The notes beneath the pieces are model-generated. The model was not told the DNA's origin. It searched no databases and saw nothing but the letters and a program-made list of their open reading frames with translations. DNA of 64,000 nucleotides from Oscillospiraceae bacterium (GTDB lineage Bacteria; Bacillota; Clostridia; Oscillospirales; Ruminococcaceae): NCBI GenBank assembly GCA_022768245.1, contig JALEMR010000056.1, positions 1 through 64,000 on the forward strand, in the 5' to 3' direction. Of this stretch, positions 1 through 64,000 are shown one piece after another. The position numbers and the translations under genes were made by a program. Position 1 is the stretch's first letter. Each line of letters begins with the position of its first letter.

Positions 1-130
1 TGCGGATTTTCGAGCATAATTTTGTCTAAGACAAGGCAAAAATCCGCAGGCGGGCTGTCGCCCGGCAAGGATTTTTAACGCAGTCTTAGGCAAAATTTGC
101 CGAAAAGACGTGCGCATATGCTTGTGAAGA
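1..130. repeat. Structured non-coding repeat at left edge
   Basis: No gene is seen here. A TGCGGATTTT arm near 1-10 faces AAAAATCCGCA near 37-48, TCTAAGAC faces GTCTTAGG, and GGCAAAATTTGCC is self-complementary near 92-104, so the stretch can fold into several hairpins. The segment around 60-80 (GCAAGGATTTTTAA) shares its core in reverse orientation with 16031-16042, next to another repeat. It probably belongs to a dispersed palindromic family cut by the window edge. Confidence 0.45.
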
Positions 131-136
131 CAGGTT

Positions 137-243
137 CTTATAGTAAACGACATTAGAAATTGAACTTGAAGTCAAGCAAAATCTTGCATATATGGATTTT
201 GCGCAGACTGAAAGCATCAATTTCTAATGTCGTTTACTATAAG
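137..243. repeat. Palindromic MITE-like element with 27-bp perfect inverted ends
   Basis: The ends 137-163 and 217-243 are exact reverse complements (27 bp, starting CTTATAGTAAACGACATTAG). The centre holds a second inverted pair, GCAAAATC and GATTTTGC. The whole 107 bp can fold into one long hairpin and carries no coding potential. It lies 39 bp past the blaR1 stop and may end that transcript. No second copy is visible in this window. Confidence 0.7.
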
Positions 244-282
244 ATATCCGTCTCCGCCGTTTTCGGTCAGGTCGGGGATATC

Positions 283-2814
283 TCACGCAGCGTCCGCATT
301 TTCGGGAATGACCTCCACCACGTCCATCACAGCATTATCCACCGCAAGCACATTGCCGAGATACATCACGGTGACATTATCTCCCACGTCAAATTCTCCG
401 CCGTGATTTATTGTATAGTCCGCGTTTCCGTCCGAAACGATATACTTCCCGTCAGGGAGCCTTTCCCCGATAACAGCATGCATTACCCTCAGCGAGTACA
501 TATCTATGTTCATTTCCAATGTCTGCCAGATATCCTTGTCAACGGTGAACCAATTCTTAAAATTCGTATCGGAAATTTCATAATAATAGTTCTCGCCGTC
601 ACGGAGCAGACGCAGCAGCGAATACTGACCGTCCGCATTTTCGGTGGGATAGAGACGAAGCGAATTATCGCTGTACTCTGCCGCAATGGGAGCCTGTACA
701 GGGTCTCCCCATATGTACGGAGAGATATTAATATATCCGTCTTCGAGCGGGATATTATACACATAACCGTCCTTGTTCACGGCAGCATAGGAATTGTGTA
801 CGGGGATGGTACTGCCCGATTCATCCGCTCTTACGGATATGCTCACAGGAACAAGCTCACCGTCACGGTATTCAAAGACGATACCCGCTCTGTACAGCTT
901 CGAATACTCGCTCTCATTCCTGACGAATCCGAATACCGAGCTTCCGACGACCTGTCCGTCGGCAAGCTCGTACATCATGCCTCCGTAACGCCTTACGCCT
1001 TTGTCGGGATAGTACGGATAGATATAATTTTCGTCCATATCGGGCATATCTGCGGAAATATACAGGTCAAGGGCTGTGAAGTCCTCGTTTTTCAGCAGCT
1101 CCGCCGAGCTTTCGGAGATAAGCCGTTCCGCTTCGAGCCTGTTTATCGGTATTTCCTCCATGATGCTGCCGTCTATCACTGCGGTCACGTCATCAACGAC
1201 TCCTGTACCCGAAAAGTAGGTGTTGACAAAAATATCGTCGGTTCCGTCGCCTGTGATATCCGACAGATACAGCCCTGTCTTGTAAGGGTCAAAGCCCCCA
1301 AGGTATGGTATTACCGTTTCCTCGGCAGTATCTCCCCTATCTCTGCGGACATGCAGAACATCGTGCTCATTCTCCGTGAAAAAGAAATATATATCCGTCA
1401 GCGGAGAACGCACTTCATAGCCGTCCGCTGACCTTGTTATCTCAAAGCTGTTCAGAGCAGGATTGTAATTGTCGTTTACATATTTGTCATAGGGCACAAG
1501 ACTGTAAATGCTCCATATCCCCTCGCCGCGTATCTCGGCTATCCACAGCTCCCCGTCCGCCCTGATCAGCAGACAGGAGCTGTCAAGCTTCATATACCGC
1601 ACATCATCATATCCGCTCATATCGAACCCGGGCAGCATTTCCGTCAGACTGTCCCATTCCTCGGCGGAGTAGGGCAGGTCTGTCCACTTTGAAAGCTCAT
1701 ATGCTCTGCTCATATCATTTTCACGGGGAGTTATCGTGAGGGTATCGCCCTCAAAATCATAGAAATATCCTGAATCATCACCGAATGTGGAGCTGTACGC
1801 CGCCATGGCGATATTCCTTCCGCTGATATATCTGCCGTCTGCGATATCGGAGCGGCTCTCTGCATTTGTCAGCAGACACACCGCCGCGATGACAAGCAGG
1901 ATAACAGCCCCGACAGCGGCGGCGGTCTTCGGCTTTTTCAGCGATAATACGCCCTTGATGCGCGATTTTATGCTGTTCTCCCCGAAGGCAAGCATGCCGT
2001 AAAGCTTATTCTGCTTCACCGACATATTGAGCAGCGCATTTGCATAGCCCCTCCGCACATCGCCGTCAAAGCTCCGCACTGCGCGCTCGTCGCAGGAAAG
2101 CTCCATATCCTTCACCATAAGACGGTATGATATCCACACCATAGGGTCAAACCAGTGGATACACAGCGCCGCCATTGCTATCAGCCTGATGATGTGGTCT
2201 CCCCGCTTTATGTGGGTGTTCTCATGGGCGATAATGTACCGCATATCCTGCTCGGACACGCCCTCGGGGACGTATATCCCCGGTCGTATGATTCCGTACA
2301 CAAAGGGCGACTCAATATTCCCGCAGACGAAAATATTATCTCTGATGCATTTGCTGTCTGCCACGGTTTTTCTCACCTTAAGATAAGAACATACCGTGTA
2401 TATCAGCATTATTATCACGCCGAAAAGCCACACCCATGCGCAGACGCCAAGGACTGTCTGCATTGGATCTGCACTGCTGTTGGGCACGGCAGCGGGAATG
2501 GTGCTGTTTATCGAATCATTGACCGCAGTCACCGAGACCGTGACCTGCGGCTCATAGGAATACTCAATGTCCCGCGGGATATACTCCATCTGTCCCGAGG
2601 ATATTTGGGGCTTTTCGGGTACAAGCACATTGAAAATGCTCACCGCCGACGAAAATGAGAACGGACACAGAAGACGTATCCCCAGTATCGCCCAGAGCGC
2701 ATAGGAATACTTCTTCGGCAGCTTTTTCACAGCAAGCCGCAGCAGCATTATCACCGCGGAAATATATGCGCCCGTTATGCTCATGTTGAGCACAGTCCTG
2801 AAAATATCGGTCAT
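283..2814 (-). CDS. blaR1: BlaR1/MecR1-type M56 membrane metallopeptidase sensor
   Basis: Membrane zinc protease of the BlaR1/MecR1 family (M56), which on signal cleaves its partner BlaI-type repressor. Hydrophobic segments lie near residues 10-28, 36-62, 120-145 and 300-318. The zinc motif HENTH is at 197-201 with a downstream glutamate region (ELSCDERAV), as in the family. Instead of the usual penicillin-binding sensor, the 520-residue extracellular part is acidic and carries VADxTGDGTDDIF-like and small beta-rich segments without SxxK or KTG motifs, so it need not sense beta-lactams. It starts 3 bp after the blaI stop, as one operon with it. The 843-residue length exceeds classical BlaR1 (about 600). 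The family call is firm; the signal is unknown. Confidence 0.88.
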   Translation of the reverse strand: MTDIFRTVLNMSITGAYISAVIMLLRLAVKKLPKKYSYALWAILGIRLLCPFSFSSAVSIFNVLVPEKPQISSGQMEYIPRDIEYSYEPQVTVSVTAVNDSINSTIPAAVPNSSADPMQTVLGVCAWVWLFGVIIMLIYTVCSYLKVRKTVADSKCIRDNIFVCGNIESPFVYGIIRPGIYVPEGVSEQDMRYIIAHENTHIKRGDHIIRLIAMAALCIHWFDPMVWISYRLMVKDMELSCDERAVRSFDGDVRRGYANALLNMSVKQNKLYGMLAFGENSIKSRIKGVLSLKKPKTAAAVGAVILLVIAAVCLLTNAESRSDIADGRYISGRNIAMAAYSSTFGDDSGYFYDFEGDTLTITPRENDMSRAYELSKWTDLPYSAEEWDSLTEMLPGFDMSGYDDVRYMKLDSSCLLIRADGELWIAEIRGEGIWSIYSLVPYDKYVNDNYNPALNSFEITRSADGYEVRSPLTDIYFFFTENEHDVLHVRRDRGDTAEETVIPYLGGFDPYKTGLYLSDITGDGTDDIFVNTYFSGTGVVDDVTAVIDGSIMEEIPINRLEAERLISESSAELLKNEDFTALDLYISADMPDMDENYIYPYYPDKGVRRYGGMMYELADGQVVGSSVFGFVRNESEYSKLYRAGIVFEYRDGELVPVSISVRADESGSTIPVHNSYAAVNKDGYVYNIPLEDGYINISPYIWGDPVQAPIAAEYSDNSLRLYPTENADGQYSLLRLLRDGENYYYEISDTNFKNWFTVDKDIWQTLEMNIDMYSLRVMHAVIGERLPDGKYIVSDGNADYTINHGGEFDVGDNVTVMYLGNVLAVDNAVMDVVEVIPENADAA

Positions 2815-2817
2815 ATA

Positions 2818-3171
2818 TCATTCCTCCGTGTGGTCGTCGATTAGCCGTTTCAGCTCCTCCGCCTCCTCGCGGGTAAGCTTTTCCTTCCCGAGGAACGCCG
2901 CCAAAAACATTGGCAGCGAACCGCCGCAGCTTTTATCCACGAAGCTTTCCGTCTTTTCGCCCACAACGTCCCGGCGGGAGCGCAGCGCGGTTATCACCGC
3001 ATTTTCGCTGCGGATAAAGCCCTTTACGGTCAGCTTCTTCACCACCGTATACACCGTGGATTTCTTCCAGCCCAGTCTTTCTCCCGCCAGTGTGACAAGC
3101 TCTCCCGACCGCAGAGGCTCCCTCTCCCAGATCATCTCCATTAAGCTTTGCTCGCTGTCCGATATGCACAT
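2818..3171 (-). CDS. blaI: BlaI/MecI/CopY-family winged-helix repressor
   Basis: DNA-binding repressor of 117 residues, normal for the family. An N-terminal winged helix (residues about 5-70, with WKKSTVYTVVKKLTVKGFI as recognition helix and wing) is followed by a C-terminal dimerisation helix pair rich in E and L. The start ATG follows GGGAGAG by 7 bases. The partner protease follows directly. Two 18-bp dyads in the promoter fit autoregulation, released by cleavage through the M56 protease. The function is well supported by family and neighbour; the regulated genes beyond this operon are not known. Confidence 0.9.
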   Translation of the reverse strand: MCISDSEQSLMEMIWEREPLRSGELVTLAGERLGWKKSTVYTVVKKLTVKGFIRSENAVITALRSRRDVVGEKTESFVDKSCGGSLPMFLAAFLGKEKLTREEAEELKRLIDDHTEE

Positions 3172-3191
3172 GTTCAGCTCTCCCTTTTTGC

Positions 3192-3254
3192 GGTCTATTT
3201 TTATAGACCTGTATTTATTATAATAAGTCTATCACAATAGACCTGATTTGTCAA
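3192..3254 (-). promoter_or_regulatory. blaI-blaR1 promoter with two dyad operators
   Basis: On the minus strand TTGACA (3249-3254) and TAGACT (3226-3231) are separated by 17 bp. Two related dyads overlap and follow it: 3226-3243 (GTCTA-N6-TAGAC core) sits on the -10 box, and 3192-3209 (GGTCTAT-N4-ATAGACC, perfect) lies just downstream. Their centres are 34 bp apart. Both are inferred to be the binding sites of the BlaI-type repressor. Confidence 0.75.
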
Positions 3255-3310
3255 GAGCTTTTCTATCGGCAGGATATACAAATCGGAAGAAGCTGTTTTG
3301 TAAAAAAATC

Positions 3311-3344
3311 AAGGGCACCCTGCCGTGCAGAGTGCCCTTGTCAA
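3311..3344 (-). terminator. Rho-independent terminator (minus strand)
   Basis: AAGGGCAC (3311-3318) pairs with GTGCCCTT (3332-3339). On the minus strand the hairpin is followed by GATTTTTTTAC. It would end leftward transcripts coming from the degraded region at 3.4-4.1 kb and insulate the blaI promoter. Confidence 0.6.
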
Positions 3345-3347
3345 TTA

Positions 3348-3431
3348 ATGTCTGCACCTTGCCGCCCGTTAGCGGCGGCAAGGCAGACATTAATCAGGTA
3401 GTACGGCACAAATCTTTGATTTGTGCCGCTG
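3348..3431 (+). repeat. Two-hairpin dispersed repeat, copy A
   Basis: Hairpin 1 is ATGTCTGC...GCAGACAT with an inner GCCGCC/GGCGGC stem. A linker ending TAATCAGGTAGTA leads to hairpin 2, CGGCACAAATC-TTT-GATTTGTGCCG (3404-3428). The same two hairpins and linker occur in reverse orientation at 9240-9324 in the metY leader. Non-coding; family name not known to me. Confidence 0.75.
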
Positions 3432-3574
3432 ACAACAGGCAGTGAGTCTCGGTCAAACGGCGCAATGCCGCCTTCAAAGCCCTCCACATACGCCTTGATG
3501 ACCGAGCCCGTAAAGCTGTATGCAGGTGCAGCAAGCACATCGCTGCCGTAGAAGCTCCGCAGAGTATTTGCCAT
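3432..3574 (-). pseudogene. Orphan coding remnant, unrecognised
   Basis: A minus-strand reading frame from an ATG at 3574 gives about 48 residues of protein-like composition (starting MANTLRSFYGSDVLAAPAYS) and then runs straight into the two-hairpin repeat. There is no ribosome site. The upstream side abuts a solo end of the MITE family at 3576. It looks like a gene fragment clipped on both sides by repeats. I do not recognise the family. Confidence 0.3.
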
Positions 3575-3575
3575 A

Positions 3576-3591
3576 GCGGTATTGCCTTAAT
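3576..3591. repeat. Solo end of the ~95-bp MITE family
   Basis: GCGGTATTGCCTTAATATT starts at 3576 and is identical to the right end and flank of the full copy at 47709-47727. No matching left end is present, so this is a remnant. Confidence 0.5.
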
Positions 3592-3631
3592 ATTTTCTAT
3601 TCGTAAACAGATACGTTTTTTCATATCCCGT

Positions 3632-4096
3632 TCAAACCTGACTTTTCTCCCTGCCAAGGACATCCAAGAGTGTGGAAATAAGCTCGTTTACATTGATAGG
3701 CTTTGCGATATGCCCGTTCATGCCTGCCTTATATGCGTTTTTCTTATCTTCCTCAAAGGCGTTTGCGGTCATGGCGATAATAGGGATATGTATGCGCTCC
3801 GAGAGATTGCATTCCTTTTCCTGCAAAGATATCCCCATTTTACTCTTTATTCCCGATGTATTTGTCTGAAGCTCCCTTTCCAGATCGTCGCTTATATCCA
3901 GAAGACATTCAATTATCAGCGGATTAAATGCACCGCATTCTCCGCCGCATATCATTTCGACAGCCTTTTCGTGGGAATATGCCTTTTTATAGCACCTATC
4001 GCTGGTGAGAGCGTCGTAAACGTCCGCAATGGAAACTATCTGTGCCGAGATAGGTATCTCGTCGCCCTTAAGTCCGTCGGGATAGCTGCCTCCACA
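3632..4096 (-). pseudogene. Decayed HD-GYP / receiver-domain chimera
   Basis: The minus-strand frame is open from a TGA at 4097-4099 down to 3632. It begins with the C-terminal half of an HD-GYP domain: GSYPDGLKGDEIPIS, then SIADVYDALTSDR and a FNPLIIECL tail, typical of c-di-GMP phosphodiesterase response regulators. Without a break it becomes the second half of a response-regulator receiver: IPIIAMTANAFEEDKK, the AGMNGHIAKPI motif with the conserved Lys-Pro, and the final helix. The HD residues, the receiver's phospho-Asp half and any proper start are missing; the first ATG (3955) lies inside. The order (HD-GYP tail before half a receiver) suggests an internal deletion joining two signalling genes or modules. 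Not expected to work. Confidence 0.7.
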
Positions 4097-4186
4097 TCAA
4101 TTTGATATACCGGGCTCTATTGCAAAGCCGCAGGAGCCGTCGTACATACTGACCTCGCAAAGTCTTTGACTTTGCTGTCGCCTTTG

Positions 4187-4202
4187 GCGGTGTTGCCTTA
4201 AT
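4187..4202. repeat. Solo end of the ~95-bp MITE family
   Basis: GGCGGTGTTGCCTTAAT at 4187 matches the right end of the MITE family (GCGGTATTGCCTTAAT at 47709). A short inverted pair (GCAAAGTC/GACTTTGC) precedes it. It lies at the upstream border of the HD-GYP/receiver remnant, whose other side carries the similar end at 3576. Confidence 0.45.
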
Positions 4203-4250
4203 GAAAATATACAGTATTATCTGCATATTATCCATATAACTGTATGCAGG

Positions 4251-4432
4251 GACGGATATTATGACATCATTTTCATGGATATCCGGATGCCCCGCATGAA
4301 CAGCTGCGACGCTGCAAGAGCAATACGCGCCATGGACCGCAGCAGCTGCAAGCAGACACCGATCGTTGCCATGACCGCAAACGCATTTGCGGAGGACGTC
4401 CGGGCTGCAGTGATCGTCAGATGTACAAAAAT
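4251..4432 (+). pseudogene. Receiver-domain remnant
   Basis: The plus-strand frame encodes the middle of a response-regulator receiver: GYYDIIFMDIRMPRMN with the phospho-acceptor Asp, then TPIVAMTANAFAEDVRAA. After that the frame loses the family pattern (the Lys-Pro motif is absent) and runs into a terminator hairpin. The N-terminal acidic pair is missing. It is oriented opposite to the neighbouring HD-GYP/receiver remnant and is a second, independent piece of a hybrid kinase or regulator. Confidence 0.65.
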
Positions 4433-4474
4433 ATGCGCAGACTTCTGCAATGTGTAGAGTCTGCGCATTTTTTC
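4433..4474. terminator. Bidirectional terminator at end of mcp
   Basis: ATGCGCAGAC (4433-4442) pairs with GTCTGCGCAT (4459-4468), followed by TTTTTT on the plus strand and by ATATTTTTG on the minus strand. It closes the chemotaxis receptor transcript, whose stop is at 4481. Confidence 0.85.
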
Positions 4475-4480
4475 ACAATA

Positions 4481-6514
4481 TTACAGTCTGAATGTACCGA
4501 TAAGCTTCTTAAGCATGCCTGCCTGTCCCGAGAGCTCCTCGGAGGCAGCAGCGCTTTCCTCGGCTGTAGCGGAGTTGGTCTGGACAACATTCGATATCCT
4601 GGTGATATCCTCGTTTATCTTTATCACCATATCTGCCTGACCTGCGCCCGATTCGGCAATAGCTTCAACGATCTTCTTTAACTGTTCCGTGTATTCTGCC
4701 AATGTGTTCACAGCGTCGGCAGTCTGAGCAGTAATATCCGAACCGATGTTTACTGCCTCAGCGGAGCTGTCGATAAGTCGGGCAGTATCGCCGACAGCCT
4801 CTGCAGATCTTGCCGCAAGATTTCTCACCTCGTCGGCAACAACTGCAAAGCCCTTGCCCGCTTCTCCCGCACGGGCAGCTTCGACAGCCGCATTAAGCGC
4901 AAGGATATTCGTCTGAAATGCGATATCCTCGATCGCCTTGATGATATTGCCTATCTTGTCGGAGGAGCTGCTTATATTAGTCATAGCCTCGGTAAGGCTG
5001 TTCATTTTATTATTCACGTCGGTAAGATAAGATGATGTGCTGTTCATCAGCTTGTGGGCTTCGGTACAGTTATCCAGATTTGCTTTTACCTTCACCTCGA
5101 TGTTCTCAAGACTTTTTGCAAGCTCTTCAATGGAGACTGTCTGTTCAACGGTACCCTTTGACAATGTCTGGGCTCCCGCAGCGACCTGACCCGAGCCGGA
5201 ATTTACCTGATCTGCCGCCGAATAGATATTGTTCAGCACGTTCGACAGCTTGTTTTTGATAGCGTCAAGATCGTCGGACAGCGCCTTGAAATCGCCTATG
5301 TAGCAGGTCTTGTTCAGAGTGGTGTCCACAGCAAAATTTTCATCTGCCATTTCACCGAGGATACGTCCGATATCGTTCGTAACATTTTTCAGAGAAAGAC
5401 AGAGCATATTCACAGCGTTTGCTATGCTGCCTATCTCGTCCTTTCTGAAAACAAATTTTTCGACAGTATTCGCCGAGTCAAGCTGCAGATTGCTGAGATC
5501 GACAACTGCATTTTCAACGGTCTTAAGGGGAGCTATCATCGCTCTTACCACGAAATATACAACAGCGGTAAGAAGCACAAGGCATACCCAAAAGATGACT
5601 ATCAGCACAGCTCTGAGCCGTCTTACGGAAGCAAGCACCTCCGAGGACTTATCGGATAAAATAAATACCCAGCCCTGTTCGCTCAGACTGTTATATGCGG
5701 CAATATTTTCAAGACCGTTTTCATCTCTGTAATTTATCGAACCGCATATATCTTCCGCCTGACCCTTTACCTGTCCGATAATATCCGTTACAAAGCCTTC
5801 CTCTGCAATTGTGGTGATCTTTTCGATATCGGGGTGGAAAATGTATTCTCCCGTATTGACGTTGACCAGATAATACTGCGCTTCCGACAAGCCGTCAAGA
5901 GGAAGCTCGTTCAGCTTTTCGACAAGACCGCTTGTGAAGATGGCTACTCCTCCGAAACCGATAGGATTTCCGTCATCTCCTCTGACAGCCTTATACATTG
6001 AAATTACTTGATTGCCGCTGGCGGGAGAGATTATTATGCCCGTGTTATATACGCCCTCTGCTGCAAGCATAGCATCATGAAGCGGCTTGCGCTTCGCTTC
6101 ATCAGGACGAGTGACTAAACCCACCGCACCGGAATTTGTATGAGTAAGTGTTGTTGTGTCCCAGCTGCTGGCATAAATGCCCTCAAGGTTGGCGACATCC
6201 TTTCCGAAATATTCCGTATATTCCTGTGCAGCGGCAAAATACTCCTCGTTTGACGGGTCACGGAGAAGGTCACAGATCTGTTCCGCCTTAAGATACGCTG
6301 TGAGAGTGTCCTCTGTGGAGCGGATGTAATTGCTGATTATCTCCGAACGGTCGATAGCTGCTGTCTGCATATTATTGACCGCATTATCATGGGCAGAGGA
6401 CGAGACCGAGCTGTTTATCACCAGAAAGAGAATGGTAAACACAGCAAATTGTACAGCTAAAACGGAAAGAGATATTTTTATCCCCAATCCGCAGTAATTT
6501 CGGTTCTTATTCAT
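4481..6514 (-). CDS. Methyl-accepting chemotaxis protein
   Basis: Transmembrane chemoreceptor of 677 residues. An N-terminal membrane helix (about 12-34) is followed by a ~250-residue extracellular dCache-like sensor, a second membrane helix (about 300-322), a HAMP-like linker with an [12 protein letters not shown] segment, and a long cytoplasmic coiled coil. The conserved signalling tip reads [20 protein letters not shown], followed by [16 protein letters not shown]. It should signal through CheA/CheW, which lie outside this window. Ribosome site GGGAGG precedes the ATG. It is divergent from the LysR gene and shares a symmetrical promoter with it. The ligand is unknown. There is no C-terminal pentapeptide; the protein ends IGTFRL. 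Confidence 0.93.
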
Positions 6515-6551
6515 TTTTACCTCCCGAATTCTGAAAAAAATCGTATTTCTA

Positions 6552-6585
6552 TTGCAATTATAGTTTCTGTATGATATAATTGCAT
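6552..6585. promoter_or_regulatory. Symmetrical overlapping divergent promoters (mcp / lysR)
   Basis: Plus strand: TTGCAA (6552-6557), 17-bp spacer, TATAAT (6575-6580), driving the LysR gene. Minus strand: ATGCAA (6580-6585), 17-bp spacer, TATAAT (6557-6562), driving mcp. Both are generated by one perfect inverted repeat, TGCAATTATA (6553-6562) and TATAATTGCA (6575-6584). Only one polymerase can occupy it at a time. The dyad could also be the LysR-family binding site. Confidence 0.75.
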
Positions 6586-6667
6586 AGTATACAGCTTATA
6601 TATAAATATGTGTATTTCGGTTGTTCAAACCCCTTTGCCGAAAACACAGAAAGGCAGTCGATACAGC

Positions 6668-7540
6668 ATGGAAATAAATCAGATAAAACAATTCAGAGTA
6701 ATAGCACGGACAGAAAGCATATCCAAAGCGGCAGAGCTGCTGTTTGTTGCACAGCCGTCATTGAGCCAGACGCTCAAACGTCTTGAGACCGAGCTTGGAA
6801 CACCGCTTTTCGAAAGGCGCGGAAGAAGGATAGTTCTTAACGGCGCAGGAAAGATCTTTCTGAAATACTGCGATGAAATCGTTTCCGCACTGGACAGCGC
6901 CGAAAAGGAGATCGGCGAATTTATAGGCAGCGAAAAAAGCGATATATACATTATTGTTGAATCTACGTCGCTTATGGTACTTGAGGTCGCAGAAAAAATG
7001 AGAAAACAATATCCATGGTCTCTCCCCCATTTTTATCATGGCTTCTGCGATGACTGGGATCTGAAGATATGTTCGGATATCTGTCCCGACTGCGGAAGTT
7101 CGTCAAAGGTCGTAATTGAGGAGCCTATCGGTATATTAATGCCCGAAGGTCATCCTCTTGCCTTAAAGGATACAATATGCAAAAAGGACATTGAAGCCTG
7201 TGATCTTCTGAGTCTGAGCACATCGGACGAGTTAACAAAGCATGTGGCTCATTTCTGCTCGAAAGCCGATTTCAAGCCAAACATCACGATGTATGTTGAC
7301 TCCCCGCCGGTAATGACTGAGCTGCTGAAAAGAAATTTCGGCATTGCTTTTGCACCGGAGTACACCTGGTACAGCTATTATGAAAACGCACTGATATTCA
7401 AGCCCATTGAGGATATGCCGATGCGGCAGTTCGTACATCTTGTGATGAACGACAAAAAGCATATCACCAAGAGTGTAATGCGCTGCTATGATGCCATTTC
7501 GAAATTCTATATGGAGTACGCTCAGAAATTCGGCGTATAG
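6668..7540 (+). CDS. LysR-family transcriptional regulator
   Basis: 290 residues. The N-terminal winged helix-turn-helix (about 1-60: MEINQIKQFRVIARTESISK, AQPSLSQTLKRLE, GTPLFERRGRR) is typical. The C-terminal LysR effector-binding domain is recognisable from about 90 on (EEPIGILMPEGHPLA, LLKRNFGIAFAPEYT), but the first half of that domain is short and contains CSDICPDCGSS. That gives a small Cys cluster (CxxxCxxC) not usual for the family; it might bind metal or sense redox. The ATG at 6668 is chosen because of the AAAGGCAG site upstream and because the family N-terminus begins there. Divergent from mcp; target unknown. Confidence 0.88.
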   Translation: MEINQIKQFRVIARTESISKAAELLFVAQPSLSQTLKRLETELGTPLFERRGRRIVLNGAGKIFLKYCDEIVSALDSAEKEIGEFIGSEKSDIYIIVESTSLMVLEVAEKMRKQYPWSLPHFYHGFCDDWDLKICSDICPDCGSSSKVVIEEPIGILMPEGHPLALKDTICKKDIEACDLLSLSTSDELTKHVAHFCSKADFKPNITMYVDSPPVMTELLKRNFGIAFAPEYTWYSYYENALIFKPIEDMPMRQFVHLVMNDKKHITKSVMRCYDAISKFYMEYAQKFGV

Positions 7541-7694
7541 TTTTTCACAAGTATATTATATCATATTGCAGAGCCTATTCATAATACATATTTTATATAT
7601 ATTTATAATCTTTAAATTATACATTAAAATAAAAAAATCAATAGTTTTCAATAATATTGCTCCGCATATCCGCTGTTCCATGTGCCAAAACAGC

Positions 7695-7727
7695 AAAGAA
7701 CCTTGAAACTCCAAGGCTCTTTTCTTT
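7695..7727 (+). terminator. Terminator after the LysR gene
   Basis: AAGAACCTTG and CAAGGCTCTT pair with one mismatch, followed by TTCTTTT. It ends the rightward LysR transcript. The stretch 7541-7694 before it is AT-rich and carries no gene. Confidence 0.65.
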
Positions 7728-7729
7728 TA

Positions 7730-7825
7730 AGCAACACCTCACAAAGCTTGTGCACAAGATGTGCCGTCAGATTTTTCGTCAGATCGTATAGAAATTGCGC
7801 AGGCGTGCTTTGTGAGGTGTTGCCT
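7730..7825. repeat. MITE-like element, copy 1 (~96 bp)
   Basis: Terminal inverted repeats AGCAACACCTCACAAAGC and GCTTTGTGAGGTGTTGCCT bracket a short core with no coding potential. It is related to the copies at 47626-47720 and 45572-45609. It lies between the convergent LysR and metY genes. Confidence 0.75.
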
Positions 7826-7863
7826 ATACTATAATTTCCGGAATACGATCACCCGCTGTTCAG

Positions 7864-9150
7864 TTATATGCTGTCCAGCGCCTGCTTTACATCGGCGATG
7901 ATATCCTCAACATTTTCAAGACCAACCGAAAGACGGATAAGTCCGCCGTCGATGCCTGCCGCCGCAAGCTGCTCGTCGGTCAGCTGACGATGTGTCGCCG
8001 AAGCGGGGTGAAGGACGCAGGTCCTGATATCGGCAACGTGCACCTCGTTGGAGGCAAGCTTTAAGCTGTCCATGAACTTAACTGCGTTATCACGTCCGCC
8101 CTTGATGGATATGGAGATAACGCCGCTTGCGCCCTCGGGGAGATACTTGTCCGCAAGCGCCTTGTACTTATTGCCGGGCAGCGAGGGATATGTGACCGAC
8201 TGCACCTTGTCGCTGCTTTGGATAAATTCTGCCACAGCCATGGCATTTTTGCAGTACTGTCTCATTCTTACGGGGAGGGTCTCCAGTCCGAGATTCAAGA
8301 GGAAGGAGCTGTTAGCCGCGGGATAGCAGCCGAAATCGCGCATGAGCTGCATTCTCGCCTTGACGATATAGGGCGCAAAGGCGTACTGCTTTGTGTATAC
8401 GATGCCGTGATAGCTTTCGTCGGGCTCGGTCATGCAGGGGAATTTGCCGCTTGTCCAGTCGAATTTTCCGCTGTCAACGATAACTCCGCCCACCTGTACT
8501 GCATGTCCGTCCATGTACTTCGATGTGGAATGGATAACGATATCCGCGCCCCACTCCATAGGACGACAGAGAACAGGCGTTGCAAAGGTATTGTCCACGA
8601 TAAGGGGCACGCTGTGGGCATGGGCAGCCTTAGCCCACCTTTCGATGTCCAGCACTGTCAGCGCAGGATTTGCGATAGTCTCGCCGAAAACAGCCTTTGT
8701 ATTGGGCTTGAATGCGGCGTTAAGCTCTTCATCTGTGGCGTCAACGCTCACCCAGATGCACTCAATACCCATTCTTTTGAGGGTCACTGCGAAAAGATTG
8801 ATAGTTCCGCCGTAAATGGACGAGGAAGCGATAAAGCTGTCCCCTGCCTCGCAGATGTTGAGTATAGACAGCAGAGAAGCCGCCTGTCCGCTGGAGGTGC
8901 ACATTGCAGCCACTCCGCCCTCAAGAGCGGCTATTTTCTTTTCAACAGCGTCGGTGGTGGGATTTTCAAAGCGGGAGTAGATAAGGCTCTTGGTAGGGTC
9001 GTCGAATACGGCTGCCACGTCATCGGTGGAGTCATAGACATATGTTGTGCTCTGAACGATAGGCACTACGCGGGGCTCGCCGTTTTTGGGAGTATAGCCT
9101 GCATGGAGACACTTGGTCTCTATCTTTGCATTCGGATCCAATTCTTTCAT
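7864..9150 (-). CDS. metY: O-acetylhomoserine aminocarboxypropyltransferase (sulfhydrylase)
   Basis: PLP enzyme of the Cys/Met metabolism family, 428 residues (usual about 430). It joins O-acetyl-L-homoserine with sulfide to give homocysteine in methionine synthesis. Visible motifs are SRFENPTTDAVEKKIAALEG, CTSSGQAA for the PLP phosphate, DNTFATP, and STSKYMDGHA with the PLP-lysine at about residue 211. The ATG at 9150 is preferred over the in-frame ATG 6 bp upstream because AAAGGA is 9 bases away. Longer upstream reading runs through a repeat and is not coding. The mRNA has a ~185-nt leader of four hairpins. Confidence 0.93.
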   Translation of the reverse strand: MKELDPNAKIETKCLHAGYTPKNGEPRVVPIVQSTTYVYDSTDDVAAVFDDPTKSLIYSRFENPTTDAVEKKIAALEGGVAAMCTSSGQAASLLSILNICEAGDSFIASSSIYGGTINLFAVTLKRMGIECIWVSVDATDEELNAAFKPNTKAVFGETIANPALTVLDIERWAKAAHAHSVPLIVDNTFATPVLCRPMEWGADIVIHSTSKYMDGHAVQVGGVIVDSGKFDWTSGKFPCMTEPDESYHGIVYTKQYAFAPYIVKARMQLMRDFGCYPAANSSFLLNLGLETLPVRMRQYCKNAMAVAEFIQSSDKVQSVTYPSLPGNKYKALADKYLPEGASGVISISIKGGRDNAVKFMDSLKLASNEVHVADIRTCVLHPASATHRQLTDEQLAAAGIDGGLIRLSVGLENVEDIIADVKQALDSI

Positions 9151-9174
9151 TATCATCTGTCCTTTCGGTTTATT

Positions 9175-9324
9175 TAGTGCGTACTCAATAACTGCCCGAA
9201 GGGCAGTTATTGGCTGCAAATCCTGTAAAACAGGATTTTCAGCGGCACAAATCAAAGATTTGTGCCGTACTGCCTGATCAATGTCTGCATTTGCCGCCAC
9301 TGACGGGCGGCAAGGTGCAGACAT
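9175..9324 (-). promoter_or_regulatory. metY leader made of four repeat-derived hairpins
   Basis: In transcript order (minus strand): hairpin 1 9281-9324 (ATGTCTGC arms with inner GCCGCC stem), hairpin 2 9243-9267 (11-bp stem), hairpin 3 9218-9238 (8-bp stem), hairpin 4 9186-9212 (12-bp stem, GAA/TTC loop). Hairpins 1-2 are copy B of the repeat at 3348-3431, and hairpin 4 with flanks (9175-9216, 42 bp) recurs at 15983-16024. None has a U-run, so this does not look like an attenuator. It is no SAM riboswitch or T-box that I can recognise. Confidence 0.65.
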
Positions 9325-9340
9325 TATTTAGCTTTTTTCC

Positions 9341-9369
9341 ATTATAACATAAAAATCCCCGGATTTCAA
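9341..9369 (-). promoter_or_regulatory. metY promoter
   Basis: On the minus strand TTGAAA (9364-9369), 17 bp, TATAAT (9341-9346). The -35 box lies inside the ackA terminator hairpin. Confidence 0.7.
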
Positions 9370-9387
9370 TAGGAAATCGGGGATTTT
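9350..9387 (-). terminator. ackA terminator
   Basis: AAAATCCCCG (9352-9361) pairs with CGGGGATTTT (9378-9387), extended inward by GATTTC/GAAATC. The minus-strand transcript ends GGGGATTTTTATG. Located 16 bp past the ackA stop. Confidence 0.85.
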
Positions 9388-9402
9388 ATCATTGATAAGA
9401 AA

Positions 9403-10602
9403 TTACTTGCTGATAAGAGCGAGAGTATCTCTTGCGATGAGAAGCTCCTCGTTAGTGGGAACTACCCATACCTCTATCTTGGAATCGGGAGTGGAAAGCT
9501 TGGTAAGAGTGCCCTTGGTGGACTTGTTCAGATCGCAGTCGATCTTGATGCCAAAGTATTCCATATCCTTGCATACGCCCTCGCGGACCTCCCAGGAATT
9601 CTCGCCGATGCCGCCTGTGAAGAGGATAGCGTCTGTGCCGTTCATAGCTGCGGTAAATGCGCCGATGTACTTCTTTATCTGATAGCAGAGCATTTCGGAA
9701 GCAAGCTTAGCTCTCTTGTCGCCCTTTTCGGCAGCTGCGGTAATGTCGCGGTTATCGCTGGAGATACCGGAAACGCCGATGAAGCCCGACTTCTTGTTCA
9801 TATAGTCGCTCATTTCAGCAGCGGTGAAGCCGTGCTTTTCCATTACAAAGGTAACTGCGGAGGGATCTACTGCGCCGCAGCGTGTGCCCATGAGCACGCC
9901 GTCAAGGGGAGTAAAGCCCATTGTAGTATCAACGGACTTTCCTGCGTCAACTGCGGTAATGGATGAGCCGTTGCCCAGGTGACAGGAGATTATCTTAAGG
10001 TCCTTGATATCCCTGCCCATTGCCTTTGCGAGAGCGGCGGAAACGAATCTGTGAGAAGTGCCGTGGAAGCCGTATTTTCTCACGTGGAGATTCTCGTAAT
10101 CCTCATAGGGAAGACCGAACATGAAAGCCTTTTCGGGCATGGTCTGGTGGAATGCGGTGTCGAATACAACAGCCTGGGGCACCTCGGCAGGAAGCACCTT
10201 CTTGCATGCGCGGAGAGCAAGAGCATGAGCGTGGTTATGTACGGGAGCAAGCTCCTTAAGCTCTTCTATCTTTTCGATAACTTCATCTGTAACGAGAGTG
10301 GTCTCGGAGAAGATCTCGGCGCCCTGTACTATTCTGTGGCCTACGGCGTTTATCTCGGACATGGACTTGATAACTGCAGCATCGCCTGTGGTGAGGACCT
10401 CTACCAGCTTTTCGAAAGCCTCGGTATGAGTGGGGAAGGAGCAGTCAGCCTCGTACTTTCTGCCGTCGGAGGTCTTGTGAGCGATATGTCCGTCGATGCC
10501 TATCCTGTCGCAGTTTCCCTTTGCGATAACGGACTCGTCGTCCATGTTGAGCAGCTGATACTTAAGAGATGAGCTGCCTGCGTTTACAACCAGAATGATC
10601 AT
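9403..10602 (-). CDS. ackA: Acetate kinase
   Basis: Cytoplasmic kinase of the ASKHA fold that converts acetyl phosphate and ADP to acetate and ATP, the final ATP-yielding step of acetate fermentation. 399 residues, standard length. Motifs: N-terminal VNAGSSSLKYQLL, HRIVQGAE, FDTAFHQTMPE, KYGFHGTSH, CHLGNGSSITAV, and FTGGIGENS near the C-terminus. The ATG follows AAAGGATT. It stands alone, without pta nearby. Its own terminator follows. No convincing promoter was found in the AT-rich 10603-10800 stretch. Confidence 0.96.
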   Translation of the reverse strand: MIILVVNAGSSSLKYQLLNMDDESVIAKGNCDRIGIDGHIAHKTSDGRKYEADCSFPTHTEAFEKLVEVLTTGDAAVIKSMSEINAVGHRIVQGAEIFSETTLVTDEVIEKIEELKELAPVHNHAHALALRACKKVLPAEVPQAVVFDTAFHQTMPEKAFMFGLPYEDYENLHVRKYGFHGTSHRFVSAALAKAMGRDIKDLKIISCHLGNGSSITAVDAGKSVDTTMGFTPLDGVLMGTRCGAVDPSAVTFVMEKHGFTAAEMSDYMNKKSGFIGVSGISSDNRDITAAAEKGDKRAKLASEMLCYQIKKYIGAFTAAMNGTDAILFTGGIGENSWEVREGVCKDMEYFGIKIDCDLNKSTKGTLTKLSTPDSKIEVWVVPTNEELLIARDTLALISK

Positions 10603-10800
10603 GTTTTTTTAATCCTTTCAAATATAGTATAAATATGGATACAAATAAATTGGCACAAATTACAGAAATTTATCCCATTAACTAATATTTTATTACTTTT
10701 TTGCCGAAAAATCAATAGGTTTATCATATATTCAGATAATTAATTCAAATCATTCACAAAAAATTTACAAACATATCTGTCGTTTTTTCGTCAAAACCCC

Positions 10801-10829
10801 TTTACAAAATGTAGGTTATGCGGTATAAT
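10801..10829 (+). promoter_or_regulatory. Promoter of the XRE regulator
   Basis: TTTACA (10801-10806), 17 bp, TATAAT (10824-10829). It leaves a leader of about 90 nt before the ATG. The remaining 10603-10800 is AT-rich without visible features. Confidence 0.65.
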
Positions 10830-10854
10830 TTACTATATGTTAATGTGATAATAT

Positions 10855-10888
10855 GGCGTTAAATTGTTCGTTTATTTAACGCCTTTTG
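10855..10888 (+). promoter_or_regulatory. Leader hairpin upstream of the XRE gene
   Basis: GGCGTTAAAT (10855-10864) and ATTTAACGCC (10874-10883) form a 10-bp stem with a 9-nt loop, followed by TTTTGTA. It lies within the predicted transcript, 39 bp before the start codon, and could act as a weak terminator/attenuator or an RNA stabiliser. Confidence 0.45.
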
Positions 10889-10926
10889 TATGAAATATAC
10901 TATATTATGTGACAGGGGGCGGCAAA

Positions 10927-11580
10927 ATGAACCCGGACTTTCCGAGAATAATCACTCTTCTGAGGAAAGAACGCAATATCAGTCAGAAACAAGCTGCTTC
11001 CGATCTGGGAGTGTCGCAGGCGCTGCTGTCCCACTATGAAAAGGGCATACGAGAGTGCGGACTTGATTTTCTGGTGAGAGCCGCCGACTATTATAATGTA
11101 TCCTGTGATTATCTGCTGGGTCGTTCCCCCGAGCCGGGCGGACGGGTGGTATCCCTTGATGAAGAGACCGAAAGGTCTGATATATCCGCAGAGGACAAGA
11201 TAATCCGCGGTGCCGCGGGAGCAGTGCTGGGACTGGCGGAAAAAACGGGAAGCAAGGAGCTTTTCGGAGCGGTTTATAATTATCTTACACTGTCGGTATA
11301 TAAGATGTTCAGGGCGGTGTTTTCCGCGAATCCCGCCAATGATAAGCGGATGTTCTCCATACCGGAGCGCGCGGCGGACGATCTTGCCGACGCGGCGATG
11401 TCGGTAAGCTGTGCGGCGGCGAAATGTGCTACCGCATCGGCGGAAAGCTCGGTGATAACCACAAATTCGGTATCGGCAGATTTTCCCGAGGAGGCTTCAA
11501 TGCTTCTCATCGCCGTAAAGGCGGCGGAGGAAAATATAGGCTCGGCGGTAAATCCGCGGGGCAAAAAAGAGGAAAAGTAA
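10927..11580 (+). CDS. XRE-family helix-turn-helix regulator
   Basis: 217 residues. The N-terminal Cro/C1-type HTH (about 5-66) shows ITLLRKERNISQKQAASDLG, SQALLSHYEKGIRE and a closing YYNVSCDYLLGRS. The remaining 150 residues are alanine-rich and helical with no domain I recognise. The ATG at 10927 sits 6 bases after AGGGGGCGG; a GTG 18 bp upstream overlaps that site and is rejected. It directly precedes flagellin, but a separate sigma-28 promoter lies between, so co-regulation is only a guess. Confidence 0.8.
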   Translation: MNPDFPRIITLLRKERNISQKQAASDLGVSQALLSHYEKGIRECGLDFLVRAADYYNVSCDYLLGRSPEPGGRVVSLDEETERSDISAEDKIIRGAAGAVLGLAEKTGSKELFGAVYNYLTLSVYKMFRAVFSANPANDKRMFSIPERAADDLADAAMSVSCAAAKCATASAESSVITTNSVSADFPEEASMLLIAVKAAEENIGSAVNPRGKKEEK

Positions 11581-11656
11581 TGCAGTGGGAGAAAAGCGTC
11601 CGTTCGGGGCGCTTTTTCCGTCCAAAAAAAATATCAAAAAAATTTTGAAAACCCCC

Positions 11657-11683
11657 TAAAGTTTTTAAACAATGTGCCGATAT
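11657..11683 (+). promoter_or_regulatory. Sigma-28 (SigD) promoter of flagellin
   Basis: TAAA (11657-11660), exactly 15 bp, then GCCGATAT (11676-11683). This matches the SigD/FliA consensus TAAA-N15-GCCGATAW. The flagellin ATG is 137 bp downstream of the -10 element, so the mRNA has a long leader. Confidence 0.88.
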
Positions 11684-11819
11684 ATATATCAGAAAGCAAA
11701 AAGCAAGATGTAATTTGCTTTCGGCTAAATGTCCCGTCTGAATTGCGCAATAGGACGGGCGGAAAATTTACGAGGACTGAACGGATTCGGTCCCCACATA
11801 ATACATGGAGGTATTTATT

Positions 11820-13667
11820 ATGGCAGGTATGGTTGTACAGCACAATATTTCGGCGATGAACGCCAACAGATACTACGGTATCAACAACAGCGGACTTTCT
11901 AAGTCTCTCGAAAAGCTTTCTTCCGGTTATCAGATCAACCGCGCAGGCGATAACGCTGCAGGTCTCGCAGTTTCCGAGAAGATGAGATCTCAGATCGGCG
12001 GTCTTACTCAGGGCGTTAAGAACGCAGAGGACGGCATCTCGATGATCCAGACTTACGAAGGCGCGCTCACAGAGACAGACTCCATTCTCCAGAGAATGAA
12101 GACTCTCGCTGACCAGGCTGCAAACGGCACTTATCAGGACGACGTTGACCGTGAAGCTATCCAGCTCGAATTCAACCAGCTCAACGACGAACTCGATCAG
12201 ATCGCTGATACAGACTTCAACGGCGTTGTAATGCTCAACGGCGGTCAGATGGCTGACGGCACAAAGGCTATCGACGGCAAGTTCGATTATGCAAACGGCA
12301 CAAAGGCTGCTACAAAGCTCGGCAAGGGCGATGTCAACCTTCTTGACGGTCAGAACTGGGATGACACTGATGTTGCAAAGAATGCATGGGCAAAGCTGAA
12401 TTCTCAGTGGACAAGAACAGCAGGCAAGCCCGAGACCAATGGTCCCGACTCCGTTGATATCACCTTCAAGTTCAACCAGGCTGATGGTACATGGAGCGCA
12501 ATCGGTGCTACCGAGGGTGCTGATATTTCTAAGGTTAAGGCAAATTCAACTACAGACGGCGGTTTCTCAGTTGATATTGACAACGTTACAAATGTTGCAA
12601 ACGTAGTTGTTAACCAGGATAAGCTCGGCAACGGCGATACTATCACACTTACATTCAACAACCCCGCTAACGGCGTATCCGCTCCTACAAACGCAGGCGC
12701 AACAGTTATCGACGACACAAACTTTACAGAAGGCACAGCTGCCGGTGCAACTAAGCTTAATGCTGCAGACCTTACCGTAACTCTTGATACTTTCATCAAA
12801 GGTAAGGATTCTGAAATGACTGAGGATATGGACAAGCTGTTTGATTTACTGGACGGCGCTACCGTTGAGGTTTCCTATACCGATAAGGCAACAGTATCCA
12901 AGGATATGAAGATCACTCTTACCGACGGTACAGTTATCTCCGGCGGTGCTACAACTACAATCACTGTTGGCAACACTAAGTTTAAGTTTGACGGTAAGAC
13001 AGCAGGTGCGATAAAGGTTCAGACAGCCGCTAATACATTAGTTACTCTTGCTGCTCAACAGCAGGGTGCTGCTAATGCCGATAACTCAAAGGGCAGCATT
13101 CAGTACAAGCTCGGCTTTGAGCACAACACATATGATAAGGCTGCTGTTCCTTCCGTTGAGGTAGCTAAGACCGGTAAGGTTTCTATCGCTAACTCCAACA
13201 ACGCAGCTACAGCTCCTCTTACATATACCGATGAGCTCACACTCCAGGCAGGCGCAAGAACTAAGGACAGCGTAAAGTTCTCCTTCGAGTATTCTTCCAG
13301 CGGCCTCGGTGATCTTAAGGCTAACCTGAACTGCTCTTCAAGAGCTGACGGTCTCGGAACTTCCGGCCTCAATCTCCTCACTCAGGAAGACGCTAACGCT
13401 GCTATCGACAAGATCGACAACGCTATCAACAAGGTTTCCATGGTTCGTGCAACATTCGGTGCTACACAGAACAGACTGGAACACAAGATCGCTAACATGA
13501 ACGTTACCAAGGAGAACATCACATCCGCAGAGTCCAGAATCCGCGATACAGATGTTGCCGAGGAAATGTCCAACTTCACAAAGAACCAGATCCTCAGCCA
13601 GGCTTCGCAGTCTATGCTCGCTCAGGCAAACTCTCTGCCTCAGAACGTTCTTCAGCTGCTCGGCTAA
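11820..13667 (+). CDS. Flagellin with expanded central domain
   Basis: Main filament subunit, 615 residues. Conserved D0/D1 segments occur at both ends: QHNISAMNANRYYGINNSGL, SLEKLSSGYQINRAGDNAAG and QTYEGALTETDSILQRMKTL in front; NLLTQEDANAAIDKIDNAIN, RATFGATQNRLEHKIANMN, AEEMSNFTKNQILSQASQSM and NSLPQNVLQLLG at the end. About 370 residues in the middle are a Thr/Asp/Ala-rich variable domain without cysteine in most of its length, exposed on the filament surface and a likely glycan acceptor. ATG 8 bases after GGAGG. Codon use is strongly biased, as for a highly expressed gene. Monocistronic: sigma-28 promoter and strong terminator flank it. Confidence 0.96.
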   Translation: MAGMVVQHNISAMNANRYYGINNSGLSKSLEKLSSGYQINRAGDNAAGLAVSEKMRSQIGGLTQGVKNAEDGISMIQTYEGALTETDSILQRMKTLADQAANGTYQDDVDREAIQLEFNQLNDELDQIADTDFNGVVMLNGGQMADGTKAIDGKFDYANGTKAATKLGKGDVNLLDGQNWDDTDVAKNAWAKLNSQWTRTAGKPETNGPDSVDITFKFNQADGTWSAIGATEGADISKVKANSTTDGGFSVDIDNVTNVANVVVNQDKLGNGDTITLTFNNPANGVSAPTNAGATVIDDTNFTEGTAAGATKLNAADLTVTLDTFIKGKDSEMTEDMDKLFDLLDGATVEVSYTDKATVSKDMKITLTDGTVISGGATTTITVGNTKFKFDGKTAGAIKVQTAANTLVTLAAQQQGAANADNSKGSIQYKLGFEHNTYDKAAVPSVEVAKTGKVSIANSNNAATAPLTYTDELTLQAGARTKDSVKFSFEYSSSGLGDLKANLNCSSRADGLGTSGLNLLTQEDANAAIDKIDNAINKVSMVRATFGATQNRLEHKIANMNVTKENITSAESRIRDTDVAEEMSNFTKNQILSQASQSMLAQANSLPQNVLQLLG

Positions 13668-13716
13668 TAGCTTGATCGCATGATCTTTGTGATCGGTAGA
13701 CTTACTGATTGATTAT

Positions 13717-13757
13717 AAGCCCCCCGCAGGGTACGCTCCGCGGGGGGCTTGCTTTTT
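13717..13757 (+). terminator. Flagellin terminator
   Basis: AAGCCCCCCGC (13717-13727) and GCGGGGGGCTT (13740-13750) form a perfect 11-bp GC-rich stem, followed by GCTTTTTT. Confidence 0.93.
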
Positions 13758-13777
13758 TATCAATTCATCAAAAATGC

Positions 13778-13804
13778 TAAAGTTTTGCGAAAAAATGACG
13801 ATAT
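13778..13804 (+). promoter_or_regulatory. Sigma-28 promoter of the glycosyltransferase
   Basis: TAAA (13778-13781), exactly 15 bp, GACGATAT (13797-13804). It shares CTAAAGTTTT around the -35 with the flagellin promoter. This places the next gene in the motility regulon. Confidence 0.8.
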
Positions 13805-13850
13805 ATATATTGAATAATGAAAATCTCAGACGCAAACGGAGGATATCTCA

Positions 13851-15977
13851 ATGGTTTTATCAATAGGAATGATCGTCAAAAATGAAGAAAAATATCTGGA
13901 ACGCTGTCTTGCCGCTTTAATGCCTATCCTTGAAAATCTCGACAGCGAGCTTATCATCGCCGATACGGGTTCCACCGATAATACTGTTGAGATCGCAAAG
14001 AAATTCACCGACAAGGTTTACCATTTTGAGTGGATAAACGACTTCTCCGCGGCGCGTAATTTCACCTTGGAAATGTCCGACGGCGACTGGTTCATGTACA
14101 TCGACGCCGACGAGATACTCGAAAACTGCGATGACATTATCCATTTCTTTAAATCGGGCGAATATCTGAAATACAGTATGGCTACGTATATCCAGCGTTC
14201 CTTTACCGATATGGCGGATATGGGGTATTACAACGATTTCCGCGTCGTCAGACTTGCTAAGAGATACGATGACCTCGCTTTTGTCAGTCCTATCCACGAG
14301 GCGTTCTCCCCTACCCGCGAGCCGATAAAGCACCTTGACATCGCCGCCGATCACTACGGCTATATGTTCAGAAACAAAAATACTGTCACCGAACAGGCGC
14401 TCGAAAAGAGCAAGCGTAATCTGGAGCTCCTGCTTAAGGGTCTGAACAGCCTCGGCGAGGGAGAAGTCCCCGAGTACGGCGTTTACAGCGAGATAGCCGA
14501 CTGCTACGAGATCATCAACAACGATGAAAAGGCGTTCGAATACGTAAAAAGAGGTCTGGACGAGCTTGACCATACACACCCCGCTATCTGCGCATATTAT
14601 AGCCATGGCGCTGCTCTGCTGCTCTCCATGAAGAGATATTACGAGACTATCGCTCTCTGCACCGAGTATTTCGGCAAGGATAATCCCTCACGCAGGTCCG
14701 AAATGGCATGCGATATCAACATCTATGCCATGAGAGCCGACGCGCATTTCAGACTGGAACACTACTCCGAAGCTATCTCCGATCTGACAGCCTTTTTCGG
14801 GCTTTTCAGGAAATATCTCAGCAACAGGCTCAATACCCCCGATCTGCTGTACGGTGCGGTAAAGGTCAATAAATCGCGAAACCTTAAGGCGCTGTTTGAG
14901 ATATTCTTCAAATGCTGCAGCATAGAGCACCGATACAATACCGCAGCCGAATATGTAAAGGCATTTCCCATAGATGATTTCCGCTCCGACCATGACTATA
15001 TGTTAAAGCATATCTGCTTCAGAGTGGAGCTCATGGAGAATACAAGCTTCAAGGAACTGCCTGAACTCTATGAGCAGCTGGACGACAGCAACAGGAATCA
15101 GCTTATCAGGATAATCCGCTGGCGCATATTCAAGCTAAAAGGCCGTGAGGATATCTTAAACGGTCTCATTGAGCTCTCCAAAACCCACAAGAGTGAGGTG
15201 TTGACAGATACCGTCAATATCTACCGCAGCTATTTCCTCGAAAACAGCGCAGACCCTGCTCTGCTCAATGAATACATAACAAAATACGGCGTTTCCACCA
15301 ACACGGATATCCTCTGCATTATGCTCGATCTGGACATGGATATCACACCCTTTATAACAGCGCCCCGTTTTGATGTCCGCAGATGCGTTCATTCTGCATT
15401 TACGTATTATTATCCCGAGTATATGACGGTCTTCTCCGATTATGACGCCGATAATATCTCCTCCGACGGTCTGGCAAAAGCAGCCGAGGTGTATGGCCGC
15501 GCTATGGTTGAGTCACAGAAACAAAAAAAGGATATATCAAAGCTGTTCCGCATTTACGGCTCTATCGGTAAGAAATGGCTCAGCGAGCATGGCAGCGCGG
15601 AAAATGCTGCGCCTGACATCAGGGCGGCTGTCATCGTTTCGGGTATTATATCCGCCCGCGACAGCAAGGACTACAAGCTCTGCATCAACGAGATGCGCAG
15701 GCTGATAAAGACCTTCCCCGAATTTTCACCCATAGTCAAGGAGTATCAGGGGATCATCAAAAAGGAAGTCTCCCCTGCAAACAGCGGAAATTCTAAGCTT
15801 GCCGAATTGGCTACTGTTGTTAAGGCGAATATCCGCAATATGATAAGGAACGGAAAGCTTTCCGCTGCCGAAAGCACCCTCTCGGAGCTGGAAAAGCTCT
15901 GTCCCTCCGACCCTGATATCGGCAGGCTCAGGACAGCTATCGCAAACGCAGCCGAAGGCTCCGGAAATATTCACTGA
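13851..15977 (+). CDS. Family 2 glycosyltransferase with TPR-like tail, probable flagellin modification
   Basis: 708 residues. The N-terminal GT-A domain (about 1-230) starts LSIGMIVKNEEKYLERCLAA, has IADTGSTDNTVEIA for nucleotide-sugar binding and the DxD motif in FMYIDADEIL. The rest is helical: YSEIADCYEIINNDEKAFEY and later segments resemble tetratricopeptide repeats, giving a SunS/“TPR glycotransferase” layout. Such enzymes transfer sugars to proteins. Its own sigma-28 promoter and the position right after flagellin point to flagellin O-glycosylation; donor and acceptor are inferred, not shown. ATG preceded by GGAGG. It ends at a repeat hairpin. Confidence 0.85.
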   Translation: MVLSIGMIVKNEEKYLERCLAALMPILENLDSELIIADTGSTDNTVEIAKKFTDKVYHFEWINDFSAARNFTLEMSDGDWFMYIDADEILENCDDIIHFFKSGEYLKYSMATYIQRSFTDMADMGYYNDFRVVRLAKRYDDLAFVSPIHEAFSPTREPIKHLDIAADHYGYMFRNKNTVTEQALEKSKRNLELLLKGLNSLGEGEVPEYGVYSEIADCYEIINNDEKAFEYVKRGLDELDHTHPAICAYYSHGAALLLSMKRYYETIALCTEYFGKDNPSRRSEMACDINIYAMRADAHFRLEHYSEAISDLTAFFGLFRKYLSNRLNTPDLLYGAVKVNKSRNLKALFEIFFKCCSIEHRYNTAAEYVKAFPIDDFRSDHDYMLKHICFRVELMENTSFKELPELYEQLDDSNRNQLIRIIRWRIFKLKGREDILNGLIELSKTHKSEVLTDTVNIYRSYFLENSADPALLNEYITKYGVSTNTDILCIMLDLDMDITPFITAPRFDVRRCVHSAFTYYYPEYMTVFSDYDADNISSDGLAKAAEVYGRAMVESQKQKKDISKLFRIYGSIGKKWLSEHGSAENAAPDIRAAVIVSGIISARDSKDYKLCINEMRRLIKTFPEFSPIVKEYQGIIKKEVSPANSGNSKLAELATVVKANIRNMIRNGKLSAAESTLSELEKLCPSDPDIGRLRTAIANAAEGSGNIH

Positions 15978-15982
15978 ATACA

Positions 15983-16024
15983 TAGTGCGTACCCAATAAC
16001 TGCCCGAAGGGCAGTTATTGGCTG
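15983..16024. repeat. Hairpin repeat shared with the metY leader
   Basis: CCAATAACTGCCC (15993-16005) and GGGCAGTTATTGG (16009-16021) form a 13-bp stem with a 3-nt loop. The 42 bp from TAGTGCGTAC to GGCTG match 9175-9216 with one difference. It sits 5 bp after the glycosyltransferase stop, where it may protect the 3' end. Confidence 0.75.
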
Positions 16025-16054
16025 AAACGCCAAAAATCCTTGCACCCAACAACA

Positions 16055-16091
16055 GAAAAAATCGCCCGAAAACCACACGTTTCCGGGCGAT
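16055..16091 (-). terminator. Terminator of the minus-strand transcript
   Basis: ATCGCCCG (16061-16068) and CGGGCGAT (16084-16091), extended by GAAA/TTTC. On the minus strand the stem is followed by TTTTTTCTG. It lies 25 bp after the stop at 16117. Confidence 0.85.
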
Positions 16092-16116
16092 ATGCTTTTA
16101 TTATGTTGTAACGTCT

Positions 16117-16824
16117 TCACACCTGAAGGCTGAGCATTGCCGCAAGGATAGCATTTGAATATGTAGATACTCCGCCCTTGCTGTTATAAATGCCCGACAG
16201 CTGCGAGCCTGCCGCTTCGCTGACAAACTTCGCCTTTTCGGATATCTTCGCGCTGTAGGAATAATTTCCCGAAAGCACCGACTTGATATCGCTGACAGCA
16301 GCCGAATCAAGCTTCTTGCTGTCCACCGAAAGGGTGTTGTCGCTGTTGATAGACACGCCTATCCTTCTCAGCGCACCCGAAAATGCGGAGGTGGTCTGGG
16401 TCATCGACACACCCTTTGAAAGCGCTGCGATATTCTCCGAGTTCTGAAATGCCTTTATGGTCTTGTTATAGTCCGAGACCATTGTATTTACGCCCTCGGC
16501 GATCTTCTCACGGTCATAGCCGCCCTCGGAATTCTTCTCAAACATGCTCCCCGAAGCCAGCGCCGCAGTAGACTTCTGCAGAGCAGCCGCATTCTTCGAC
16601 AGAGTTGCTTCGTCGGCGTTGACAAGACTGCTGCTCGTTTTATTGCTGTTTTCGTAAATATCCTTTATGGAACCGATAGAGGAGGTCTGCTTTATTTCGG
16701 AGTTTTTCAGCATATTGGTGAGGGTTCCTCCCGCCTTGCTGCCCGAGCCGACAAATGAATAGCCGCTGTTCTTGAGGTACGCATTGATAAAGTACGCAGA
16801 GCTTGTTCCCGAAATATACGACAT
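16117..16824 (-). CDS. Hypothetical protein with weak FliD-like C-terminal pattern
   Basis: 235 residues; no signal peptide and no membrane segment. It is Ser/Ala/Lys-rich, with a helical middle (DEATLSKNAAALQKSTAALA, then VNTMVSDYNKTIKAFQNSEN). A stretch reading LRRIGVSINSDNTLSVDSKK and LDSAAVSDIKSVLSG resembles the pattern seen near the C-terminus of flagellar cap proteins (a (V/T)D..G.LS(V/L)D..KL motif), but the cap protein's other domains are missing. The ATG at 16824 has AAAGGAAG 8 bases upstream; the ATG two codons earlier is too close. It follows the Fe-S protein gene by 20 bp and ends at a terminator. A flagellar role is only suggested by the motif and the nearby flagellin locus. Confidence 0.55.
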   Translation of the reverse strand: MSYISGTSSAYFINAYLKNSGYSFVGSGSKAGGTLTNMLKNSEIKQTSSIGSIKDIYENSNKTSSSLVNADEATLSKNAAALQKSTAALASGSMFEKNSEGGYDREKIAEGVNTMVSDYNKTIKAFQNSENIAALSKGVSMTQTTSAFSGALRRIGVSINSDNTLSVDSKKLDSAAVSDIKSVLSGNYSYSAKISEKAKFVSEAAGSQLSGIYNSKGGVSTYSNAILAAMLSLQV

Positions 16825-16844
16825 AAACATCTTCCTTTCGATAA

Positions 16845-18101
16845 TTATTTTTTCATAGCTGCTTCGGTCTTAGCCGTTGCAAGCATAAGCTTTATCCTGT
16901 TTTCCTGATTGACCTTGGTGGCGCCAGGGTCGTAGTCGATGGCTACGATATTCGCGTCGGGACGCACTGCACGGAGCTTTCTTATCATGCCCTTGCCCAC
17001 GATATGATTGGGCAGACAGCCAAAGGGCTGCGCACAGACGATATTCTTCGTGCCCGAGTTGAGAAGCTCCACCATTTCCGCCGTGAGAAGCCAGCCCTCG
17101 CCCATTTTGTTCGCTTCGGACACATATGGCATGGCGTTTTTCTTGGTCTCTTCAAAGTGCGACGGCGGACGGAATCTTGTCTGTTCTGCTGCCTTTATCA
17201 TCTTGTTCTGCATCATTATCAGGAACTTTTTGATAGCTCCCGAAGCCACAGCCTTCATATGCCGCACATGATACAGCCGATAATCCACCATGTGATGGTC
17301 GCACATAAACAGGATAAAGTCCAGCAGTCCCGGAACAACGACCTCGCAGCCCTCGTCCTGAAGAAATTCCTCCAGCTTGTTGTTGCCGAGTGGCGCGTAT
17401 TTTATGTAGATCTCGCCAACGATGCCCACGCGGATACGCTCTTCATTGCGATATGGTATCGCCTCGAAGCTGCGGAGTATCTCCTCCGAGCGCTTTGAAA
17501 AGCCGCTTATCGGGACGTTGATGCTGACCAGCTTCTCCACCCATTCTCCGATGAGCCTGTCCGTATCGCCCTTGTTGACCTCATAAGGGCGCACCTGATT
17601 TGCTGCAAGCATGATAAGATCGGCGTAGCAGATAGCCGTGCCCATTTCCAGCAGCAGCGGCAGAGTAAGCTTGAAGCCCGGATTTTTCTCCATACCCGAG
17701 GTATTCAGCGACACCACGGGGACAAATTCCAGCCCGTTCTTGATAAGAGCCTTTCTCAGCAGATTTATGTAGTTGGAAGCACGGCAGCCGCCGCCTGTCT
17801 GAGTTATCATCAGAGCGGTCTTATGGACGTCGTACTTTCCAGATTTCAGCGCGTTTATCATCTGTCCGATGACAAGCAGCGCGGGATAGCAGGTATCGTT
17901 ATGAACGTCGCGGAGACCTTCATCTACGATAGGACGGCCCGTGGTCTTTAAAAGCTCGACCTTATAGCCGTTATTGTTCAGTATACGTTCAAGCAAAGTA
18001 AAATGAATGGGGAGCATCTGCGGGATGAGTATGGTATATTCCCGCCGCATCTCCTCCGTGAACAAAAGCCTTCCGCTTTCGTCATAAATAAGCTGTGCCA
18101 T
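16845..18101 (-). CDS. CoA-dehydratase activator-like Fe-S protein (HgdC/HgdB-type C-terminal module)
   Basis: 418 residues, matching the C-terminal part of the large 2-hydroxyacyl-CoA dehydratase activase-related proteins but without the ASKHA ATPase modules normally fused in front. Cysteines in NDTCYPALLVIGQ, TQTGGGCRASNYI and CAQPFGCLPNHIVGKG are those expected to hold a [4Fe-4S]-type cluster. IVAIDYDPGAT follows. It is thus a cytoplasmic redox/Fe-S protein of unknown substrate; the partner ATPase is not nearby. It has its own consensus promoter and is followed at 20 bp by the hypothetical gene. Confidence 0.75.
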   Translation of the reverse strand: MAQLIYDESGRLLFTEEMRREYTILIPQMLPIHFTLLERILNNNGYKVELLKTTGRPIVDEGLRDVHNDTCYPALLVIGQMINALKSGKYDVHKTALMITQTGGGCRASNYINLLRKALIKNGLEFVPVVSLNTSGMEKNPGFKLTLPLLLEMGTAICYADLIMLAANQVRPYEVNKGDTDRLIGEWVEKLVSINVPISGFSKRSEEILRSFEAIPYRNEERIRVGIVGEIYIKYAPLGNNKLEEFLQDEGCEVVVPGLLDFILFMCDHHMVDYRLYHVRHMKAVASGAIKKFLIMMQNKMIKAAEQTRFRPPSHFEETKKNAMPYVSEANKMGEGWLLTAEMVELLNSGTKNIVCAQPFGCLPNHIVGKGMIRKLRAVRPDANIVAIDYDPGATKVNQENRIKLMLATAKTEAAMKK

Positions 18102-18149
18102 ATAAAAAAGTGATTCCTCGTTCCAAGCTATAATTTCTCTATTTTACTT

Positions 18150-18178
18150 ATTATACCACATTTGCCGCGGTTTGTCAA
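18150..18178 (-). promoter_or_regulatory. Consensus sigma-A promoter of the Fe-S protein gene
   Basis: Minus strand TTGACA (18173-18178), 17 bp, TATAAT (18150-18155): a perfect match at both hexamers. Confidence 0.88.
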
Positions 18179-18197
18179 TAGCCGCAGCGGCATATTT

Positions 18198-18512
18198 TCA
18201 CAGCTTTTCCACCGTTTCAAGCAGCTCATTTCTGCTCACTGCTCCGACGATACGGTCAAGCTCTTCCCCGTTTCTGAAGAATATCATGGTGGGGACATAC
18301 TGCACGCCGTATTCTATGGCAAGGTCGGGGTCACTGTTTATGCTTATCTTGACCACCGACAGCCTGTCCGCGTATTCCTCCCCTATCTCGTCGAGAATGG
18401 GCGCCATTCTTCGGCAGGGGCCGCAGGTCTCCGAAAAGAAATCCGCGATGACAGGCTTCCCCGCTTTCAGCACCTTTTCCTCAAATTCATTTCTTCCGAT
18501 ATTTTCCGACAT
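18198..18512 (-). CDS. trxA: Thioredoxin
   Basis: 104 residues with the thioredoxin active site CGPC at 30-33 (FFSETCGPCRRMAPILDE), the cis-proline segment VQYVPTMIFF and the closing VGAVSRNELLETVEKL. It reduces protein disulfides in the cytoplasm with NADPH and thioredoxin reductase, which is not in the window. The ATG at 18512 lies 9 bases after AAAGGA; the ATG three codons earlier abuts the ribosome site. Note Ser-Glu-Thr rather than the usual Ala-Xaa-Trp before CGPC, a variant seen in clostridial thioredoxins. Monocistronic by promoter placement. Confidence 0.93.
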   Translation of the reverse strand: MSENIGRNEFEEKVLKAGKPVIADFFSETCGPCRRMAPILDEIGEEYADRLSVVKISINSDPDLAIEYGVQYVPTMIFFRNGEELDRIVGAVSRNELLETVEKL

Positions 18513-18582
18513 ATTTTTCATTCCTTTCGGTGATTTTTCGAATTTATTATGCGTACACATTGCAGGATTATTCTATGATTTA

Positions 18583-18611
18583 AGTATACCAAATCAGTAT
18601 AGTTTTGTCAA
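18583..18611 (-). promoter_or_regulatory. Thioredoxin promoter
   Basis: Minus strand TTGACA (18606-18611), 17 bp, TATACT (18583-18588). Confidence 0.82.
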
Positions 18612-18665
18612 TACCTTTTCATAAAAAATCTCCCGCAAACGATGTTCACGGGAGACTCAGAGAAG

Positions 18666-18738
18666 TGTGCTATTGGGGATTCGAACCCCAGACCCTTTGA
18701 TTAAAAGTCAAATGCTCTGCCGACTGAGCTAATAGCAC
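18666..18738 (-). tRNA. tRNA-Lys (anticodon TTT)
   Basis: The minus-strand sequence folds as a complete cloverleaf: acceptor GTGCTAT/ATAGCAC, D arm GCTCAGTCGGCAGAGC, anticodon stem TTTGA/TCAAA around loop CTTTTAA, and T arm TGGGGTTCGAATCCCCA. CCA is not encoded. It has its own promoter. Confidence 0.96.
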
Positions 18739-18784
18739 ATAAATCATGCTTAAAAGATAATCTTCATCTTAACATGACTTTATT

Positions 18785-18813
18785 ATTATATCACTTACTG
18801 TAGATTTTGTCAA
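18785..18813 (-). promoter_or_regulatory. tRNA-Lys promoter
   Basis: Minus strand TTGACA (18808-18813), 17 bp, TATAAT (18785-18790): perfect consensus. Confidence 0.88.
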
Positions 18814-18867
18814 CAGATACCGAGAATATTTGTAGAATTGCACAAAAATCTCGCGGATAACTTTCGA

Positions 18868-19659
18868 TTATCTGTCAAACTCAAAGGAAATATCCTTCGA
18901 GTGAAGAATGAACTCGGGGAAGGCTTCTCCCTTCCTGCACAAAGCGCAGAGCTCGTACTCGCCGTTTGTCAGATACATCTCGTTTGCTATCCACAGCGAA
19001 TCCTCCAGACCGTCGTCAAGGCGCTCCACATCTGCGTCGTTTATATGCATCGCCGTCACGTCGGAGCCGCTGCCCGCGTTGTCGATTATCATCGTGATAT
19101 CTCTGCCCTTACGCAGTATCTTTTTTATCCTGCCCCCCGCAAAGCCGTATTCCTCCCAAAGCTCGTCGGGGATAGGCTCCGTTCTTGCGGGGTATTCCTC
19201 CTCGAAGCGGAAGTCCGTTTCCTGCATGAAGCGTCGGCATTCCTCCGCATAGGACGTTATCAGCTCCGCAGTTTTATTATCCGCACGATTCAGCGCAAAT
19301 ATTCGTATATCGGGTATCTCCGCCAGTATTTCCCCCGGCAGCGCAAGCTTTACCGCCGCTATCCTTTCGGACAGCCGCTTTGCTGCGATAAAATCCGCCT
19401 CGTCGGGGTTATTTTCCGCAATGCGCCGATTAAATTCCTCCCGCAGCAGCTCCTCGGGCTCGGTGCGGTCCTCGGCGAAAACGTCGTAGGACGTGTTCTT
19501 TATCTGCTCGCACTCAAAGCGTATCTCCTCGGCGAAGATGGCAAGCTGCTTTTCGTAATACTCCGCAGAGCGGGCTTCCTCCTCGGTGCAGCTCTGCAGG
19601 TTCAGATACAGCCCCGTACATTTCGATCTCAGATACCATTCCTTTGTGTAATAATACAT
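18868..19659 (-). CDS. DUF4085-like protein of unknown function
   Basis: 263 residues, acidic, cytoplasmic, with no signal peptide or membrane helix. It begins MYYYTKEWYLRSKCTGLYLN, the kind of start seen in the DUF4085 family, continues with Glu-rich helices (FNRRIAENNPDEADFIAAKR), and ends with a beta-rich part (RDITMIIDNAG, DVTAMHINDADVE, YELCALCRKGEAFPEFILHS). The ATG follows GAGGAAGG. The downstream gap to the tRNA holds nothing else. The family name is from memory and tentative; the role is unknown. Confidence 0.65.
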   Translation of the reverse strand: MYYYTKEWYLRSKCTGLYLNLQSCTEEEARSAEYYEKQLAIFAEEIRFECEQIKNTSYDVFAEDRTEPEELLREEFNRRIAENNPDEADFIAAKRLSERIAAVKLALPGEILAEIPDIRIFALNRADNKTAELITSYAEECRRFMQETDFRFEEEYPARTEPIPDELWEEYGFAGGRIKKILRKGRDITMIIDNAGSGSDVTAMHINDADVERLDDGLEDSLWIANEMYLTNGEYELCALCRKGEAFPEFILHSKDISFEFDR

Positions 19660-19680
19660 AGCCTTCCTCTTATCCGAAAT

Positions 19681-19703
19681 ATGCCGCCCTTACCGAGCGG
19701 CAT
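19681..19703 (-). terminator. Hairpin after the GH25 gene
   Basis: ATGCCGC (19681-19687) and GCGGCAT (19697-19703) pair; the minus-strand side continues ATTTC, a weak U-run. Located 13 bp after the stop. Confidence 0.5.
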
Positions 19704-19715
19704 ACATTCTTTTAT

Positions 19716-21584
19716 TTACTCCGTCACTTCATATACTTCCGTATAACAGTTGATATCGTCGTCCTCTTCGGGAGCGTCTCCCAGATTGTTATAGCCTGTC
19801 AGTCCATACTTCTTGATTATATACGGATAATTCTTATAGCTGTAATTCAGGTCCACGTCCTCGGGGATACCGTCCATTCTGCCTGTTTCGCTGTACTGCC
19901 ACATTCCGTAGGCATAGGAGAAATTGCTGCTGAGCCGCTCCTGGTCTCCCCAGCATGCCACCCAGTTATCGTATATCTTCACGCGGTCGTAGATAAGGCT
20001 GTCGCCGAAGAAGGACGCATAGCTGTATATCATCGCATAATAGCCCGCATTCTCCACCTTTTCCATGAATGCGCAGACGATATCCGTGACCTCCTCCTTG
20101 GTCATGCTCTTATAGAAGGATTCCTCGATATCCAGCACCAGCGGATATGTCGGATTGTACGGACGCACCGTCTTTAAGAAGAAATCCGCTTCGATGAGCG
20201 CTTCCTCAACAGTCTTCGCGTACATGTAGTGGTAGAAGCCGTAGGGGATATTATACGCTTCGCAGCCCGCAACGTTCTGCGCCAGACGGATATCCTCGGT
20301 CTCTATGCCGTAGGAGGCTCTTATCATGACAAAATCCACGTCAGGATTTTGGCTCACCGTTTCCCAGTCGATATCGCCGTTCCACTTCGAAACGTCGATA
20401 CCCGAGAAGCGCTCCTTGAATACCGTCACCGTAAAGGACGCCATACAGCCGTTTTCGGTCTTTACATATATCTCGCAGGTGCCCTCTCCCACTCCGAGGA
20501 CAGTGCCCTTCGAGGATACCTTGGCTACGCTTGTATCGCTGGAATGGAATTTGAAGGTCGTGACCGCTCCCTTGGGATAGACCTTTATGGACGGAGACAG
20601 CTTGCTGCCTATCTCCACCGAGTCCGAACCGTGCTCATATTCCACCCTTGTCGGAAGAAGATTTCCGTTTTCATCGTATATGTATGTCTCGTCGTCGGTC
20701 TGGGAAACATTGCCTACCATTACCGTGATGGTATCATAGCTTACCCCGTTGGAGGCAGTCACTTCGGTGACGCCCTCCGATACGCCCAGGATAGTTCCCT
20801 TCACCGAGACCTTTGCCACCGTCGTATCCGCCGAGGTGAATTTCATATTCTCGTCGGGAAATGCTGATATTGCGGGACGCACCTTATCGCCCACATTCAG
20901 GCTGACGGTCTCGTCCTCGAATTCCACATAAGCAGGCGGGACGGGCTCGTCCGAGACGATGACGTATATCGAAGCCTCACAGCCGTTGCTGGTGGTGATG
21001 GTCACGGTGCACATTCCCGGCGAGACTGCCGTTATATTGCCCGAGCTGTCCACCACAGCCACCGACGTATCGTCCGAATAATAGCTGACCGTATAGGTCG
21101 TGCCTCTTGGAGTGACCCTTGCCGTGGGGCGATAGGTCTCACCTGTCAGGATATTGCACTGGCTCTCGGTATAAAACACCGTTTCGGGGAAATTATCCTC
21201 GCCCTCCTTGGCTACCGTTACCGATAGCTTACAGCTTGTGCCGTCGGAGGCTGTGCAGGTTATCGTAGTCTTTCCCGGGCTCACCGCAACGATCAGCCCC
21301 TTATTGGACACCTTTGCCACCGAGCTTTTGCTGCTGTGATATGTATAGGTCAGACTGCTGTCCGAAGCGTTGGGGACTATGCGGTACTGTCCGTCGTGAG
21401 CCAGCGTCAGCTTCGAAACGGGTATCTCAAAGGACGCGCCCGATGCCGCCGTCAGAGCAGTGACCTCCGCCGTTTCCTCCGTATATCCCGACGAATCCGC
21501 AGAAGCGGCAGTTCCCGCCGATACGCAGACAAAAAGCGACAGCACAGCCGCAGCCGCACAGCGGATCAAGCCTTTATGATTCAT
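19716..21584 (-). CDS. Secreted GH25 lysozyme with Big2 repeats
   Basis: 622 residues. A signal peptide (about 1-30, AAAAVLSLFVCVSAGTAASA) leads to four to five bacterial Ig-like Big2 repeats (about 50-390), recognisable by SSDTSVAKVSSKGTVLGVGE and its variants. The C-terminal glycoside hydrolase 25 domain (about 395-600) starts FSGIDVSKWNGDIDWETV and has catalytic acids in GIDVS and LDIEES (DxE), then YGFYHYMYAKT. It should cleave the MurNAc-GlcNAc bond of peptidoglycan outside the membrane, in wall turnover or against other bacteria. The tail is an acidic 20 residues. There is no sortase or dockerin motif. Own promoter and terminator, so monocistronic. Confidence 0.93.
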   Translation of the reverse strand: MNHKGLIRCAAAAVLSLFVCVSAGTAASADSSGYTEETAEVTALTAASGASFEIPVSKLTLAHDGQYRIVPNASDSSLTYTYHSSKSSVAKVSNKGLIVAVSPGKTTITCTASDGTSCKLSVTVAKEGEDNFPETVFYTESQCNILTGETYRPTARVTPRGTTYTVSYYSDDTSVAVVDSSGNITAVSPGMCTVTITTSNGCEASIYVIVSDEPVPPAYVEFEDETVSLNVGDKVRPAISAFPDENMKFTSADTTVAKVSVKGTILGVSEGVTEVTASNGVSYDTITVMVGNVSQTDDETYIYDENGNLLPTRVEYEHGSDSVEIGSKLSPSIKVYPKGAVTTFKFHSSDTSVAKVSSKGTVLGVGEGTCEIYVKTENGCMASFTVTVFKERFSGIDVSKWNGDIDWETVSQNPDVDFVMIRASYGIETEDIRLAQNVAGCEAYNIPYGFYHYMYAKTVEEALIEADFFLKTVRPYNPTYPLVLDIEESFYKSMTKEEVTDIVCAFMEKVENAGYYAMIYSYASFFGDSLIYDRVKIYDNWVACWGDQERLSSNFSYAYGMWQYSETGRMDGIPEDVDLNYSYKNYPYIIKKYGLTGYNNLGDAPEEDDDINCYTEVYEVTE

Positions 21585-21664
21585 TTGCTACCATTCCTTT
21601 CGGTTTGTTATCTTTTCTTTGTTCTATCTTTTTTTCAGTCATTTAATGCAAATACTTTTATATA

Positions 21665-21693
21665 ATAGTAACATTTTTCGGCATTTCTGTCAA
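21665..21693 (-). promoter_or_regulatory. GH25 gene promoter
   Basis: Minus strand TTGACA (21688-21693), 17 bp, TACTAT (21665-21670). Confidence 0.75.
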
Positions 21694-21798
21694 GCCACAA
21701 AACTGTTACAAATCCCTTAATGCTGAAATTTCACCATTTTATCCAAACATCGGCGCAAAAAATATGCAAATCGGAAAAACACTTGTTTCGTTTAACGG

Positions 21799-22488
21799 TT
21801 ATTCCCCGCTGCGGCTCGTCAGGAATTTCACCGAACGCTCGATGCTGTCCTTTGAGTTTCCCCAGTCGGCGTCCTTCCCCGTATTGCGGTAATCGTACAT
21901 CGAACAGTAATGGGAAACGTCCTCATACAGCGTGTTGAGATACCTTTCCGTTATAGCACGGATATCCTCGGTGAACGCCGCAAGCTCGTTCTTTTTCAGA
22001 TACTCGGGCGCAAGGCTCAACAGCAGGTCGTAATGGGGCAGACAGATATACTCCTGCTCGGATAACAGCTTTCTGAAATCCTCATGGCCGTACATCTCGA
22101 AAAAGGTCTTCATCAGCCGCTCCATGCCCCAGTCTATCTTCTCGCAGACAAAGCAGCTTTCGTTTATCTTCGACAGCTTCTGTCTGCGGGCGGTCTTCGG
22201 CTCGAAGAGCTTCTTCCGCGAGAAAAGCTCACGGTCTGCGGTCTCCAGGTGGGTCTGTAGCATAAGCGCCAGCGACAGGCGGTTCTTCTGCTTCATCATC
22301 TGCGTAAGATGCGTGTGGCAGAAGCCGGCTCGGTTGGTCTCGATACGGACATCGGGCTCCATCATGGCGGCGCCCATTATATACTCCACCGTGCGGGATT
22401 CCAGCATGTCCCTCATGCGGCAGACGGGACAGCCCTCACGGGGGTCCATTATTTCACTGATAGGTATAGTCAGCAGACTTTCTCTCAT
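21799..22488 (-). CDS. DUF6062-like Cys/His-rich protein
   Basis: 229 residues, cytoplasmic. Two similar halves each carry a CxxC plus a later Cys/His group: REGCPVCRMRD with RAGFCHTHL, and ESCFVCEKID with EYICLPHYDLL. This suggests two zinc sites built as a duplicated module. The middle is a basic helix (RELFSRKKLFEPKTARRQKL). The pattern agrees with what I remember of Pfam DUF6062 in Clostridia; that naming is tentative and the role is unknown. The ATG at 22488 has AAAGGA 7 bases upstream. It is divergent from the 1689-residue protein gene with separate promoters. Confidence 0.72.
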   Translation of the reverse strand: MRESLLTIPISEIMDPREGCPVCRMRDMLESRTVEYIMGAAMMEPDVRIETNRAGFCHTHLTQMMKQKNRLSLALMLQTHLETADRELFSRKKLFEPKTARRQKLSKINESCFVCEKIDWGMERLMKTFFEMYGHEDFRKLLSEQEYICLPHYDLLLSLAPEYLKKNELAAFTEDIRAITERYLNTLYEDVSHYCSMYDYRNTGKDADWGNSKDSIERSVKFLTSRSGE

Positions 22489-22535
22489 ATACATTTCCTT
22501 TCGTGGTATATTGCGGGATATATGCGGTCACTTTT

Positions 22536-22564
22536 ATTCTACCATATTCTCCGTCGGATTACAA
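22536..22564 (-). promoter_or_regulatory. Promoter of the DUF6062-like gene
   Basis: Minus strand TTGTAA (22559-22564), 17 bp, TAGAAT (22536-22541). Confidence 0.6.
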
Positions 22565-22696
22565 GCACTCCGGACAACTATTTTTCCGTCCTGCGGATAT
22601 TTTTCATCAGTCATCGGTTTTTGTCATAATTTAAAATATACAAAAAAATTCTGTATTATTTATACAGTTTTAACCTTTTAAAATCGCCGAAAACTG

Positions 22697-22725
22697 TTGA
22701 CATAGCTGATATATTTTGGTATAAT
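22697..22725 (+). promoter_or_regulatory. Promoter of the 1689-residue repeat protein
   Basis: TTGACA (22697-22702), 17 bp, TATAAT (22720-22725): perfect consensus, so the gene is probably well expressed. The leader is about 83 nt. Confidence 0.88.
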
Positions 22726-22815
22726 TATATTGATTAATACTAAGCTTCGAAATAGTATTTTAACTTTTGCCTGCACTTTTACTTATCGCAGTCAGCAGAA
22801 AGGAATGAGCTTTCA

Positions 22816-25800
22816 ATGGAAATCTTAAACGATTACGGGAAATTCAGGGAACACTGCGCCGCTTTCAAGGACGAATTCATGGAAAAGTATCTCCCCGAGG
22901 GAGAGCTGTTCTGTCATCCTTTGACAAAGGGGCTCATATACGCCCCCGCCTCCGACGACGAGGCAAAAAGCAACGATGCCACTATCTGCCGCTTATCGGA
23001 TATGATGCTTATGTCCGAGGACGGCGAGACCGACTGGATGCCTTTCAATATCGCAAAGGCAAGAGAGATCGCTGCCGCCAACGAACACATCTTCCTGTCC
23101 GATCTGCTGTTCAGAACGTCTTTTATCGCCCACGACTGGATGATCGACGGCAAGCACGATCAGATGATCGTCAGCGAACAGTACATGAAGGAGCACAACA
23201 AGCCTTATGCTCCCGTCACTCCTCTCACAAATCAGAAAATGAAGATAAAAAAGATAATCAACGAGGACTTCTGGAAGCAGGGCACCCTTGAGGCTCCCGT
23301 TTCTATCTCCTTTGAGGATCTGTCCGCGTCTCTTGACGATTTTTCTGCGGAAAAGCTGGAGAAATTCCCCGTTATTTCCGAGATATCCGAGCATACCATA
23401 ACCGTCGGAGAAGCTTCCGCCAAGGTATCCGCAGACAGCGCAAAGGCTGCGGTGCTGAGGAATTCTCTCTCCGTCGTTTCCGAGCTCAAGGCGAAAATGG
23501 ATCTGGTGTCTCCCCTGCTGAAGGCTATCGGCATGGGAATGACTGCGGCAGGCTATTCCATCAAGTTCTTAGTTGCAGTGCTGAATAAAAACGGCGTTGA
23601 GATAAACGGCGCTCAGTTCAGAAATAATTTCTTCGACGCCGAGGTGAAAAAGCTTCCCGCCGAACATTCCGTTGACGACGAGCTTAAAGCGGCAAAGACT
23701 GCTACTATTGCGGCGTTTGCTGCAAACGGAAAGCTGTCCGCAGATAACAACACCAACACCGATGCCGAGTACAACGAAAAGCTCCGCGCTATCGAGACCT
23801 CTTCCCTCACCAAGGACGAGCTGCTCTCCCGCGCTGTGGCTCTGCTCTCCGAAAAGCCCGCCGACAGAGCGGTATTCAAGCTGCTTTACTCCAATTTCAG
23901 CGCGAACGCCGACGATATCTCCGAGGCGGAGGAATTCTGGTTCGGCAATAAGGCAAACTACTCCGACGATGAGCTGAACATTCATCTGACAAAGCTCTAC
24001 ATCCCCGCTGACACTGTCGGCGAAAAGGGCGAGTATGTATGCGGCTTCCCCAAGGCTAAGCTCATCTATGAGGAGCTTGAAGCTGCGGCTGATAAGTATC
24101 ACTTCGCAGACTGCCCCGCTGCTGTAAATCTGAAAAATTACATCGACGACGAGGACAAGAAATCCCGCACCTTCAACGGAACGGTGTTCGACTCCGCCGA
24201 GGATATGGCTAAGGCTGTCAGAAACGAAGCCGAGCTGGCTAAGCTCTGCACCGACCTTTCCGCTCTTAACAGGGACGAGCTGAAAAAGCTCAGAAAATAC
24301 ATATTCGACTCCACTGCCGACGACAAGACCAAGGCTAAATACATCGTCAAGGTGAAGCTGGCGGAAAACTCCGCAGAGGACAGCGAGCTCAAACAGCTCA
24401 CCCTCTCGCTGCCGCTGATGAAGCCGGACGAGGTCACCGCTCTTATCGAAAAGCTGAAGGCAGCCGAGTACGACGATACCGTTAAAAAACCCTACATCGC
24501 TTCTGCCGAGGACAGGCTCATCTCCGCTCAGGCAGACGAGCTTTCCGAAAAATTCAAGGAGCTTGACAAGAAGTCTGCTGCCGAGATCGACGCTCTCGTT
24601 AAGGAGACCGACTCCGACAGATACTGCACTATGCTGAAAAAGCATTTCCTGCGCAGGGCGGACGACGCAAAGAACGTTCTCGCAAGAAAGGATCTGGACG
24701 CTCTCTGCGCCGGAATGGAAGCCTTCGACAAGACAAAGCTTGCCGAGCTTCGCAAAAAGGTGGAGGAAAAGAACTATCCCTCCGCAGTTTCTGCACGCTA
24801 TCTCAATAAAATATCCGCTCTTACTGCGGAATACGACCGCAGGGAGGTCCGCGAGGTATTCGGAAAGGTGTCCTCCGCTTCCAAGGAGGAGCTGGACAAG
24901 CTCCGCGAGATCATCAACTCGGGCAAGTACGCTACCGAGCTTACCGACCCCTACATCGACCGCATCGCAGAGCGCGAGACCGCTCTCCGTTACGAGGAAT
25001 TCGAAAACAGATGCAAGACCATTCCTACTATGGACAAGGAGGCTCTTGCTGCGATAAAGGCGGAATTTACTGGCGGAAAATATCCTGCCGAGATCACCGA
25101 CAAGTATTCGCCCGATATCATTATCCGTGAAAACGATCTCGAAAAGCAGGAGATCGCCGACCTTTGCAAGGATATCCCCACAATGAAGCGCCCCGAGCTG
25201 AAAAAGCTCTCCGAGACGCTGTCCGATACAAAGTACAACTCCGAATTCACCGCGCCCTACTTCGACAAGATCAAGGAAAGAGAAGCCGCTGCGGAAAAAG
25301 AGGAGATCGAAGAGCTCTGCAAGAATATTCCCACAATGAAGGACGAGGAGCTGAAAAAGCTGTCCGAGGAGCTGTCCGATACAAAGTTCAATGCAGAGTA
25401 CACAGCACCTTATTTCGACAAGATCAAGGCGAGAAAGGTCGAGCTTGAAAAGTCCGAGATCGCCGAGCTTTGCAAGGATATCGCTTCCATGAAGCGTGAG
25501 GAGCTGAAAGCCCTCTCCGAAAAGCTCGCCGACCCCAAGTACAACAAGGAATATACCACAGAATATATCGCAAAGATCAAGGAGAGAAATCTTCAGCTTG
25601 ATAATCTTGAAGTTGACGAGGCATGCAAGGATATCGCAAAAATGGACAGAACCGCTCTTAAGTCGCTCTCCGAAAAGATATCCGACGAGAAGTACAGCAA
25701 GGAATATACCGCCAAGTATTTCGACAAGATCAAGGCAAGAGAGACCGAGCTTGACAAGTCCGAGCTTACCGAGCTTACCAAGAACGTCGATAAGCTGAAA

Positions 25801-27885
25801 AAGAACGAGCTTGAAAAGCTTACCGCCGATATCAACGAAAAGTACTCCAAGGAGGTCTCCGCGCCCTTTATCGAGAAGATACGTGCAAAGGAGATATCTC
25901 TGATGAAGGCGGAGCTGGAAAATCTCTGCAAGAATATCCCCTCCACTCCCCGCCCCGAGCTCTCCAAGCTTAAGGAGGCTCTTAAGAGCGACGACTTCGA
26001 CAAGGAGCTGTCCGCTAAGTACATCGCTCAGATCGAGGAGCGCGAAAATGCTCTTATCAAGACCGAGCTCCAGAATCTCTGCAAGAATATCGAGACCGCT
26101 CCCAAGGATAAGCTCCTTGAGGTAAAGCTCAGGATCACCGATACTCCCGAGTACAAGGAACAGGGCAAGCAGTACATCGACAAGATAGATACCCGCCTTA
26201 AGAAGCTCGACAAGGAAGAATTCGACAAGATGATGTCCTCCATAAACAGCATGGACTTCGACGCTCTGGAAAAATTCAGCGAGGAACTGGAAAAGCGCAA
26301 GCCTACTCTTGAACCCGCGAAGTATTCCGATACCGTCAAGCTCATCGACGCGCGCTTCGACAAGCTGGAAAACGACGAGCTTTCCAAGCTCTGCGGAAAT
26401 ATCCCCGAGCTTAAGATCGAACAGATCACCTCTATCCTCAACACTATCGAGGACAAGGGCTTCAAGAACAGCAACGCTCAGCCCTATATCAAGAAGCTCA
26501 ACGACGCAGCTAATCAGCTGTATATCAAGGATCTGTCGGGTCTTACCGAAAATCTCGGCGGACTCAACAAGGCGGCTCTTCTCGATATCTGCAAGAAGAT
26601 CGCCGGTTACGGCAACGGCTGCCCCGACGACCTCAAAAAGCGCTACGACGGCATCGTCCGCAAGAAGATACGCGAGCTGGACGACAAGCGCGTTGAACAG
26701 GTATGCCGCAATCTCGGCAGCATGACCAAGAACGAGACCTTGAAGATAATCGCTCAGATACGCGAAATGGATATCGACGACGACGCTAAGAAGCGCCACA
26801 TCTCCACCTGCGAGAACCATATCCTCAGCAATAAAAAGTCGGAGAGAGACGCTTATACTCTTAAGCTTTCCGCAGATATGATCGAGGCTTCTATCAACCA
26901 GAGCCACGTTATCACCGGTGATTCTCCCACATTTGACAGCACTGCTCTCAAAATGCAGAACAGCTTCGCTAAAATGGGACAGTTCGACCTTCCTGTGCTG
27001 CTCCACACCGTAACTCAGGGCAATCCCGACGAGGGTTTCATATTTACTCTGGAATACGTGTTCTGCCGCAACAAGAACGGTCTTATCTCCAAAAAGGCTG
27101 TGGACGACATCGACCGCTTCGTCGGCAAGAAGGGTCTCCTGGGCGGCGGTTCCCTTAAGCTTGAAGAGAAAAACGGCTCCTCTACCGAGCTTCCTATCGG
27201 TATCAAGGGCGCTCCCATCGAAGGCACCGCTGTGGTCCTCAACAAGCTGCTGACCTACATCCAGAACAGCCGTGCCGAGGAACGCAGAAAGGATCTGGAA
27301 GCCAACGCCGCAAGAAATGATACCTTTATGGATCTCACCGCCGACGCTCCCATACCTCCCGCTGTGCCTAAGCCCGCAGAAGCTCCCAAGCCCGCAGCCG
27401 AAGCTCCCGCTCCCAAGCCTGCGGAAGCTCCTAAGCCCGCTGCACCCGCTAAGCCCGCAGAAGCTCCTAAACCCGTCGATGTGAGCGTTGATATCAAGCC
27501 TATCAAGCACATCGAAACAACGGCTCCCATTGCTTCAAATGCGGATATCAAGGACATCAAGCCTATCAAGCCCATCACCGGCGAAGAAGTCAAGCCTGTT
27601 GAGGTTCCCAAGGCAGCAGAGGCTCCCAAGCCTGTTGAAGTACCTAAGGCAGAGGCTCCCAAGCCTGTTGAAGTACCTAAGGCAGAGGCTCCCAAGCCTG
27701 CGGAGGCTCCCAAGCCCGCGGAGGCTCCCAAGCCCGCAGAGGCTCCCAAGCCCGCTCCTCAGCCTGCTCCCGCTCCGTCATCGGCTAAGCCGATAAAGAT
27801 GAAGTTCTGCGACCAGTGCGGAGCTAAGATAATGAGCGAATCCGCTAAGTTCTGCAGCGAATGCGGAAACAAGATAGCAAGATAA
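22816..27885 (+). CDS. Giant repeat protein with C-terminal zinc ribbon, function unknown
   Basis: 1689 residues, no signal peptide, Lys/Glu-rich, cytoplasmic. N-terminal part about 1-470: a folded region starting MEILNDYGKFREHCAAFKDE, with a hydrophobic stretch (LLKAIGMGMTAAGYSIKFLV) near 235-255. About 472-1340: some 17 degenerate units of ~48-50 residues, each with the pattern ELxxLCKxIxxMxxxELxxL, then KYxxEYTAxYxxKIxxRExxL; units 7-10 are closest to each other. About 1345-1500: a non-repeat alpha/beta domain (MGQFDLPVLLHTVTQGNPDE, IFTLEYVFCRNKNGLISKKA). About 1514-1655: PAEAPKP linker. 1665-1685: zinc ribbon CDQCG...CSECG. ATG 10 bases after AAAGGAATG. Strong promoter and terminator: monocistronic. 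I do not recognise the family; a scaffold role is a guess. Confidence 0.85.
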   Translation: MEILNDYGKFREHCAAFKDEFMEKYLPEGELFCHPLTKGLIYAPASDDEAKSNDATICRLSDMMLMSEDGETDWMPFNIAKAREIAAANEHIFLSDLLFRTSFIAHDWMIDGKHDQMIVSEQYMKEHNKPYAPVTPLTNQKMKIKKIINEDFWKQGTLEAPVSISFEDLSASLDDFSAEKLEKFPVISEISEHTITVGEASAKVSADSAKAAVLRNSLSVVSELKAKMDLVSPLLKAIGMGMTAAGYSIKFLVAVLNKNGVEINGAQFRNNFFDAEVKKLPAEHSVDDELKAAKTATIAAFAANGKLSADNNTNTDAEYNEKLRAIETSSLTKDELLSRAVALLSEKPADRAVFKLLYSNFSANADDISEAEEFWFGNKANYSDDELNIHLTKLYIPADTVGEKGEYVCGFPKAKLIYEELEAAADKYHFADCPAAVNLKNYIDDEDKKSRTFNGTVFDSAEDMAKAVRNEAELAKLCTDLSALNRDELKKLRKYIFDSTADDKTKAKYIVKVKLAENSAEDSELKQLTLSLPLMKPDEVTALIEKLKAAEYDDTVKKPYIASAEDRLISAQADELSEKFKELDKKSAAEIDALVKETDSDRYCTMLKKHFLRRADDAKNVLARKDLDALCAGMEAFDKTKLAELRKKVEEKNYPSAVSARYLNKISALTAEYDRREVREVFGKVSSASKEELDKLREIINSGKYATELTDPYIDRIAERETALRYEEFENRCKTIPTMDKEALAAIKAEFTGGKYPAEITDKYSPDIIIRENDLEKQEIADLCKDIPTMKRPELKKLSETLSDTKYNSEFTAPYFDKIKEREAAAEKEEIEELCKNIPTMKDEELKKLSEELSDTKFNAEYTAPYFDKIKARKVELEKSEIAELCKDIASMKREELKALSEKLADPKYNKEYTTEYIAKIKERNLQLDNLEVDEACKDIAKMDRTALKSLSEKISDEKYSKEYTAKYFDKIKARETELDKSELTELTKNVDKLKKNELEKLTADINEKYSKEVSAPFIEKIRAKEISLMKAELENLCKNIPSTPRPELSKLKEALKSDDFDKELSAKYIAQIEERENALIKTELQNLCKNIETAPKDKLLEVKLRITDTPEYKEQGKQYIDKIDTRLKKLDKEEFDKMMSSINSMDFDALEKFSEELEKRKPTLEPAKYSDTVKLIDARFDKLENDELSKLCGNIPELKIEQITSILNTIEDKGFKNSNAQPYIKKLNDAANQLYIKDLSGLTENLGGLNKAALLDICKKIAGYGNGCPDDLKKRYDGIVRKKIRELDDKRVEQVCRNLGSMTKNETLKIIAQIREMDIDDDAKKRHISTCENHILSNKKSERDAYTLKLSADMIEASINQSHVITGDSPTFDSTALKMQNSFAKMGQFDLPVLLHTVTQGNPDEGFIFTLEYVFCRNKNGLISKKAVDDIDRFVGKKGLLGGGSLKLEEKNGSSTELPIGIKGAPIEGTAVVLNKLLTYIQNSRAEERRKDLEANAARNDTFMDLTADAPIPPAVPKPAEAPKPAAEAPAPKPAEAPKPAAPAKPAEAPKPVDVSVDIKPIKHIETTAPIASNADIKDIKPIKPITGEEVKPVEVPKAAEAPKPVEVPKAEAPKPVEVPKAEAPKPAEAPKPAEAPKPAEAPKPAPQPAPAPSSAKPIKMKFCDQCGAKIMSESAKFCSECGNKIAR
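27595..27765 (+). repeat. In-frame tandem repeats coding the Pro/Lys/Ala linker
   Basis: Units of 33 bp (coding PKPVEVPKAEA) and 15 bp (coding PAEAPK) recur nearly identically inside the repeat-protein gene. Such DNA can change copy number by slippage without breaking the frame, altering linker length before the zinc ribbon. Confidence 0.75.
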
Positions 27886-27919
27886 ACCTTTAAAAGTAAA
27901 ATTAATAAACTCAAAAAAA

Positions 27920-27965
27920 CTGTGCAGAAGCTGAAATGAAAGCTTCTGCACAGCTTTATTTTTTC
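27920..27965. terminator. Bidirectional terminator between the repeat-protein gene and dnaE
   Basis: CTGTGCAGAAGCT (27920-27932) and AGCTTCTGCACAG (27941-27953) form a perfect 13-bp stem. TTTATTTTTTC follows on the plus strand and TTTTTTTGAG on the minus strand. The dnaE stop (27956) lies in the T-run. Confidence 0.92.
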
Positions 27966-30900
27966 TTTATGGCGATATTCTCCGCTCCCGCAGCCTCCGA
28001 AAGCTCCGTCAGAAGCTCCCTTGTGACGGAAACTCCCGTTATCCTTCTGCTGGAGGTCTTCTTTTTCAGGTCTTCAAAATAGAAGACTGCTCCGCTTGTT
28101 CCCGAATGCTTTATGCATATCTCCGTCAGCTTATCCACAAGCTCTCTGTCCGTGCTTTTGCAGCGGATAAAAAGCGTATAGCTTCTGTCCGTTTTCAGTC
28201 CGTTTTCAAAGCTTTCTGCGGGGATGATCCCCTCTGCTATGAGCTTCACGCCGTTATCACCGTTTCGGGAGATATGTCCGCTTACGACGATGATATCGCC
28301 TTCATGAAGATATCTTTCCGATACCGAATACACCTGCGGAAAGACTATCAGCTCCATTTCCGAAAGCTTGTCCGATATGACTGCAAACGCCATTTTTGCG
28401 CCCTTTGCCGTCACATGTCCCCTGACCGAGGATACGGTGCATATCGCCGTTACGGGATAGTTTTCCGTCTTTCCCGCAAATGCGGACAGGGGGGATAGCT
28501 TCAATGCCTTTACAAAAACATCATACTTATCCAGCGGGTCTCCCGAGATGTACATTCCCAGGATATCCTTTTCCATAGCAAGCAGCTCCTCGGCGGGAAA
28601 CTCCTCCATAGGCGGTATGGCGATCGTTTCCTCACGGGCGCTTCCGCTGCCGAAAAAGTCCAGCTGTCCCTCCACATTCATTCTTGCAGAACCTGCGGTC
28701 AGCTCAAAGATTCGGTCGAAATTCAGCAGCAGCTGCCGCCTGTTATACCCGAAGCAGTCCATGGCTCCGCATTTTATCAGACTTTCACAAGCGCGGCGGT
28801 TCATATCCGCACCCTTCATGCGCATGCAGAAGTCCTCGGGTGAACGGAATATCCCGCCCTTTTCCCGCTCCGCCGCAATGGCGCGGACAAGTCCCTCTCC
28901 CACATTTTTCGCCGCAGTCAGGGAGAATCTTATGCCCTCCTCAACGGGAGTGAAGCCTGCGCCGCTTTCATTCAGGTCGGGACGGAGTATCTTTATCCCG
29001 TTTGATATGCAGTCGGCGATATAGTCTCCCAGATGTCCGCCTTCGTTGGCAGTCATCAGCGCAGCCATGTATTCCTTATAATAATGCCGCTTCAGATATG
29101 CTGTCTGATACGCCACATAGGAATACGCCGCCGCATGGGATTTATTGAACGCATAGGACGCAAACCCCGCCATTTCATCAAAGATACTGTTGGCAATTTC
29201 CGCGGAAATGCTGTTTTTCAGACAGCCGTCCACGAAATATTCCCTCTCCTTTTCCATGACATCGTGCTTTTTCTTTGCCATTGCACGGCGGACAAGGTCC
29301 GCCCGCCCGTAGGAATACCCCGCCAGCGTGCGGCATATCTCCATGACCTGCTCCTGATAGACGATACAGCCGTAGGTCACTTCCAGGATAGGCTTCAATA
29401 ACGGGTGCTTGTACACTATCTTTTCGGGGTTTCGGCGATTCTCGATGTATCGCGGTATGCTGTCCATGGGTCCCGGACGATACAGCGACAGCGCCGCGAT
29501 AAGATCCTCTATGCCCTCGGGACGGAGCCGCATGAGCATGCTCTTCATGCCCGCGCTTTCAAACTGGAACACTCCCTGCGTATTCCCTGCCGACAGCATT
29601 TCAAAGGTCTCCCTGTCGTCTGTGGGGACTTTGTTTATATCAAAATCGGGCTCTTTCCTGCGGACATAATTGCAGGTGTCGCGGATTATGGTCAGATTCC
29701 GCAGCCCAAGGAAATCCATTTTCAGCAGTCCAAGCTGCTCCAGTGCGGTCATGGTGTACTGCGCCGCGACTACGCCGTCCTTCTTTACAAGGGGAACATA
29801 TTCCATAACGGGCGCGTCCGAAATAAGCACTCCCGCCGCATGAGTGGAGGTGTTCCTCGGCATGCCCTCTATGCTCCGCGATGTGTCGATAAGCTCATGG
29901 ACTGTTCTGTCGGAGGTATACAGCTCCCGCAGCTCCGCAGACTGCTCCATTGCCTTGTCCAGCGTGATATGCAGCTCCTGCGGAATGAGCTTTGCCACCT
30001 CGTCGCCTGTTTTATAGGGCAGTCCCATTACACGCGCGACGTCACGGACTGCCGCTCTCGCAGCCATTGTGCCGAAGGTGACTATCTGCGAGACCCTGTC
30101 CTCGCCGTAGCGGTCTATGACGTAATCAATGACCCGCTGACGTCCCTCGTAGCAGAAGTCGATATCAAAGTCGGGCATGGAGACTCTCTCGGGATTTAAA
30201 AATCTCTCGAAGAGCAGATTGTATTTCAGCGGGTCGATATCCGTTATCCCGATGCAATACGCCGCGATGCTCCCCGCTCCCGAGCCTCGTCCCGGACCTA
30301 CGGGGATACCGCTGCGCTTTGCATAGCTTACAAAATCCCAGACTATCAGGTAATAATCGGTATAGCCCATTTTGATGATGACGGAAAGCTCGTATTCAAG
30401 GCGCTCGGTCACCTCCGACGAAGGATCGTCCCCGTAGCGCTTCTTCATGCCCTCAACGCAGAGAGCGCGGAAATACTCCTTGTTATCGGGGAATTTTGCC
30501 CGAAGCTCGGGAGTGAGATCGTATCGGGGCAGCTTTATCTTTCCGAATTCAAACTCCACATTGCAGCGGTCGGCTATTTCTCCCGTCACGCGCACTGCTT
30601 CCTCATGTCCTCTGAAAAGAGACAGCATTTCCTCTTCGGATCTCATGTAGAACTCATCGTTTGGAAAATCCAGCGGATTCTTTTCGCTCAGCGTGGAGTT
30701 GGTCTGAATCGCCAGCAGCACACGCTGAATCTTTGCGTCCTCTCTGCGGACATAGTGAACGTCATTTGTCGCGGCAAGAGGTATCCCCGTTTCGGCGGAA
30801 AGCTTATAAAGCTGCGCAAGCAGCCGCAGATCCTCGGGAGTTTTGTGGTTCTGTATCTCGATGAAATAGTTATCCTCTCCGAAAATGCTGCGGTACAGCA

Positions 30901-31378
30901 GAGCCGTTTCCTTTGCGCCGTCATAATCGCCTTCGGATATCTTCCGCGCCACCTCTCCCGCCATGCAGCCCGAAAGAGCGATAAGTCCGCCGCTGTACTT
31001 TCGGAGCAGCTCAAGGTCAACTCTCGGCTTTGAATAAAATCCCTCGGTAAAGCCGAGAGATACCATTTTTATCAGATTTTTATAGCCCTCGTTATCCTTG
31101 CAGAGCAGTATCAGATGATAAGGCCTGCTGTCAAGCTGATGAACGCAGTCAAAGCGGGTACGCCGCGCAACGTAGACCTCGCAGCCGATTATGGGCTTTA
31201 TCCCCTTTTCAATGCAGAGCTTGTAGAAGTCCACTGCGGCAAACATCACGCCGTGGTCGGTGACTGCCACTGCCTTCTGTCCCAGTTCAAGGGCATGGTC
31301 TGCGATATCCTTCAATCGGCATGCGCCGTCAAGCAGGCTGTATTCGGTGTGAAGATGAAGATGTACGAAATCCGACAT
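27956..31378 (-). CDS. dnaE: DNA polymerase III alpha subunit (DnaE type)
   Basis: 1140 residues. PHP domain at the N-terminus (FVHLHLHTEYSLLDGACRLK, AVTDHGVMFAAVDFY), then the C-family polymerase palm with GRGSGAGSIAAYCIGITDID and MPDFDIDFCYEGRQRVIDYV, the catalytic acids. Fingers (YRPGPMDSIPRYI, YQEQVMEICRTLAGYSYGRA) and the tandem helix-hairpin-helix and OB-fold (about 930-1010, YPVTAICTVSSVRGHVTAKG) follow. In Firmicutes DnaE works beside PolC in lagging-strand start and repair. It is the last gene of the leftward cluster, 3 bp after the whiA stop, followed by a strong terminator. Length and order are standard. Confidence 0.96.
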   Translation of the reverse strand: MSDFVHLHLHTEYSLLDGACRLKDIADHALELGQKAVAVTDHGVMFAAVDFYKLCIEKGIKPIIGCEVYVARRTRFDCVHQLDSRPYHLILLCKDNEGYKNLIKMVSLGFTEGFYSKPRVDLELLRKYSGGLIALSGCMAGEVARKISEGDYDGAKETALLYRSIFGEDNYFIEIQNHKTPEDLRLLAQLYKLSAETGIPLAATNDVHYVRREDAKIQRVLLAIQTNSTLSEKNPLDFPNDEFYMRSEEEMLSLFRGHEEAVRVTGEIADRCNVEFEFGKIKLPRYDLTPELRAKFPDNKEYFRALCVEGMKKRYGDDPSSEVTERLEYELSVIIKMGYTDYYLIVWDFVSYAKRSGIPVGPGRGSGAGSIAAYCIGITDIDPLKYNLLFERFLNPERVSMPDFDIDFCYEGRQRVIDYVIDRYGEDRVSQIVTFGTMAARAAVRDVARVMGLPYKTGDEVAKLIPQELHITLDKAMEQSAELRELYTSDRTVHELIDTSRSIEGMPRNTSTHAAGVLISDAPVMEYVPLVKKDGVVAAQYTMTALEQLGLLKMDFLGLRNLTIIRDTCNYVRRKEPDFDINKVPTDDRETFEMLSAGNTQGVFQFESAGMKSMLMRLRPEGIEDLIAALSLYRPGPMDSIPRYIENRRNPEKIVYKHPLLKPILEVTYGCIVYQEQVMEICRTLAGYSYGRADLVRRAMAKKKHDVMEKEREYFVDGCLKNSISAEIANSIFDEMAGFASYAFNKSHAAAYSYVAYQTAYLKRHYYKEYMAALMTANEGGHLGDYIADCISNGIKILRPDLNESGAGFTPVEEGIRFSLTAAKNVGEGLVRAIAAEREKGGIFRSPEDFCMRMKGADMNRRACESLIKCGAMDCFGYNRRQLLLNFDRIFELTAGSARMNVEGQLDFFGSGSAREETIAIPPMEEFPAEELLAMEKDILGMYISGDPLDKYDVFVKALKLSPLSAFAGKTENYPVTAICTVSSVRGHVTAKGAKMAFAVISDKLSEMELIVFPQVYSVSERYLHEGDIIVVSGHISRNGDNGVKLIAEGIIPAESFENGLKTDRSYTLFIRCKSTDRELVDKLTEICIKHSGTSGAVFYFEDLKKKTSSRRITGVSVTRELLTELSEAAGAENIAIKKK

Positions 31379-31381
31379 AGC

Positions 31382-32302
31382 TTATTCTCCCCGTTCCTCA
31401 CGCAGACGGTTTGCAATTTCCGATATCTTTTTCAGACGATGATTTACTCCCGAACGTCCCAGCGGCTTATCCAGCATTTCCCCTAAGTCTTTGAGCGATA
31501 CCTCGGGGTTGTCCAGTCTGATCTCGGCGGCGTTCTGCAGGTCGGGAGAAAGATAATCCAGTCCCACCGTCCGCTCGATGTACTCGATATCCTCTATCTG
31601 CCGCTCGGAGGCTTTCAGCGTGCGCTCGATATTGGCGTTGTCGCAGTTAGTGATACGGTTGGTCTTGTTGCGGATATCCTTAAGTATCTTGATGTTCATA
31701 AGCTCAATGGAGGACTTGGGCGCTCCCATGAGGGTGAGGATATCCTCGATAGCCTCGCTGTCCTTAAGATAGATTATCCTGTCGGTCTTGCGCTCGGCTA
31801 TCTTTGCGTGTATCCCCACGTTTTCCAGCAGCTCCAGCATCTCATAGGCAAGCGCGGGAAAGGGTACCACAAATTCAAGATGATATTCCTTTAACGGCTC
31901 GATCATGCTTCCGCAGGACAGGAACGCTCCACCCAGAAAGGCATGAACATTGCTTTCGGTGATGATATCGTCCTGAATGCTGTGTATCACCGTGCGGCTG
32001 TAGATGTGATATTTATAGATAAGCTCTTCTCTGTCCTCGGTCTTCCCTATGGATATCTGATGAAGAGTAACGCCGTCCTTTTTGCGGCTGTCGGACATCT
32101 CCGTGACGCACTTTCTGCCGATGACATGGTCCGCCAGCGAACGGAACATCTCCGCAGTAATATCGTTCTCCGTCTGGAACACGATATTATCGGGGGCGAA
32201 ATGTCTGCAAAACAGTATCATTCCGTAAAAGCAGGCATATTTCTGCTCGCGGCTCGTGACCGAAGCGGCGATCTCATTTTTTACCGTTGATGAAAATGAC
32301 AT
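31382..32302 (-). CDS. whiA: DNA-binding protein WhiA
   Basis: 306 residues. The N-terminal LAGLIDADG-like fold (SFSSTVKNEIAASVTSREQK start, then AFLGGAFLSCGSM) is followed by the C-terminal HTH (NAAEIRLDNPEVSLKDLGEM, LDKPLGRSGVNHRLKKISEI). WhiA is conserved in Gram-positives, where it affects cell division and chromosome segregation (Bacillus) and sporulation transcription (Streptomyces). It lies between rapZ and dnaE, with gaps of 3 bp on each side. The usual neighbour yvcK (between rapZ and whiA in Bacillus) is absent here. Confidence 0.95.
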   Translation of the reverse strand: MSFSSTVKNEIAASVTSREQKYACFYGMILFCRHFAPDNIVFQTENDITAEMFRSLADHVIGRKCVTEMSDSRKKDGVTLHQISIGKTEDREELIYKYHIYSRTVIHSIQDDIITESNVHAFLGGAFLSCGSMIEPLKEYHLEFVVPFPALAYEMLELLENVGIHAKIAERKTDRIIYLKDSEAIEDILTLMGAPKSSIELMNIKILKDIRNKTNRITNCDNANIERTLKASERQIEDIEYIERTVGLDYLSPDLQNAAEIRLDNPEVSLKDLGEMLDKPLGRSGVNHRLKKISEIANRLREERGE

Positions 32303-32305
32303 GGC

Positions 32306-33172
32306 TTATTTTCCTTTATTGATATCTCTGTGACAAAGTCTGGTCTTAAATCCCTTTTCCGTTAAATACTCGTAGGTGCGCTCCGCGAAGGTGACGCTCC
32401 TGTGCTTTCCCCCCGTGCAGCCGAAGCCTATAACAAGCTGGGTCTTGCCCTCGTGTATGTACAGCGGAATGAGAAAATCGAACAGCTCCCGAAGCTTCCT
32501 TTCAAGCTCCACTGACTGGTCGTACTGCATGACGTAATCCCGCACGCACGCCTCCTGTCCCGTGTGATATTTCAGCTCGGGGATATAGTAGGGATTGGGC
32601 AGACAGCGCACGTCAAGGACGATATCTGCTTCACGGAGAGAACCGTACTTGAAGCCGAAGGACATCACCTTGACTATCATATTGTCCCCGGGATTTTCAA
32701 GGAACAGCGATGTTACGCTTTCCCGAAGCTGCGCCATGGAAAAATCGGTGGTGTCCAGATAATAATCCGCCTTGTCGCGGACGGTCTCCAGCACCTTTCG
32801 CTCCATGGAGATAGCCGCTTCAAGACTGCCGTGAGCCTGCTCGTCGAGGGGGTGCTTTCTTCTGGTCTCCTTGTATCGGCTGATGAGGGTCTCGTCGCTT
32901 GCGTCGAGGAAAAGCACGCTTACATCAAGATTGCTCTGATTTTTCAGATAATCGAAGCTGCTGTCGAAATCGAGGAACAGGTCTCCGCCGCGGATATCCG
33001 TGACGATAGCCACCCGCTTCATCTGTCCGTTGGAATGCTCGCAGAGGTCCGCAAACTTAGGGATAAGCTGGGGCGGGATATTGTCGATGCAGTAAAAGCC
33101 CATATCCTCCAGAACATTGACAGCGCCCGATTTTCCTGCGCCGCTGAGTCCCGTTACTATCAGAAATTTCAT
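32306..33172 (-). CDS. rapZ: RapZ/YvcJ nucleotide-binding RNase adapter family
   Basis: 288 residues. N-terminal P-loop GLSGAGKS at 8-15, then FYCIDNIPPQLI, TDIRGGDLF, RRKHPL, and the C-terminal domain GFKYGSLREADIVLDVRCLP, CTGGKHRSVTFAERTYEYL. In E. coli RapZ guides RNase E to GlmZ; in Firmicutes (YvcJ) it binds UDP-GlcNAc and nucleotides, and its RNA role is less clear. It sits 14 bp after murB, a cell-wall gene, in the same transcript. Confidence 0.95.
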   Translation of the reverse strand: MKFLIVTGLSGAGKSGAVNVLEDMGFYCIDNIPPQLIPKFADLCEHSNGQMKRVAIVTDIRGGDLFLDFDSSFDYLKNQSNLDVSVLFLDASDETLISRYKETRRKHPLDEQAHGSLEAAISMERKVLETVRDKADYYLDTTDFSMAQLRESVTSLFLENPGDNMIVKVMSFGFKYGSLREADIVLDVRCLPNPYYIPELKYHTGQEACVRDYVMQYDQSVELERKLRELFDFLIPLYIHEGKTQLVIGFGCTGGKHRSVTFAERTYEYLTEKGFKTRLCHRDINKGK

Positions 33173-33186
33173 GATAAGTCACCCCT

Positions 33187-34089
33187 TTATTTTAATATGA
33201 CAGGCTCGCATTCAAGCCTGTATCCCGTCTTTTCGTATACTATTTCCTTTACCCTTTCGATAAGGGCGAATATATCCGCCGATGTGGCGTTTCCCGTGTT
33301 GATGACAAATCCGCTGTGCTTTGTGCTGACCTGCGCTCCGCCTACGGATAAGCCTTTCAGTCCGCACTGCTCGATAAGCAGCGAAGCATAGCTTCCCTCG
33401 GGGCGCTTGAATGTGCTGCCTGCACTGGGATATTCCAGGGGCTGCTTGGAGATACGCTTTTCCATAAGCTCGTTCATCCTGGACTTTATCTCCCCGGGGT
33501 CGCCCTCGGACAGCTCAAACACCGCGGAAGTAATAATATATCGGTCATTCATGAATATGCTCTTCCGATAGGACAGCTGCGCTTCTTCGGCGGTAAATCG
33601 TCTGACCTCTCCGCTTTCCCTGTTGACCGCCACGGCATATTTCAGGATATCCTTTATCTCGCCGCCGTAAGCGCCTGCGTTCATATACACTCCGCCGCCC
33701 ACCGTGCCGGGAATGCCGTAGGCAAATTCCAGCCCCGTCAGACTGTTTTCCAACGCTCTTTTGCACACCGAGACAAGAGAAGCTCCCGCTCCTGCTGTGA
33801 TGATATTCCCGTTCACAGCTATCTCCGCCATATCCTCGCCGATAAGCAGTACAGTACCCTTATATCCGCCGTCGTCGGCAATGACGTTGGAGCCCTTTCC
33901 CAGCACGAAAAAGGACTCTCCCTCTTTATTAAGCTCCGCCGCAAGCTTACCGCAGTCCGCTGCGCTTTTCGGTCTGATGATACAGCTGCACTCACCGCCC
34001 ACCCTGAAAGTGGTGTATTTTTTCAGCGGCTCGCTGTACGATATCTTACAGCCCATTTCCTCTGCCAGTCTGCATACCCTTTCGTTCAT
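33187..34089 (-). CDS. murB: UDP-N-acetylenolpyruvoylglucosamine reductase
   Basis: 300 residues, type II MurB length. FAD-binding PCMH domain with TTFRVGGECSCIIRP, GKGSNVIADDGGYKG and YGIPGTVGGGVYMNAGAYGG. The catalytic serine lies in YPSAGSTFKRPEG, and the end has HSGFVINTGNATSADIFAL. It reduces UDP-GlcNAc-enolpyruvate to UDP-MurNAc with NADPH, the second committed step of peptidoglycan precursor synthesis. ATG preceded by GGAGGTGTGAC. A terminator hairpin lies between it and hprK upstream, so it may be partly expressed from its own, unseen promoter. Confidence 0.96.
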   Translation of the reverse strand: MNERVCRLAEEMGCKISYSEPLKKYTTFRVGGECSCIIRPKSAADCGKLAAELNKEGESFFVLGKGSNVIADDGGYKGTVLLIGEDMAEIAVNGNIITAGAGASLVSVCKRALENSLTGLEFAYGIPGTVGGGVYMNAGAYGGEIKDILKYAVAVNRESGEVRRFTAEEAQLSYRKSIFMNDRYIITSAVFELSEGDPGEIKSRMNELMEKRISKQPLEYPSAGSTFKRPEGSYASLLIEQCGLKGLSVGGAQVSTKHSGFVINTGNATSADIFALIERVKEIVYEKTGYRLECEPVILK

Positions 34090-34131
34090 GTCACACCTCC
34101 GGTTCTCACTGCCATGATCATAATCACAAAA

Positions 34132-34162
34132 CAGAGGATAGATAAATATTCTCTATCCTCTG
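34132..34162 (-). terminator. Hairpin between hprK and murB
   Basis: CAGAGGATAGA (34132-34142) and TCTATCCTCTG (34152-34162), perfect 11-bp stem. The minus-strand side continues TTTTGTGATT. A moderate terminator that would reduce read-through into murB. Confidence 0.65.
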
Positions 34163-34176
34163 CAAATCTTCATCGA

Positions 34177-35139
34177 TCAATATACATCCCACTTTTTAAC
34201 GGTTTCCTTCTTCTCGAAATTCATGCCGAGATTTTCGAGAAGCTCCTCCGCCGCATTGTAGCCCATTTTCTTCTGACGGTTGTTCATCGCCGCAACTTCA
34301 AGAATCACAGCAAGGTTACGTCCCGGCTTTACGGGAATCACCGAATAGGGTACCTTTACTCCAAGTATCGACGTGTATTCGTTATCCACGCCCATTCTGT
34401 CGTATACCTTCTCGGAATCCCAGGGCTCCAGCTCCACCACCATGTCGATCTTCTCGGTGAGCTTTACGGCTCCCATACCGAACAGTCTGCGGGCATTGAT
34501 GATACCTATTCCGCGCAGCTCCATAAAGTGTCTGATATTTTCGGGGGAAGAGCCTACCAGACTTATGCTGGATACCTTTTTGATCTCAACGGCATCGTCC
34601 GCTACGAGACGGTGTCCTCTCTTTACAAGCTCGATAGCGGTCTCGCTCTTTCCGACGCCGCTCTCGCCCAGGATAAGGACTCCCTCGCCGTATATTTCGA
34701 TAAGCACGCCGTGGCGCTGTATCCTCGGCGCGAGGTTAAGATTCAGAAACGCTATAAGCGCCGCCATGAATGCCGATGTACTGTCCTTGCTGCGCAGGAG
34801 CGGCACCTCGTAATTCTGGGCAAGGTCAAGCATTTCCGGGAAATAGGGAAGCTCTCGGGAAATGATTATCGCAGGAACATGCTGGGCGAACAGCATTTCC
34901 ATACGTTCCTTTCTGACCTCCTCTTCGAGGGTGGCAAGAAAAGCAAACTCTGCCTTTCCTACTATCTGTATTCTCTCGGGATTAAAATATTCGTAAAATC
35001 CCGAAAGCTGCAGTCCCGGACGGTTTACCTCCGTTTCCTCGATGAAAAGCTTCGCTGCGTCCAGCGGAAGATGTATCGCTTCCAGCGAAAACTCGTCGAT
35101 GATATTTTTCAGCGGCACTCTAAATCTACGTTCTGCCAA
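34177..35139 (-). CDS. hprK: HPr kinase/phosphorylase
   Basis: 320 residues. Walker A GESGVGKS at 158-165; HprK signature around ELRGIGIINARRLFGMGAVK; acidic LVADDAVEIKKV. It phosphorylates Ser46 of HPr with ATP when glycolytic intermediates are high and removes it with phosphate, controlling carbon catabolite repression with CcpA. The start is a TTG at 35139: AAAGGA lies 10 bases upstream, while the ATG directly after that site reads into a stop after two codons. It follows the EAL-HDOD gene by 45 bp. Confidence 0.95.
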   Translation of the reverse strand: MAERRFRVPLKNIIDEFSLEAIHLPLDAAKLFIEETEVNRPGLQLSGFYEYFNPERIQIVGKAEFAFLATLEEEVRKERMEMLFAQHVPAIIISRELPYFPEMLDLAQNYEVPLLRSKDSTSAFMAALIAFLNLNLAPRIQRHGVLIEIYGEGVLILGESGVGKSETAIELVKRGHRLVADDAVEIKKVSSISLVGSSPENIRHFMELRGIGIINARRLFGMGAVKLTEKIDMVVELEPWDSEKVYDRMGVDNEYTSILGVKVPYSVIPVKPGRNLAVILEVAAMNNRQKKMGYNAAEELLENLGMNFEKKETVKKWDVY

Positions 35140-35184
35140 TTTAAAACATTCCTTTCAGGTCTTTGTATCTGACAGCTGCGGGCA

Positions 35185-36417
35185 TTATTCCGCGTCGCTT
35201 GCTGTCATAAGACTGTTCCATGTTGTATTTACGTCCTCAACGCACATGCAGTATATCCCCGAAATAGTTTCCGCAGGTATCTCCAGCCTGCCCGCAAGCT
35301 CGGTCATCTTCTTCCAGTCGGCGTTTTCATACGCAATGACCAGATCGAAGAGCATACCCGATCTGCCCTCGTGACGGAGAAGAGCGCCCTTTATCTCGTC
35401 GCTTAAGGGAAGTGCGTTCAGCGCTTCTTCAAGGGGCATCTGCATAAGCTGTCCCAGTGTGGAGAACATTCCCATAAGATAAGCCTCCGACTTGGAGATG
35501 GGCATATCACTGCAGCTTTCCAGCAGCTCCGAAGCAAACTTTGCGCGGAGGAAGGAAAGTCTGATAAGCTCGTCGGGCATTGAGCCGTCGTCCTGCTTGA
35601 AGCTCAGGAGGTATATCCACTGCTTGAGCTGTCCCAGTCCCAGGATGACCAGCGCCTGCTTGACGGACTTCGCACGGTTGCGAAGAGCAAAGTATGCGGA
35701 ATTCACAAGCTTCAGCAGCGAATATGTAAGGGATACGTCGCGGGAGAGTATCTGTTCTATCTCGTCGATATCGGGTTCGTCCTTGGTAACGGCTATCATC
35801 AGCAGGAAGAAGTTGCCCTGAAGATATTTCATATTGGTGAGTGTGGCAGGTATCTTCTCCGCCACATAGGAGCCCTGAAAATAGGTGCAGCCGCAGTTTT
35901 TCGCCTTTTCATAGGCTTCGGCGCACTCCACGTTGTAGGCTATCATCTTCTTGCCGAAGGAGTTTCCTATCCTTACCACGTTTTCCAGCGAGGGATTATC
36001 ATAGCTGCGGAAATTCACCTTGATATAGTCCACGATATCCAGCACGCCGAAATATCGGGGAGCGAATTCGAAGTCCACAACCGCTATCTTATAGCCCGCC
36101 TGCTTATACTTGGTAAACAGGGAATGGGCAAGCGGATTGGTGATGAGCGAATCCTCTATCTGAATGACAAGCTTTCCCGTATCGAACATTTTCGGGATAT
36201 TCTTCACAAGCAGATTTCTCGTAAAGGTAAGAAATGCAGTTTTTCCGTTCAAAAATTTATCGGTATCCATTGACGAGAGAAAATTCTCAATGGCGTTTGC
36301 AGCAGATGAATCGTCAGACTGGCTGACAGAAAGCTGATCGTCCGCATATAAGATCTCATAAGCCTTGGCGGCTTGGTTTTCATCAACGATTGTTTGTCTG
36401 ACAATATATGGTTCCAT
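35185..36417 (-). CDS. EAL-HDOD domain protein with degenerate EAL
   Basis: 410 residues. The N-terminal EAL-like domain (about 1-205) keeps the fold (YEILYADDQLS, VVDFEFAPRYFGVLDIVDYI, NVECAEAYEKAKNCGCTYFQ) but has lost the catalytic set: the EAL glutamate motif is YEILYA, DDFGTG is replaced by VDFEFAPR, and the loop-6 and E-T-E region reads NVECAEA. It probably cannot hydrolyse c-di-GMP. The C-terminal HDOD domain (about 205-400; LSRDVSLTYSLLKLVNSAYF, VKQALVILGLGQLKQWIYLL) is intact and usually mediates protein-protein signalling. First gene of the leftward cluster, with a sigma-A promoter. The link to hprK is position only. Confidence 0.88.
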   Translation of the reverse strand: MEPYIVRQTIVDENQAAKAYEILYADDQLSVSQSDDSSAANAIENFLSSMDTDKFLNGKTAFLTFTRNLLVKNIPKMFDTGKLVIQIEDSLITNPLAHSLFTKYKQAGYKIAVVDFEFAPRYFGVLDIVDYIKVNFRSYDNPSLENVVRIGNSFGKKMIAYNVECAEAYEKAKNCGCTYFQGSYVAEKIPATLTNMKYLQGNFFLLMIAVTKDEPDIDEIEQILSRDVSLTYSLLKLVNSAYFALRNRAKSVKQALVILGLGQLKQWIYLLSFKQDDGSMPDELIRLSFLRAKFASELLESCSDMPISKSEAYLMGMFSTLGQLMQMPLEEALNALPLSDEIKGALLRHEGRSGMLFDLVIAYENADWKKMTELAGRLEIPAETISGIYCMCVEDVNTTWNSLMTASDAE

Positions 36418-36464
36418 AATCTTCCTCCGATCATACCAACAGGCACACTTATAGTATTTGTATT

Positions 36465-36493
36465 ATTATAACATATATTAAGCAATAATTCAA
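36465..36493 (-). promoter_or_regulatory. Promoter of the EAL-HDOD gene cluster
   Basis: Minus strand TTGAAT (36488-36493), 17 bp, TATAAT (36465-36470). Confidence 0.75.
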
Positions 36494-36515
36494 CTGTTTT
36501 TTAGAAATTTTTTCA

Positions 36516-36630
36516 GCCATTAGCGATTAGATATTAGCAATTAGCTATTTGCGATTAGCTATTTGCTAATCACTATTAGCTAAACACTATTCGCTAATCG
36601 CTATTTGCTAATCGCTATTTGCTAATCGCT
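36516..36630. repeat. Heptamer array, TAGC family
   Basis: Read on the minus strand from the HAD gene's stop, the DNA steps in exact units of 7 nt: TAGCAAA, TAGCGAT, TAGCAAA, TAGCGAT, TAGCGAA and so on for about 16 units, drifting with distance. In the distal part the orientation switches (TTAGCGA/TTAGATA on the plus strand), so the array can fold back. No gene. Similar arrays lie at 60185-60235 and 60942-61133. Confidence 0.85.
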
Positions 36631-36631
36631 G

Positions 36632-37291
36632 TCAGCTGCTCACCATCATCATCTCGGCAAGATCCATTACGAACCTGTCTGCTGTATCTCTCATGGAGAT
36701 TATATCCTCTTCGGAGTATCTGTCGTATACTCCAACTGTCATCATGCCTGCGTCACGGGCGGAAATAATTCCTTTTAAAATATCCTCGAAGACCGCGCAG
36801 GAGTCCGGCGATACCCCCAGCTTTGAAGCCGCAAGCAGATACACGTCGGGATAGTCCTTGCTTCTGCCCGCCTCGTCGGTGGTGACTATCACATCAAAAT
36901 ATGAGTATACGTTATTGTGCCGCAGCACAGGCTCGTACAGCTCACGGGGCGACGCCGTCGCTATGGCGAGTCTCTTCCCCTTGGCGCGCAGGTACGTGAG
37001 AAGCTCCGCTGCGTTGTCCTTTAAAAAGATATTGTTGCGGTACTCGTACACTGCCATTTTATTGAATTCCGATCTCAGTTCCTCGACGGAGGCTTCCACT
37101 CCCTTGGACTTTATATATTCCGCACATTCCTCATAGGTCATGGACGCCATCCGCTTTATCTCCCTGTCGGACAGGTATTTTCCGTGCTGCTGCATATATT
37201 TGCGGTCTATCTTTTCCCACACTCTGTTGGAATCTATCAGAGTGCCGTCAAGATCGAATATCGCAGCGTCAAAATCATCGACTGTCAGCAT
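36632..37291 (-). CDS. HAD-superfamily phosphatase, beta-phosphoglucomutase-like
   Basis: 219 residues. Motif I FDLDGTLIDSNRVWEKID, motif II IATASPRELYEPVL, motif III lysine in AGRSKDYPDVYLLAASKLGV, motif IV VFEDILKGIISARDAGMMTV. The four-helix cap C1 type and length match the beta-PGM/phosphatase subgroup (HAD-IA). It hydrolyses or transfers phosphate from a small metabolite; the substrate cannot be read from sequence. It follows the NYN gene by 21 bp, in the same direction, probably co-transcribed. Ribosome site AAAGGA 12 bases from ATG. Confidence 0.88.
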   Translation of the reverse strand: MLTVDDFDAAIFDLDGTLIDSNRVWEKIDRKYMQQHGKYLSDREIKRMASMTYEECAEYIKSKGVEASVEELRSEFNKMAVYEYRNNIFLKDNAAELLTYLRAKGKRLAIATASPRELYEPVLRHNNVYSYFDVIVTTDEAGRSKDYPDVYLLAASKLGVSPDSCAVFEDILKGIISARDAGMMTVGVYDRYSEEDIISMRDTADRFVMDLAEMMMVSS

Positions 37292-37312
37292 ATCATTGAC
37301 CGTTCCTTTCCG

Positions 37313-38032
37313 TCAGCTTTTGTTTCTGACATAGACTACGCGGACATTGCCGTTTTCGCTGGGCACGGAGTATATCTCAAAGGCTCCCAGCGATTTTATA
37401 AAGGGTGTGAGCTTCATAAAGCCGAAGCTGCGCACGTCAAAACTGGGGAAACGCTTTGTCAGGATATTTCCCGCCTGACTTAAGGAAGCCCAGCCGTCGT
37501 CATCGGATATTTCCGACAGAATGGTGGCAAACGCCTTCCTGACGGTATCCGCCGAAAGCTGACCTTCATTCTCGGGAGCCTTATCACGGCTTCCCTCGCC
37601 CGACAGCACCTCCAGATAGAGAAATCTGTTACAGGCGGCTATGAACGGATTGGGCGTTTTCTTCTCGCCCATGCCGATGACGTATTTTCCCGATTCGCGG
37701 AGCCTTGCGGCAAGGCGTGTAAAATCGCTGTCGGAGGAGACGATGCAGAAGCCGTCCACATTGCCGCCGTAAAGGATATCCATTGCGTCGATTATCATGG
37801 CGGAATCGGTGGCGTTCTTTCCGGTGGTATAGCTGTACTGCTGGATAGGCGTGATGGAATAATTCAGAAGAACTGCCTTCCACGGTGACATCTCCGACTT
37901 GGTCCAGTCGCCGTAGATGCGCTTATAGGTGATTATCCCGTCGTTGGAAAGCTCGTCTAAGATAGACTTGATGTACTTTGCGGATACGTTGTCTGCGTCT
38001 ATAAGGACGGCGAATCTTTTGTCCTCGTTCAT
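37313..38032 (-). CDS. NYN-domain (PIN-like) RNase with OST-HTH/LOTUS domain
   Basis: 239 residues. The NYN domain (about 5-145) shows FAVLIDADNVSAKYIKSILD with the first acidic pair, GKNATDSAMIIDAMDILY and FCIVSSDSDFTRLAARLRES, the conserved Asp residues of PIN-like nucleases. A linker leads to an OST-HTH (LOTUS) RNA-binding domain (about 165-235: VRKAFATILSEISDDDGWAS, FDVRSFGFMKLTPFIKSL). This pairing (LabA/MARF1-like) suggests an RNA-cleaving or RNA-binding role in the cytoplasm; the target is unknown. AAAGGA 7-8 bases before ATG. Promoter is shared back to back with spoIIGA. Confidence 0.9.
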   Translation of the reverse strand: MNEDKRFAVLIDADNVSAKYIKSILDELSNDGIITYKRIYGDWTKSEMSPWKAVLLNYSITPIQQYSYTTGKNATDSAMIIDAMDILYGGNVDGFCIVSSDSDFTRLAARLRESGKYVIGMGEKKTPNPFIAACNRFLYLEVLSGEGSRDKAPENEGQLSADTVRKAFATILSEISDDDGWASLSQAGNILTKRFPSFDVRSFGFMKLTPFIKSLGAFEIYSVPSENGNVRVVYVRNKS

Positions 38033-38140
38033 AAAAAAATCCTTTCAGCCCTCCAATCGACAGTATTTTCGGGGAGGAGCATTTATAATAGATCATGTGA
38101 TGAACATTTTCTCATCAACAACAAATTGTGGCTGTATATT

Positions 38141-38170
38141 ATTATATCACTTTTTGACACGAATGTCAAA
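38141..38170 (-). promoter_or_regulatory. NYN-gene promoter overlapping a Spo0A-box-like dyad
   Basis: Minus strand TTGACA (38164-38169), 17 bp, TATAAT (38141-38146). The -35 box is one arm of the dyad TTTGACA-CGAA-TGTCAAA (38153-38170). Each arm fits TGTCRAA, the core of the Spo0A box. The spoIIGA start lies 28 bp to the right, so one site could repress the NYN gene and act on spoIIGA. Confidence 0.6.
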
Positions 38171-38197
38171 TCATTCCGCAGGAAAGGCGGCGGTACT

Positions 38198-39028
38198 ATT
38201 ACTGTTTACATAGACGTGCTTATCATAACCTCGGTATATATAGATTTTTTCCTGATAAAGGCCACCGCGGCAGTGCTCCGAAGACCTCCTCCAACCGCAG
38301 GGAGAGCCGTCCTCGGCGCCTTGGCGGGGAGCCTGACATCGCTGATACTGCTGCTTCCCTCGCTGAATAATGTGCTGCTGTTTTTGCTCAAGACCGCGTC
38401 CGCCGCTGTGATAGTTTACATATCCATGGGCTGCGAGAGCATATGGAAATTCATACGTGATATCATAGTCTTTACTGCGGTCAGCCTTTGCTTTGCGGGG
38501 GTGTGCTTTTTTCTGTCGGAAACACTGGCGGAGGAGCTGATCTTCTGCCGCAACAGTACGGTGTATTTTAATATTTCCCCGATAGTCCTCATATTATCCA
38601 CAGCGGCTGCCTACGGCGGGATATGCCTTTTCAGACGATTTTCCGACGCCGCTCCCACCGGCGGGAAATACACTGTCACCGTATACACGGACAAGGACAG
38701 CTTTTCGTCCTTCCCCGCAGTCGCCGATACGGGCAACAGCCTTACCGACGTTATCACAGGGATACCTGTGATAGTCTGCGGAAGAGAACAGCTGCCCGAC
38801 ATCGCAGCAATGCTCCCCGAGGACGGCGTATCACTTCCGAAGGGCTGGCGGCTCATACCATGCAATACCGCGGGCAGCTCGGGACTTATCCCCATTTTCC
38901 GCCCCCAGTCGGTATATATCCGCTGCGGCGAGACGGGCCGCACCTGCACTGCGGACGTGTATATCGGCATTTCCTCACAGCCAATGAAATACGGCGTATT
39001 CAGTCCGTCTGTTCTCAGAAGTATGTAG
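38198..39028 (+). CDS. spoIIGA: Sigma-E processing peptidase SpoIIGA
   Basis: 276 residues. About five N-terminal membrane helices (VYIDVLIITSVYIDFFLIKA to about residue 140) precede a C-terminal aspartic-protease half with the catalytic motif VADTGNSLTD and the flap-side region IPCNTAGSSGLIPIF. In sporulation it cleaves pro-sigma-E at the mother-cell face of the septum after a signal from SpoIIR. Followed by sigE at 17 bp, the canonical pair. The best start is an ATT at 38198, with AGGAAAGGCGG upstream and the family N-terminus T-V-Y-I-D-V right after. The only in-frame alternative with the first helix is a TTG 72 bp upstream without a ribosome site. Confidence 0.9.
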   Translation: MTVYIDVLIITSVYIDFFLIKATAAVLRRPPPTAGRAVLGALAGSLTSLILLLPSLNNVLLFLLKTASAAVIVYISMGCESIWKFIRDIIVFTAVSLCFAGVCFFLSETLAEELIFCRNSTVYFNISPIVLILSTAAAYGGICLFRRFSDAAPTGGKYTVTVYTDKDSFSSFPAVADTGNSLTDVITGIPVIVCGREQLPDIAAMLPEDGVSLPKGWRLIPCNTAGSSGLIPIFRPQSVYIRCGETGRTCTADVYIGISSQPMKYGVFSPSVLRSM

Positions 39029-39045
39029 AACCGAAAGGAGTAATT

Positions 39046-39765
39046 ATGATAAAGTTAAAAGCGCTTATCAAACGATATATCGGATCGCTGCTGAAGGCGT
39101 TGGGGCTGTACGGCTCCGAAGTATACTATATCAACGGACCCGATACCCTTCCGCCGCCGCTGTCCCTCGCCGAGGAGGAGGAGACCTTCCGTCTGCTGCA
39201 GACCGACCCCGACAAGGCTAAGGATATACTTATCGTACATAATCTGCGGCTGGTGGTATATATCGCCAAGAAGTTCGAATCTACGGGGATAGGCGTGGAG
39301 GATCTCATCTCCATAGGCACTATCGGGCTTATCAAGGCGGTCAACACCTTCTGCCCCCAGAAGAATATCAAGCTTGCCACCTATGCTTCGAGGTGCATTG
39401 AAAATGAGATACTGATGTTCCTGCGGAAGACCTCGCAGACGAAAAACGAGATATCCATCGACGAGCCGCTGAATATCGACTGGGACGGCAACGAGCTTCT
39501 GCTGTCGGATATCCTCGGCACGGAAAACGACGCGGTATCCTCGGGGATAGAGGCCTCCGCCGAACGGCAGATGCTCCGCAGAGCCGTAGGCGAGCTGCCC
39601 GAACGGGAACGGGAGATAATGGAGATGCGCTTCGGTCTGCGAAACGGCAGAGAGCTTACTCAGAAGGAGACAGCCGACATCATCGGGATATCGCAGTCCT
39701 ACATATCGAGGCTTGAAAAGAAGATAATCCGCAAGCTCCGCGAAGAACTGCAGGAGATACTGTAA
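39046..39765 (+). CDS. sigE: RNA polymerase sporulation sigma factor SigE (pro-sigma-E)
   Basis: 239 residues, colinear with Bacillus SigE. The amphipathic pro-sequence (MIKLKALIKRYIGSLLKALG) leads to EVYYINGPDTLPPP, where SpoIIGA is expected to cut between the tyrosines. Region 2 reads NLRLVVYIAKKFESTGIGVE, DLISIGTIGLIKAVNTFCPQ and LATYASRCIENEILMFLRK; region 4 ends ETADIIGISQSYISRLEKKI. It directs early mother-cell transcription. ATG 5 bases after AAAGGAG. sigG, usually next, is not here; a tRNA gene follows. Confidence 0.97.
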   Translation: MIKLKALIKRYIGSLLKALGLYGSEVYYINGPDTLPPPLSLAEEEETFRLLQTDPDKAKDILIVHNLRLVVYIAKKFESTGIGVEDLISIGTIGLIKAVNTFCPQKNIKLATYASRCIENEILMFLRKTSQTKNEISIDEPLNIDWDGNELLLSDILGTENDAVSSGIEASAERQMLRRAVGELPEREREIMEMRFGLRNGRELTQKETADIIGISQSYISRLEKKIIRKLREELQEIL

Positions 39766-39797
39766 TTATGGCATTTGCGGAAAGTGCAAAAAAACTC

Positions 39798-39826
39798 TTG
39801 ACATTTTCCAAAAAAGAGTATATAAT
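39798..39826 (+). promoter_or_regulatory. tRNA-Gly promoter
   Basis: TTGACA (39798-39803), 17 bp, TATAAT (39821-39826): perfect consensus, 10 bp before the tRNA. Confidence 0.88.
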
Positions 39827-39836
39827 AAAAAAGCAG

Positions 39837-39908
39837 GCAGACGTAATATAATGGTTATTATATCAGCTTCCCAAGCTGAGGATGCGGGTTCGATTCCCGT
39901 CGTCTGCT
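39837..39908 (+). tRNA. tRNA-Gly (anticodon CCC)
   Basis: Cloverleaf: acceptor GCAGACG/CGTCTGC, D arm around ATATAATGGTTATTAT, anticodon stem TCAGC/GCTGA with loop TTCCCAA, T arm CGGGTTCGATTCCCG. CCA is not encoded. A T-run (TCTTTTTTATT) follows directly and may terminate. Confidence 0.95.
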
Positions 39909-39988
39909 CTTTTTTATTGCTCCGGACATCGGAGAATATATCCCCGTGAATATCTCGCGGGGATAATTTATTGTACGGGAGAATTTCC

Positions 39989-41203
39989 ATGTATCGGCTG
40001 AAAAAATACGAACACACAATATATGCAAGCTATATCGGCTACATAACGCAGGCTGTGGTGAACAATTTTGCTCCCCTGCTTTTCCTCACCTTTGCAAAGG
40101 ACTACGGGCTCACCCTCGATAAGATAACCTTTATCACCACCATTAATTTTGCTGTGCAGCTTATCGTCGATCTGCTGTCCTCGAAGTTCGCAGACAGGAT
40201 AGGACTGCGCGTCTGCATAGTTTCCGCTCATATTTTCTCCGCGGCGGGACTGGCGGGAATGGCAGTTCTCCCCGTGATACTCCCCGACCCTTATGCGGGA
40301 CTTATCATATCGGTGGTGCTGTACGCAATTGGCGGCGGACTTATCGAAGTGCTGATAAGCCCTATCGTCGAAGCCTGTCCCACCGAGAAAAAGGAAGCTG
40401 CCATGAGCCTGCTCCACTCCTTTTACTGCTGGGGACACATGGGAGTAGTGCTCATGTCCACAGCGTTTTTCAGGCTCTTCGGAGTCGATAACTGGCACAT
40501 TTTAGCGGTGATATGGGCGCTTGTTCCGCTTTTCAATGTGGTGTATTTTATGCTTGTGCCGCTGTACGAGATATCCTCGGGAGAGGAAAGAGTGCCTGTG
40601 CGGAGCATGCTCCGTCAGCCGCTGTTTTTACTGATACTGGTGATAATGATATGCGCGGGCGCCTCCGAACAGGCGGTCAGTCAGTGGACCTCGGCATTTG
40701 CGGAATCTGCGCTGAACGTCTCAAAGACTGTGGGCGACCTGGCGGGGCCCTGCTGCTTTGCGCTTTTCATGGGGCTGTCAAGAGCGCTCTACGGGAAATA
40801 CAGCGACAGGCTCCCCCTGAACAGGTTCATGCTTTTCAGCGCGGTGCTGTGCATCTGCTGCTATTTGATGATATCGCTTTCTCCGAGCCCACTTTGGGGA
40901 CTCATCGGCTGTGCAGTATGCGGCTTTTCGGTGGGGATATTCTGGCCGGGCACCTTCAGCGCCGCCGCAAAGAAATTCCCCCGCGGAGGAACGTCAATGT
41001 ACGCTCTTATGGCGCTGGCGGGAGATATTGGCTGCTCTGCGGGGCCTACCGCAGCGGGACTTACGGCAAACGCCGCAGGAGGCGACCTGAAAGCGGGTAT
41101 CGGCGCGGCTGTTGTTTTTCCTGCGGTCATTCTTATCGGGATAGTTTTGCTGGGACGCGGAACGCAGAAAGGGAATGCTGACGATCAGAAAAAAAATACT
41201 TGA
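39989..41203 (+). CDS. MFS transporter
   Basis: 404 residues, about 12 membrane helices, major facilitator superfamily. The loop 2-3 region has SKFADRIGLRVCIVSAHIFS (a D-R-x-G motif-A relative) and the second half has GLSRALYGKYSDRLPLNRFM. Sugar/drug-type (FucP/YbjJ-like) carriers have this layout, but the substrate cannot be told. The ATG at 39989 follows GGGAGAA; an upstream TTG is less likely. The stop TGA at 41201-41203 lies inside the -35 box of the following tRNA promoter. No partner gene is adjacent. Confidence 0.88.
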   Translation: MYRLKKYEHTIYASYIGYITQAVVNNFAPLLFLTFAKDYGLTLDKITFITTINFAVQLIVDLLSSKFADRIGLRVCIVSAHIFSAAGLAGMAVLPVILPDPYAGLIISVVLYAIGGGLIEVLISPIVEACPTEKKEAAMSLLHSFYCWGHMGVVLMSTAFFRLFGVDNWHILAVIWALVPLFNVVYFMLVPLYEISSGEERVPVRSMLRQPLFLLILVIMICAGASEQAVSQWTSAFAESALNVSKTVGDLAGPCCFALFMGLSRALYGKYSDRLPLNRFMLFSAVLCICCYLMISLSPSPLWGLIGCAVCGFSVGIFWPGTFSAAAKKFPRGGTSMYALMALAGDIGCSAGPTAAGLTANAAGGDLKAGIGAAVVFPAVILIGIVLLGRGTQKGNADDQKKNT

Positions 41204-41228
41204 CAACATCCGAAAAATATGCTATAAT
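41200..41228 (+). promoter_or_regulatory. tRNA-Leu promoter overlapping the MFS stop codon
   Basis: TTGACA (41200-41205), 17 bp, TATAAT (41223-41228). The TGA of TTGACA is the stop codon of the transporter gene. Confidence 0.88.
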
Positions 41229-41240
41229 TTTATAGTATCA

Positions 41241-41327
41241 GCCGGTATGATGGAATTGGCAGACGTGACGGACTCAAAATCCGTTGGTAGCGATACCGTG
41301 TCGGTTCGACCCCGACTACCGGCACCA
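41241..41327 (+). tRNA. tRNA-Leu (anticodon CAA)
   Basis: Class II tRNA: acceptor GCCGGTA/TACCGGC, anticodon stem ACGGA/TCCGT with loop CTCAAAA, a long variable arm (TGGTAGCGATACCG), T arm TCGGTTCGACCCCGA, and an encoded ACCA end. Confidence 0.96.
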
Positions 41328-41330
41328 TAA

Positions 41331-41370
41331 ACTCTCAAAGCAAGTAAAAACGAGCTTTGAGAGTTTTTTA
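41331..41370 (+). terminator. tRNA-Leu terminator
   Basis: ACTCTCAAAGC (41331-41341) and GCTTTGAGAGT (41354-41364), perfect 11-bp stem, then TTTTTT. The following 41371-41490 holds no gene. Confidence 0.92.
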
Positions 41371-41493
41371 TTACTTGCATAACAAATATGCTCCTTTCGG
41401 AAAAATCAGATTTAATATAACTTTACCTCCTTGAGCGGATTTTTTCTCGCCAAAGCCGATTTGATATTTTTTTGTAAATTTTCTGAAATAATA

Positions 41494-41522
41494 TTGCAAT
41501 TTATCAAAATATATAGTATAAT
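41494..41522 (+). promoter_or_regulatory. rlmB promoter
   Basis: TTGCAA (41494-41499), 17 bp, TATAAT (41517-41522). Confidence 0.78.
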
Positions 41523-41563
41523 AGATATTATGAAATTCTATGCTTTTTTCGGGAAGGTATTTT

Positions 41564-42463
41564 ATGAACGAATATAATAAAAAGAAAAACGACCGCTTCG
41601 GCTCGCAGTCATGGGACAGCTCCCGTCAGCGCCGCAGCACCGACAGGAAAAATTCCTTCGATAAGGAAGAGGATAATTCACGCGGCAGGAGCTTTGACCG
41701 CCGCTTCGACGACGAGGACGCTCCCGAGGACAACGGGCTTATTATCGGAAGAAATCCCGTTATCGAGGCTCTTAAGGCAGACAAGCCCATAGATACGCTG
41801 TTCGTTAATGCGGACGCGGGCGGCTCTATCGGCATGATATCCCGCATGGCTCGGGACAAGGGCATCGTCATCAAGCAGGTCAGCGACCAAAAGCTCACCT
41901 CCATGTCACGGGGCGCTTCCCATCAGGGCTGCATCGCCGTGGGTGCCTGCGCGGAATATGTTTCCGTGGAGGATATCCTGAACATTTCAAAACAGAAGGG
42001 CACAGAGCCTTTCATCATAATCTGCGATGAGATAGAGGACCCTCACAATCTGGGTGCGATAATCCGTACCGCTGAAGCAGCGGGCGCGGATGGCATTATC
42101 ATCCCCAAAAGACGGAGCGCTTCGCTGAACTTCACCGTCAACAAGACCTCCGCAGGCGCCGCAAGCTGGGTCCCCGTGGCAAGAGTGCCCAATCTGGGAG
42201 CGGCTATCGACGTGCTTAAGGAAAACGGCGTATGGATATACGGCACCGACGCTTCGGGCGAAAGCTATACCGAGGTCTCCATGACGGGCGCTGTGGGGCT
42301 GGTCATCGGCTCCGAGGGCTTCGGCATGGGACGGCTCATCAGGGAAAAATGCGACTATCTCTTAAGTCTGCCCATGAACGGCAGGATAACCTCTCTTAAC
42401 GCTTCCGTGGCGGCGGGTATCTTCATGTACGAGGCTGTCCGTCAGAGAAATGCGAAAAAATGA
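41564..42463 (+). CDS. rlmB: 23S rRNA (guanosine-2'-O-)-methyltransferase RlmB/TrmH family
   Basis: 299 residues. A charged, disordered N-terminal extension (about 1-55: KKKNDRFGSQSWDSSRQRRS) precedes the L30e-like substrate-binding domain (LIIGRNPVIEALKADKPIDT) and the SPOUT (knotted) methyltransferase domain with the family motifs DEIEDPHNLGAIIRTAEAAG, TSAGAASWVPVARVPNL, LVIGSEGFGMGRLI and LPMNGRITSLNASVAAGIFM. It methylates a 23S rRNA guanosine 2'-O with SAM; the exact position (G2251 for RlmB) is assumed from the family. The first gene of a probable two-gene unit with the P-ATPase-like gene 36 bp downstream. Confidence 0.92.
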   Translation: MNEYNKKKNDRFGSQSWDSSRQRRSTDRKNSFDKEEDNSRGRSFDRRFDDEDAPEDNGLIIGRNPVIEALKADKPIDTLFVNADAGGSIGMISRMARDKGIVIKQVSDQKLTSMSRGASHQGCIAVGACAEYVSVEDILNISKQKGTEPFIIICDEIEDPHNLGAIIRTAEAAGADGIIIPKRRSASLNFTVNKTSAGAASWVPVARVPNLGAAIDVLKENGVWIYGTDASGESYTEVSMTGAVGLVIGSEGFGMGRLIREKCDYLLSLPMNGRITSLNASVAAGIFMYEAVRQRNAKK

Positions 42464-42499
42464 AACAATACTTTAGGTGAATAATAAGGAGGACGAACA

Positions 42500-45400
42500 T
42501 TGTCGGACGATAAATTTTCACTTGACGAATTATTGAATGAATACCACGAGGAAACATCCTCGGAATTTGACCTTGATTCGATACTGAACGGCTACCCCGA
42601 GATAGAACAGGAGCCCTATGAGCCCGAAATGGAAAAGCGCCGCATGGAGCTTATCAAAAAGGAGATAATCAGCGGCGACTATGAACATAAATATCTCGGC
42701 GACGACTACAAGGACGTTATCGACGAGGAAAAACGCCGCAAGGAGGACAAGGCACGCAAAATAGCCGAGTTTTCAAGGGCAATGGAAAAGCGTGCCGCCG
42801 AGGAGGAAGCTGCTGAAGCTGCCGCTCCCGAGAAGAAAAGCTCTCTTTCGGATATGTTCCGTGAAGCGGTCAATTCCTCGGAGGGCGCTCTTCACGAGGG
42901 GACGGGCTCTGCTCCCGTTAAGACGGCGGAACGCTCCGCTCCCGTTACCGAGGATAAGCCCGCTGAGACGGCAGCTCCTAAGAAGTCTGCCGATGATAAA
43001 CCGAAACGCCGCAAAAACAGGATAGCCGAGGAGGAACAGGACGAGTTCCAGCGCAAATACGACGAGCTCAAACGACGGGGACTGGGCGTGACAAGCAAGT
43101 CGGAAAGACGTGCGTCCGCCGCTTCCGAGGCATTCGACGAGGTCGTTTCCGAAATGGAGAAGTCCGCAGGTCCCGGACGCACCTTCTCCGAAAAGGCGGA
43201 GGAGGACAGCCCCTACGGCGAGAATGACGATTTCTCCGAAATACGCCGCAGGAAAAAGACTCCTGCCGTAATAACCGACAAGTCGGGGCTGGTTTCCTAT
43301 ACCCAGTTCAACGAGGAAGCGGACGAGGAGATACGCTCCGCAGACGACCCCCTCGACAGTATCACGGGCAATTCCATGGACAAGATACTCAACGAGTACG
43401 AAAAAAGCAAGACCTTTACCGCCGCTACCCTTAAGGTCGGCGACAGGACCAATACCATATCCGACATCTTCGACAAGCTTTTAAAGCCCGAAGAACCCGA
43501 GGAGACCGAAAACGGCAAAAAGCCCTCCACCAACACCACCGAGCTTATGGAGAGCATGAAAAAAGCCAAAAAGGAACGTCTCAGCAAGACCTCCCATGTC
43601 CCTCCCATTGAGCGGACCATGATATCCGATCTGGACCTGAAACAGCTGGACGATAAGATAATCCGCGACGATACCTCGCCTATCTCTCCCCTTGACGAAA
43701 ACGAGGAGGCGGAGCTCTTAAATGATCTGCAGGAACGCCGCAGCAAGCGGATAAAGGATTTCGTTTTCCTCGGCGACGAGGAGGAGTCCGACGATAACGA
43801 CGATAACGAGGAATCCTCTATCGACGATTTCGAAAATATGGACGACGCCCTCTCTATCGCAGAGGATATCGCTCAGTCAAAAGGCTCTATGATAGTCCGT
43901 CTGCTCATACTTATCGCATGCTTTGTGATATCGCTGTACATAACCGTCTCAAACGAGCTCAGCGCTCCCGTATTTGAATTCGTCAGCATGGTGGACGAGC
44001 CGGGAACGTATCTTTTCGTCAACACGATAATCGGAATGGTCGCCGCATTTGCTTCATATAACGCTATCACGGTGGGACTTGCAAGGCTTTTCACTCTCCG
44101 TGCAAACTGCGACAGCTTAGCGGCTCTTACGTCGATAATCACTATCGCTCTGTCAATGGCGGGGCTGCTCGATACCAACTTAGTCCGCGACGGCATACTC
44201 CACGAGTACGTTCCTCTGGGGATAGCCGCGCTGATATTCAACACTCTGGGCAAGCTGCTGCTGCTGAGCCGCACCCAGCGCAACTTCAAATACATCTCGG
44301 GTGATTACGACCACTGCGCTATGTTCACCGTAAAGGACGAGGAACAGGCGGAAGCCTTCACAAGAGGCGCTCTTACCGACTTCCCTACCCTGGCTTCCAT
44401 GCGCAGGACCGAAATGATATCCGACTTTATGAAGAATTCCTACTCGCCCGATATGTCCGACCGCTTCTGCAAGATGTTCGCTCCTATCATCATCATTGCT
44501 TCGCTGATTATCGGAGTTATCGGCGCGGCGGCAGGCCGGTCCGATTATGCAAACCGCTCCGTATATATCGGCTTGTCCGCATTTGTGGGCTGTCTCTGCT
44601 TATGCTCCTGCTATTCGTCTATGCTGATAGTCAATCTGCCCATGCAGAAGGCTTCCAAGAAATACAGCCAGATGCAGGGCGCTGTTATCGGCTTTGACGC
44701 TGTGGACGAGTTCTCCGATACCAACAGCATCATGGCGGACGCTCTGCAGCTTTTCCCGCAGGGCAGCGTATATCTTTCCAACATCAAGATATTCTCCGAC
44801 ACGAGGATAGATGAGGCTATCGTTGAGGCGGCAAGCCTTGCCTGCCGTTCCGACAGCATTATGAAGAATATGTTCTTCGACATAATCGGCGGAAAGACGG
44901 AGATGCTCAATCCCGTGGAAAGCTACATCTACGAGGATTCAATGGGTCTCTGCGGCTGGATAAACAACAAGCGTGTGCTTCTCGGAAACCGCAAGCTTAT
45001 GGAAAATCACAGCATCGACGGCATGCCCTCTCCGCAGAAGGAAAGGCAGTACACAAACGGCGGCGCAAGCATTCCCGTTTATCTTTCCATTTCGGGCGAG
45101 CTTTCCGCGATGTTCATAATCAATCTGACGCCCGTTCCCGAAGTGGCGCAGACCTTACGGGAGCTTGACAGAAAGCATATCAAGGTCATACTCCGCTCGG
45201 TGGATTCCTCCGTTTCGGTGGAGCGCATGGCGCAGATGTTCGACATCTCCCCCGATACGCTGAAGATACTCCCTTTCAGAGAGCATTCCAGCTATGAGCA
45301 GGTGACCTCCTACACGCCCAAGCAGAGCGCAACGCTCGCATGCTCGGGAAGATTCGCCACCTTTGCTTCCCTTATCTTAAGCACAAAGAGGATCCGCTCC

Positions 45401-45574
45401 ACCGTGTCCATAGGCATTGCGATACAGGCTATATCCATTCTGCTGGGAATACTTTTATCGGCTCTGCTGGTGATATTCAAGGCATATACTGACCTTTCCA
45501 CGCTGATGATACTGGTATATAACCTGGTGTTCACGGTTATATACATGCTGGTCAATCTGTTTAAGAAGGTATAG
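42500..45574 (+). CDS. P1B-type-ATPase-like membrane pseudoenzyme with long acidic N-terminus
   Basis: 1024 residues. 1-460 is cytoplasmic, charged and largely disordered (EEEAAEAAAPEKKSSLSDMF). From 464 it has four membrane helices (about 464-484, 503-526, 541-560, 571-591), a ~65-residue soluble insert, two helices (661-680, 688-714; the second reads GCLCLCSCYSS where pumps have CPC), a ~250-residue soluble part, and two last helices (968-993, 999-1021). That is the P1B ATPase plan. The soluble part keeps an N-domain-like NNKRVLLGNRKLM and P-domain-like strands, but DKTGT is MADALQLFP (Asp at 747), TGD is RSVD, and GDGxND is absent. Transport seems impossible. The start codon is TTG with GGAGG upstream. 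I know no name for this family. Confidence 0.75.
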   Translation: MSDDKFSLDELLNEYHEETSSEFDLDSILNGYPEIEQEPYEPEMEKRRMELIKKEIISGDYEHKYLGDDYKDVIDEEKRRKEDKARKIAEFSRAMEKRAAEEEAAEAAAPEKKSSLSDMFREAVNSSEGALHEGTGSAPVKTAERSAPVTEDKPAETAAPKKSADDKPKRRKNRIAEEEQDEFQRKYDELKRRGLGVTSKSERRASAASEAFDEVVSEMEKSAGPGRTFSEKAEEDSPYGENDDFSEIRRRKKTPAVITDKSGLVSYTQFNEEADEEIRSADDPLDSITGNSMDKILNEYEKSKTFTAATLKVGDRTNTISDIFDKLLKPEEPEETENGKKPSTNTTELMESMKKAKKERLSKTSHVPPIERTMISDLDLKQLDDKIIRDDTSPISPLDENEEAELLNDLQERRSKRIKDFVFLGDEEESDDNDDNEESSIDDFENMDDALSIAEDIAQSKGSMIVRLLILIACFVISLYITVSNELSAPVFEFVSMVDEPGTYLFVNTIIGMVAAFASYNAITVGLARLFTLRANCDSLAALTSIITIALSMAGLLDTNLVRDGILHEYVPLGIAALIFNTLGKLLLLSRTQRNFKYISGDYDHCAMFTVKDEEQAEAFTRGALTDFPTLASMRRTEMISDFMKNSYSPDMSDRFCKMFAPIIIIASLIIGVIGAAAGRSDYANRSVYIGLSAFVGCLCLCSCYSSMLIVNLPMQKASKKYSQMQGAVIGFDAVDEFSDTNSIMADALQLFPQGSVYLSNIKIFSDTRIDEAIVEAASLACRSDSIMKNMFFDIIGGKTEMLNPVESYIYEDSMGLCGWINNKRVLLGNRKLMENHSIDGMPSPQKERQYTNGGASIPVYLSISGELSAMFIINLTPVPEVAQTLRELDRKHIKVILRSVDSSVSVERMAQMFDISPDTLKILPFREHSSYEQVTSYTPKQSATLACSGRFATFASLILSTKRIRSTVSIGIAIQAISILLGILLSALLVIFKAYTDLSTLMILVYNLVFTVIYMLVNLFKKV

Positions 45575-45609
45575 GCAACACCGCACAAAGCTTTATGCGG
45601 TGTCGCCTA
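45572..45609. repeat. MITE family, 38-bp mini copy at a stop codon
   Basis: AGGCAACACCGCA and TGCGGTGTCGCCT are the paired ends of the same element as at 47626-47720, with the centre deleted. The TAG stop of the upstream gene is formed by the T before the element and its first two bases, AG. TA flanks both sides. Confidence 0.7.
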
Positions 45610-45632
45610 TAAAAATTATTGATGAAAATCAA

Positions 45633-45668
45633 TAGCCCGGGAACCAAAAATTCCCGGGCTTTACTATT
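45633..45668. terminator. Terminator between convergent genes
   Basis: AGCCCGGGAA (45633-45642) and TTCCCGGGCT (45651-45660) form a perfect stem; TTACTATTTC follows on the plus strand. It separates the pseudoenzyme gene and the convergent kinase gene. Confidence 0.78.
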
Positions 45669-45687
45669 TCTTTCGGCTATTAAAATA

Positions 45688-46281
45688 TCAGTCCAGCACA
45701 CCCGAATGCTTAAGATAATCCTTGATAAGCGCGGTGGTTTGGTCCAAGCCTATGGAGCTGTCTATGGTCAGGTTATAGTTCTGCGCTCTGCCCCACTGGG
45801 ACTGAGTTACAAAATTATAGTAGCTTGAACGCTTCTTATCCCACTTCTTCACTGCCGCAGCAGGGTCCTTTACCTGCTCGCCGTATTCCTCGGTGATTCG
45901 CTTTGCACGCTCCTGTATGGGCGCATGGATAAAGAAATGGAAACAGTTGTCATATTCGCGGAGGATATAATCCGCACATCTTCCGACGATAACACAGGAC
46001 TCCTTGTCTGCAAGACTGCGTATCAGATTTGCCTGCGCCACATAAGCCTCGTCATAGACATTTGGGATATAGGTGCCCATGTACAGGCTGTAAAGCAGGC
46101 TGGAAGGCTTCTGATCCTCGATATCGTTGATAAAGGCTTCGGAAAGTCCCGTTTGTTTTGCGGTGAGTGTGATGAGCTCACGGTCATAAAAGGCGATGCC
46201 AAGCTCTTCGGCAAGCTTTTTGCCGATGATCCTGCCGCCCGAACCGTGTTCTCTGGCGATGGTTACTATGTATTTTTTCAT
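45688..46281 (-). CDS. Cytidylate kinase-like family protein
   Basis: 197 residues. P-loop REHGSGGRIIGKKLAEELGI near the N-terminus, then FYDRELITL, VIVGRCADYILREYDNCFHF and APIQERAKRI as in the nucleoside monophosphate kinase fold. The group (Cmk-like, AAA_26) differs from true cytidylate kinase and its substrate is not established. ATG preceded by GGGAGAG. Own promoter, with AGTCAA and ATTATA on the plus strand. It is common in Clostridia and stands alone here. Confidence 0.85.
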   Translation of the reverse strand: MKKYIVTIAREHGSGGRIIGKKLAEELGIAFYDRELITLTAKQTGLSEAFINDIEDQKPSSLLYSLYMGTYIPNVYDEAYVAQANLIRSLADKESCVIVGRCADYILREYDNCFHFFIHAPIQERAKRITEEYGEQVKDPAAAVKKWDKKRSSYYNFVTQSQWGRAQNYNLTIDSSIGLDQTTALIKDYLKHSGVLD

Positions 46282-46325
46282 AAAAAACTCTCCCTTCCGA
46301 AGTAAGATAACTTCTATTTATATTC

Positions 46326-46354
46326 ATTATATCAGAACGGAAGGGCAAAGTCAA
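46326..46354 (-). promoter_or_regulatory. Promoter of the cytidylate kinase-like gene
   Basis: Minus strand TTGACT (46349-46354), 17 bp, TATAAT (46326-46331). Confidence 0.8.
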
Positions 46355-46413
46355 TAGCTTTTTGTGATATTTTTAAATTATCACTTATTGATTCGCTGAT
46401 TATTTGTATAAAG

Positions 46414-47058
46414 TCACAACAAATCAAATATTTCGTCGGGAGAGTCGATTATTGCGGACGCGCCGTTTTTTTCAAGGAATTCTCTGCCCTTGAAGCCCCA
46501 TGATACCGATATGCAGGGCATTCCCGCATTGGCGGCGGTCATGATATCCACCTCGGAATCTCCCACGTACACGGAATCCTCCGCCTTTTCGCCAATTTCC
46601 GACAGCGCGGCGAAAACCGAATCGGGAGAAGGCTTTCTTGACACTCCCTCACGCTCGCCTATCGCCGCAGAGACTATGCCTTCAAAAAAGTCCGCGGCAA
46701 GCTCCTTTACGGCAAAATCCGCCTTGTTGGACACTATCGCAGTTTTCAGCCCCATGGACTGCATCTTCTCCAGCATGGGCATTATCCCCTCATAGGGACG
46801 GGTCTCTACACGGCAGTGCTTTGCGTAATGCTCCTTAAAGGCGGAGAATGCCTCCTCCAGCTTCGGATCGGTCTCGCCGCCCGGCACGGAGCGTATCATC
46901 AGCTTTCTGATACCGTTTCCCACAAAGCCCCGCACCTCGTCCTTTGTCCGCGGCGGATAGCCGCATGCTTCAAGCGCATAGTTCACGCTGTTTTTCAGGT
47001 CATCCAGCGTATCCAGAAGAGTTCCGTCAAGGTCAAATATAACTGCCTTGTATTTCAT
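46414..47058 (-). CDS. HAD-family phosphoglycolate phosphatase-like
   Basis: 214 residues. Motif I VIFDLDGTLLDTLDDL, motif II AIVSNKADFAVKEL, motif III lysine in GVSRKPSPDSVFAALSEI, motif IV VYVGDSEVDIMTAANAGM. This is the Gph subgroup of HAD-IA phosphatases, which removes the 2-phosphoglycolate made in DNA repair; other small phosphate esters are possible. The ATG at 47058 (GGAG 10 bases before) is preferred over the TTG three codons upstream. It follows the acylphosphatase gene by 5 bp: one operon with it and the DUF6472 gene. Confidence 0.88.
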   Translation of the reverse strand: MKYKAVIFDLDGTLLDTLDDLKNSVNYALEACGYPPRTKDEVRGFVGNGIRKLMIRSVPGGETDPKLEEAFSAFKEHYAKHCRVETRPYEGIMPMLEKMQSMGLKTAIVSNKADFAVKELAADFFEGIVSAAIGEREGVSRKPSPDSVFAALSEIGEKAEDSVYVGDSEVDIMTAANAGMPCISVSWGFKGREFLEKNGASAIIDSPDEIFDLL

Positions 47059-47063
47059 TGCTT

Positions 47064-47333
47064 TCAATCTCCAATCACAAAATCCCTGTCGGACTCCGAC
47101 AGTTCAAGCTTTTTTATTTCCATGTTTGTTATGTTCACATATCTTCCGCTGTCTATCATCTCCACCATTTTGTCGATATCGGTGCGTTCGCCCTGCACCT
47201 CGCAGAGCACTGTGCCGTCGGGACAGTTTTTCACCCAGCCCGTCAGCCCCAGCGAATTTGCGCTGTGATATGCTCTGTACCGAAAGCCCACGCCCTGCAC
47301 ATCGCCGTAAAATCTTATCCTGAGACGTTCCAT
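47064..47333 (-). CDS. acyP: Acylphosphatase
   Basis: 89 residues, standard. Catalytic arginine (R18) in YGDVQGVGFRYRAYHSA and asparagine (N36) in GLTGWVKNCPDGTVLCEV. It hydrolyses acyl phosphates such as acetyl phosphate or 1,3-bisphosphoglycerate. The gene sits 4 bp after the DUF6472 stop and 5 bp before the phosphatase gene. Confidence 0.95.
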   Translation of the reverse strand: MERLRIRFYGDVQGVGFRYRAYHSANSLGLTGWVKNCPDGTVLCEVQGERTDIDKMVEMIDSGRYVNITNMEIKKLELSESDRDFVIGD

Positions 47334-47337
47334 ATCA

Positions 47338-47517
47338 TCACTGCTTTCTCGCTATCGCGTATTCGTCGTCCGAGGAATAATAGGGACAGTTGTCAAAGCT
47401 GCCCGATATGAACCGTCCCATTTCGTCCTCGTCAAGGTCCATATCGCAGTAATACTGCTCATATTCATCATCGTACACATAATACGCACAGCTTTCGCAG
47501 TTGGTTTTTCCTGACAT
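47338..47517 (-). CDS. DUF6472-like small Cys-rich protein
   Basis: 59 residues, missed by length cut-offs. It reads MSGKTNCESCAYYVYDDEYE, then YYCDMDLDEDEMGRFI and DNCPYYSSDDEYAIARKQ. Four cysteines (CxxC, C, C) and many acidic and tyrosine residues suggest a small zinc-binding protein. The pattern matches what I know as DUF6472, found across Clostridia. GAGGTGAT lies 7 bases before ATG. It heads the operon with acyP and the phosphatase. Role unknown. Confidence 0.85.
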   Translation of the reverse strand: MSGKTNCESCAYYVYDDEYEQYYCDMDLDEDEMGRFISGSFDNCPYYSSDDEYAIARKQ

Positions 47518-47544
47518 GATGTATCACCTCTTTGTGAATAAGTA

Positions 47545-47625
47545 CCTAGTACATAGTACATAGTACTTAGTACTTAGTACTTAGTATTTAACACTCAGTC
47601 CTGAGTCCTTAGTTATTAGTCCTTA
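47545..47625. repeat. Heptamer array, TAGTACT family (left half)
   Basis: Units of 7 nt: TAGTACA, TAGTACA, TAGTACT, TAGTACT, TAGTACT, TAGTATT, TAACACT, CAGTCCT, GAGTCCT, TAGTTAT, TAGTCCT. Its reverse-oriented partner lies at 47743-47773, beyond an inserted MITE. No gene. Confidence 0.85.
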
Positions 47626-47720
47626 AGGCAACACCGCACAAAGCTTGTGCGCAAGATGACGGAAAATCTGCAAGCAGATTGTGTGCAAAGCCGTCAGGTG
47701 GGCTTTGTGCGGTATTGCCT
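47626..47720. repeat. MITE-like element, copy 2 (95 bp)
   Basis: The ends AGGCAACACCGCACAAAGC and GCTTTGTGCGGTATTGCCT are inverted repeats with one mismatch; TA flanks both sides, as a TA target duplication would. An inner pair GACGG/CCGTC is visible. No coding potential. Confidence 0.8.
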
Positions 47721-47742
47721 TAATATTCTACAATCTGCGGAC

Positions 47743-47773
47743 TATGAACTAGGTACTAAGTACTGGGTACTAA
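47743..47773. repeat. Heptamer array, inverted right half
   Basis: CTAGGTA, CTAAGTA, CTGGGTA, CTAAC: 7-nt units of the TAGTACT family in the opposite orientation to 47545-47625. Together they could pair across the MITE. Confidence 0.75.
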
Positions 47774-48243
47774 CATCTCTTCTTTTTCCTGCTTTTCCGC
47801 ACAATGCCCACTATCCTGAAAAATGACGATACTACGAATATCCCCATTGCTATCGCTCCCGCAACGCCTATGGTCCGAAGTGCCAGGTCTGCGCCCGTTT
47901 TGCTGTTGTGCATGATGAACGCATACATCGTACTGTACAGCATCCCTCCCGGCACAAGGGGGATTATCGACACGATAAGATACATATTCGCAGGAGCATG
48001 AAGCCCTCTTGCCAGTATCTCCGAAAAAAGCGCAGCCGCCGCAGCTGCCGCAAAGGTCGCTGTCATCTCTCCGAAATTCATATATTCCATGAAGGAGAAT
48101 ATAATCTGACTGATAAAGCCTCCCACCGACGCCGGCAGCAGATGCTTCGGACGGATATTGAACTGCACCGCAAACGCCGCACAGGCTGCCGTTGAAAACA
48201 AACAGCTCCTCAAAAGTGCTTCCTGTATTTCCATATGCGACAC
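47770..48243 (-). CDS. Threonine/serine exporter, ThrE_2 (DUF3815) subunit
   Basis: 157 residues, four to five membrane helices (SCLFSTAACAAFAVQFNI; FISQIIFSFMEYMNFGEM; MYLIVSIIPLVPGGMLYSTM). The motif IPLVPGGMLY is the signature of the C-terminal half of ThrE exporters. Here ThrE is split into two genes, this one and the DUF1212 partner 6 bp upstream. It should export threonine, serine or related small molecules by proton antiport. The stop lies at the edge of a heptamer array. Confidence 0.9.
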   Translation of the reverse strand: MSHMEIQEALLRSCLFSTAACAAFAVQFNIRPKHLLPASVGGFISQIIFSFMEYMNFGEMTATFAAAAAAALFSEILARGLHAPANMYLIVSIIPLVPGGMLYSTMYAFIMHNSKTGADLALRTIGVAGAIAMGIFVVSSFFRIVGIVRKSRKKKRC

Positions 48244-48249
48244 CTCCCG

Positions 48250-48999
48250 TCAGCGGAACAGCGCGATAACGCTTCCTGCGCCCACTGCCATTGCAACCGC
48301 AGCAGTGAACGCTTCCGCTATCGTATATATCCCCGCCATAAGATCTCCCGATATGAAGTCTCTCATACCGTTTGTGATCGATACTCCCGGCACCATCGTC
48401 ATCAGGGCGCTTATCACCACCGTGTCATAGCTGTCGATAAGCTTCAGCTTATACATTCCTATGGCAAAAAGCGCCGCAGCCGCTGAACAGGTCACATTTA
48501 TCAGAAATGCACTGAGATCCGCCTTCGTCATAATATAGGTGAGGAAAAAAATTATCCCCGCGGCTGCCGCTCCCAGAAGCGCAGATTTCAGGTCTCCGCC
48601 GAAAAAGAACACAAAGGAAAATCCCACCAGCAAAAAGCTTGCAAACTGCATTCCCGTTCCGTAAACGGGACGGTTCTCTATCTTGGATATTTCCTTCTTT
48701 ATCTTCGCAAAATCGGGCTTTTCGCGGCATATCCTCCGACAGAGCCTGTTATACTCCCCGACGCGGTCAAGGTTTGTCAGGCGGGTATTTATCCGCACGC
48801 TCTGAGTGAGCGGACTTCTGTCCTTTTTATACACCGTCACCACGATATTCGACGGGATAGCATACACCTCTGCGCTTGTATAGCCGTATGCCGCGCATAT
48901 CCTGCTGACGCTTTCCTCCACGCGGTAGACCTCCGCGCCGTACCGGGTCAGCTTTTTTCCTATATAGCAAACTATTTCCAGAAGTTCTGTTTCGTTCAT
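48250..48999 (-). CDS. Threonine/serine exporter, ThrE (DUF1212) subunit
   Basis: 249 residues. A cytoplasmic N-terminal domain (about 1-110: YIGKKLTRYGAEVYRVEESV, AEVYAIPSNIVVTV) precedes about five membrane helices, with VISALMTMVPGVSITNGMRD, the family signature, near 190-210. It pairs with the ThrE_2 subunit downstream. Its ATG directly follows the TAA of the SDR gene (TAAATG), so translation of the two is coupled. Confidence 0.92.
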   Translation of the reverse strand: MNETELLEIVCYIGKKLTRYGAEVYRVEESVSRICAAYGYTSAEVYAIPSNIVVTVYKKDRSPLTQSVRINTRLTNLDRVGEYNRLCRRICREKPDFAKIKKEISKIENRPVYGTGMQFASFLLVGFSFVFFFGGDLKSALLGAAAAGIIFFLTYIMTKADLSAFLINVTCSAAAALFAIGMYKLKLIDSYDTVVISALMTMVPGVSITNGMRDFISGDLMAGIYTIAEAFTAAVAMAVGAGSVIALFR

Positions 49000-49734
49000 T
49001 TACAGCGTTATCCCTCCATCAACGGAAAGCACCTGTCCCGTAACAAATCCCACCGCCCGTGAGGCAAAATATGAGACCGCCTCCGCCACGTCCTCAGGAG
49101 TGCCCAGCCGCATTACGGGCGTTTCATCACGGAGCGCGGAAAGCGTGTCCCCGTCAAGATGACCGTTCATCTCGGTGGTTATCACTCCCGGAGCAATGCA
49201 GTTCACGGTTATCCCCGAGGGTCCAAGCTCCTTGGCAAGCGCCTTTGTCATGCCGATAAGCGCAGCCTTCGCCGCCGAATAATGCACCTCGCAGGAGCCC
49301 CCCGAAACGCCCCACATGGACGAGATATTTATCACCCGTCCATACTTCCGATGTATCATAAAGGGCAGCGCAGCCTGCGTTACAAGATAGGCTCCTTTTA
49401 CGTCCACATTAAACATTCTGTCCCATTTTTCCTCGGTTATGTCGCAGAACATTATCTGCTCGGCGATCCCCGCATTATTTACGACAACTTCCGCTCCGCC
49501 AGTGTCTGCTGATATTTTTTCTATCATCTCCGAAACGGCTTTCCCGTCGGAGATATCCGCTCTGTAAAGCGCTCCGCTGCCGCCCTGTTCTCCGATGATA
49601 CGCAGAGTTTCCTCGGCAGCGGCTGTATTCTCACGATAATTCACCGCGATAAAATAACCGTCCTGTGCAAGTCTGACGGCGATAGCACGTCCTATTCCTC
49701 TTGAAGCTCCCGTCACGAGGGCTGTTTTCATCAT
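49000..49734 (-). CDS. SDR-family 3-oxoacyl-ACP reductase-like
   Basis: 244 residues. Rossmann motif TGASRGIGRAIAVRLAQDG, VNNAG at the fourth strand, the catalytic Ser in INISSMWGVSGG, and YSAAKAALIGMTKALAKELG (YxxxK). The end reads GFVTGQVLSVDGGITL. These are typical of FabG-like enzymes, but with no other fatty-acid gene here, another carbonyl substrate is equally likely. The start at 49734 has AAAGGG 7 bases upstream; the ATG two codons earlier is too close. It leads the operon with the two ThrE subunits. Confidence 0.9.
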   Translation of the reverse strand: MMKTALVTGASRGIGRAIAVRLAQDGYFIAVNYRENTAAAEETLRIIGEQGGSGALYRADISDGKAVSEMIEKISADTGGAEVVVNNAGIAEQIMFCDITEEKWDRMFNVDVKGAYLVTQAALPFMIHRKYGRVINISSMWGVSGGSCEVHYSAAKAALIGMTKALAKELGPSGITVNCIAPGVITTEMNGHLDGDTLSALRDETPVMRLGTPEDVAEAVSYFASRAVGFVTGQVLSVDGGITL

Positions 49735-49760
49735 AATCATTCCCTTTCGATATTATTCTT

Positions 49761-49789
49761 ATTATAGCACTGAAAAAAGAGACTGTCAA
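49761..49789 (-). promoter_or_regulatory. SDR-thrE operon promoter
   Basis: Minus strand TTGACA (49784-49789), 17 bp, TATAAT (49761-49766): perfect consensus. Confidence 0.88.
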
Positions 49790-49838
49790 GATAGGAAAAA
49801 TTTATCCTATTGACAGCATAAAATAGGCTATTTTACCG

Positions 49839-49867
49839 TTGAAAATATATCCATAATGTGATATAAT
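49839..49867 (+). promoter_or_regulatory. Promoter of the dehydrogenase-proBA operon
   Basis: TTGAAA (49839-49844), 17 bp, TATAAT (49862-49867). Divergent from the SDR promoter 50 bp away. Confidence 0.82.
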
Positions 49868-49908
49868 CATTATATGTGAATCCATATCCGAAAGGAAAAC
49901 CATTTATT

Positions 49909-50859
49909 ATGAAAATTGCCGTTCTCGAGGAACAGACCGTTACAAGCGGCGGAGAGGTCTCCTTTGATGAGATACGCTCTCTGGGCGAGACTGTCTGCTA
50001 TCCTCTTACGCCGCAGGATAAGGTCGTCCAAAACGTGGGCGACTGCGGCGCTGCCATTATCAACAAGACCGTGTTCACCCGTGAAGTCATGGAACAATGC
50101 CCTACCCTTAAATATATAGGACTCTGCGCCACGGGCTACAACAACGTTGACGTGAAAGCCGCGGCGGAGCTGGGCATCACCGTATGCAACTGTCCCGCCT
50201 ACTCCACCGACGCGGTGGCACAGCAGGTGTTCTCCTACATTCTGCATTTCATGAACAGAGTATCCGAATACGATACCGACGTCCACAATGGCGGCTGGAT
50301 AAATTCTCCTACCTTCTCATACTTTACATTCCCCACCTATGAGCTTAAGGGCATGACGCTGGGGATAATCGGCTTCGGCTCTATCGGCTCACGGGTAGCG
50401 GAAATTGCCCGCGTTTTCGGCATGGATATCCTCGCATATTCAAAAACGCCGAAAAATGCCGAGGGCGTTGAGTTTGTCCCACTTGAAGATATCTTCCGCA
50501 GAAGCGATATCATCACCCTTCACTGTCCGCTGACTGCCGATACGGAAGGGCTCATAAACATTGATAATCTGAAGCTGTGCAAGCCGTCGGCGATAGTCAT
50601 CAACACATCAAGAGGTCCCGTTGTAAACGAAAAGGACCTTGCATACGCTCTCCGTAACAACATCATCGCAGGAGCGGCAGTGGACGTTATATCCTCCGAG
50701 CCTATGAAAAAGGACAACCCTCTGATAAACGCCCCCAACTGCGTTATCACTCCGCACGTTGCATGGGCGCCCGTCCAGACAAGACAGCGGCTTATGAAGA
50801 TAGCCGCGGACAATCTCAGGGCATTTATTAACGGCACTCCCCAAAACAAGGTAAACTGA
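49909..50859 (+). CDS. D-2-hydroxyacid dehydrogenase
   Basis: 316 residues. NAD-binding motif LGIIGFGSIGSRVAEIARVF, substrate-binding LCATGYNNVDVKAAAELGI, catalytic Arg in INTSRGPVVNEKDL, Glu in SSEPMKKDNPL, His in VITPHVAWAPVQTRQ. The subgroup resembles hydroxypyruvate/glycerate dehydrogenase (HprA). It reduces a 2-oxoacid to the D-hydroxyacid with NADH. ATG at 49909; the AAAGGA site is 12 bases upstream, slightly far. It precedes proB by 16 bp, in one operon; why it joins proline synthesis is unclear. Confidence 0.92.
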   Translation: MKIAVLEEQTVTSGGEVSFDEIRSLGETVCYPLTPQDKVVQNVGDCGAAIINKTVFTREVMEQCPTLKYIGLCATGYNNVDVKAAAELGITVCNCPAYSTDAVAQQVFSYILHFMNRVSEYDTDVHNGGWINSPTFSYFTFPTYELKGMTLGIIGFGSIGSRVAEIARVFGMDILAYSKTPKNAEGVEFVPLEDIFRRSDIITLHCPLTADTEGLINIDNLKLCKPSAIVINTSRGPVVNEKDLAYALRNNIIAGAAVDVISSEPMKKDNPLINAPNCVITPHVAWAPVQTRQRLMKIAADNLRAFINGTPQNKVN

Positions 50860-50875
50860 AAGGAAGCATATAATC

Positions 50876-51661
50876 ATGTACGATCTTGACAATAAAAAAA
50901 GAATAATCATCAAGGTGGGCACCTCTACCCTTACTCACAGAACAGGCAGACTTAATCTTCGCAGAATGGAAAATCTCGTGAAGGTCATCGCAGACCTGCA
51001 GAACAGCGGAAAGCAGATAATCCTCGTATCATCGGGAGCTATCGGTCTGGGAATGTCCAAAATGGGCATAACCGAAAGGCCTAAGGATACTATTACAAAG
51101 CAGGCATGTGCCGCTGTGGGACAGTGCGAGCTGATGTATATGTACGACAAGCTCTTCGGAAACTACAACATCAACGTGGCACAGATACTGCTTACCAAGT
51201 ATACTCTCGATTCCCCGCGGAAAAATAATATCAGCAATACCCTCGAACGGCTTATTCAGTCGAACATTATCCCTATCGTCAACGAGAACGATACCATCGC
51301 CATAGACGAGCTGGAGCTTGAGGTAGGCGAGAACGACACCCTCGCCGCTTATGTGGGATATTTCTGCAAGGCGGATATGCTCATTATCCTGTCGGATATC
51401 GACGGACTTTTTGACAGCGATCCACACACCAATCCCGACGCTAAGCTTATCCCCATAGTCCACAGCATAGACGGCGATATCATGAAGCTGGCGGGCGGCG
51501 CAGGCTCCGCTCTGGGCAGCGGCGGAATGATAACAAAGCTCAACGCCGCAAAGATATCCCTTGACGCGGGCATGGACATGGCTGTCCTCAACGGAAGAAA
51601 TCCCGACGTGCTTTACGATTTCTTCGACGGCAAGGAGATAGGCACCATATTCACCAAGTGA
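50876..51661 (+). CDS. proB: Glutamate 5-kinase
   Basis: 261 residues: only the amino-acid-kinase domain, without the C-terminal PUA domain of E. coli ProB. Motifs KVGTSTLTHRTGRLNLRRM, VSSGAIGLGMSKMGI, NENDTIAIDELELEVGENDT, ILSDIDGLFDSDPHTNPDAK and GGAGSALGSGGMITKLNAAK. It makes gamma-glutamyl phosphate, the first step to proline. Feedback inhibition by proline is usual in the family. Between the dehydrogenase and proA, gaps 16 bp each. Confidence 0.96.
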   Translation: MYDLDNKKRIIIKVGTSTLTHRTGRLNLRRMENLVKVIADLQNSGKQIILVSSGAIGLGMSKMGITERPKDTITKQACAAVGQCELMYMYDKLFGNYNINVAQILLTKYTLDSPRKNNISNTLERLIQSNIIPIVNENDTIAIDELELEVGENDTLAAYVGYFCKADMLIILSDIDGLFDSDPHTNPDAKLIPIVHSIDGDIMKLAGGAGSALGSGGMITKLNAAKISLDAGMDMAVLNGRNPDVLYDFFDGKEIGTIFTK

Positions 51662-51677
51662 TGAAAGGAATGATATC

Positions 51678-52925
51678 ATGAACTACATCGAAACTCTGGG
51701 CGAAAAGGCAAAGGCTGCTTCAAAGGTCATAGGCATCGCCTCCGCAGGCGTGAAGAACGACGCTCTTGCTCATATCGCCGACGCTCTTATTGAAAATACA
51801 GATGTTATCATCAAGGCAAACTCTCTCGACATGGACAGCGCCGAAAGCAACGGCATATCAAAGGTAATGCAGGACAGACTTCGCCTTACTCCCGAACGTA
51901 TCGCAGGCATGGCTGACGGCATACGCACCCTTATCCGTCTCGACGACCCTGTGGGCGTGGTGGATTACGGCATAACCCGTCCCAACGGCATGAGGATAAC
52001 CCGCGTTCATGTTCCTATGGGCGTTATAGGAATCATCTACGAATCCCGTCCCAACGTGACCTCCGACGCGGGAGCGCTCTGTCTTAAGGCAGGAAACGCA
52101 GTTATACTCCGCGGCGGAAAGGAAGCCTACAACTCCAACAAGGCTATATGCGAGGTAATGCGCAAGGCTGCCGCAAAGGCGGGGCTCCCCGAGGACGTTA
52201 TCCAGTTCGTGGACGATACCTCACGTGAGACCGCTTCGGACATGATGAAGTGCAGCAAATACATCGACCTGCTTATCCCCCGTGGCGGAGCGGGACTCAT
52301 TCAGGCTGTCAAGAACAACGCAAACGTGCCCGTTATCGAAACGGGCGTGGGAAACTGCCATGTTTACGCCGATTCTACCGCAGATATCAAAATGGCTGTG
52401 GATATCATCGACAACGGTAAGACCCAGCGTCCTTCGGTATGCAATGCTATAGAGTCTCTTCTCGTTCATAAAGACATCGCAGAAAAGCTGCTGCCTGCCG
52501 TGGCGGAGCGGTTCAAGTCCCACAATGTTGAGATAAGGGGCTGCGAAGAGACCCGCCGTATCCTCGGAGACAGCGTTATCCCTGCCACCGAAGCGGACTA
52601 CGGCACAGAGTTCCTCGATTACATCATCTCGGTCAAGGTTGTAAGCGATATTGATGAGGCTATCGCTCACATCTCGAAATACACCACGGGACATTCCGAG
52701 TGCATCGTTACCAATTCCCTCGACAATGCGGAAAAATTCAAGCGCGAGATAGACGCGGCATGCGTTTACGTGAACGCTTCCACAAGATTCACCGACGGCG
52801 GAGAATTCGGTCTGGGAGCGGAGATAGGCATTTCCACCCAGAAAATTCACGCAAGAGGACCTATGGGACTTGCCGCACTTACTTCGTGGAAGTATCTCAT
52901 TGACGGAAACGGACAGATAAGATAA
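51678..52925 (+). CDS. proA: Gamma-glutamyl phosphate reductase
   Basis: 415 residues, aldehyde-dehydrogenase fold. Motifs RVHVPMGVIGIIYESRPNVT, AGNAVILRGGKEAYNSNKAI, VIETGVGNCHVYADSTADIK, and the catalytic cysteine in TQRPSVCNAIESLLVHK. The end has DGGEFGLGAEIGISTQKIHA. It reduces gamma-glutamyl phosphate with NADPH to glutamate semialdehyde, the second step of proline synthesis after ProB. The stop overlaps the ATG of the next gene by one base (TAATG). Confidence 0.97.
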   Translation: MNYIETLGEKAKAASKVIGIASAGVKNDALAHIADALIENTDVIIKANSLDMDSAESNGISKVMQDRLRLTPERIAGMADGIRTLIRLDDPVGVVDYGITRPNGMRITRVHVPMGVIGIIYESRPNVTSDAGALCLKAGNAVILRGGKEAYNSNKAICEVMRKAAAKAGLPEDVIQFVDDTSRETASDMMKCSKYIDLLIPRGGAGLIQAVKNNANVPVIETGVGNCHVYADSTADIKMAVDIIDNGKTQRPSVCNAIESLLVHKDIAEKLLPAVAERFKSHNVEIRGCEETRRILGDSVIPATEADYGTEFLDYIISVKVVSDIDEAIAHISKYTTGHSECIVTNSLDNAEKFKREIDAACVYVNASTRFTDGGEFGLGAEIGISTQKIHARGPMGLAALTSWKYLIDGNGQIR

Positions 52926-53740
52926 TGGATAAAAAGCGAAAAATTCCAAAGGAAATAAGCAAAAAGAAATATGTTCTCGGGGAAAACCGGACTATCGGCG
53001 ATATGCGCTCCATGCTGGACAAAAATCCCGACGAGGAAATGACCGATGTCTCCGACGATAAGTCCGCCGACGAAAAAGCTGGCAGACGTTTCAACCGCAG
53101 ATTTTACTTTATCGTTGGTATCATTGTTATTATTCTTTCGATGATCGGGCTTGTTTCGGTGGTCTCCTTCACTGCGGGGAAGATCTCCGACGTGGTAAAC
53201 AACACCGGGCAGAAAAACGAGTTCTCTCATATAGTATATCCTCTTGTGATATGCGACCCCGCGCCCTTTGACGATGTTTCAAAGCTCAACGGAGATACCG
53301 TGGTCACCGCTGCCTGCTGGCAGATAATCCTCGGCGGCGACACCGACCGCTACACAAAGGATTTCGACTACATCACCGTTCCCGCCGCGGACATCGAACA
53401 GGCTGCCGCGGAGCTTTTCGGCGAGGGACTGACTATTGAGCATACCTCCATAATCAACTCGGATATCCAGTTCTACTACAGCGCCGAAAAGGATTCCTAC
53501 CGAATCCCCTACGACCCCAAGTATTTCTCCTACTCCCCCACCGTTGAGGAAATATCAAAAAGCGGCAGCACCTATACCGTTGAGGTGGGCTACATCTCGC
53601 CTACTCCCACATGGTTCTCCGCAAACGAGACCAAGCCCGAAAAGTACATGATATACACCCTTGAAAAGAATTCGGACGGATATATCATCTCCTCGGTGAA
53701 GCTGTCCGAAAAGCACGTGAACACCGACAGCGGTCTGTAA
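52925..53740 (+). CDS. Single-pass membrane protein of unknown function
   Basis: 271 residues. A basic/acidic cytoplasmic head (about 1-58, MDKKRKIPKEISKKKYVLGE), one membrane helix (about 60-82, YFIVGIIVIILSMIGLVSVV), and an extracellular part of ~185 residues rich in Asp, Thr and Tyr (YSAEKDSYRIPYDPKYFSYS, VEVGYISPTPTWFS). No known catalytic motif. It overlaps proA by one base and is 12 bp before the serine hydrolase, so it is translated with both. Its coupling to proline synthesis is unexplained. Confidence 0.72.
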   Translation: MDKKRKIPKEISKKKYVLGENRTIGDMRSMLDKNPDEEMTDVSDDKSADEKAGRRFNRRFYFIVGIIVIILSMIGLVSVVSFTAGKISDVVNNTGQKNEFSHIVYPLVICDPAPFDDVSKLNGDTVVTAACWQIILGGDTDRYTKDFDYITVPAADIEQAAAELFGEGLTIEHTSIINSDIQFYYSAEKDSYRIPYDPKYFSYSPTVEEISKSGSTYTVEVGYISPTPTWFSANETKPEKYMIYTLEKNSDGYIISSVKLSEKHVNTDSGL

Positions 53741-53752
53741 GGAGGTCATGCT

Positions 53753-54907
53753 GTGAAGGATAATTACAATTACATCGAAAAGCTGATAACAGCGGCTATC
53801 TCAAAGGACGAAATAACGGGAGCATCTGTCTGCGCCGCACATCACGGCAGGATTATCTACCGCGAATGTTTCGGATATCGTGATAAGGAAAACAGGCTCC
53901 CTATGGAAAAGGACACCATTTTCAGAATGTTTTCCATGACAAAGCCGATAACCGCCGCCGCTGCAATGATACTCACCGAGCGGGGACTTATCCGCTATAC
54001 GGACCCCGTAAAATACTATATCCCCGCCTTTGAGGGCATGACCGTCGAGGACGAAAAGGGAACCCGTCCCGCCGACAGGGACATTACTATCCGTGACCTG
54101 CTGTCCATGACCAGCGGACTTGTCTATCCCGAGGATAACCCTGCGGGGTGCAGAATGGGCGGCATATTCGACGAGATTAAGCGGGGCAACGCTTCGGGAA
54201 AGCAGCTGTCCACAATGGAAATAGCCAATAAAATAGGCAGAAGTCCGCTGATGTTCTCCCCCGGCGAGCGCTGGCATTACGGCACCTCTGCCGATATTAT
54301 GGGAGCCGTTATCGAAGCTGTCTCGGGCATGAAGTACGGCGATTTTCTCCGTAAGGAAATATTCGAGCCTCTCGGCATGGAGGACACAGGATTTTATATC
54401 CCACGGGAAAAATATCATCGTCTGGCGCAGATATACGAGCGCAAAGAAAACGGGCTTGTCCCCTATGAGGACTTCCACCTGGGACTTACCGACTACAAGG
54501 CTCCTCCCGCCTTTGAATCGGGCGGAGCGGGGCTGGTCTCCACCATTGACGACTATCTGAAATTCGGTCAGATGCTACTTGAGGGCGGCAGAGATATCCT
54601 CAGCCGGAGCGCGGTCTCACTTATGACGGAAAACATGCTGAACGATGTTCAGAAGGAATACGCCCATGAATGGGACAGCATGAAAGGTTACGGCTACGGC
54701 TGCTTCATGCGTATCCTCGAGGACAGGACCGCAGGGGGATATCTTGCGGGAAAGGGAGAGTTCGGCTGGGACGGCTGGACGGGCAACTATTTCAGCGCAG
54801 ACCCCGAAAACGACCTTGTCTTTTTATACTTTATCCAGAACTGCGGCGCAGGCTCCACCGATCTTATGCAGCGCGTGAAAAACATCATTTACTCGGAAAT
54901 ACTTTAA
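53753..54907 (+). CDS. Serine hydrolase, beta-lactamase class C / PBP-like family
   Basis: 384 residues, no signal peptide, so likely cytoplasmic. SxxK motif at 61-64 (FRMFSMTKPITAAAAM), second motif Tyr in RWHYGTSADIMGAVIEAVSG, and a closing GWDGWTGNYFSADPEN region in place of KTG. ITIRDLLSMTSGL is typical of family S12 esterases (EstB-like). It could be an esterase, amidase or transpeptidase-like hydrolase; resistance is not implied. The start is GTG (53753), 7 bases after GGAGG. Last gene of the operon; a terminator follows. Confidence 0.88.
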   Translation: MKDNYNYIEKLITAAISKDEITGASVCAAHHGRIIYRECFGYRDKENRLPMEKDTIFRMFSMTKPITAAAAMILTERGLIRYTDPVKYYIPAFEGMTVEDEKGTRPADRDITIRDLLSMTSGLVYPEDNPAGCRMGGIFDEIKRGNASGKQLSTMEIANKIGRSPLMFSPGERWHYGTSADIMGAVIEAVSGMKYGDFLRKEIFEPLGMEDTGFYIPREKYHRLAQIYERKENGLVPYEDFHLGLTDYKAPPAFESGGAGLVSTIDDYLKFGQMLLEGGRDILSRSAVSLMTENMLNDVQKEYAHEWDSMKGYGYGCFMRILEDRTAGGYLAGKGEFGWDGWTGNYFSADPENDLVFLYFIQNCGAGSTDLMQRVKNIIYSEIL

Positions 54908-54912
54908 CAAAA

Positions 54913-54947
54913 ACCGCACGGAACGAAATGCTCCGTGCGGTTGTTTT
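54913..54947. terminator. Terminator between convergent genes
   Basis: ACCGCACGGA (54913-54922) and TCCGTGCGGT (54932-54941), perfect 10-bp stem, then TGTTTTC on the plus strand and TTTTTGTT on the minus strand. It serves both the serine hydrolase and the Nudix gene. Confidence 0.88.
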
Positions 54948-55813
54948 CATATATTGAGAAAGGCTTCGATATTGCGCTTATACAGCTTCGAGGGACGATG
55001 TCCCATTCCGCCCTGAGTCTCGTCGGTGAGACACACGAACCCGCTCATTTTGCGGCGGAAATTTGCGTCGGATTCCTTCACGTCCATGATAGTGTCATAA
55101 ACCTGCCGGAGGTCGGTCATGGTAAAATATTCGGGCAGAAGAGAAAATGCTGCGCCCTCATACACAGTTTTCCTGCGAAGCTCGGTTATGGCATAGGCGA
55201 TTATCTCCCCATGGTCGAAGGCTATACCCTCGGAGTTTTCGGCGGTGACAGAATATTCCCGTCCCGAAGCGCCCAGCGATATCCTCTCGGTGATATCGGC
55301 TGAGAGCCTATTATCGCCGTTTGTCAGCTCCAGACGATACCTTGTAAGCTTTTCATTCTCCCGCATCTCCGAGGAGACCTGCTTATAGCTGACCTCGAAC
55401 CAGAGCGCATCCGCTGCGTCGTCGCCGCTTTTTACGGAAAGCTTTGTGCTGTCCACAAGGGCAAGGTACCCGCAGGATATTATCCAGCCCCGAGGGTCTC
55501 TGCCGGGAGTGCTTGTGGTCTTCAGCTGAGAGAGATAGATATTTTCAACGGAGGTCTCCTCGAAAAGCTCCCGAAGAGCCGTATCGTCCCCCGTTTCGTC
55601 CTTTTTGGCAAATCCTCCCGGCAGGGCAAAATGGTCTGTAAACGGCGGCTTTCCCCTCTTTATCATCAGCAGGCACAGCTTTTTTCCGTCCAGCTTTCTG
55701 TAATTATCATCGGGGATATTCTTCACCGTAAACACAGCGATATCCGCCGCCGCTGAGGGCTGCTCATACTTTTTTATGTTATAGCTTTTAAGGAATTCCT
55801 TTTCGTCCGACAT
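54947..55813 (-). CDS. Nudix hydrolase with NrtR-like winged-helix tail
   Basis: 288 residues. The Nudix box is GGFAKKDETGDDTALRELFEETSV (split: GG, then REL, then EET), with all family acids. The C-terminal part (about 205-288) has a winged-helix look: LPEYFTMTDLRQVYDTIMDV and FRRKMSGFV. Together they resemble NrtR-type regulators of NAD metabolism, which bind ADP-ribose through a Nudix fold; here the intact box suggests hydrolase activity may remain. Own promoter; single gene. Target genes are not evident. Confidence 0.82.
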   Translation of the reverse strand: MSDEKEFLKSYNIKKYEQPSAAADIAVFTVKNIPDDNYRKLDGKKLCLLMIKRGKPPFTDHFALPGGFAKKDETGDDTALRELFEETSVENIYLSQLKTTSTPGRDPRGWIISCGYLALVDSTKLSVKSGDDAADALWFEVSYKQVSSEMRENEKLTRYRLELTNGDNRLSADITERISLGASGREYSVTAENSEGIAFDHGEIIAYAITELRRKTVYEGAAFSLLPEYFTMTDLRQVYDTIMDVKESDANFRRKMSGFVCLTDETQGGMGHRPSKLYKRNIEAFLNI

Positions 55814-55847
55814 TATATCTCCTCCATATTACTATTATGATATTATC

Positions 55848-55876
55848 ATTATAATACTATCAGAGCGATTTGTCAA
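55848..55876 (-). promoter_or_regulatory. Nudix gene promoter
   Basis: Minus strand TTGACA (55871-55876), 17 bp, TATAAT (55848-55853): perfect. The -35 box abuts the upstream terminator. Confidence 0.88.
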
Positions 55877-55877
55877 G

Positions 55878-55907
55878 AAAAAAGCCGGAGAATTTTCATT
55901 CTCCGGC
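55878..55907 (-). terminator. Terminator of the Tyr-rich protein gene
   Basis: GCCGGAGAAT (55884-55893) and ATTCTCCGGC (55898-55907), 10-bp stem with a 4-nt loop; minus strand continues TTTTTTC. Confidence 0.92.
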
Positions 55908-55926
55908 AGAATAGCTTATACAAGGG

Positions 55927-57462
55927 TTATGAAAGAACTACGAGATATACTCCGTTTTCGGAAGCTGTAAAGCCTACATAGCCGTTATCGTTAGTCATGG
56001 ACTTGGAAACGAGAGTAAGCGTGCTGTCATTCTTATCATAAACATAAGACTTTGCAAACAGATTTGCGCGATTGCTGCTGAACTTGATGGTGCATGTGCC
56101 CTTGAAGCCGAGCTCAGACTCACCTGTTCCGACAGTCACCTGAGCAGCTGCAATAGCACCGTTGGTAGCCTTCTTTACGAGCTTTTCGGAAATAGCGTCT
56201 GCATCATAGGAAACGGTGAGGTTTACAGTCTTGGCAGTTGTTACGTTAGTGCCCTTAACAGTCCACTTTACGCCGTTATCCATGTTGAACACAACTGTAA
56301 CGTTTCTGCCCTTAAGAGCGGACATGAAAGTATCGGGAACAGTTGACGCGCCGTTCATAGTGATCTGGACAACAGAACCGCTTTTTACCTTCTTAATATA
56401 TGTTGCAAGATTGGACCAGGAATGTCTTGTCTTGTAGCCTGTGAGATAAGGAACGCCTTCTCCCGCTGTTGTTGCGGTATTTACTGTATAGCCGTAGTAA
56501 TAGTAGTAGGGATATCCGTAATAATAAGGATAACCGTAGTAATAGTAGGGAGAACCGTAATAGTAGTAGTAAGGCGAATATGTGCTTACGTTTACAAAAG
56601 CTCCGCTGGGAACATATCTGCCTGTAACACTGTAGGGACTGATAGTGCTGTCAGTTCCGCCTGCTGCCTTCGCATCATCAATGGAAGCATAATATCTGCC
56701 GTTAAGGCTGTTATAGTAAACGGTGAAATTAGCGCCTGTGTAGTATACATAATCTATGTCATTATTATATGCAGCCAGTGCGGAAGAAAGGGTAGTATAC
56801 CACTTTCCTGTCTTGCTGTTGTAATAATTGCCCAGACCGTTTGAAGCAGTGTAGCTGTATGCAGTCTTAACATATGCAGGGTTGCCGTTTGAAGCTGCAA
56901 GAGCGTCTGCGTAGCTGGTATAATACTTATTTGTGTATGTATTGTAATATGCATACAATGTTCCGTTTGCGTATGCAACGGTACCGCTTGTCTTTACAAC
57001 ATAGGCAGCAACATCTGCGGAATGCTTGAGAGCATCGTTGTATGTAGAATAGTACTTTCTGGTGTAATAGCTGAAATACTTATGATTGTTGTCATATACA
57101 GAAACTCCGTCGGGACCGCCGTAAACAACTTTGGTCTCATCGCCCTTGGATACAGCGGTAGCTGCAAAGAAGGAAGGATAATACTTCCTTGTATAGGTGC
57201 TGTAATAAGGATATTCCAGAGTGAAATTCGCCCTATAATTGTAATTGATGGAATAACCGTTGATAACATCGGCAGCTGTTCCTGTAGCATCAATTGCCTC
57301 GTCCTTATTATCGTAATACATTTCTGTCTTGGTATTGTACCAAACGTAAGAGCTTGTATAAACATCATTGGACTTAGCGCTTGCTCCGATAGCGGGCAAT
57401 GCGCTAACTGCCATAGCTATAGATGCAGTCAGAGCAGCAGCCTTTTTTAATGACTTGTTCAT
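55927..57462 (-). CDS. Secreted tyrosine-rich repeat protein
   Basis: 511 residues. Signal peptide (about 1-30, AAALTASIAMAVSALPAIGA). Six degenerate repeats of ~40 residues (about 40-285) with the pattern YYNxxTxKYYxSxxDALAAS, each a Tyr-rich hairpin followed by a short helix. A ~35-residue run of almost pure Tyr, Gly, Pro (DNA 56475-56580; SPYYYYYG, PYYYYGYP) follows. The C-terminal domain (about 355-511) is beta-rich (VVQITMNGASTVPDTFMSAL, VTVVFNMDNGVKWTVKG) and resembles a module common in clostridial surface proteins. No sortase, dockerin or membrane anchor is seen. ATG at 57462, 7 bases after AAAAGGAG. Monocistronic. It may be a wall- or carbohydrate-associated structural protein; function unknown. 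Confidence 0.78.
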   Translation of the reverse strand: MNKSLKKAAALTASIAMAVSALPAIGASAKSNDVYTSSYVWYNTKTEMYYDNKDEAIDATGTAADVINGYSINYNYRANFTLEYPYYSTYTRKYYPSFFAATAVSKGDETKVVYGGPDGVSVYDNNHKYFSYYTRKYYSTYNDALKHSADVAAYVVKTSGTVAYANGTLYAYYNTYTNKYYTSYADALAASNGNPAYVKTAYSYTASNGLGNYYNSKTGKWYTTLSSALAAYNNDIDYVYYTGANFTVYYNSLNGRYYASIDDAKAAGGTDSTISPYSVTGRYVPSGAFVNVSTYSPYYYYYGSPYYYYGYPYYYGYPYYYYYGYTVNTATTAGEGVPYLTGYKTRHSWSNLATYIKKVKSGSVVQITMNGASTVPDTFMSALKGRNVTVVFNMDNGVKWTVKGTNVTTAKTVNLTVSYDADAISEKLVKKATNGAIAAAQVTVGTGESELGFKGTCTIKFSSNRANLFAKSYVYDKNDSTLTLVSKSMTNDNGYVGFTASENGVYLVVLS

Positions 57463-57514
57463 AATTATTCTCCTTTTCAAATAGAATTGTGTCAGAATTT
57501 CGTTGTATAAACAA

Positions 57515-57543
57515 ATTATATCATATTTTTATAAGAATTCCAA
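57515..57543 (-). promoter_or_regulatory. Promoter of the Tyr-rich protein
   Basis: Minus strand TTGGAA (57538-57543), 17 bp, TATAAT (57515-57520). Confidence 0.78.
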
Positions 57544-57575
57544 TAGTTTTTTGCATATTTATTATTACAATTTGG

Positions 57576-58832
57576 TTACATTTTGAAAACAAAATGAGTA
57601 AGCCCCTGCTCATCGGACTGAACAGACAGGCTGCCTTCGTTTTTTTCTGCGATAGTCTTTGCTATCGAAAGCCCCAGACCATAACCCTCCTTATCCTCGC
57701 CGCGGGACTTGTCTATTTTATAGAATCTGTCAAAGACACGGGACAGCTGCTCCTCGGAAAGCTGTGCTCCGGTATTCGAAACGGTGAGAACCGCCTTGTT
57801 GCGTATTTTTTCAAGCCGCACCTCAATGCGTCCACCCTCGTCGGAGTGCTTGATGCCGTTGTCTATCAGTATATTGATAAGCCTTGATATCTCCTCCTTA
57901 TTGCCCCTGCATACAACGTACGGCTTTATATCGGTCACAAGCTCCTTTCCCTTCTCGAAGGCAAGCGCTTCAAAGGCAAGGCAGACGCCCTCCGCAGTCT
58001 CGGACAGATCGAATTCCGTCTTTGCGGTCTCGTCACGCCTGCTCATCATATCCTCACGGGACAGGTACAGCATCTGACTTATCAGCCCCGACATTTTTTC
58101 CTCCTCCGCCTTGATATAGCCGAACCACCTGCTCTGCTGGCTGACCTTTTCGTCGGGATTGGACATGATAACGTCCACATTTGCGGAGATGACCGTCAGC
58201 GGAGTTTTCAGCTCGTGAGAGGCGTCTGCGAAGAAATCCTTCTGCTTCTGCCATGCTTCGGCTATGGGTCTTACTATCCACCCCGACAGCAGCACGATAA
58301 CAAGCATCAGCACCAGCCACGCAGCTAAGCTTATTATCACTATTATCACCAGCAGCCTGTCCATCGTCTGACCGATAAGGTCGTGATTGGCAAGGACCGC
58401 TCTGCCGTTACGTAAGAGATAGCGGTACTTCACATCGCTGACTGTGATATATCCCCGTTCCTTTTTAAGGGATAATATCCTTTCATATGCCGCTTCAAAG
58501 GGTGCGGTGTCGGTCAGCTCATTGAATCTGCTGCTGGACCGCACATTTACCGTGCCGTTTTCATCGGCGGATATCGCTATCCAGTTGATATCGGCGGGCT
58601 TGAACAGCTCATTCTTTGCACGCCTCGGCTGCGGCGGGTCGGACATTTCCCCGGTCTCGAATTTGTCCTGATTTCCGTTTTCGGCTCCCATGGCATAGTC
58701 CAGCAGCTTATCGGTCTCGCTGTTTTCGGAGCTCTGCATGATAAAATATATCCCCGCCGCAACGCCTGCGATAATTATGGTCAGCACCGTCATTATCACG
58801 GCGGAGATCCTTATCCTTAATCGGGTTATCAC
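57576..58832 (-). CDS. Sensor histidine kinase
   Basis: 418 residues. Membrane helices about 8-32 and 158-184 enclose a ~125-residue extracellular sensor. The DHp domain has the phospho-accepting H206 in FFADASHELKTPLTVI; ATP-binding motifs follow: N-box ILIDNGIKHSDEGGRI, the G1 region with VSNTGAQLSEEQL and F/G2 EDKEGYGLGLSIAKTIA. It phosphorylates the OmpR-type regulator whose gene overlaps its start by 4 bp (ATGA-type overlap). The signal is unknown. Confidence 0.95.
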   Translation of the reverse strand: MITRLRIRISAVIMTVLTIIIAGVAAGIYFIMQSSENSETDKLLDYAMGAENGNQDKFETGEMSDPPQPRRAKNELFKPADINWIAISADENGTVNVRSSSRFNELTDTAPFEAAYERILSLKKERGYITVSDVKYRYLLRNGRAVLANHDLIGQTMDRLLVIIVIISLAAWLVLMLVIVLLSGWIVRPIAEAWQKQKDFFADASHELKTPLTVISANVDVIMSNPDEKVSQQSRWFGYIKAEEEKMSGLISQMLYLSREDMMSRRDETAKTEFDLSETAEGVCLAFEALAFEKGKELVTDIKPYVVCRGNKEEISRLINILIDNGIKHSDEGGRIEVRLEKIRNKAVLTVSNTGAQLSEEQLSRVFDRFYKIDKSRGEDKEGYGLGLSIAKTIAEKNEGSLSVQSDEQGLTHFVFKM

Positions 58833-59509
58833 TTTGCTCCCTCCAGACAGTATCCCACTCCGCGGACGGTTTTCACCGAAACGTCGGACTTTATATAGGC
58901 AAGCTTTTTCCTCAGGAAGGATATATATACCTCCACATTGTTGTATTCCGCGTCGGATTCGTAGCCCCAGACCTTCAGCAGGATAGTTTCCTTGCTTATG
59001 ACATAGCCGCCGTTTTTCATCAGCAGCTCCATAATGGAAAATTCCTTAAGTCCCAGCTTGACGGAGTTCTGTCCGCAGAAAAGCTCGCAGCTCTGTAAAT
59101 TGAGCCTAAGCTCTCCGAAGCGCAGCTCGTTTTCGTATGCGGGCTCGGAGGAATTTCTCCTGCCCAGCGCCTTTACCCGTGCGAGAAGCTCCTCGGTGTA
59201 GAATGGCTTGGTGAGATAATCGTCCGCGCCGCAGTCAAAGCCCCTGACCTTGTCGGAAAGCTCGTCCATGGCAGTCAGCAGCAGCACGGGCACGGATATG
59301 TTATTTTTTCTGATAGCTTTCAGCACGTCGATGCCGTTCATTTTCGGCAGCATTATATCCAGCACGATAACATCGTATATCCCCGAGAGGGCGTTGTCCA
59401 GTCCCGAAACGCCGTCATAGCATACGTCCGCCGTTATCTTGTTTTTCATGAATATCTGAGCCAGTGCGTCCGCAAGCTTGACCTCGTCCTCGACTATGAG
59501 AATTCTCAT
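58829..59509 (-). CDS. OmpR/PhoB-family response regulator
   Basis: 226 residues. Receiver domain with LIVEDEVKLADALAQIF, phospho-acceptor Asp in VIVLDIMLPKMNGIDVL, Thr in LLLTAMDE and Lys in DYLTKPFYTEELLARVKALG. The C-terminal winged helix has LKEFSIMELLMKNGGYVISK and VEVYISFLRKKL, then VRGVGYCLEGAK. It is the partner of the kinase downstream. Two TTAAGA direct repeats at its own -35 region suggest autoregulation. Confidence 0.96.
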   Translation of the reverse strand: MRILIVEDEVKLADALAQIFMKNKITADVCYDGVSGLDNALSGIYDVIVLDIMLPKMNGIDVLKAIRKNNISVPVLLLTAMDELSDKVRGFDCGADDYLTKPFYTEELLARVKALGRRNSSEPAYENELRFGELRLNLQSCELFCGQNSVKLGLKEFSIMELLMKNGGYVISKETILLKVWGYESDAEYNNVEVYISFLRKKLAYIKSDVSVKTVRGVGYCLEGAK

Positions 59510-59537
59510 GACATACCCTCCATGTTATATTATCAGC

Positions 59538-59569
59538 ATTATAATCCATTATTCTTAAAATAATCTTAA
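59538..59569 (-). promoter_or_regulatory. Promoter of the two-component operon with direct repeats
   Basis: Minus strand TATAAT at 59538-59543 with a poor -35 hexamer. At the -35 position lie two TTAAGA units (59564-59569 and 59553-59558) spaced 11 bp, the half-site layout bound by OmpR/PhoP-type dimers. This suggests an activated, self-regulated promoter. Confidence 0.5.
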
Positions 59570-59581
59570 TGTGCGAAAAAA

Positions 59582-59656
59582 AGTACTTAGTACATAGTAC
59601 TTAGTGCTGAGTACTAAAAGCTACGGACTAAGGACTAGGTACTAAGTACTAAGTAC
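59582..59656. repeat. Heptamer array, TAGTACT family, self-complementary
   Basis: The left part steps TAGTACA, TAGTACT, TAGTGCT, GAGTACT. After a ~12-nt centre the right part steps ACTAAGG, ACTAGGT, ACTAAGT, ACTAAGT in the opposite sense. The two halves can pair into a long imperfect hairpin. It lies between the response-regulator promoter and the queF stop. Confidence 0.85.
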
Positions 59657-59660
59657 TGCT

Positions 59661-60173
59661 TCATCTGTTATCTACTTTTTCGGGGTAAAGGTCGTGGTGA
59701 GCCAGACGATCAAAGGCTACCTGCTCCCATTTTGTGCCCTTTCTGCCGTAGTTGCAGTAGGGGTCGATGGATATGCCGCCGCGGGGAGTAAATTTCCCCC
59801 AGACCTCGATATACCGCGGGTCCATGAGATTTATCAGGTCCTTCATGATGATGTTCACAACGTCCTCGTGGAAGTCGCCGTGATTTCTAAAGCTGTACAG
59901 ATAAAGCTTTAAGGACTTGCTCTCCACCATTTTCACATCGGGCACGTAGGATATATATATCGTCGCAAAGTCGGGCTGTCCCGTAATGGGGCAGAGGCTC
60001 GTGAATTCGGGGCAGTTGAATTTGACGAAATAGTCGTTCTCCCGGTGCTTGTTGATAAATGTCTCCAGCATTTCGGGAGCGTAATCGTCGGGATATTTTG
60101 TCTTCTGATTGCCGAGGAGAGTAATGCCCTCGGTCTCTTCCTTGTTTCTGCCTGTCACAGTAAATTCCTCCAT
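59661..60173 (-). CDS. queF: NADPH-dependent 7-cyano-7-deazaguanine (preQ0) reductase
   Basis: 170 residues, the short (YkvM-type) QueF. The nucleophilic cysteine C61 lies in [20 protein letters not shown], followed by [20 protein letters not shown]. It reduces the nitrile of preQ0 to the aminomethyl of preQ1, the last step before insertion into tRNA. Last gene of the que operon; a heptamer array separates it from queC. Confidence 0.96.
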
Positions 60174-60184
60174 TCTATAAAAGC

Positions 60185-60235
60185 CAACAGCAATTAGTGA
60201 TTAGCTATTTACTGTCAACTATTAACTATTCACTA
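60185..60235. repeat. Heptamer array, TAGC-like
   Basis: 7-nt steps GCAATTA, GTGATTA, GCTATTT, ACTGTCA, ACTATTA, ACTATTC, ACTATA fill the gap between queF and queC. No gene. Confidence 0.75.
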
Positions 60236-60237
60236 TA

Positions 60238-60915
60238 TTACAAAGCCGGGTCGGAAACGCCGTTTGCCGCAAACGCTGCCGCTCTGTCACGGCAGGTGCC
60301 GCATACTCCGCAGGGCTTGTCATGTCCCTCGTAGCAGCTCCATGTCAGCTCATAGGGGGCTTTCAGTTCAAGTCCTTTCTTTACCACTTCCGCTTTTGTG
60401 TGGTTCACAAAGGGAGCCTCAACTCTTACCTGATGTCCGCTGCCCTCCCAGATAGCTTCGTTCATGGCGTTCTTGAACACCTCGGAGCAGTCGGGATATG
60501 CATTTCCCGCAGCGTCATCCGCATGGGCGCCGTACATGATAATGCCGCAGTCCTTGGATATGGCGATAGCCGCCGCCGCCGACAGGAACAATCCGTTGCG
60601 GAAAGGAACATAGGTCGATACGGGCTTGCCGTCGGACTTTTCAAGCTGCTCGGCATAGCTTTCCTCGGGGACAGCCTTGTCCGAATGGGACAGCAGCGAG
60701 CAGTCCGAATATTTAAACATCGGCGAAAGATCTGTCTCGATGAGCTCAATGTCATAATACTTTGCCACATTTCTTGCAGACTCCAGCTCCTTTGTGTGCT
60801 TCTGCCCGTAGGAAACGGAAAGTCCCACAACATTTTCCTTTCCATACTCCGATACAGCCATTGCCAGACAGGTAGTGCTGTCCACTCCTCCGCTTACAAG
60901 TACAAGTGCTTTCAT
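60238..60915 (-). CDS. queC: 7-cyano-7-deazaguanine synthase
   Basis: 225 residues. PP-loop SGGVDSTTCLAMAVSEYG at the N-terminus; zinc-binding cysteines CYEGHDKPCGVCGTC near the C-terminus. It turns 7-carboxy-7-deazaguanine (CDG) into preQ0 with ATP and ammonia. Third-last in the queD-queE-folE-queC-queF order and separated from folE by a 220-bp heptamer array, yet in the same direction without a terminator or promoter that I can see in the gap. Confidence 0.96.
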   Translation of the reverse strand: MKALVLVSGGVDSTTCLAMAVSEYGKENVVGLSVSYGQKHTKELESARNVAKYYDIELIETDLSPMFKYSDCSLLSHSDKAVPEESYAEQLEKSDGKPVSTYVPFRNGLFLSAAAAIAISKDCGIIMYGAHADDAAGNAYPDCSEVFKNAMNEAIWEGSGHQVRVEAPFVNHTKAEVVKKGLELKAPYELTWSCYEGHDKPCGVCGTCRDRAAAFAANGVSDPAL

Positions 60916-60941
60916 ATGTGTTACTCCTTATGGTAATCTAA

Positions 60942-61133
60942 CAGCTAATAGCTAATAGATAACAGCTAACAGCGATTAGCCATTAGCAATTAGCTTTTGC
61001 TATTTGCCGTTATCTCATTACTATTTACTAAATGCTATTTATTAATCGCTATTCACTAATCGATAATCGCTAACTACTAATCGCTATTTGCTAATCGCTA
61101 TTTGCTAATCGCTAATTGCTAATTGCTAATCGC
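60942..61133. repeat. Heptamer array, TAGC family, ~27 units with orientation switch
   Basis: The first ~50 bp step TAGCTAA, TAGATAA, CAGCTAA, CAGCGAT, TAGCCAT, TAGCAAT. The sense then reverses and ~20 units of TAATCGC, TATTTGC, TAATTGC type follow, nearly identical at the folE end. The switch allows fold-back pairing. No gene is present. Confidence 0.88.
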
Positions 61134-61135
61134 TC

Positions 61136-61699
61136 TCAGCAAAAGGCTCTTATCTGCAGCATTGGGTCGGTCTCGAATTTTCCGCGGAAAGTGGTGGAGA
61201 CCGTTTTCGCAGAGGGCTTCTTTATACCGCGGGCGGTCATGCAGCTGTGATTTGCTTCGATACGCACCGCCACATCGGGCGAATCTGCCGCCATGCTTAT
61301 GATCTCCGCGATATCCGAGCCCAGACGCTCCTGCAGCTGTAAGCGCTTCGCCGCCATATCTGCGATTCGGGCTATCTTTGAAAGCCCTAAGACCCGACCG
61401 TGGGGAATATACGCCACGCTGACCTTCATATCATACATCAGCGCCATATGATGCTCACAGTAGGAAAACACCTCGATGTCCCTCACCGTGACCATATCGC
61501 CGTTTTCGGCACATTCGAAGGTCTTGCCGAACATCTCGGCTATCTCGGCGTTGGTGTAGTTCATGCCCTCGAAGACCTCTTCGTACATTCTTGCTACGCG
61601 GTCGGGAGTTTCCTTAAGTCCCTCGCGGTCGGGGTCGTCGCCCAGAGCTTCAAGTATGCCTCTTATGTGATATTCTATTTTTTCCTTATCAATAGCCAT
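61136..61699 (-). CDS. folE: GTP cyclohydrolase I
   Basis: 187 residues. Type I signature: [20 protein letters not shown], zinc/active-site [57 protein letters not shown], and [20 protein letters not shown]. It converts GTP to 7,8-dihydroneopterin triphosphate, the shared precursor of folate and, here by context, of queuosine via QueD. ATG 8 bases after AGAGG; a GTG three codons upstream overlaps the ribosome site. Confidence 0.96.
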
Positions 61700-61700
61700 T

Positions 61701-62372
61701 TTATACACCTCTCTTATTCGGGTCCCAGATGAATTTGTGAAGCTGCAGCTGCATTCTTGCCGTCATCAGCTTCTTTTCAAGGATAAAGTCCACGATATCC
61801 GCAGGCTCTATCCTGCCGAACACGGGACTGAATATCGTTTCACATTTTTCGGACAGCTTATGCTCCGTGATGATATCATAGGCACGGTCAAGGTCCTCCC
61901 TGCTGCCGCAGACGAACTTCACGCAGTCTCTTCGGGTCAGATATCTGAAATTATCGGTGTTCATATGCTGTTCCATTCCCGACGACGGCAGCTTGTAGTC
62001 CATGGTGAAAACGATGTTTTCTCCGCGGAGTGCGGCTATCTGGCTTAAGTCTGCGCTGCCGTTGGTCTCTATCTCGGAGCGCAGCTCCTTCTGCTCGGAA
62101 AGCAGTGTGCAGAGCTTATCAAAGCCCTCCCGCAGCACAGGCTCGCCGCCCGTCAGCGTACAGCATTTCACGCCCGCAGACAGGATATATTCAAGTATCT
62201 CGTTTTCGGTCATTATCTCGGCGGGGCAGTCATTTCCCTGCGCCCATGCGGTATCGCAGTAGGAGCATTTCAGGTTGCAGCCTCTGAATCGGATAAATAC
62301 CGCAGGCTGACCTGCCCGCAGTCCCTCGCCGTTTATGCTTAAGAATTTTTCGGCTACATAATACTCGGACAT
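61701..62372 (-). CDS. queE: 7-carboxy-7-deazaguanine synthase (radical SAM)
   Basis: 223 residues. Radical-SAM cysteines C32, C36, C39 in [11 protein letters not shown], preceded by [33 protein letters not shown] follows. It converts 6-carboxy-tetrahydropterin to CDG with SAM, a [4Fe-4S] cluster and Mg2+. Its stop is 1 bp from the folE start and its start 2 bp from the queD stop: tight operon. Confidence 0.96.
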
Positions 62373-62374
62373 TT

Positions 62375-62800
62375 TCAGAAATCCTCCGTGTACTCGGCGC
62401 AGTTATCGGGAGTTTCGTATACTGTCACCTTATGAACAGCATATCCCCTTGCGGACATGAGCCCGAAAATATACGCCGCGAAATTTTCCGCAGTTGGACG
62501 AAAGGGCAGCATTATCATCTTGAAGCCTTCCTCCGCAAGAGCCTTTTCCGTGGCGGGTCTCAAGGTGTTTTCCTCGCAGATAAGGGCATGGTCGAGACTG
62601 TCGGCTATTTCACGCAGGTCGTGCTTCAAATCGCCGAAATCAGTCAGCATGCCGCGGTGCTGTTCGTCGGTGCAGAGGTCGTTTCCCTTTATTTCGGCTT
62701 CTATCTTCCAGCGGTGTCCGTGGATATTGCTGCATTTACCGTTATATCCGTGCAGAAAATGGGCGCTGTCGAAGGAAGCCTCCGCTTTCAGTATATACAT
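62375..62800 (-). CDS. queD: 6-carboxy-5,6,7,8-tetrahydropterin synthase
   Basis: 141 residues. Zinc histidines H14, H27, H29 and active-site C23 in FDSAHFLHGYNGKCSNIHGH; then DLKHDLREIADSLDHALICE and VYETPDNCAEY. It turns dihydroneopterin triphosphate into 6-carboxytetrahydropterin. First gene of the que operon, directly after the preQ1-type attenuator. The ATG at 62800 follows GGAGAAAAATT; longer upstream reading goes through the terminator hairpin and is not coding. Confidence 0.95.
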   Translation of the reverse strand: MYILKAEASFDSAHFLHGYNGKCSNIHGHRWKIEAEIKGNDLCTDEQHRGMLTDFGDLKHDLREIADSLDHALICEENTLRPATEKALAEEGFKMIMLPFRPTAENFAAYIFGLMSARGYAVHKVTVYETPDNCAEYTEDF

Positions 62801-62809
62801 AATTTTTCT

Positions 62810-62911
62810 CCATAAAACAAACCGGGCGCAGAAAGACTGCGCCCGTAGAATCATCGCGTGCAGTCCCGGTTTTGATTTATCTATGCGCAGGAGGGTACAA
62901 ATGAACTGCGC
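62810..62911 (-). promoter_or_regulatory. preQ1-I-like riboswitch with terminator/antiterminator
   Basis: Minus strand, in order: arm 1 GCGCAG (62906-62911), loop TTCATTTGTACCCTC, arm 2 CTGCGC (62885-62890), A-rich tail ATAGATAAATCAAAA whose CAAA can pair with the loop UUUG (H-type pseudoknot), then arm 3 GGGCGCAG (62837-62844), loop TCTTT, arm 4 CTGCGCCC (62824-62831) and GGTTTGTTTT. Arms 1 and 3 share GCGCAG, so arm 2 can pair with either: 1-2 plus 3-4 stops transcription, 2-3 lets it pass. Loop and tail resemble preQ1 class I. The next genes make preQ1. Confidence 0.7.
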
Positions 62912-62918
62912 TTATAGA

Positions 62919-62955
62919 GGCAAGAATTTCAGAAGCAAGAGGCAAGAGATCAAAT
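62919..62955. repeat. Short heptamer-like run (GAGGCAA/GAAGCAA)
   Basis: GAGGCAA, then GAATTTCA, then GAAGCAA, GAGGCAA, GAGATC. A 7-nt step again, but only three to four units. It lies between tmcAL and the riboswitch. A que promoter is not clear here: TATAAG at 62911-62916 on the minus strand has no good -35 and would truncate the aptamer. Confidence 0.4.
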
Positions 62956-62978
62956 CAGCCATATTGCTCCAATTTCAA

Positions 62979-64000
62979 TTATTCTTCGTCCGCTTTGATA
63001 ACTTCCGCTTCGGACTTTTCCACCTCTTCAACGGGCTTTGCTCCGTTTGCAAGAGCGTCCTCTCCGATCTGCTCCTTGGCAGTTTCGGGAGTTATGGTCT
63101 TTGTTTTGAGGTCCTCGGGAAGAGAGCTTACAAAGCCTTCTATCTTGGTGAGCTTTACGGGAGTTACAAAGTCCATTCCGCCCTGACGTGCGTTTCTGGA
63201 AGCAATGCCGTAGATATCCGATGCAAGGTTATTAAGGGCAACGGTGCGCTGGATGCGCTTGTTGTCGGTCTTTACCACCTCGCGGAGAGATGTGCTGAAG
63301 GGGAAGGAGAACTTGTTCTCGGGCAGCGAGCCTGCCATCTTGACTATCTCCGCACCTCTGTCGTTGAGAGCAAGGATCCTTCCGAATATGGGAGGAACGC
63401 GGAGATCCTCGGTCTTTACGCCGATAAGTGAATTGAGGATTATCCTGCGGACTCTCGCTTCGGGATAGCGCTTGGTCTTTATCATAGCGATAAGCTGATC
63501 GAGAGTTGCTGCGGAATGTCCTGCCTGGAATATCCTGTTTTCGAGACCCTGTCCTACGCCTGCGGTGTCCTTGAGGTCGTTGAGGGAAACGGTTCTCATG
63601 CGGTAGAGGATAGCTCTTTCAAGGTTATCGAACCAACAGAGATTGCCCTTTTCATCATATTCATTTATTGCGTCGAAGGTCTCCTTGGGAACGAACGCGG
63701 AGAAGTCCTCCTCGTCGTCGATAAGATTTCTGATATGTGTAGCGCTTGCATAGCCGTTGCTTGTGTCCTCGCCGTCATGCTCTGCGCCCTTTCTGGAGAC
63801 GGTCACCATATCCATATCGTCGATGCCCAGCTGCTTCATTGCCTTGATGTACTCAACGGCAAGGGTATTGTTGGGTGTTTTGAGCAGCTCTGCTGTAAGA
63901 GGTCCGAACTTATAAGCCACCAGCTGGGAAACAGCCTCGGGATAGCTCATGCCCTGCTCGAGAAGAGGCTTGAGATTTTCCTTGGTGGAGACCTCTGCAA
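62979..64000 (-). CDS. tmcAL: tRNA(Met) cytidine acetate ligase, C-terminal part (cut by window edge)
   Basis: The frame is open to the window edge, so the N-terminal nucleotidyltransferase P-loop part is missing. What is seen matches TmcAL (YlbM/DUF795 family): GMSYPEAVSQLV, TPNNTLAVEYIKAMKQL, SATHIRNLI, a middle with YRMRTVSLNDLKDTAGVGQG and RYPEARVRRIILNSLIGV, and a less conserved C-terminal tail with EEVEKSEAEV. TmcAL uses acetate and ATP to acetylate C34 of elongator tRNA-Met. It lies upstream of the que operon in the same direction; both modify tRNA anticodon position 34. Confidence 0.85.
   Translation of the reverse strand, partial: AEVSTKENLKPLLEQGMSYPEAVSQLVAYKFGPLTAELLKTPNNTLAVEYIKAMKQLGIDDMDMVTVSRKGAEHDGEDTSNGYASATHIRNLIDDEEDFSAFVPKETFDAINEYDEKGNLCWFDNLERAILYRMRTVSLNDLKDTAGVGQGLENRIFQAGHSAATLDQLIAMIKTKRYPEARVRRIILNSLIGVKTEDLRVPPIFGRILALNDRGAEIVKMAGSLPENKFSFPFSTSLREVVKTDNKRIQRTVALNNLASDIYGIASRNARQGGMDFVTPVKLTKIEGFVSSLPEDLKTKTITPETAKEQIGEDALANGAKPVEEVEKSEAEVIKADEE

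Follow-up and report, generated by a model that had tools for sequence, protein, structure and literature searches.

An order-wide family of P1B-ATPase-like membrane proteins without the pump motifs, encoded beside rlmB

P-type ATPases are defined by the DKTGT motif, and in the P1B pumps an HP motif contacts ATP. The P1B ATPases LpCopA from Legionella (3rfu/4bbj) and ZntA (4umv) share with the protein family described here the eight-helix plan, the fold and the order of the domains; the N-domain glycines and the Asp of the TGD motif are shared as well, and common descent is clear. In contrast to these pumps, the family is devoid of DKTGT, TGES, CPC, HP and GDGxND, its A domain is reduced to a remnant, a long tail carrying a short repeated motif takes the place of the metal-binding domains, and the gene is fixed beside rlmB. 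The closest known analogue, judged by its described features and not by sequence closeness, is the contested human protein TMEM94/ERMA, which has a P-type fold without TGES and has lost GDGVND. One group found TMEM94 to be without ATPase activity (PMC12134183), whereas another reported that the Mg2+ uptake of ERMA depends on Asp427 (PMC13322241). TMEM94/ERMA is, however, eukaryotic, has ten helices and keeps the DK pair in its DKQGI sequence, while the family has eight helices, no Lys at this place in any of 62 members and an Asp that is often replaced. With the Lys gone everywhere, the Asp gone in many members and the Mg loop deleted, the family appears from its alignment to have lost more than TMEM94/ERMA. 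KdpB, matched in our fold search, places a P-type fold inside a larger bacterial membrane assembly (KdpFABC), but it is catalytically active and has the partner genes kdpFAC, and no such partners were seen by the family gene. RlmB, the 23S rRNA G2251 2'-O-methyltransferase, is a soluble RNA methylase with no sequence relation to the pseudo-pump. We found no account in the literature of a bacterial P-type family that is catalytically dead, and the terms for such a family that were searched in one review (PMC10654040) returned none.

The gene lies in a window of 64,000 nucleotides, the whole stretch of DNA analysed, from an Oscillospiraceae bacterium, and its features are collected in Table 1. 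The open reading frame starts 36 nt 3' of rlmB, with an AGGAGG ribosome site ~7 nt 5' of the start codon. The N-terminal extension is rich in acidic and poor in hydrophobic residues (D+E 26%, K+R 16%, hydrophobic 22%).

Table 1. Positions of the pseudo-pump gene, its parts and associated features (window coordinates, except for the two sortase loci)
Feature	Position	Strand	Details and basis
rlmB, 23S rRNA 2'-O-methyltransferase	41540..42463	+	TIGR00186, 234.7 bits, cut-off 160
Promoter-like site before rlmB, 10/12	41494..41522	+	consensus match only
Pseudo-P1B-ATPase, full ORF	42500..45574	+	1024 aa, start TTG, stop included
N-terminal extension, ~461 aa	42500..43882	+	composition; length 0-900 aa among relatives
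Motif copy 1, FSLDELLNEY, residues 6-15, docking-like	42515..42544	+	sequence pattern
Motif copy 2, FDLDSILNGY, residues 23-32	42566..42595	+	sequence pattern
Motif copy 3, SMDKILNEY, residues 292-300	43373..43399	+	sequence pattern
P1B-like core	43883..45571	+	AlphaFold model, fold search, profile matches
Reduced A-domain remnant without TGES	44300..44450 (approximate; core residues ~140-190)	+	model, alignment
GCLCLCSCYSS in M4, at the CPC metal-site place	44594..44626	+	C-P-C positions = S-C-Y
DALQL at the DKTGT place	44738..44752	+	alignment; family consensus xxxLFPxGxVxLxxIK next
NNKRVLLGNRKLM, N-domain motif kept	44963..45001	+	its Gly in 62/62 members
SVD at the TGD place	45197..45205	+	Asp in 61/62 members; downstream GDGxND deleted
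Terminator-like hairpin, both strands	45634..45660	.	consensus match; shuffled sequence about as rich
Large sortase-domain membrane protein, acidic tail	L205 (G317:C3) 4857-7454	-	starts MSDNKFGFTVDDIIAEFDKKK
Large sortase-domain membrane protein, acidic tail	L289 (G108:C1) 4986-6425	-	SVDEIIADIDRKT near start

Three other regions of the window were also recorded. A 12/12 match to a sigma-70-type promoter, with a TG before the second hexamer, is found at 41200-41228, upstream of tRNA-Leu (41241-41327). At 38126-39765 a gene for a SpoIIGA-like protease is followed by one for a sigma-70-family factor; this is the usual arrangement of the sporulation pair SpoIIGA and SigE. On the plus strand, positions 22816-27885 hold an ORF of 1689 aa that contains tandem repeats, has a weak zinc ribbon at its C-terminus and matches no Pfam family above cut-off; antisense to it, an ORF of 1313 aa without a Pfam match is open on the minus strand (23569-27510).

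The core of the protein, formed by its last ~563 residues (462-1024), is homologous to heavy-metal (P1B) ATPases. LpCopA was matched by the single window sequence at 1e-16, and its sequence scored 7.5e-35 against a family profile made from 51 relatives; the family profile reached 99.7%, with 522 columns aligned, in a profile comparison with the window genome's own true CopA. The AlphaFold model of the core, obtained from 63 sequences (pLDDT 91.2, pTM 0.85), showed eight membrane helices ordered as in P1B ATPases, the chain running through MA, MB, M1, M2, the A-domain remnant, M3, M4, the P/N headpiece, M5 and M6. It reproduces the succession of four helices, insert, two helices, large soluble part and two helices from which the sequence-only reading had recognized a P1B-ATPase shape; the soluble insert of that reading does stand at the A-domain place, but it is a mere remnant of ~50 residues without TGES. 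Comparison with P-type ATPase structures, set beforehand as the test able to refute this reading, led to a P1B pump, the top solved-structure match being LpCopA 4bbj (E 5.9e-19, probability 1.00, TM 0.54 by query length). The modest TM-score and the large rmsd would fit a shifted relative placement of the modeled domains together with the missing parts. Chance resemblance to P1B ATPases is ruled out by the profile match and the fold-search E value together. The window protein stands above no curated Pfam cut-off, its best match being PF00702 (17.6 bits, cut-off 26.4), a model touched by 3 of 51 family members (at best E 6.4e-05), and a scan for related loci with the single protein as query gave no match.

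A closer inspection of the signature positions was carried out on an alignment of 62 relatives with two true P1B pumps of the window's own genome, CopA (L071) and a ZntA-like pump (L072), in both of which the motifs are intact. DKTGT is found in none of the 62; Asp occupies its first place in 37 and Lys its second in none, and the site now holds a family consensus with LFPxGxVxLxxIK. No aligned member has TGES at its place, and of the A domain only a remnant is left. The CPC site is complete in no member: its first Cys is seen in 2/62, its second lies outside the eight commonest residues and the Pro persists in 43/62. The His of the N-domain HP motif (SEHP) is absent throughout (0/62), and the GDGxND Mg-binding loop is a gap in all 62. 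What is retained comprises the TGD Asp (61/62) and two N-domain glycines, the second one of GxG (61/62) and that of the GN motif (62/62). From sequence alone, DALQL, SVD and the cysteine-rich M4 segment had been placed at DKTGT, TGD and CPC, GDGxND had been given as gone and an N-domain echo had been pointed out; the alignment agrees on each of these, GNRKLM being the retained echo, and the homologues with an intact DKTGT at the same place that were looked for did not turn up among the 62. The broader statement that every catalytic signature is lost holds for DKTGT, TGES, CPC and GDGxND but not for TGD, whose Asp is the sole catalytic-signature residue that stayed in the family. Likewise, Asp747 is kept in the window protein, but it is no feature of the family as a whole.

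The family thus combines the eight-helix P/N fold with the absence of every one of the pump features DKTGT, TGES, CPC, HP and GDGxND. As a homologue of an enzyme family whose catalytic residues, by the aligned positions, are missing in all orthologues, the protein qualifies as a pseudoenzyme. Since the same genome keeps two intact true P1B pumps, pumping is done elsewhere.

The family was found by profile search, with the presence line drawn at 1e-41 on the best E value per genome, in 387 of the 395 genomes sampled from the window's order (~98%) and in none of 392 genomes outside the order; the latter belong to a phylum sample (n=399) in which the seven matches below 1e-41 were all in the order. 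Class-wide sampling gave full-length members at 1e-95 to 1e-216, and the best value among 278 genomes outside the order, 1.1e-39, covered columns 190-475 only and corresponds to a true-CopA-like match, which leaves a sharp gap to the members, mostly below 1e-50. The named relatives are Ruminococcus, with R. bicirculans 80/3, and Oscillospiraceae MAGs, names that suggest Oscillospirales as the order. Nine genomes seemed to be family-negative. In two of them (G395 and G027) the sequence of the contig breaks off shortly after rlmB and the start of the motif-bearing gene, and since this start is visible, gene loss was rejected; the other seven have no RlmB above a curated cut-off that may not suit every lineage, and the pair may be missing there together, either by loss or through an assembly gap. 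What looked like a tandem copy in G399 proved to be a scaffold gap of N and no duplication.

In a joint tree, a branch with support 100 separates all 37 members included from 19 true P1B pumps. The dN/dS values over 40 close pairs are 0.02-0.06 for the core and about 0.03-0.16, mostly 0.05-0.16, for the N-terminal tail, and the frame is open in nearly all of the hundreds of family-bearing genomes. Low core values and presence in ~98% of the order together mark a maintained pseudoenzyme and no decaying pump; both the proposal that selection keeps the frame intact and the pseudoenzyme reading, which now draws on motif loss in 62 members, a single clade and purifying selection, came through. Since the parts needed for pumping are lost and the protein is nevertheless strongly preserved, a new and probably non-enzymatic job is indicated.

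The neighbourhood is constant on one side. In all 41 wide loci, drawn from many families of the order, rlmB stands immediately upstream on the same strand with a gap of -77 to 206 nt, and in further loci it is adjacent in 69 of 80, the remainder being nine contig ends and two odd frames. We infer that the two genes are co-transcribed. The promoter-like site before rlmB, in a region where such sites are no more numerous than in shuffles, could serve both, and a putative terminator-like hairpin 60 nt past the ORF, recognized by consensus match only, may close the unit against a convergent kinase gene. Downstream the neighbours vary, with LytR-CpsA-Psr, chemoreceptor and metabolic genes among them, and in part of the order an elongation-factor-G-like gene recurs frequently (loci L037, L040, L041, L044, L057, L061-L063 and L069). 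The surrounding gene clusters and the downstream genes that were examined showed no pump gene next to the family gene, and no linked regulator gene was found near it.

The N-terminal tail is presumed to be disordered and cytosolic, the latter by analogy with P1B topology. The ~460 acidic residues that had been noticed in front of the core are a property of the window protein, but among relatives the tail ranges from absent (L052) to ~900 residues. In most members, even those of distant families, the sequence opens with [FY]S[LIV]DDILAE, a short motif, or with near variants of it. A search of residues 1-80 for a fixed pattern of the motif was positive in 36 of 61 members, where shuffles predict 0.18; among close relatives 75 of 78 carry the motif, frequently twice, and the window protein carries it three times. 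It cannot be the sole function of the protein, because the L052 lineage (f10) has short members of 548 aa without the tail. Nor is it a widespread tag, an idea rejected on two grounds: over 1.9 of the 2.7 Mb of a single-contig relative (G108) the strict motif is confined to the pseudo-pump, and in 2006 other ORFs of the examined loci, truncated or split copies of the family gene aside, it was met in one sortase only. A looser near-start form in G108 retrieved the pseudo-pump, a few ordinary-looking proteins and one sortase-domain membrane protein, while a loose DNA pattern applied to whole genomes gave mostly noise, many genomes lying little above the backward control. The tags of the two large sortase-domain proteins (L205 and L289) resemble the pseudo-pump tags of their own genomes, and in a third genome (L156) a sortase gene is placed immediately 3' of the pseudo-pump gene. 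Because the first sortase came out of the motif search itself, this link is a lead and no proof.

In the scenario that we favour, a CopA-like P1B ATPase would have been present once in the ancestor of the order and would have lost phosphorylation, dephosphorylation and metal binding while the eight-helix body and the P/N headpiece were retained, giving rise to a catalytically dead, membrane-bound scaffold or regulator made together with RlmB. Its tail motif ([FY]S[LIV]DDILxE, one to three copies) most likely would dock a cytosolic partner. The separate parts of this scenario differ in strength. That the protein is a conserved non-pump is very probable; as to its role, that of a scaffold or regulator is somewhat favoured. 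The alignment suggests that it would carry out neither transport nor ATP turnover, although residual chemistry may persist where D747 (37/62) and the TGD Asp (61/62) are present. Docking of a cytosolic partner through the tail is suggested by the conserved motif. A doubtful, more specific version regards the motif as an address tag for an order-specific cytosolic receptor that would bring several membrane proteins, including the pseudo-pump and the large sortases, together in a single complex for envelope assembly, the dead pump being its membrane hub. Against the scenario as a whole it must be said that the sortase connection is based on two proteins and that the pairing with rlmB is possibly a mere operon habit.

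Two other roles for a dead pump are both improbable. The protein could be a subunit that pairs with, inhibits or targets a true pump, CopA or ZntA, in the same cell. A P1B ATPase above the curated cut-off was indeed present in 26 of the 28 family-bearing genomes checked, and the window's genome encodes two such pumps; this co-occurrence says little, because P1B pumps are near-universal in bacteria, and the gene paired with the family is rlmB and not a metal gene, no adjacent pump gene having been seen in the loci examined. Alternatively, the headpiece of a membrane sensor could bind a nucleotide or another ligand without hydrolysis and signal via the N-terminal tail. The retained TGD Asp (61 of 62) and N-domain glycines (61 and 62 of 62) speak for it, as does the reported binding of AMPPCP, with micromolar affinity, by TMEM94, which has no ATPase activity (PMC12134183). 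However, the His of the ATP-contacting HP motif and the metal cysteines have gone and no linked regulator gene was found; with the metal-site cysteines and the HP motif missing, a structural or scaffold role is more likely than metal or ATP sensing.

Continued transport, by unusual chemistry or along a passive pathway as claimed for human ERMA/TMEM94, is very unlikely. The precedent is the reported Asp427-dependent Mg2+ uptake by ERMA without TGES and GDGVND (PMC13322241), and more than half of the members (37/62) still place an Asp at the DKTGT site. ERMA keeps its DK pair, though, whereas in the family 25 of 62 members have another residue for the Asp and every member has one for the Lys; GDGxND has been deleted rather than substituted, and the CPC cysteines are absent. 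An ATP-driven device is likewise unlikely, since the phosphorylation site, the Mg loop and the HP motif are gone. Finally, decay of a pump gene, or an artefact of assembly, would account for the lost catalytic motifs, but this is refuted by the core dN/dS of the 40 close pairs, the frame that is open in nearly all of hundreds of genomes and the single old clade, and is hardly credible.

We return to a conserved and probably scaffolding or regulatory pseudo-pump as the preferred reading. What began as one odd gene widens to an order-wide family tied to rlmB, for which the Pfam library used has no model, and whose gene is nearly universal among Ruminococcus and its relatives, which are major gut bacteria. 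The family would be a clear bacterial example of a pump that became a non-enzyme, and a simpler system to work with than human TMEM94, whose activity is disputed.
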